Below, piece after piece: positions 1-20,010 of a stretch of DNA of 20,010 nucleotides. Positions within the stretch are counted from its first letter, which is position 1; every line of letters starts with the position of its first letter. Both the position numbers and the translations under genes were made by a program. Origin of the DNA: a virus; IMG/VR virus record IMGVR_UViG_3300025112_000256, positions 1 through 20,010 of that record. One strand, written 5' to 3'. The notes below the pieces were generated by a model that worked only from the letters and a program-made list of their open reading frames with translations, made no database searches and was not told the DNA's origin.

Positions 1-1443
1 TTTAATCTCCTTCACAACGCCAAGGTCATCTTGTGCGGCGCCGTAGACCCCCGTAAATGTGGTTATAGCGAGGGGCCCCAGTACGAACTCGCCGTCGGTC
101 GTTCCCTTCTTGGGGCCCAAATATGCTTTCCATTTCGGCCATTCCCGGGATGCCAGGGGGTTACCTTCAGCTGTTTTCGGTTTGCCCAAAATTATATTAT
201 TAATGTGGCTCTGAAGCTTCTGAAAGCGGCTGCCCACTCCGCGGACTTCTCCTAGGATCGACTCAAAGAATAGACGTTGCTGCGTGAAGCTTGCGCCGGC
301 GATGTGCAGGGCCCGGGAATTATAGCCCAGGCCGTCGCCATCGGACCGATGGACCGTGACACCGGGATAGAGTTCCCACGTCTTGACTTCCTTCTTGGGA
401 TACGGCATGTGAGGGTTCGAGTGTCGTTTGGACGTGTATTCTCGGATTGCAGCGTCAAATTCGGCGTCTGTGAGTGTTTTTGTCGCGACAGTGCCGGCGA
501 GGTAGGTTTCGATAATCTTGCCATTCTTTTTGTAGAGCAGGTTCGGGACTCCTCCGAGGTATGGCCGGGCTTCTGGTGTCATAATGGCCACATATATATC
601 TTTTTTGCTCTGGATCTGTTTGGCGTTGATCCCGATCGGCCATGGGCGCGCGGAATAAACTTCATTAAAAACAATCCTATTCTGAGCTTGTTCGGCGCCG
701 TCCCCGGTCCCCCGGATAAGGCCCAGCACGAGATCCCGAAGCTTCTCGGGGGTCGAATGGGGTCTGAGGGATAGATTCACCGTCTTGTCGAGGGCCCCTT
801 TTGAAACAATGCCTGTATTAGACACCAGCGAACAAAACATAAGGAGATCTGCACCCGTTACATAGGTCTCCCCGAGATCGCCAACCCCCGGCATCGCCCA
901 CGCGTCGTCTTTAAAATCTTTCTGGTCAATGCGGGGGACTACCTTCGCCGGATTATCGGAGGCCTCTTCATAAATAACATGCGGTCTGCTCTTGATCATT
1001 GTTGTTAATTTTTGGCGGCCTCCGGGGGAGCCGATGAGCGCCGTGGTGGTGGTGAGCAACTTGTTATAGACGGCATCATCCATCCCCTCTTCACTACCCA
1101 CGGCGTTGCGGACAGCCGGTATGTCCTTCTTGTCATATTGTTTTACGCGCCCATCGTCATCAGTAAAGCGCGCTTTGAGATTGCTATCGTTAGGGTAGGC
1201 CCTCAGTACAGCCTTTATCACTGCATTAAGCCGCGTGGCCGTAACATCCACATCATCTTTGGTTAGAAATTCATATAGGAAAGCCATGCACACAACATCA
1301 ATGAAACCGTTCTCTTCTTCGAGGGCCTTCTTGGTGCTGGCCTTGGGCGACTGGAGCATGTATGAGCCTGGGGGATGTTGGGATTGGCTCCATTCTCCTA
1401 TTCCCAGCACTTCCTCGCCTCCCACACCCGGTGAAGTATACAT
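1..1443 (-). CDS. Unrecognised large protein after the gp53-like gene (3' end beyond the window)
   Basis: An open frame of 481 codons runs without a stop from ATG at 1443 to the left edge, so the C-terminus is missing. The ATG lies 5 nt after the stop of the gp53-like gene, in the same direction. Upstream sequence AGGGTAGGGTAG gives only a weak ribosome site, so translational coupling is likely. The protein begins MYTSPGVGGEEVLGIGEW. It is mixed alpha/beta in character and rich in charged residues, with no signal peptide or membrane segment that I can see. I do not recognise a family. Position at the end of the baseplate cluster suggests a baseplate or hub-associated structural protein, but this is inference from neighbours only. 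Overlapping plus-strand frames here (277-774, 1012-1266) are antisense shadows. Confidence 0.85.
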   Translation of the reverse strand, partial: MYTSPGVGGEEVLGIGEWSQSQHPPGSYMLQSPKASTKKALEEENGFIDVVCMAFLYEFLTKDDVDVTATRLNAVIKAVLRAYPNDSNLKARFTDDDGRVKQYDKKDIPAVRNAVGSEEGMDDAVYNKLLTTTTALIGSPGGRQKLTTMIKSRPHVIYEEASDNPAKVVPRIDQKDFKDDAWAMPGVGDLGETYVTGADLLMFCSLVSNTGIVSKGALDKTVNLSLRPHSTPEKLRDLVLGLIRGTGDGAEQAQNRIVFNEVYSARPWPIGINAKQIQSKKDIYVAIMTPEARPYLGGVPNLLYKKNGKIIETYLAGTVATKTLTDAEFDAAIREYTSKRHSNPHMPYPKKEVKTWELYPGVTVHRSDGDGLGYNSRALHIAGASFTQQRLFFESILGEVRGVGSRFQKLQSHINNIILGKPKTAEGNPLASREWPKWKAYLGPKKGTTDGEFVLGPLAITTFTGVYGAAQDDLGVVKEIK

Positions 1444-1448
1444 CTACC

Positions 1449-1784
1449 CTACCCTGTAATGTACGACATGATTTTTTCTAGCGGAAGTGGTATATAAATC
1501 ATGTCGCCCGGTCTTACATTAGCTTCAGTTGGCTTTTTATTGTAGTGAGCAATCACCCACCAAAACTTGGGATTCCCATAATGATGGGCCGCTAGCTTAT
1601 AATATCGATCGCCCGAAGTCCAAATATGTTGAACGCTCGTTAGAGTCATTACTTGTCCCACTGTAGGATATTTTAGTACAGCTGTCCCAAAATGTGTAAT
1701 ACCCTTAATATTTCTTTCTTTGAAGAATTCAGAATATTCTTCAAGTTCATTTCTTAATAGCCTTCTGCCACTAAATCTACTCAT
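1449..1784 (-). CDS. Baseplate wedge protein with LysM-like domain (gp53-like)
   Basis: A 111-residue protein with the hallmarks of the T4 gp53 family, which joins baseplate wedges around the hub. It has an N-terminal arm with the motif GITHFGTAVLKYPT (residues 28-41), then a LysM-like segment at about residues 52-100: HIWTSGDRYYKLAAHHYGNP, then FWWVIAHYN and GDMIYIPLPLE. The paired GD...LA..YG and GD.I.IP motifs are typical of LysM-fold phage baseplate proteins. T4 gp53 is longer (196 residues), so this is a compact version. Start ATG 1784 is 3 nt after the preceding stop, with GGAG about 10 nt upstream, so it is probably translationally coupled. Position after the tube-cap-like gene and tape measure agrees with an inner baseplate role. 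Confidence 0.8.
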   Translation of the reverse strand: MSRFSGRRLLRNELEEYSEFFKERNIKGITHFGTAVLKYPTVGQVMTLTSVQHIWTSGDRYYKLAAHHYGNPKFWWVIAHYNKKPTEANVRPGDMIYIPLPLEKIMSYITG

Positions 1785-1787
1785 GTA

Positions 1788-2873
1788 CTAAATACTCCAC
1801 TGGCCGGCCTTTTTAGCGGCCCTGAATCGGTCTTTGCCGAATTTCGTGAGGTCTCGGAGCCTAGGACCACCCCCGACGGACCCTCCTCCCTTGGTGAGCC
1901 ATATGCCACCTCCTACCGTGATGTGCCCCGCGTCAATATGCCTCTGCATACTCCAGGCCTTCTCCACGGGAAACGCCGACGGTCCTCCCCAGCCGGCCGC
2001 GCTGATTTCGCTGGGGGTTTCTTCGTTGTCGGGAAGGGGATTCGGCTGTCCCCCATCTGCAAAACGAATAATACCATCGGGGCCCCTAATGTTATCGCCG
2101 AAGACCGGGGGGGCATGGTGACCCAGAGCTATCATTGAGTCAAAATCACTATCACCGGCAGCCTGGGCGTCGCCGGGAGTGGTGGTGGCGACTGGTGGTT
2201 GGACCGCGTCCGAAAGGGCATGGGGGAAGGCAGCGCCAACGTCGTGCGCTTCACTGCCCCCAAAAATGTATCTATTTCCGCCGCCTGGTTTCCCAACTGT
2301 GGTGGCGGTCCACCCCGTTAAATGTGTATGCAAGACTGTAAATTCCAGTTGAACAGAATGATTTTGATAAGCGATAAAGGGAGCGCCGGATCCTCGGCCT
2401 TGAAGAAAAAACTGTCCAGAAAGAAGATCCGGATTGTATGTAAATCCCTGAAGGAAACCTACTAGGTCTCGGCCGTCTAGTGCATTAGCTATCAAGCCGT
2501 TCCATTTCATTTTAAGAAGGGGAGCTGCTTGTAATGTGCGGCTGTTATCCGCCACTCCTAAAGTGCCGTGCGGCTCCGAATACACAGGATATAAAAATTG
2601 GGTTAGTGCGTTTAATTTTTGAAGGTTTTTGGCCGCTTCGAACCTATTTGCAGATACGACGTCAAAAGCTACAGATAGTTTTCTTGACGTACGCTGAAAT
2701 GTATAAAGATCATCCATCCGACCATAAACAGGTGTACCATTCCAGCTAGAAACAAAGTTATCTGCGAATCCCGTAACCCAGGCATCAAAACTAATCGTCT
2801 GATTAGTTGGAATATGTGTTATAAAGATTTGAAAACTTTGTTGATTTAGAAGTGCTGGTTTTATGTCAGGCAT
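1788..2873 (-). CDS. Baseplate / tail-tube cap protein (gp48/gp54-like)
   Basis: A 361-residue protein. Its N-terminal half resembles baseplate tube-initiator proteins: WNGTPVYGRMDDLYTFQRTS (residues 44-63), then SVAFDVVSANRFEAAKNLQK (67-86) and LNALTQFLYPVY (87-98). In known contractile tails this kind of protein (T4 gp48, 364 residues, or gp54, 320) sits between the baseplate hub and the first tube ring and contacts the tape measure. The region after about residue 190 is rich in Gly, Pro, Ala and Asp and ends in a basic tail; I recognise no domain there. Start ATG 2873 has AGGGG about 8 nt upstream and lies 11 nt after the tape measure stop. Which of gp48 and gp54 it matches cannot be settled by eye, and both roles may be combined here. 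Confidence 0.6.
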   Translation of the reverse strand: MPDIKPALLNQQSFQIFITHIPTNQTISFDAWVTGFADNFVSSWNGTPVYGRMDDLYTFQRTSRKLSVAFDVVSANRFEAAKNLQKLNALTQFLYPVYSEPHGTLGVADNSRTLQAAPLLKMKWNGLIANALDGRDLVGFLQGFTYNPDLLSGQFFLQGRGSGAPFIAYQNHSVQLEFTVLHTHLTGWTATTVGKPGGGNRYIFGGSEAHDVGAAFPHALSDAVQPPVATTTPGDAQAAGDSDFDSMIALGHHAPPVFGDNIRGPDGIIRFADGGQPNPLPDNEETPSEISAAGWGGPSAFPVEKAWSMQRHIDAGHITVGGGIWLTKGGGSVGGGPRLRDLTKFGKDRFRAAKKAGQWSI

Positions 2874-2884
2874 TCTGGTTTCCC

Positions 2885-5173
2885 CTATCTATTATAGAAA
2901 GGCAGGTACTGTTTCTTGCCTTCCGGACTATTAACAACATTTAATAAATTCTTCATGTCGCCTTCAAGTCTTATATCTGCGCTTAAATTCATTTCTTTTA
3001 GTGCTTTAATTAGTGGCTCCGTAATATTTTGCCGCATAAGGGTTGCTTGATCAGAAGAGCCGGCAGATGAGTTTCCAAATAAATTGCTCCCTTGCGCTAG
3101 GGGCCCAGTTGGAGTGCCCACGAGTAACCTAGCATCGTCCGAACTGTTGACTCGAATCCCTTGGCGGCCGCTGATGGGTTTTCCATCTTTTAATATGTCT
3201 ATCCGGGCGTCGTTGTACCGCCCGCCGTAAAGGTCGTCTGCTTGAGAAGAGCCATACATGTATCCGCCTAGGCCGCCCAGGCCTGCGCCAATCAGCGTCC
3301 CCATGGGCCCGAACATCGAGCCCGCCATGGCGCCGCCCGCGGCGCCGCTGGCAGCGCCTCCCCATTTACTGAGGGATGCGGCTTCCTCAGTGCGGCCCGA
3401 CGCATGAAGAGCCTGTGCTCCCTTAGACGTCGCATACATGCCGGCACCAGCGACTGCTAGGCCGAGCGCGCCGCGCATAGCCATCCCCATAGCGCTCATC
3501 TTTGCGCCATTAGCCACGGCAGCATTCCCCATCAGATTCATCCTAGATATAATACCAACAACCTGGAATGCCATCAGGGCGCCCTTGACCGCGAGAATCG
3601 CCCAACCGATCTGCTTAATCTTATCGATCCAAGGGGTAGCGTAACCAGGCTTACCGTCGCAACCGAAGATCTTGCAGAAAAGATCCTTAAGGTCGTGGCC
3701 CTGGTGAACCCAGTCAGAGAATCTATCTATTAACTTAACTATTTTGTCAGCAAAATCTTGATTCTTGATAATCAAGCTGTTAAATGCGTCTTTAAGCTTT
3801 TGAAGAACGTCTCTCGCTTGGCCCGCCTTTCGAGCTAATTGCTCTTGCCTCAAAAGGCGCGCCTCTTCGAACGGCGTTAACTCATTAAGAGATTTTCTTA
3901 AAGTGTCCACATCTGTGCCAATGGCCGAAGCAAACGCTTTTTGTTCATACTTATTAAGATCGTTGAAGACTAGACCTGATGCTTTAAGAGACTCCTGTAC
4001 CATTTCTAGACGTTCCGACTCAGAAGCGTTCAGCATATCAATAGAGTTAAGATAGGGGCCCCCCATTAACGCATTGAGTTTCCCAACAGCCTTACCTGCT
4101 CCTTCGAATGTGTCAAACTGTTCCCCAAATACTCCGAGTAATTGATCAACAGATAGTCCGGTGCTCTTTGATTGAGCTTCTAATTCCTTAAAGACGGACA
4201 ACATTTCTTTTCCGTAAAAGGCAAGTTTAGGGGCCGCGGCTGCAAAGTCCTTTGAAATCTCACTAATGGGTTTCCCAACTGCGGTGGCGATTGAGTCAAA
4301 TTCTCTTAGTAATCGCTCACTTTGTTTCGTGCTAAATCCCAAAGATTTGGTCATCGTATTCAAGTTTGCGGTAGATTCGTCCATCGAAACATTGAATTTA
4401 CCAAGAATGGCGACAGTGGCAGCGAGTCGTTCTTTTGTGGTATCAGATTCGCCAGTAAAATCTCTAAAGTGAGAGAAAAGGGCTTGGGTGGCTTTGCCGG
4501 CATCTTCTGCATTAATCCCATAGGTCAAATATGCGGAGCCGGCATTGGAGATAACATTCTGGTACTCATACCCTGCTCCTGTTGCCGCGCGGAATGATGC
4601 GCCTGCCTTATCAACCGAGAGGGCAAAGTTAACCGAGTTGCTGATGACCTTCATCAGGAGGGCGCCCAGGAGTTTGGTGGGCTTTAGAACGTTCTTCATT
4701 TCCTTAAAGAAGCCCTTGAGTTCTGCCCTACTCGTCGGCACAAACTTCATGAATTGTTCAAACTGACCATTTATTCCCAAAATAGACTCTGTCAAAAGGC
4801 CCGCCTTGCGCGCGCCGTGCCCCATTTCCCGATTATGTTTTTGCAGCGCGGTCGTGGCTTCCCTGTTTGCTTTGGTTCCTTTTTTGATAGCTTGAACCTT
4901 CTTCTTATATGCGGCGGTGCCTTCATTCTCTTCGGCGAGCGACTCTTTCATCGTCTTGATATACTGCCTGTGGTGATCGAGCTTGGCTTTGTTTATTTCC
5001 TCCTGGGTCTCGGCGACGGCTATATTATCGCGCGTGCGGCGTGCGCGGGTCTTCTCCTGCTCCGCGTCCTCTTTGTCTCGATCCTCCGGGCTCATCTTGC
5101 CGCGGCGGAGATCGTCGCTGCCCTTGAGGGCGGCAAGAATCTTTTCTAATATTGCTTGTTCTTCAGCTGCCAA
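2885..5173 (-). CDS. Tail tape measure protein
   Basis: A 762-residue protein with tape measure architecture. It has a charged, helical N-terminus (residues 1-115), long helical stretches, and a hydrophobic Gly/Ala-rich segment at about 522-644 containing AVAGAGMYATSKGAQAL and GTLIGAGLGGLGGYMYG. A short polar tail follows, ending in QYLPFYNR. Tape measures line the tube, set tail length and later exit toward the cell. At roughly 0.15 nm per residue this length would suit a tail of about 110 nm (inference); T4 gp29 has 590 residues. The start is TTG at 5173: an in-frame TAG lies 9 nt upstream and the first in-frame ATG is residue 27. AAGGG stands 10 nt before the TTG. The gene lies between a small gene and a tube-cap-like gene, the usual place for a tape measure. 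Confidence 0.85.
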   Translation of the reverse strand: MAAEEQAILEKILAALKGSDDLRRGKMSPEDRDKEDAEQEKTRARRTRDNIAVAETQEEINKAKLDHHRQYIKTMKESLAEENEGTAAYKKKVQAIKKGTKANREATTALQKHNREMGHGARKAGLLTESILGINGQFEQFMKFVPTSRAELKGFFKEMKNVLKPTKLLGALLMKVISNSVNFALSVDKAGASFRAATGAGYEYQNVISNAGSAYLTYGINAEDAGKATQALFSHFRDFTGESDTTKERLAATVAILGKFNVSMDESTANLNTMTKSLGFSTKQSERLLREFDSIATAVGKPISEISKDFAAAAPKLAFYGKEMLSVFKELEAQSKSTGLSVDQLLGVFGEQFDTFEGAGKAVGKLNALMGGPYLNSIDMLNASESERLEMVQESLKASGLVFNDLNKYEQKAFASAIGTDVDTLRKSLNELTPFEEARLLRQEQLARKAGQARDVLQKLKDAFNSLIIKNQDFADKIVKLIDRFSDWVHQGHDLKDLFCKIFGCDGKPGYATPWIDKIKQIGWAILAVKGALMAFQVVGIISRMNLMGNAAVANGAKMSAMGMAMRGALGLAVAGAGMYATSKGAQALHASGRTEEAASLSKWGGAASGAAGGAMAGSMFGPMGTLIGAGLGGLGGYMYGSSQADDLYGGRYNDARIDILKDGKPISGRQGIRVNSSDDARLLVGTPTGPLAQGSNLFGNSSAGSSDQATLMRQNITEPLIKALKEMNLSADIRLEGDMKNLLNVVNSPEGKKQYLPFYNR

Positions 5174-5186
5174 CTTCTTCTAGCCC

Positions 5187-5504
5187 TTAATTTTTAAATG
5201 GCCAGCGGAGGCCCGTTTCGGATTCGAAGCCTCGGATGGCGCCTTCGAGGTCATGCTTGCTCATCATAGTGCGACTATCATTAAGTCCGTGATTCATATA
5301 ACTATCCATATAACGCTTTTCGCCTTGAAGGGTTTTCATAAACGATTCAATTTCGGACGAGGTACCTCGCACATTAAAAGGCAAATGGATGCCGGCGTGG
5401 TAAAGGCCTATCAGCAAACTCCCAACGTCGGCACCAAATTGGGTATAGAGTCGCTCATTAAGCTGCTTATTGGATAGGTCGATTACAGTCGTTTCTCTTT
5501 TCAT
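5187..5504 (-). CDS. Small phage protein upstream of the tape measure
   Basis: A 105-residue soluble protein beginning MKRETTVIDLSNKQLNERLY and ending FESETGLRWPFKN. The ATG at 5504 is chosen because AAGGAG lies about 9 nt upstream; an upstream TTG (5537) would put the start inside the terminator-proximal sequence. The compact C-terminal pattern (GLNDSRT, then a basic helix, then F..TGLRWPFK) looks like that of small hypothetical proteins in other phage tail clusters, but I cannot name a family. It sits alone between a terminator (5544-5563) and the tape measure, 13 nt before the tape measure start. By position it may be a tail-assembly factor or a minor baseplate component; this is inference from neighbours. 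Confidence 0.8.
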   Translation of the reverse strand: MKRETTVIDLSNKQLNERLYTQFGADVGSLLIGLYHAGIHLPFNVRGTSSEIESFMKTLQGEKRYMDSYMNHGLNDSRTMMSKHDLEGAIRGFESETGLRWPFKN

Positions 5505-5521
5505 GATAGGACACTCCTTTA

Positions 5522-5529
5522 TAACTAGT
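5522..5529 (-). promoter_or_regulatory. Degenerate copy of the ACTATTTA motif
   Basis: The minus strand reads ACTAGTTA, one base from ACTATTTA. It follows the terminator at 5544-5563 and precedes the small gene starting at 5504. It is the weakest member of the set and closest to a start codon (about 18 nt). Confidence 0.25.
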
Positions 5530-5530
5530 T

Positions 5531-5563
5531 TTCTCAAAGAAAAAGCGCGCCCGAAGGCGCGCT
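5531..5563 (-). terminator. Rho-independent terminator after the gp26-like locus
   Basis: Read on the minus strand, AGCGCGCC and GGCGCGCT form an 8-bp GC-rich stem closed by a TTCG tetraloop (5544-5563), followed by TTTTCTTTG. It lies just after the stop of the frameshift extension (5573) and before the small gene that starts at 5504. Confidence 0.85.
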
Positions 5564-5572
5564 GGGGTGATT

Positions 5573-5743
5573 TTACTCTGCAGCCTGAGCCTTCTTATCT
5601 TCAAAGTGTTTAATTAATCTGGTGAGGAACCATCTTCTCAGCCCCGTAGGAAGACTATAGGCCTCAGAGAAGGACCAGTTACCGTGCTGTTTTAAAATGA
5701 AAAGTTCTTCATACAGAGCTTCTTGATGCTCAGAGGTCAGGCC
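5573..5743 (-). CDS. Out-of-frame extension of the gp26-like protein (probable frameshift product)
   Basis: This 56-codon segment reads GLTSEHQEALYEELFILKQ, then HGNWSFSEAYSLPTGLRRWF, and ends DKKAQAAE. It has the look of a real short helical protein, with regular charge and aromatic spacing. It lies in the +1 (equally -2) frame relative to the gp26-like gene, whose own stop is at 5730-5732. Extended upstream, its frame runs under the 3' end of that gene, where the only start candidates (TTG 5824, ATG 5815) lack a ribosome site. Initiation there would also translate the out-of-frame shadow of a conserved Cys motif. The simplest reading is expression as a C-terminal extension by ribosomal slippage on T7 (5744-5750), giving a fusion of about 330 residues. 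In T4-like phages a separate small hub-assembly factor (gp51) might be the counterpart, but that match is uncertain. Confidence 0.6.
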   Translation of the reverse strand, partial: GLTSEHQEALYEELFILKQHGNWSFSEAYSLPTGLRRWFLTRLIKHFEDKKAQAAE

Positions 5744-6566
5744 AAAAAAAGTGGAGAGTAATCGGCACCTCCAGCCGATCGTTATAGTCGCAAAATTCAC
5801 ACTCAAAATCAGCATAAAGGCCAATATTAGGCATCACCGATTCATAAATAGATCTTACTTTTCGCGAGAATGCCACCGGCATCGCGGCCACAACTTGCTG
5901 AATGGCCGAGGGTTCGCGCATATCATTGACCGCGACAATAATACTTTCCAACATTGTTGTAATGTTTCCAACATCCTTCTTTAGCTTTCTTCGGTTTTCC
6001 AAGATCTTGGTGATTTTTGTCTCATCTTGGCCTTTTAATAGCCTTATTTCTAAATTCAAATCATACTCTTTATTATAAATTAAAAAATTTCCATTTTCAA
6101 GAAGGCTGACGTCTTCAGGAATTTCAGATTCTTTTATTTCTCTCGTATTCAAAGAAAAATCTTTCTCATTTTGCTTACCGCATTCCGAACAATTAATACT
6201 TGTTGTATATATGTCACCAAAACCGGTCTGGCGCGCTGCGATGAGGACCGCATTCTTATCACCGATCAACAAAGTGTCAGGATGAACATTTTTATCTACT
6301 ATAACCGACTGTAAAAGTCGGTTTAAGGCCATACCGCTCTTTAATAAGGCCTCAGACGTCAAAATGTCCTCTTCTTTTGCGGTCATGTGCCTGATCTCCA
6401 ACACTTCATTATCGTGAAGAGGGTGATCTTCTCCATAAAATAACCCCTTACTTGGAAGTTCAACAAATTCTGTGGGGGTTACAAAAGAAAAAAGATTATT
6501 ATCCGGAGCGGGGCCCGGAGGGGGCATTTCTGGGGCTTTAGTTCTATTGGAATTTCTCTTGCTCAC
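5730..6566 (-). CDS. Baseplate hub / tail assembly protein, gp26-like (T4_baseplate family)
   Basis: A 278-residue protein matching the T4 gp26 family. It has FVTPTEFVELPSKGLFYG (residues 28-45), HPL (48-50), EIRHMTAKEEDILTSEALL (57-75) and GDKNAVLIAARQTGFGDIY (102-120). Two Cys pairs, CSEC (126-129) and CEFC (256-259), could bind one metal ion as a zinc ribbon. T4 gp26 (208 residues) is needed for baseplate hub assembly. Start is GTG 6566, with GAAGG a few bases upstream. The zero-frame product ends HFFWPDL just after the T7 run at 5744-5750; a second frame continues as a 56-residue extension. Sitting between tail tube and tape measure, it occupies the place of tail assembly chaperones in other phages. 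Confidence 0.8.
   Translation of the reverse strand: MSKRNSNRTKAPEMPPPGPAPDNNLFSFVTPTEFVELPSKGLFYGEDHPLHDNEVLEIRHMTAKEEDILTSEALLKSGMALNRLLQSVIVDKNVHPDTLLIGDKNAVLIAARQTGFGDIYTTSINCSECGKQNEKDFSLNTREIKESEIPEDVSLLENGNFLIYNKEYDLNLEIRLLKGQDETKITKILENRRKLKKDVGNITTMLESIIVAVNDMREPSAIQQVVAAMPVAFSRKVRSIYESVMPNIGLYADFECEFCDYNDRLEVPITLHFFWPDL
5744..5772 (-). other. Candidate programmed frameshift site
   Basis: On the minus strand a run of seven T (5750-5744) is read CAC TTT TTT TGG in the gp26-like frame, four codons before its stop. A slip of +1 or -2 on this run enters the frame of the 56-codon extension. A perfect Shine-Dalgarno-like GGAGGT (5772-5767) lies inside the coding sequence, 16 nt before the T run, and no start codon in the extension frame follows it at normal distance. 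It may therefore act as a frameshift stimulator. I saw no obvious downstream pseudoknot, though I cannot compute folding. Confidence 0.5.
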
Positions 6567-6596
6567 TGAGCACCTTCTTTCTGTCTCTTATGCTTT

Positions 6597-7172
6597 TTAG
6601 GTAATGTTGGCTATCGCTCTGGCGCCGGGACCTACTGCATACGAAGCCCAATCATACCTCATAGTGACTTCAATATTAAGGATATCTTCAGCATCATAAC
6701 TTAAATCACCAAATGTGGCTGCTGTGATAAAGGCATTGTTGAGAGACCACGTTCCCACCGTATCGCCATTGCCGGCAAGTTCTTCGATTTGTACAATACC
6801 GAGCGTATCAATTGCTAGCGCCTTATTTGGTGTTGATGGGGGGCGCTCACCACGGAAAATCAGCTCCTGCACATCGGGAGTTAAATATCCCATATTAACC
6901 AGTGCATCATACAACAGAGCATTCCCATCGGGAGCAATGGAGTTAACAATTGTGGCCTGAATGGTGTTCCATTCTACGATACCAGGATAATAGTATGTGT
7001 TACCTAAAAACTTATGCGGGGTCTCAGAGACCGTATAAGACGGCTTCGTCACGGCGCGCGCCAAATACTCAGTATAAGTAAATTCATCTGCTGCACTAGC
7101 CAGTTCGGGGAGCCTCAATAAAAATCTATGTGATCTCTTCGGCTCTGACGTCGCTAAATTCCAAAATGCCAT
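6597..7172 (-). CDS. Tail tube protein (gp19-like)
   Basis: A 191-residue protein, close to the usual size of T4-type tube proteins (T4 gp19, 163). It starts MAFWNLATSEPKRSHRFLLR and has the central motif FLGNTYYYPGIVEWNTIQAT (residues about 54-73), where the tube protein typically describes its beta-strand contribution to the ring. It ends with a strand pattern (LNIEVTMRYDWASY). Stacked hexamers of this protein form the inner tube that DNA passes through. ATG 7172 has CAGGAG about 8 nt upstream. It lies directly downstream of the sheath gene, the standard sheath-tube pair, and is separated from it by a hairpin and promoter-like motif. Confidence 0.9.
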   Translation of the reverse strand: MAFWNLATSEPKRSHRFLLRLPELASAADEFTYTEYLARAVTKPSYTVSETPHKFLGNTYYYPGIVEWNTIQATIVNSIAPDGNALLYDALVNMGYLTPDVQELIFRGERPPSTPNKALAIDTLGIVQIEELAGNGDTVGTWSLNNAFITAATFGDLSYDAEDILNIEVTMRYDWASYAVGPGARAIANIT

Positions 7173-7200
7173 GTTCTGTGTCTCCTGATATTCCTATTAT

Positions 7201-7208
7201 TATATAGT
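7201..7208 (-). promoter_or_regulatory. ACTATTTA-like motif upstream of tail tube gene
   Basis: The minus strand reads ACTATATA within CACTATATAATAATAGG, one base from ACTATTTA. It directly follows the intergenic hairpin and is about 29 nt upstream of the tail tube ATG (7172). The AT-rich stretch also resembles a bacterial -10 element. Confidence 0.4.
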
Positions 7209-7231
7209 GCGGGAGGATAAAACCTCCCACA
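7208..7231 (-). terminator. Hairpin between sheath and tube genes, possible weak terminator
   Basis: On the minus strand TGTGGGAGG and CCTCCCGCA form a 9-bp stem with one G-U pair around the loop TTTTAT. It begins 5 nt after the sheath stop. No pure T run follows (CTATATAATAATAGG), so termination would be partial. It could instead be an mRNA processing or stability element that sets sheath/tube ratios. Confidence 0.5.
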
Positions 7232-7236
7232 TTTTA

Positions 7237-10077
7237 TTAATCAACGAACGCTGCTCCTGTTCTTGTAATATTAAAGTCAATCGCAATAAATTCGATTGCC
7301 CGAGTTGGTTTCAAGAAAATCTTGGCATACAGGATATTTCTATCAATCAAGTCCGGGGTGGTGGTGGTTTCGTCAAGGATCACCTTATAATCCGACAGAC
7401 CAAAGTTTGTTTTTACTTCGGCCAAGAAGGGATTGACTCGCGATAGGAATCTCGCCCAAGTTGTCTTATTATTTGGATCGAAAAGAATGGTTGCGGCCAT
7501 TTGTGAAATGCGTTTCTTTACAAAAATCATCAAACGTCGCACGTTGATGCGATCCAAAGCAGAAGGGGTGACCTGAAGAGTCTTTTGACCGAAGATTACA
7601 ATGCCCTCTGCGGGGAACTTCGCAATCGGGTTAATATTGGCGCTATAGAGATCATCTCTGTCCTTTCGACGCAGTTGGTGTGCGACGTCGATAACAGGAA
7701 TGCCTGCTGCACCCTCTGTGAGTCCGCCGCGGTTAAACCCAGCCGGCGCAAACCAGACTTGCGTCTTTCGCTGTGAGCTAGAGAAAGTGCCGATAGCAGC
7801 AACAGAAGGGGGCAACCAAACAAATGAGCCGTTGAGGGTATCGCGCGCGCGGACCCATGGATAGAACGTACAACCATAAGAGGTGTTTAGACCTCGGTCG
7901 CGTAGGTTTGCAATTGCCTGTCGAATAGTACTCTGAGTATTATTTCTGGCAGAAGCGAGGCCCTCTTCGCGCGGCGTGAAGCCATCAGGAAGGTCAATAA
8001 CTGCCAAAGCGTCTGCTCGATCCTCACATGTCCTGATTAAATGAGTAGTGAGGCTTGCGTTTGTAAGAGCAGGTATGGAAGCCAAGTTCATCTGTGCAGC
8101 GTCGGGGTCGGCAATAGTATCAATTGCTCGCCGGATGCTATAAAACACATAATTGCTACTATCTGTGGGGCTGTCGGCAAGATTTCTGTTAGCAAATGGG
8201 TCGAGTTCCTTAACATCCAGGCCGTCAAAGCCGCCATACATTGGAACTGTGAATCTATCATAGCCAGCATTAAGAACACCGGTTACGGGCCCATTAGCAT
8301 AAGTAAGGGACCCCTCTCCGGCAGTTGTATCATTATGCGAGCCACTTTCCCACACACCTGATCCAGATATATCATCGAGTGTGAAGTCCATGGAGAGTTC
8401 GGTATTTAAAGTTGTGCTCGTGGAAAACGTGTTGCCCACAAGGCCGCCGCGGGGGCGCAGAAGGTCAATGGTCGAACGCTCAAAGACGGTGCTCCCCGCA
8501 GCCTCAGCCGTCTGAAGCCCGAAGTATGCGTCAGTTGGGTTGTTAAGGTTCCCATCAGAAGCATTAACTCTGAATTCGGGGGCTGGGTAAAGTACATTAA
8601 CTGCGTAATTAATGGTGCTACCGGCGCCTCCCGAAATGGCAAACAAAGATCCGGAGGTGATCACCCCCGAGCCTTGTACGGGCAGCCCGATCACTTTCGA
8701 ACCAGAAAGCCACTGGCCGGCGTCACCGGAACCAGTGGTTAAATTATCTTCATCATTATATTTAACAATGCCTCGGAATCCGAAAGGAAGAAGGCGCGCG
8801 TCTGTAATCCCAGCGTCAACATCGGCATTCATCTGAATTCGAATATAATCAGAACGATTCGCATAGTTGCCAACTTCAATGTTTCTGCGCTCAGTCTCGT
8901 CCCAACTAAGATATTTGTCGCCAACTTTACGTGCAACATAGTTTAAAGAGTCAGGGTTGAGATCGCAATTATTGAATTGTTCTATGATGCGGACGACATT
9001 ATCTGTGTCACTCAAGTGGCGAACAACCACAGAAAACTGACCATACTCGGTACTATCATTAGTTGAAACCTTGATATCTTGAATTGAAACCTTAAGATTT
9101 TTGCTTGTCCAGTCGCCGGCTTCGCCCAGTGCAACAAACTTAAACAAGTTTTGAGGTGCATCCGTAGGGCTTAAGCGACAAGAAACCACCTGAGGGGTCT
9201 CGGCGGAGTTTAGATTCCCATCAAAATCGTAACCTTTTCCGGTTGTACTGCCTGTCGTCCGTATGGGAACAATCGCTGCCCAAGTATTAGTTTGAGTATT
9301 GTCAATTTGAGCTGCAAGGTGACGATCGAATGTTTCGCCCAAGAAATAATTGACCACGGTGTTGCTAACCGAGCTATTGGTCTTTGCTGGGTTTGTGTTA
9401 AAAACTTTTCGAATATATTTCGAATCATTCTTGCTAAAGTTGAAAGTACTCGTAAGGGTGCTGCTACCATCGTACTTTTTGATGAGCATCTTGTACTCAA
9501 ACTTGCCACCTACATTCTGAACAATTGGTCCCGAGCCGGTAACTGGGGCGCCGGCTTCCACCGTGTTCGCGGTGCTGCCGCTCTTGGCGATGGCTCCGCT
9601 TAATTCAAAAGAAACACCGGCATCAGTAGAATAGAAAACAGCGGCGAGAGCGCCAGTGAGTTCCATCTCTGTTCCAGACCCAGTCTCAAAAACAATAAGC
9701 CCATAAGCATTGGTGGCCTGCCAGCCGGCTATACCACCACCGGCAGCATCCGAACGATCCGCGCCAAGGAGGCGGACATAAGTGAGGGGAGAACTGTTAC
9801 GAAGATAAGCCTGGGCGCCATACATTCCATAAGTGGCGGCAGTCGCATTGGCGCCTTGGCGCCAGACGTCGTCGCCCATATTGCCCGGGCTCGGTGAGCC
9901 GAAGATATCAACAAATTCCGCAAATGAATTAACCGTGGTAGGTCGTAAAGCCGGGCCTTTCGGGGCGCGCCCAAACAGCACCGGGCCGATACCAGCAGGG
10001 GAAGCAGGTACTTGGGAGTTATCAATCTCATTGATGAAAACTCCAGGGGATACAAATCTATAATTTTTTACTGACAT
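7237..10077 (-). CDS. Contractile tail sheath protein (gp18-like)
   Basis: A 946-residue sheath protein. The N-terminus FVSPGVFINEIDNSQVP, followed by GPVLFGRAPKGPALRP, is the classic sheath opening. From about residue 688 to the end lies the conserved sheath core: FTPREEGLASARN, YGCTFYPWVRARDTLNGSF, WLPPSVAAIGTF, APAGFNRGGL, NPIAKFPAEGIVIFGQKTL, INVRRLMIFVKKRI and the C-terminal strand IEFIAIDFNITRTG, which links neighbouring subunits. T4 gp18 has 659 residues, so the roughly 600-residue middle is enlarged. It looks beta-rich and Ser/Thr/Gly/Asn-rich, as expected for surface-exposed inserted domains. Start ATG 10077 has AGGAGA 9 nt upstream. Its 5' region carries two copies of the ACTATTTA motif, so it may head its own transcript together with the tube gene. 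Confidence 0.95.
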   Translation of the reverse strand: MSVKNYRFVSPGVFINEIDNSQVPASPAGIGPVLFGRAPKGPALRPTTVNSFAEFVDIFGSPSPGNMGDDVWRQGANATAATYGMYGAQAYLRNSSPLTYVRLLGADRSDAAGGGIAGWQATNAYGLIVFETGSGTEMELTGALAAVFYSTDAGVSFELSGAIAKSGSTANTVEAGAPVTGSGPIVQNVGGKFEYKMLIKKYDGSSTLTSTFNFSKNDSKYIRKVFNTNPAKTNSSVSNTVVNYFLGETFDRHLAAQIDNTQTNTWAAIVPIRTTGSTTGKGYDFDGNLNSAETPQVVSCRLSPTDAPQNLFKFVALGEAGDWTSKNLKVSIQDIKVSTNDSTEYGQFSVVVRHLSDTDNVVRIIEQFNNCDLNPDSLNYVARKVGDKYLSWDETERRNIEVGNYANRSDYIRIQMNADVDAGITDARLLPFGFRGIVKYNDEDNLTTGSGDAGQWLSGSKVIGLPVQGSGVITSGSLFAISGGAGSTINYAVNVLYPAPEFRVNASDGNLNNPTDAYFGLQTAEAAGSTVFERSTIDLLRPRGGLVGNTFSTSTTLNTELSMDFTLDDISGSGVWESGSHNDTTAGEGSLTYANGPVTGVLNAGYDRFTVPMYGGFDGLDVKELDPFANRNLADSPTDSSNYVFYSIRRAIDTIADPDAAQMNLASIPALTNASLTTHLIRTCEDRADALAVIDLPDGFTPREEGLASARNNTQSTIRQAIANLRDRGLNTSYGCTFYPWVRARDTLNGSFVWLPPSVAAIGTFSSSQRKTQVWFAPAGFNRGGLTEGAAGIPVIDVAHQLRRKDRDDLYSANINPIAKFPAEGIVIFGQKTLQVTPSALDRINVRRLMIFVKKRISQMAATILFDPNNKTTWARFLSRVNPFLAEVKTNFGLSDYKVILDETTTTPDLIDRNILYAKIFLKPTRAIEFIAIDFNITRTGAAFVD

Positions 10078-10114
10078 TCGTTACGTTCTCCTACACAAGT
10101 GGAAATGTTCAAAG

Positions 10115-10132
10115 TAAATAGTGTTAAATAGT
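10115..10132 (-). promoter_or_regulatory. Tandem ACTATTTA motifs upstream of sheath gene
   Basis: The minus strand has two exact copies of ACTATTTA (10132-10125 and 10122-10115), starts 10 bp apart, or one helical turn. They lie about 38 and 48 nt upstream of the sheath ATG (10077) in a short non-coding gap. Exact copies and matching positions at other genes suggest a late promoter or activator site. Confidence 0.45.
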
Positions 10133-10142
10133 TTGAATGGTA

Positions 10143-11087
10143 CTATTCTCTATAAAATCCATCCTTAATGGTATCGGGTATATCACCCATGATTGCTCTC
10201 TCGCGTCCAATCTTTACTTCAACAGCGTTTTCGCGGGTAACAATCTTAGGTCTTTCTTGGTTTTCGCCTTCCCCGATCAGGTATCCCAGTACCTCTATAT
10301 TAATAGTGGTCTCGTAATTTCTTTGTGACATCTCCAGGTCTGCTTGGTTAGAATTGTTAGCAAACGAACCCTCGATAAACACCTCGTAATAGTGCCCCTC
10401 ATTTTCAATTCTCTTGGGCATCTTGGAATTGCCAGGGACAGTTAAAAATGGCCTTATTAACTCATTGAGTTGTTGTTGGTACTCTGTACGCACTGTTACT
10501 TCATAATTAACCTTAACCCAAACCGGAAGAGGGATTGTTATCGTCTCATAAACCACTCTTTGAGTCGACATATTCCTTTTATTAGTATTGAAGTTCGGAG
10601 AGCGAACAGTCTTGTCGGGGCCAAACTTTCTTTTAGCAAACGCATTTTGAAACTCAGCTGTCTTTTTCTGATTAATGCGCCGAGCAATCGTTATGGTGCC
10701 CCCTTTGGCATCAGGCTCCGGGTAAATATTTGCATATACACTACCTTTAAAGTTGGGTTCCTTTGTAACAGTCGCTCGATTAACACTAATCAATGGTAAA
10801 ACCAATGTCTCCTCAGAATCCCGAAGCCCTCTATTGTGTTTTAGTTGATAGGCCCTTTCGGCTGTAACCCACAGAACTGGGACTTTTTTAAATCCCTCGT
10901 TTGTGGTAACCGATAAGTTTAGTTCCTCATCAACAAACCTTAACATAGCCCCGTCGATAGTTTCTAACGAGGAAGGCATGAATTCAATTTCATGCAATTT
11001 TTTGGCAACGCTTTCGTTACCAATATAATCATACTTGGTACTTTTTTTATCCTGAATTTGCTTTTGAGTTCGCTTGCTTCGGGACAT
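10143..11087 (-). CDS. Tail completion / sheath stabiliser protein (gp15-like)
   Basis: A 314-residue protein placed between the neck protein and the tail sheath. Residues about 179-270 follow the T4 gp15 pattern: YETITIPLPVWVKVNYEVTV, TEYQQQLNELIRPFL, then a strand with YYEVFIEG and a final RNYETTINIEVLGYLIGEGE. The earlier LVLPLISVNRATV (95-107) also fits. gp15 caps the tube and sheath end and joins the tail to the head; T4 gp15 has 272 residues. The basic N-terminus (SRSKRTQKQIQDKKS) is extra. ATG 11087 has AGGA about 7 nt upstream and is 4 nt after the preceding stop. The match is based on pattern, not alignment, so a different tail-completion role (gp14-like or gp3-like) remains possible. 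Confidence 0.6.
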   Translation of the reverse strand: MSRSKRTQKQIQDKKSTKYDYIGNESVAKKLHEIEFMPSSLETIDGAMLRFVDEELNLSVTTNEGFKKVPVLWVTAERAYQLKHNRGLRDSEETLVLPLISVNRATVTKEPNFKGSVYANIYPEPDAKGGTITIARRINQKKTAEFQNAFAKRKFGPDKTVRSPNFNTNKRNMSTQRVVYETITIPLPVWVKVNYEVTVRTEYQQQLNELIRPFLTVPGNSKMPKRIENEGHYYEVFIEGSFANNSNQADLEMSQRNYETTINIEVLGYLIGEGENQERPKIVTRENAVEVKIGRERAIMGDIPDTIKDGFYRE

Positions 11088-11091
11088 GTCT

Positions 11092-12354
11092 CTATCCTAC
11101 AAAGATGCCGGTGGGAACATTTGACAAAACCTTTTCGCTGGCATCTTGTAGGGACGCGTCGTTGGTGGCGACCGCAACATAGGTTGTGCTTTCCAGGATC
11201 GTCTTAAGCTCCTCACGCAAAGCATCTTGCTCTGCTTTCGCCTGCCCTAGTAGGTCGGCAAAATTAAGCGTGACATTTTCGCCAGGAATTGGAATAACAG
11301 AGAATTTGCCTCTTATCTGTCCCAACATCTCTTTTGTCAAGGCGAGTGCAAACCGACGAATCCACTGTTTGCCAATAGAGTTAATGCTTTCATAGGGGAG
11401 GTTATTAAACGGTAACGTATTTAAATTATTGACCCCGTCAATACCCTCTCTGCCGCGGCCAGTCTGTTCCCACGGTTCATATTGATTATCGATTGTAAAT
11501 TGTATCCAAAACTTTTTGGGGCTGTACCCCTCTGGTCGCGGAAAGATTCTTAACATATTGTCTTTGATTTCATACGAATAGTGGGAAATTCTTGTATATA
11601 TAGCATCTTCGTATGCCATGGCTTGAAGCTTGTTTTGCCACGCTGGGACAATCTCAAATGTCGAATCATCAGCATACTGTCCGTAGGTTCTCATGTTTCC
11701 AACCACCGAGAAGCCTCCATAGTAACCATAGAATCTCCACATTGCGCGTGGGGTCTTAAAGAACACTTTACGTACCACAACGCGCTTATCCTGGACCTGG
11801 CCTGCAAAACCAACGCCTCCGGCGGCGGACGAACTAGAAATAATCGTCTGTAAGTCGTAGTCTTGTTGCTGTGATACTATATCGACTGATGCCGAATAGA
11901 TAGGAACAAGGCCGCCGATCCCGGTCTCGGTTGCCAAACCTTGGGCAACTCTTTTAGTAAATCCGTAGTCAAATCGAGGATATTTTAATTCAACGTTTGA
12001 CCCCGAAACTGCATCGCCCGCAACTATCTGTCCATCCTGATCAAAAGAGGCAGTAGCAGCGCCGAGCATGCTTCCCAATGCATTTTTGCTCTGGTGTAGA
12101 TTAACTAAATATGAGTATTCAAGTACCGCCTCTTCGTAGGCCGAATATACATTGCCTTCGACTAGCTCAACATCTAATACATCTCCGCCGAGCTTTTTAT
12201 AAGTATATGCAACTTGGTCTGCTGCCCCAGAAAAAAACGCGGCTGAGCCATATATGCCAAAAGGAAGAGTTGCCGCAACGTTGCCGGCGGTCCCTGTGAC
12301 AGGCAAGATATTTGAGTTCGACGTCGATGCTGGATTTAGCTTCGGTACGGCCAT
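11092..12354 (-). CDS. Neck / head completion protein (gp13-like)
   Basis: A 420-residue protein with the shape of the T4 gp13 family, which seals the filled head and docks the tail. Residues 54-80 read KLGGDVLDVELVEGNVYSAY followed by EEAVLEY; this matches the 'LG.PV..VELT..QI..AI..AL..Y' opening of gp13 proteins. The C-terminal part, from about residue 327, has QWIRRFALALTKEMLGQIRG, then a small beta segment (PIPGENVTLNFADLL), a helix AEQDALREELKTILE, and the ending PTGIFVG, like gp13 C-termini. T4 gp13 has 309 residues; the extra length is in the middle and an N-terminal low-complexity arm. ATG 12354 has AGGGG upstream. It is the first gene after the strong terminator that closes the capsid module. 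Confidence 0.7.
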   Translation of the reverse strand: MAVPKLNPASTSNSNILPVTGTAGNVAATLPFGIYGSAAFFSGAADQVAYTYKKLGGDVLDVELVEGNVYSAYEEAVLEYSYLVNLHQSKNALGSMLGAATASFDQDGQIVAGDAVSGSNVELKYPRFDYGFTKRVAQGLATETGIGGLVPIYSASVDIVSQQQDYDLQTIISSSSAAGGVGFAGQVQDKRVVVRKVFFKTPRAMWRFYGYYGGFSVVGNMRTYGQYADDSTFEIVPAWQNKLQAMAYEDAIYTRISHYSYEIKDNMLRIFPRPEGYSPKKFWIQFTIDNQYEPWEQTGRGREGIDGVNNLNTLPFNNLPYESINSIGKQWIRRFALALTKEMLGQIRGKFSVIPIPGENVTLNFADLLGQAKAEQDALREELKTILESTTYVAVATNDASLQDASEKVLSNVPTGIFVG

Positions 12355-12380
12355 TTATTTTTCCCCTACTACTACACTAG

Positions 12381-12387
12381 TAAATAG
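12381..12387 (-). promoter_or_regulatory. CTATTTA motif between terminator and gp13-like gene
   Basis: The minus strand reads TTTCTATTTACTAG; CTATTTA is the core of the motif seen at other gene starts. It abuts the terminator hairpin and lies about 27 nt upstream of ATG 12354, so it could restart transcription after termination. Confidence 0.4.
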
Positions 12388-12417
12388 AAAGCCCCGCCTC
12401 AAAAGAGGCGGGGCTTT
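12388..12417 (-). terminator. Strong Rho-independent terminator after the major capsid gene
   Basis: A perfect 13-bp inverted repeat, AAAGCCCCGCCTC / GAGGCGGGGCTTT, with a 4-nt loop. On the minus strand it is followed by TTTCTATTT. It sits 50 nt past the capsid stop (12467). Because it is symmetric with T-rich ends on both sides, it could also stop plus-strand transcripts. Confidence 0.9.
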
Positions 12418-12466
12418 TACTATTTTGACCTATCGTCAGATATTATTCGATATCTTTAACAATCAA

Positions 12467-14218
12467 CTAGCTAGTCGGATTGCCATCGAGATCCTGTACA
12501 ATAACTAAACCATACATATCTGGACGAACCATCTTCTTGGCATATCTGGTCATCACGCCCTTGCGAGGCACGAAGTCTTCAACACCGAAGATCGTAGGTG
12601 TGGTCTGCAGCGGCACATAAGGTGCATACACATAGCCACTTTCAAGGAAGCTACTACCGCGTCGGCCAACAAGGACCAAGTTACGCGGGAAGTAAGGATC
12701 GACAAGAATGTCGAACTTCTTCGAAAGAGAACCAGTTTTTACAGCACCGATATCGCCACGATCGCTATCAGCGGTCACGTTAGCGCGGAAGCCAGCCGTA
12801 AACTCAAGGACGTTGGCAACTTCGGGTCCGCAGACGACGAAGTTGGCACCACCACGTAAAGTCTTACGGTGGATCTGGGCAGAAACATCGTTGATTGTCT
12901 CAACGAGGGTTTCATACCACTCACTTACGTTACCAGTGAAATCTGGAGTACCAGACGCACCGATCTCAGCACCCGTCACACGATTGACGAATTTACCTGC
13001 ATTGCGCGACCAGTAGCGAGTAGCGGCAGTTGCGCCACGCACGAGATCCTCAAGAATCTCCTGATCGATTTCGAGAGCAATCTGCTCAGAAAGAATCTGA
13101 GTCAGCTCAACCTCGGCATCAAGGTTGTGGTAGGCGTTAAGATCCTGTCCTAACTCCGGGGTCCACTTGGCCTTGAGCTTCTTGGTCATCGCGGTGACAG
13201 CCACCGAATCGATCTTGATGTCGATCTCGGGGATGAATGCATTATTTTCCAGACCCCAAGTATCAGCACCAACGAGGGATCCAAGACCGCCGCCGGCAGT
13301 GAAGTTATCCTCAATCGGAGCCTGAACAACGGCGACACCATTGATCGCGGCTCCGAGCACTGCCGTACTCTCTGAGCCAGACGCATTAACGATAAATAGC
13401 ACCTTCGTACTATCGTTAGGATCTTCGCGGGTTAGCCTACGCACCAGACGGCCGTTCGCTAAGTCAGTAGCGGCGCCCAGTTTCATCTGAATCGCAACAA
13501 AGTCATCAAAGTCAAATTGACCGGTGGTCAGCTCACTCTTCGGAACGGTCGCCATCGCAACATTCGATCCGGATACCAGATCCTGATCATATTCTAGTAG
13601 AGACAGAGTATCATAGTTTGTCGTGAAACCGGCATGGGCGTACCATTCGCCAGCTCCTCCGACGGTACCCGAAGCGACCTGAGTCGTTGTGACGCCGACC
13701 GAAGCGGTTGCAGACGCATAACCGTTGTTGAGGGCATACGGACCACGCTCGGCATTTACTCCTGTAAGGAGAACACCGCCGGTGATCTCTGCACCAACTC
13801 GCCCACCACCATAGAGTGATGTATTCGTTGGGTAACCCAATCGAGGATCGTCGGCGTTGACGCCGGCTCCAATAGTCGTCGACGTTGTAAAGTCGAGGAA
13901 GAAGATGAGACCACTAGGGAGACTCATCGGCTGAACACTAACGAGATCGTTGGCGATCAGATTGCCGAATACTCGGCGAACCAGCGGGAACGCAACAGCT
14001 GCAAAGCCCTCAACGTCGCCACCAGCGCCCATGGAACTGGACTCACGGAGAAGCTCTTTTGCCTGGTTTTCAAGCAACCGAGCCATTCCGTTTCGAAGTT
14101 CATCGCGACCGATACCCTCAAGAAGACCAGTCTGTTCCCATTTAGAAATGAGAGCAGCCCCGTCTGCAGAGAGATCACGATTAACGATGCCTTCTGTTAG
14201 TTTTTCTACAATAGACAT
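12467..14218 (-). CDS. Major capsid protein (gp23-like)
   Basis: A 583-residue major head protein of T4 type (gp23, 521 residues). The N-terminal arm has WEQTGLLEGIG and ARLLENQAKELLRES (residues 46-60), which parallels the gp23 propeptide. Next comes the conserved core FPLVRRVFGNLIANDLVSVQ, PMSLPSGLIFFLDF (77-110). Later segments fit the HK97-fold shell: AYHNLDAEVELTQILSEQIA, then an Asn/Val-rich NFVVCGPEVANVLE, and the C-terminal MYGLVIVQDLDG. A prohead-protease site of the form L-x-E is present at LRE (57-59), so the mature protein would start at Ser60 (inference). ATG 14218 has a near-perfect AGGAGGT 8 nt upstream, as suits the most abundant virion protein. It follows the scaffold gene and is closed by a strong terminator. 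Confidence 0.95.
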   Translation of the reverse strand: MSIVEKLTEGIVNRDLSADGAALISKWEQTGLLEGIGRDELRNGMARLLENQAKELLRESSSMGAGGDVEGFAAVAFPLVRRVFGNLIANDLVSVQPMSLPSGLIFFLDFTTSTTIGAGVNADDPRLGYPTNTSLYGGGRVGAEITGGVLLTGVNAERGPYALNNGYASATASVGVTTTQVASGTVGGAGEWYAHAGFTTNYDTLSLLEYDQDLVSGSNVAMATVPKSELTTGQFDFDDFVAIQMKLGAATDLANGRLVRRLTREDPNDSTKVLFIVNASGSESTAVLGAAINGVAVVQAPIEDNFTAGGGLGSLVGADTWGLENNAFIPEIDIKIDSVAVTAMTKKLKAKWTPELGQDLNAYHNLDAEVELTQILSEQIALEIDQEILEDLVRGATAATRYWSRNAGKFVNRVTGAEIGASGTPDFTGNVSEWYETLVETINDVSAQIHRKTLRGGANFVVCGPEVANVLEFTAGFRANVTADSDRGDIGAVKTGSLSKKFDILVDPYFPRNLVLVGRRGSSFLESGYVYAPYVPLQTTPTIFGVEDFVPRKGVMTRYAKKMVRPDMYGLVIVQDLDGNPTS

Positions 14219-14258
14219 TTTTAATACCTCCTTTTATTTTTGTAATAATTGAATGTCA

Positions 14259-15401
14259 TTATTTCTGTAAACCTGCTAAACGCAGCATTCGACCCATTGC
14301 TGGGTCTTTTGTTGCCTCGTTGTTTTTCTTAGAATTGAGTAAAAGCGATGTAGGTCTTGTGACAGCTTCACGGAGTGTTTGTGGTCTCGAACTCTTACGG
14401 GAGTTCGAAACACCCACTGCGTTTTGAATTGTCTCAAAAATCATATTCGCTTCTTCAACAGAATTGGCAGATTGAACAGCTTCGACAATTTGATTTTTTT
14501 GTCGCTCATTCAAGGAGGTGCTGCTTAATGCCTTGTTTTGATAAACAAGCTTGGCGTTTTCCAAGTTCAGCCTCATGAGCTGATTCTTGGATTCGATCAA
14601 AAGAGCACGTAGCTCTTTTGTTGATTCTGTAAGTTTGGTGATTTTATTCTCATAAACCATATGCGTCACATCCGGAGCCGTGTCCTCGTCTTCTTCGAGT
14701 TCTTCGGCTTCCTCTAGGTGCGCACCGTGGGCGGCAGCCATGGCATCGTTGTTGGCTTGCTCTACGCCATTATAGGCGGAGTTAACGGATGACCAACCAT
14801 TTGGCACCGGCTGCATATCCACAACAAGTTCTTCAATAAGATCGGATAGCATTTCTTCGGTGAGATTGATGTCTTCGTCTTCAGATTCGTTGGTCATCGT
14901 CGAAGGCGCGTCGCGGTCTTCTTCGAGGTTGCCCTCCTTAGCGGTTTGTGTGACGTTTGCCCGTGTTACTGGCTTATCTTCTAGTCCGGCTTCTCCCGGG
15001 GTTTCAATAGTTGTGACGCCAACATCGCCCTCTTCGAGAGCAATCTCGTCGGCTAAAGCCGTTGCGTCAATCATATCATCGCCTTCCACAATTTCATCCT
15101 TTAAGCGCTCTCTCAATTCGTTAAAATTGATCTCAACTATCTCATCTTCACCCGGATGGCCTAACTCTTCGTTTTGGAAACCATACGGGACGCCGTCCGT
15201 AAAAGTACTATCTGCTGCGGGCGCATCCTCTTCTAGATCAGCAAGAATAGAGTCGGCACCTTCGTCCTGCTCAAGTAAAACATCTAGCGCAGTCCGGACT
15301 TCTGCAGAATATTTTTCCAATACGACGGTTTCGGCATTCTTAAGTGCCGCTTCTTTTAGTGCTTTAGCATCCACAATTGCTTCTTCTAATAACGAAGACA
15401 T
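14259..15401 (-). CDS. Prohead core / scaffold protein (gp22-like)
   Basis: A 380-residue, very acidic protein immediately upstream of the major capsid gene, as expected for a gp22-type scaffold that fills the prohead and is later degraded. The N-terminal helix MSSLLEEAIVDAKALKEAAL, long Asp/Glu-rich stretches (residues 48-130 and 170-245), and a coiled coil at about 247-295 (ITKLTESTKELRALLIESKN onward) are visible. LNERQKNQIVEAVQ and SVEEANMIFETIQ (297-326) precede a basic C-terminal tail ending RMLRLAGLQK. T4 gp22 is shorter (269). ATG 15401 is preferred to the in-frame TTG 15431 because GGAG lies 7 nt before the ATG. The upstream gap holds a motif copy and a palindrome. Confidence 0.8.
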   Translation of the reverse strand: MSSLLEEAIVDAKALKEAALKNAETVVLEKYSAEVRTALDVLLEQDEGADSILADLEEDAPAADSTFTDGVPYGFQNEELGHPGEDEIVEINFNELRERLKDEIVEGDDMIDATALADEIALEEGDVGVTTIETPGEAGLEDKPVTRANVTQTAKEGNLEEDRDAPSTMTNESEDEDINLTEEMLSDLIEELVVDMQPVPNGWSSVNSAYNGVEQANNDAMAAAHGAHLEEAEELEEDEDTAPDVTHMVYENKITKLTESTKELRALLIESKNQLMRLNLENAKLVYQNKALSSTSLNERQKNQIVEAVQSANSVEEANMIFETIQNAVGVSNSRKSSRPQTLREAVTRPTSLLLNSKKNNEATKDPAMGRMLRLAGLQK

Positions 15402-15417
15402 AGATTTACTCCAAATC

Positions 15418-15430
15418 TGATAACTTATCA
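15418..15430. promoter_or_regulatory. Short palindrome upstream of scaffold gene
   Basis: TGATAA-C-TTATCA is a perfect 6-bp inverted repeat with a 1-nt centre. It lies between the ACTATTTA motif and the ribosome site of the scaffold gene. It could be an operator or a chance AT-rich palindrome. Confidence 0.3.
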
Positions 15431-15434
15431 AAAA

Positions 15435-15442
15435 TAAATAGT
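15435..15442 (-). promoter_or_regulatory. ACTATTTA motif upstream of scaffold gene
   Basis: An exact minus-strand ACTATTTA (within GACACTATTTATTTTTG) lies about 34 nt upstream of the scaffold ATG (15401), in an 87-nt non-coding gap. It is a candidate late promoter for the scaffold-capsid pair. Confidence 0.45.
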
Positions 15443-15488
15443 GTCAGAAAGTTTAAAAAGCCAACAATGCAAATCTTTTAGAGGGTTA

Positions 15489-16448
15489 TTAATCATGCCT
15501 CGGTCTTCTCAAAATACGCATTTTGGTAAAAGTGGTTGTAAAATTTAAGCTGGCCTGCGGTTGATACTGGCGTGCTGTCATAGCTATTTCCATAATTCCA
15601 GGATAAAGGCTCCATTCGGGTGCACCGGCCTGGACCCCGGGCGCGAAGCCGCCCGGGTTGTGCCAGCCATTAGACCAATTACCTTCAGGATCCCAAGGCG
15701 ACGCCACCTTCTCCATGTACTCCCAACTTTTCGAACCTTGCTCGTTGCCCATAGATCTAAACTCTGTCGTGGTACCGGGGGTTGGAAATGTTGTAATGGC
15801 TGCACCGTTCGAGCCCGTAGTAGCGGCCGAAGAATTCCAGTTAGATGCCGGCGTCGCAATAATTTCAAAAAATGATGCCCTATTCGTGGTGCCAACGGCG
15901 TGGCCTGCGGTCCCGGGATCGCCACTTCCATCCCCGCCGGCTCTAGTATAAAAATTGCCATTGGTGCCGGCGGCCGTAGTTTGATACCACTGCATTCCGT
16001 ACCAATTGGCTGTGGTGGTGGCGGAGCCGCCAGTCCCATAGCCGTTGTCTTTCACAATAAGCCCATTAACCGCATATGCGCTGGAGTTTCCCCCCGTAAA
16101 GGAAGAAGTCAGAAGGGTTTGAATGCATATTTCGTCGGCCGCATCAAAATCTGGTACCAAGTCCTCGATCTTAGTTGAAATCAAAAGACCCTCCATGTAG
16201 CCCAGGTACCAATTAGCGCTAGCGGCTGTGGCGGCGGCAATATATATTTGAAAACCTGTATCCTCGATAAATTTTACATATGAGCTGCCGCCCCCAAAAG
16301 CAGTCAAATTACGACATGTCCATGTAACACCCCCGAAGGCGCGCGTTCCATCATTTGTAAATGTATGATCAGTCGCTTTGGTAAAATCAATTTCCTTAAC
16401 CACTTCCCAGTCTGGCGTTATGGCAACACTAGAGACTCCTTTAATCAC
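15489..16448 (-). CDS. Putative virion surface protein, paralogue 2
   Basis: A 319-residue protein with no family I can name. Start GTG 16448 is chosen because GGAGGA lies 6 nt upstream and it makes the length match its upstream paralogue (315); the longer reading from 16520 would overlap that gene by 80 nt. The GTG overlaps the paralogue's TAA (CGTGATTAA), so translation is probably coupled. Shared blocks in the same order are DWEVVKEIDFT, FGGVTWTCRNL, a Gly-rich Y/F strand, DLVPDFDAADEICIQ, FFEIIATP, PEWSLYP, and the C-terminus KMRILRRPRHD. The Gly/Ser/Thr/Trp-rich, beta-strand-like composition suggests a jelly-roll or lectin-like surface domain (weak inference). With the fibre-like gene just upstream, a role in capsid decoration or host binding is plausible. 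Confidence 0.85.
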   Translation of the reverse strand: MIKGVSSVAITPDWEVVKEIDFTKATDHTFTNDGTRAFGGVTWTCRNLTAFGGGSSYVKFIEDTGFQIYIAAATAASANWYLGYMEGLLISTKIEDLVPDFDAADEICIQTLLTSSFTGGNSSAYAVNGLIVKDNGYGTGGSATTTANWYGMQWYQTTAAGTNGNFYTRAGGDGSGDPGTAGHAVGTTNRASFFEIIATPASNWNSSAATTGSNGAAITTFPTPGTTTEFRSMGNEQGSKSWEYMEKVASPWDPEGNWSNGWHNPGGFAPGVQAGAPEWSLYPGIMEIAMTARQYQPQASLNFTTTFTKMRILRRPRHD

Positions 16449-17388
16449 GGCGTCTCCTCCGCAATACACGTAGCTTTTTAAAAACTGTTGTAGCTCCCAT
16501 CCCGAAGGGCGCGTCCGCACCCGTAGCGGTCGCTGCCATGGCTATCTTCATATTGCTCGGACGCAATTCCCACGCTGGCGCGCTAGCCAGGGTACCAGGA
16601 TTATTGGCTACGCCCGAAGAGACATCTTCCTGTTGGAGACCATATGATTTTTCTACCACCGAAAGTGGTCTTGGAAAAGACGTTATCTCGGAGCCGCCAG
16701 ATCCCGTCTGGGCTTGGGATCCTATAAATCCGCCACCAGGAGTTGCAACAAGTTCGTAGAATGTTGGCCACACATTGATTGCATAAGCCGATTGATCGTA
16801 GGGGCGGCCGGTGTCGGCGGTAGCCGAACCACCGCATCGGGTGGTGCGATACATGATAGTCGCGTCCGCTTTTTCGACGGAGAAATTCGCGAACCACTCG
16901 GGGCCAGAGGCGGCTCCCGCCTGTCCAGCCGTTATAAACATACGAGCACAGGGAACACATGTCGCGTCGACGACGTCGGGGAAATTATTAGTTGAACTGG
17001 TCACGAGAAACTGAAAACATAGCGTGTCCATCACATCAAAATCAGTAACTATGTCAGAAACGCTAGCCGATAGAAGCGGCGCTGTAACATTTGTGTGATA
17101 AATGTTCATAGTGCCGTTGCCTGTTGATCCAGTAACATGACAAACAAGCCCCGTACCCGGAACAAACTGTATATACGAGTCGGCGCCGCCGTAATCTGAC
17201 AGATTCTCGGCTGTCCAGTTGACTCCCCCAAAGGCTTGAGGTGTGCCGTCTACAAATGCGGTACCACTAGCTTGTGTAAAATCAAATTCTTTAACAACTG
17301 CCCAGTCGCTGACAACCTCAACCCCCGAAAGAGTTTTCATATCGTAAATGTCGATCCCTGAAATTTTAAATCCCGTAGTCGTAGACAT
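16441..17388 (-). CDS. Putative virion surface protein, paralogue 1
   Basis: A 315-residue protein starting MSTTTGFKISGIDIYDMKTL. ATG 17388 is 1 nt after the stop of the fibre-like gene (TCATAAAATG), so the two are translationally coupled. It shares block order and its end with the next gene: DWAVVKEFDFT, FGGVNWTAENL, DIVTDFDVMDTLCFQ, FYELVATPGGG, PAWELRP and KKLRVLRRRRRD. Similarity outside those blocks is low, so the duplication is old. There are four Cys residues, including CVPC and TTRCGG. The sequence looks beta-rich with no coiled coil or membrane segment. I see no known domain; a decoration or receptor-binding role is inferred from composition and from the adjacent fibre-like gene. Confidence 0.85.
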   Translation of the reverse strand: MSTTTGFKISGIDIYDMKTLSGVEVVSDWAVVKEFDFTQASGTAFVDGTPQAFGGVNWTAENLSDYGGADSYIQFVPGTGLVCHVTGSTGNGTMNIYHTNVTAPLLSASVSDIVTDFDVMDTLCFQFLVTSSTNNFPDVVDATCVPCARMFITAGQAGAASGPEWFANFSVEKADATIMYRTTRCGGSATADTGRPYDQSAYAINVWPTFYELVATPGGGFIGSQAQTGSGGSEITSFPRPLSVVEKSYGLQQEDVSSGVANNPGTLASAPAWELRPSNMKIAMAATATGADAPFGMGATTVFKKLRVLRRRRRD

Positions 17389-17389
17389 T

Positions 17390-20010
17390 TTATGACAACT
17401 CTATATATGTGCTGTCCGGATTAAAGTAAATCACATTTGGTGTGTCGGTTCCGTAGCCCACAACCCTAACATAGGAATCAGACTCGGCCGGGGCAGCGCC
17501 ACTTAAGCATCCGCCTTCTATCTCGGTTCGAGCGACGCTACTAGACTGGATATACATGGGTCCGCCTTTTATAAAGGATCCCGAGTAGAAAGTGTGAACA
17601 TCGAAGAAACCTTTTATAAGTATTCCGTGGCCGGCGGGTTTCGCCCCCAAGGCTATTCCCACAAGCTGGTTGTGGCCGCTTCCCGTAACAGACGCATCCA
17701 CTGATTGCCAGCCACCATCTTCATTTAGAAAATAAATGCCCCCTGTCGACAAGCCCGCAGAAGCAGTGCCAAAATACACAACCTCGCCGCCGCCGGTATC
17801 GTTTGAAAGAGTTTCTGGGCGACCGGCGGCTCCGGCGGTACCACTATAGTGTACATCTAAGCCGATGAGAGGAGTATCAATGTTAACTCCCAGGCGCTCG
17901 TTAACAACGGCACACCCATTCTCATCTTGAACCCAGAATATGGTATCCTCATTTGCATCCATCACTATAAAGTTACTGGCTTCAACACTGATGCCGGCGT
18001 CCGACCCCTCGCCGCCCTGAAGCACAACAGCTGCGGAGGCGGAAATCTGAATAAGTCCGCCCGCGGCCGCATTATACATCTTGAACCAGCTGTCGCCTTC
18101 ACCGACATCATCCTCTCGAAAAAGCTGAACCTCGCCGTCGCAGAATTTAATAGCGGCCTCGGGATTGCCGCTGTCAGAGCCAGAAATTGAAATGCTGCCA
18201 GAGCCAGTATATATAAAACCATCGTTGGCGGCAGTGGTACCATTCTGATTGAACTGAACTTCCATATCGGATCCGGCAGGGGAGGGCGTAGAAGCAACAT
18301 TTGTTAAGTTCGCGCCGTCGCCATAGAAAGCCGAAGCAGAAAGGTTAGCAGACGAAGAAAGCACCCCAGCGGAGCTAATCTGCAATATACCGGTAGGTGT
18401 AACAACAACCGTGCCGGCTCCATCTACCGCAAAATGCGCGGTGTTATCGGAGGCACGTATCTGAAAAGAGGTATTTGAGTCAGCACTAGCGAGCTTGTTG
18501 ATGATTCTCTTGTTAGCAGCCTCATTCTGAATGGTGAGGTGTCCGGAGTTATTTATAAGACTGTTGCCATAGAAGTCGCCATAGAATGAAGAAGCAGAGA
18601 TATTGACTGATGCCGAAATATTCCCTGAAACCGTGAGTGCGTAAGTCGGCGAATCCGTATTAATACCAACGCGACCCGAGCCCGTTGCAAATAGTATAGG
18701 CAATGATTTTGAAAGCGTATCAACTATTAAAAGTTCTTCGTCCCGAGAAGAGGAAACGTAGAGTGTTGCTTGCGGCGCGCCGCTTGTCCCAATCGAAACA
18801 CTGCTGGTGGTGGCCGCAGTCTTCGGTGACAATTCTGTGAAGATGCCGCCACCGCCACCGCCACCGCCGGGAAGATTGGTCAGGTTTGAACCATCACCAT
18901 AGAAAGCAGAAGCTGAAACATTTGCAGAAGCCGAGACGGCACCATTCAATATAATATTGGCGCCATTGATGTCTAAGTTTTGACCATTATTTGTGATCTT
19001 GAAGGTATTGCTTGCTCCGTCAAAAGCTAGAGAATTTCCCGATTGTATTTGCATCGGCGCGTGCACCTGAATTGGCGAACAGCCGCTAAGGTGGGCGATT
19101 GAGGCTGTGCCTGCGCAGACGCTAAGATCGCCGAGGATTCGGGCGCCGACGCTAGCCGTAAGGGATCCCGAAGAATATACAACATCACTCGGGACAGCGC
19201 CCAAAATAACCGTATCAACGGTAGCATTGTTGTCAAGCATTAGCATCTCTTTGCCACCACAGCCAAACGCCATTCCATCAACCCCGGGGGGCACGGCGCC
19301 GCCTAGTCTAATGTAGGTGTTTGGGTCCGCATTATTAATGATGTAAGCAGTACCGTTCTTTCCTGTATACAGATATCCCTCATTCTTCACGTTGCCCGTT
19401 ACTTGAAGGAAAGGAGGAGTGCTACTCGTAATCCACATTAAGGCCGCCGAGCCGCTGATTTCTTTACCGATTGGGGAATCATAACGGAACTGCAATGACA
19501 TTTCCGGACCATCTGCAACGCTGACGGCGCTGGCTGTAACGTTAGTTAGGTTTGCACCGTCGCCATAGAAGGCGGAAGCAGAAAGGTTAGAGGAGGCAGA
19601 TACGTCAGTGCCGGCGTTTAATACAATGTTGGTGCCGTTGATATCTAGGTTGGGGCCGTTGCGAGTGATCTTGGTGTCATTACCGGTGCCAAAATAGATC
19701 GAATTGCCACTCTGAATATAATACTCTGAGGCAGAGATGCTCGTTGAGGCAGAGATGCTTCCTGCCACTTTCACGGCACCTGTCACTTGTAAATAATCTG
19801 TAGAAGCCGTAATCCACATTAAGTTCGCAGAACCACTGATTTCTTTACCTATCGGGGAATCATAACGGAACTGCAGTGACATTTCCGGACCATCTGCAAC
19901 GCTGACGGCGCTGGCTGTAACGTTAGTTATATTAGAGCCGTCGCCATAGAAAGCAGAAGCAGAAATGTTCGATGAAGCAGAGAGATTAGTGGTATGTACT
20001 TTTGAGCCGT
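17390..20010 (-). CDS. Repeat-built tail-fibre/adhesin-like protein (5' end beyond the window)
   Basis: The frame stays open to the right edge, so the true start is outside; 872 complete codons are visible. The ATG at 19882 is only a Met inside a repeat (ADGPEMSLQFRYDSPIGKE), which recurs 127 residues later. Five copies of a motif SASxFYGDGxNLTN, alternating with IQSGNSIYFGTG...LDINGTNIVLN units, form a beta-rich modular shaft like those of marine phage fibres. A run of eight Gly (18845-18868) acts as a hinge. The last 150 or so residues form a distinct C-terminal domain: GHNQLVGIALGAKPAGHG, ILIKGFFDVHTFY, then RVVGYGTDTPNVIYFNPDST and the end YIELS. That end resembles C-terminal domains of cyanophage-type structural proteins. 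It probably acts as a host-contact or decorating fibre; the virion position is unknown. Confidence 0.85.
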   Translation of the reverse strand, partial: GSKVHTTNLSASSNISASAFYGDGSNITNVTASAVSVADGPEMSLQFRYDSPIGKEISGSANLMWITASTDYLQVTGAVKVAGSISASTSISASEYYIQSGNSIYFGTGNDTKITRNGPNLDINGTNIVLNAGTDVSASSNLSASAFYGDGANLTNVTASAVSVADGPEMSLQFRYDSPIGKEISGSAALMWITSSTPPFLQVTGNVKNEGYLYTGKNGTAYIINNADPNTYIRLGGAVPPGVDGMAFGCGGKEMLMLDNNATVDTVILGAVPSDVVYSSGSLTASVGARILGDLSVCAGTASIAHLSGCSPIQVHAPMQIQSGNSLAFDGASNTFKITNNGQNLDINGANIILNGAVSASANVSASAFYGDGSNLTNLPGGGGGGGGIFTELSPKTAATTSSVSIGTSGAPQATLYVSSSRDEELLIVDTLSKSLPILFATGSGRVGINTDSPTYALTVSGNISASVNISASSFYGDFYGNSLINNSGHLTIQNEAANKRIINKLASADSNTSFQIRASDNTAHFAVDGAGTVVVTPTGILQISSAGVLSSSANLSASAFYGDGANLTNVASTPSPAGSDMEVQFNQNGTTAANDGFIYTGSGSISISGSDSGNPEAAIKFCDGEVQLFREDDVGEGDSWFKMYNAAAGGLIQISASAAVVLQGGEGSDAGISVEASNFIVMDANEDTIFWVQDENGCAVVNERLGVNIDTPLIGLDVHYSGTAGAAGRPETLSNDTGGGEVVYFGTASAGLSTGGIYFLNEDGGWQSVDASVTGSGHNQLVGIALGAKPAGHGILIKGFFDVHTFYSGSFIKGGPMYIQSSSVARTEIEGGCLSGAAPAESDSYVRVVGYGTDTPNVIYFNPDSTYIELS
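18303..18340 (-). repeat. Fibre repeat, SASAFYGDGANLTN copy
   Basis: This is one of five DNA copies of the motif encoding SASxFYGDGxNLTN. The others lie at about 18577-18610 (divergent, FYGDFYG), 18880-18915, 19549-19585 and 19930-19965. Each marks a boundary between beta-rich modules of the fibre-like protein. Confidence 0.7.
18845..18868 (-). repeat. Gly-codon microsatellite
   Basis: Alternating GGT/GGC codons encode eight consecutive glycines in the fibre-like protein, in the context LPGGGGGGGGIF. It is a likely flexible hinge between modules and a place where replication slippage could change length by whole codons. Confidence 0.8.
19473..19548 (-). repeat. 76-bp near-identical repeat, copy 2 in coding order
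   Basis: This stretch matches 19854-19929 with one visible mismatch (CAATGAC against CAGTGAC on the plus strand). The copies are 381 bp apart, exactly 127 codons, so the repeat is in frame. The block encodes parts of SVADGPEMSLQFRYDSP. Flanking sequence is clearly more diverged. Confidence 0.85.
19854..19929 (-). repeat. 76-bp near-identical repeat, copy 1 in coding order
   Basis: Partner of 19473-19548, 381 bp away. Near-identity in the core with divergence at the sides points to recent duplication or gene conversion within the fibre-like gene. Confidence 0.85.

What the first reader, a model, noticed from the sequence alone, without database searches (positions are those of the whole stretch)
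5573..6566. gp26-family protein apparently extended by programmed ribosomal frameshifting
Seen: the gp26-like frame ends four codons after a T7 run, and a protein-like 56-codon frame continues in the +1/-2 frame with no usable start. A GGAGGT sits inside the coding sequence 16 nt before the run. Known: phages of lambda and Mu type make a short and a long tail assembly chaperone by slippage between tube and tape measure genes. Inference: the T4-like gp26 (with a possible gp51-like extension) is made here the same way, linking T4 hub-assembly factors to the tail chaperone theme.
Basis: partly seen in the sequence, partly recalled or inferred. Interest (0 to 1): 0.75.

Follow-up and report, generated by a model that had tools for sequence, protein, structure and literature searches.

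The report
Frameshifted tail assembly chaperone, T4-like phage
In this marine phage, one gene makes a short and a long version of the protein that helps build the tail: now and then the ribosome slips at a fixed run of T bases. The same arrangement recurs in hundreds of related phages and was described for T4-like phages in 2022.

Summary
The gp26-like ORF (5730-6566, -) ends four codons after TTTTTTTGG, and a 56-codon frame continues in the +1/-2 register to 5573.

It is not chance. Every complete close relative read keeps the frame relation and the slip site. The extension evolves as protein and in most relatives has no start codon. The slip codons are among the only fixed synonymous codons in the gene. 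Variant sites (TTC TTT TGG; TTT CTT TGG) favour +1 slippage of tRNA-Phe on UUU-Y over -2.

The gene lies between tube and tape measure. T4 gp26 and gp51 are both in its family, and gp51 carries the extension domain as a C-terminal tail. So this is the short/long tail assembly chaperone (TAC-N/TAC-NC).

That identification is not new: Vladimirov et al. 2022 named the T4-like TAC genes (title and one citing sentence seen, not the text). The GGAGGT is not conserved.

Possibly new leads: cyanophages carry a full -1 cassette (GGAGG, 10 nt, TTTTTTC, stem). Contractile injection systems carry a -1 cassette (SD-like, 10 nt, G5) joining a zinc-ribbon protein to DUF6760, which resembles the phage P2 E' tail. 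I found no report of either.

The parts
5730..6566 (-). gp26-like protein (PF12322 T4_baseplate, phrog_150), 278 aa, GTG start: short form, TAC-N (G-like)
   Evidence: Pfam E 2.7e-11, 44 bits over cut-off 24.5; PHROG 2.7e-12
5742..5750 (-). slip site TTT TTT TGG; +1 shift of tRNA-Phe on UUU-U
   Evidence: conserved in 51/53 distinct close relatives, other 2 TTC TTT TGG; codons fixed
5573..5743 (-). 56-codon extension in the +1 frame (TAC-C / T domain) giving the 330-aa long form TAC-NC (G-T-like)
   Evidence: conserved protein in all complete relatives; AF2 helices 5-20, 26-30, 34-56, pLDDT 80
5767..5772 (-). GGAGGT inside coding sequence, 16 nt upstream of the T run; probably not functional
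   Evidence: spacing not conserved among relatives
6597..7172 (-). tail tube protein, directly upstream
   Evidence: phrog_4542 E 2.4e-18
2885..5173 (-). tape measure protein, downstream
   Evidence: phrog_167 E 3.4e-17
5187..5537 (-). 116-aa ORF of unknown role between extension and tape measure
   Evidence: no convincing family
7237..10077 (-). tail sheath (context)
   Evidence: phrog_23 E 4e-70

Best explanation
This is the tail assembly chaperone locus of a T4-like contractile phage. Most ribosomes stop after WPDL and make the 278-aa short form (TAC-N, gp26-like). A minority slip at TTT TTT TGG: the peptidyl-tRNA-Phe on UUU moves one base forward to UUU (elsewhere UUC), GGC is read next, and a 330-aa long form ends in a three-helix domain (TAC-C, gp51-tail-like). 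By analogy with lambda G/GT, the short form coats the tape measure protein and the long form recruits tube subunits; both leave before the tail is finished. Shown here: frames, conservation, coding selection, location, family membership. Inferred: that slippage occurs, its direction, its rate, and the chaperone action.
For: Frame relation and slip site in all complete relatives read. Slip-site codons are the only fixed synonymous codons in the gene in the two +1 clades tested: Phe TTT 63/63 and Pro CCT 63/63 in the marine set; Phe TTT, Pro CCT and Asp GAC in the Flavobacterium-like set. Variants TTC TTT TGG (L052, L053, L181-L193), TTT CTT/CTA TGG, TTT CTA (L001), TTC TTT CGT (L006) all keep UUU-Y, which allows +1; clade C, L001 and L006 do not allow -2. 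Tube upstream, tape measure downstream. gp26 and gp51 of T4 are both PF12322. Extension-type T domain vs pooled cyanophage/T4/Rhizobium/other T domains: hhalign 88%, P 3e-6, 0/200 column shuffles as high. Similar helix lengths, 16-5-23 vs 16-6-15. A T4 review lists gp26 and gp51 as hub assembly chaperones and gp51 as absent from the particle.
Against: No protein or ribosome data exist. No downstream RNA structure in the +1 clades (mean z 0.23 and -0.11) and no conserved SD-like element, so the stimulator is unknown. Direct hhalign of the marine T domain alone to T4 gp51 tails fails; homology goes through intermediates. No PDB fold matches gp51 at E below 0.001. L191 and L196 carry the domain as a free ORF with an ATG.
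Confidence: 0.86

Rival explanations
1. -2 slippage as in phage Mu: the tRNA moves back two bases on TTTTTTT, adding one extra Phe to the fusion.
For: The frame relation alone cannot tell +1 from -2, and T7 allows re-pairing; Mu uses -2 (review PMC5009743).
Against: In TTC TTT TGG (L052, L053, clade C), TTT CTA (L001) and TTC TTT CGT (L006) a -2 move puts tRNA-Phe on UCU or ACU, a mismatch; +1 fits every variant.
Confidence: 0.08
2. Transcriptional slippage: RNA polymerase adds or drops bases on the T7 run, so a fraction of mRNAs fuse the frames.
For: T7 run in the window.
Against: Clades with TTTCTTTGG, TTTCTATTC or TTCTTTCGT have no long homopolymer but keep the same frame relation.
Confidence: 0.04
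3. The extension is a separate gene started inside or just after gp26 (re-initiation), giving a free T protein.
For: L191, L196 and Cygsa01 have an ATG at or after the stop; cyanophages have one 5 nt after the stop.
Against: 65 of 79 loci have no ATG/GTG/TTG before codon 8; several (L046, L050, L053, L055) have none in the whole frame. The slip site would then have no reason to be fixed.
Confidence: 0.05
4. Sequencing error or a decayed gene: one continuous gene broken by an indel.
For: A homopolymer is a common error site.
Against: The same frame relation in many independent contigs and in isolated phages.
Confidence: 0.01

Closest known systems
T4-like TAC genes (Vladimirov, Gautam and Davidson 2022, Virology 566:9-15); T4 gp26/gp51
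   Same: Same protein family (PF12322), same T domain, same role proposed. A citing paper says T4-like TAC-N genes have poly-T slippery sequences (PMC12846349).
   Different: That citing paper calls them -1 signals; here the shift is +1 (or -2). T4 itself uses two genes: gp26 and gp51 form one clade in the tree (97/92). The 2022 text was not available to me.
Phage P2 gpE / E+E'
   Same: Short and long chaperone by frameshift on a T run between tube and tape measure; E' resembles DUF6760 (hhalign 94%, P 1.5e-7).
   Different: P2 shifts -1; direct similarity of the window extension to E' is not significant (P 0.016).
Phage Mu gp41
   Same: Same position between tube and tape measure; extension in the +1/-2 register.
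   Different: Mu is reported to slip -2, on a G run; no significant similarity of its T part to the window's.
Phage lambda gpG/gpGT
   Same: Short/long chaperone logic and position.
   Different: -1 shift on another site; no sequence comparison of the proteins was made here.
DUF6760 (PF20546) genes of contractile injection systems
   Same: Tube neighbour, zinc-ribbon protein, frameshift into a small domain with a similar motif.
   Different: -1 on a G5 run; homology to phage G weak (64%, P 6e-5) and of T weak (P 0.003).

Membership tests
PF12322 T4_baseplate (gp26/gp51) | score above the Pfam gathering cut-off | tested here: met
   44 vs 24.5 bits; T4 gp26 and gp51 also members
Phage tail assembly chaperone pair (TAC-N/TAC-NC) | lies between tail tube and tape measure genes | tested here: met
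   phrog_4542 tube and phrog_167 tape measure
Phage tail assembly chaperone pair (TAC-N/TAC-NC) | two overlapping frames with conserved relation and slip site | tested here: met
Phage tail assembly chaperone pair (TAC-N/TAC-NC) | C-terminal domain related to a proven TAC-C domain | tested here: inconclusive
   window T to T4/cyanophage T P 3e-6; injection-system T to P2 E' P 1.5e-7; window T to P2 E' direct P 0.016
Phage tail assembly chaperone pair (TAC-N/TAC-NC) | both forms made, in a fixed ratio, absent from the virion, bind tape measure and tube | not testable with these tools
   needs bench work
Known TAC-N fold | structural match to solved TAC structures | tested here: inconclusive
   gp51 model has no PDB match at E<0.001; a missing match is weak evidence
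-1 programmed frameshift (lambda/P2 type) | extension in the -1 frame | tested here: not met
   +1/-2 relation
-2 programmed frameshift (Mu type) | re-pairing possible two bases back in all relatives | tested here: not met
   TTC TTT TGG variants give UCU
+1 programmed frameshift | P-site codon can re-pair one base forward in all relatives of the frame group | tested here: met
   UUU followed by U or C in all +1 loci read

The most novel reading that the evidence does not exclude
Beyond the window: contractile injection systems of bacteria and archaea make a frameshifted tail chaperone too. A zinc-ribbon protein next to the tube gene is joined to DUF6760 by a -1 shift at a G GGG G run with an SD-like element about 10 nt upstream, and DUF6760 is the same T domain as in P2 E' and, more distantly, T4 gp51. 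The chaperone and its recoding would then be shared by P2-type phages, T4-like phages and injection systems.
Probability: 0.55. Interest if true: 0.72.

Novelty: new member of a known kind. Interest (0 to 1): 0.46.

Why it matters
The locus is a clean, widespread case of recoding in a tail chaperone, with the shift direction changed (+1 where -1 is reported for other T4-like phages). It shows that one protein pair is kept while the way of making it changes: +1 shift, -1 shift, coupled gene, or gene duplication in T4. It also corrects annotation: the extension is usually missed, called a hypothetical protein, or named a hub assembly catalyst. The same logic points to a recoded chaperone in injection systems, which are being developed for protein delivery.

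Tried and rejected
Rejected: GGAGGT as a stimulator (not conserved in place); -2 slippage and transcriptional slippage (variant sites); chance ORF (coding pattern). The idea that DUF6760 is the Afp6/Cis6 plug was dropped from the plug's described build (one strand, one helix; PMC8894135) and from memory that Afp6 is another family; the sequences were not compared.

Full report
OBSERVATION. The sequence is as described. The gp26-like ORF on the minus strand ends CAC TTT TTT TGG CCT GAC CTC TGA. The frame one base on continues GGC CTG ACC TCT ... for 56 codons to TAA at 5573. The GGAGGT is at 5772-5767.

FAMILY AND CONTEXT. The first ORF is PF12322 and phrog_150. It lies between a tube protein and a tape measure protein, the place of the tail assembly chaperone in lambda, P2 and Mu (Mu, lambda and P2 gene orders seen). 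The extension alone has only a weak match to DUF6760 (E 0.037). The window is a 20,010-base virus record.

CONSERVATION. Six phage records found by protein search all have a second frame over the stop: four in the +1/-2 register (L001, L002, L003, L006) and two in -1 with canonical heptamers, T TTT TTC (L004) and T TTT TTT (L005). The search of virus contigs gave 580 relatives, of which the best 80 were kept and read. Every complete locus keeps the frame; 51 of 53 distinct sequences read TTTTTTTGGCCT, two read TTCTTTTGGCCT. In the script eight loci were first labelled -1 because a longer chance frame was picked; each also has the +1 extension of 55-56 codons. A second scan from the Flavobacterium phage gave a further clade with TTT TTT TGG, TTT CTT TGG, TTT CTA TGG or TTT CTT TAC, and a third from LR756508 gave TTC TTT TGG, all in the same register except L191 and L196.

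DIRECTION. +1 fits all these sites: UUU can re-pair with UUU or UUC. -2 would put tRNA-Phe on UCU, ACU or GCU in several of them. So +1 is preferred; this is inference from sequence.

NOT A FREE GENE. In 65 of 79 loci no ATG, GTG or TTG precedes codon 8 of the extension. Position counts of differences (1/2/3: 12/4/33 for window vs L012) show selection on the protein. In the codon alignment of the marine set, only two conserved degenerate columns of the whole gene have a fixed codon, Phe TTT and Pro CCT of the site, although 27% of other Phe codons are TTC. Part of the CCT constraint comes from the overlapping frame itself.

T4. T4 gp26 and gp51 are both PF12322; gp51 has about 48 further residues. 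In T4 the two genes are divergent. Cyanophage and Pseudomonas phage records carry the same small domain directly after gp26, annotated as hub assembly catalyst. Profile comparison: cyanophage T domain vs T4 gp51 tail 97%, P 1e-11; vs the Rhizobium/Cygsa01 set 98%; window-type T domains vs all these pooled 88%, P 3e-6, best of 200 column shuffles 21.6 against 35.5. Predicted helices agree in order and roughly in length. In a tree of the N-terminal domain gp26 and gp51 form one clade (97/92), which fits a duplication in that lineage, and the two loci with a free T gene (L191, L196) nest inside a +1 clade; several branches are long and the deep order is unsure.

PRIOR KNOWLEDGE. A 2016 review says the G-T frameshift is conserved in long-tailed phages 'except T4' (PMC5009743). 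A 2025 paper cites Vladimirov, Gautam and Davidson 2022, whose title says that T4-like TAC genes were identified and that a mechanism other than frameshifting is suggested, and says T4-like TAC-N genes have poly-T -1 signals (PMC12846349). From memory, not checked, its abstract reports frameshifting in several T4-like groups and separate genes 26 and 51 in T4. The main identification is therefore not new.

CYANOPHAGES. 56 of 56 distinct loci end in TTTTTTC plus stop with the T domain in -1. GGAGG lies exactly 10 nt upstream in 43 of 52 and GAGG there in 5. A stem starts 8 nt after the heptamer: 91.7% of cells paired, covariation score 0.097 vs 0.038 in shuffles, 0 of 500 as high, and far above slid versions; only one pair covaries. 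An ATG for the T domain lies in that stem, so a free form is also possible.

INJECTION SYSTEMS. A scan of bacterial and archaeal genomes used a DUF6760-like query that I wrote from memory; the result was checked with Pfam: the Nostoc T ORF is PF20546 at 6e-18, with sheath, two tubes and a CIS_tube-LysM neighbour. Neighbours of the other loci were not systematically checked. In 71 distinct loci where the junction could be set, the third base before the slip codon is G in 71, the slip codon is GGG in 66 (26% of Gly codons elsewhere), the next base is G in 71, and an SD-like GGAG/GGAGG/GAGG sits 10-11 nt upstream in 51. The loci were picked partly by a GG motif in the T frame, so part of the G conservation is built in; the run length, the codon and the SD spacing are not. 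The register is -1 in all but one locus shown (output partly cut). Three loci (L343, L357, L359) have GAT TTT TTT instead of the G run. Most T frames lack a start codon between run and motif (63 of 74); counted from the frame's opening, 43 of 71 have none. DUF6760 vs P2 E': 94%, P 1.5e-7, 0 of 100 shuffles. The upstream protein has weak hits to TAC families Phage_TAC_7 (3 of 25 members) and Gp41_Mu (4 of 25), best E about 0.004. No paper on DUF6760 was found, and none on frameshifting with injection systems and this chaperone beyond a reference-list mention; most subscription journals are not in the library.

VERDICT. A new member, with a +1 slip, of the recoded T4-like tail chaperone. The injection-system cassette is the lead most worth following.

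Noticed in passing
L287-L366 (genome contigs), e.g. L329:2639-3168: Contractile injection systems of bacteria and archaea: zinc-ribbon ORF next to the tube gene, G5-G7 run and DUF6760 in the -1 frame, usually without a start codon; SD-like element 10-11 nt upstream.
   Followed up: partly
L207-L286, e.g. L260:2700-2760: Cyanophage gp26/gp51 junction: GGAGG, 10 nt, TTTTTTC, 8 nt, stem-loop that also holds the ATG of gp51.
   Followed up: partly
L343, L357, L359: Injection-system loci of Firmicutes/Fusibacter where the G run is replaced by GAT TTT TTT, a T-type -1 heptamer.
   Followed up: no
L191:3100-3500 and L196:3100-3511: Extension domain as a free ORF with an ATG just after the gp26 stop; nested within a frameshifting clade.
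   Followed up: partly
window 5187-5537 (-): 116-aa ORF between the extension and the tape measure gene; only a weak PHROG hit (0.011).
   Followed up: no
window 15489-16520 and 16441-17388 (-): Two similar-looking adjacent ORFs overlapping by 80 nt; the GTG start listed for the second may be too early.
   Followed up: no
window 7237-10077 (-): Long tail sheath protein (946 aa), with the Pfam sheath domains at the C-terminal end.
   Followed up: no
L098:3001-3746: gp51 of this T4-like contig breaks after 120 codons; the match is one base short, so error or decay.
   Followed up: no
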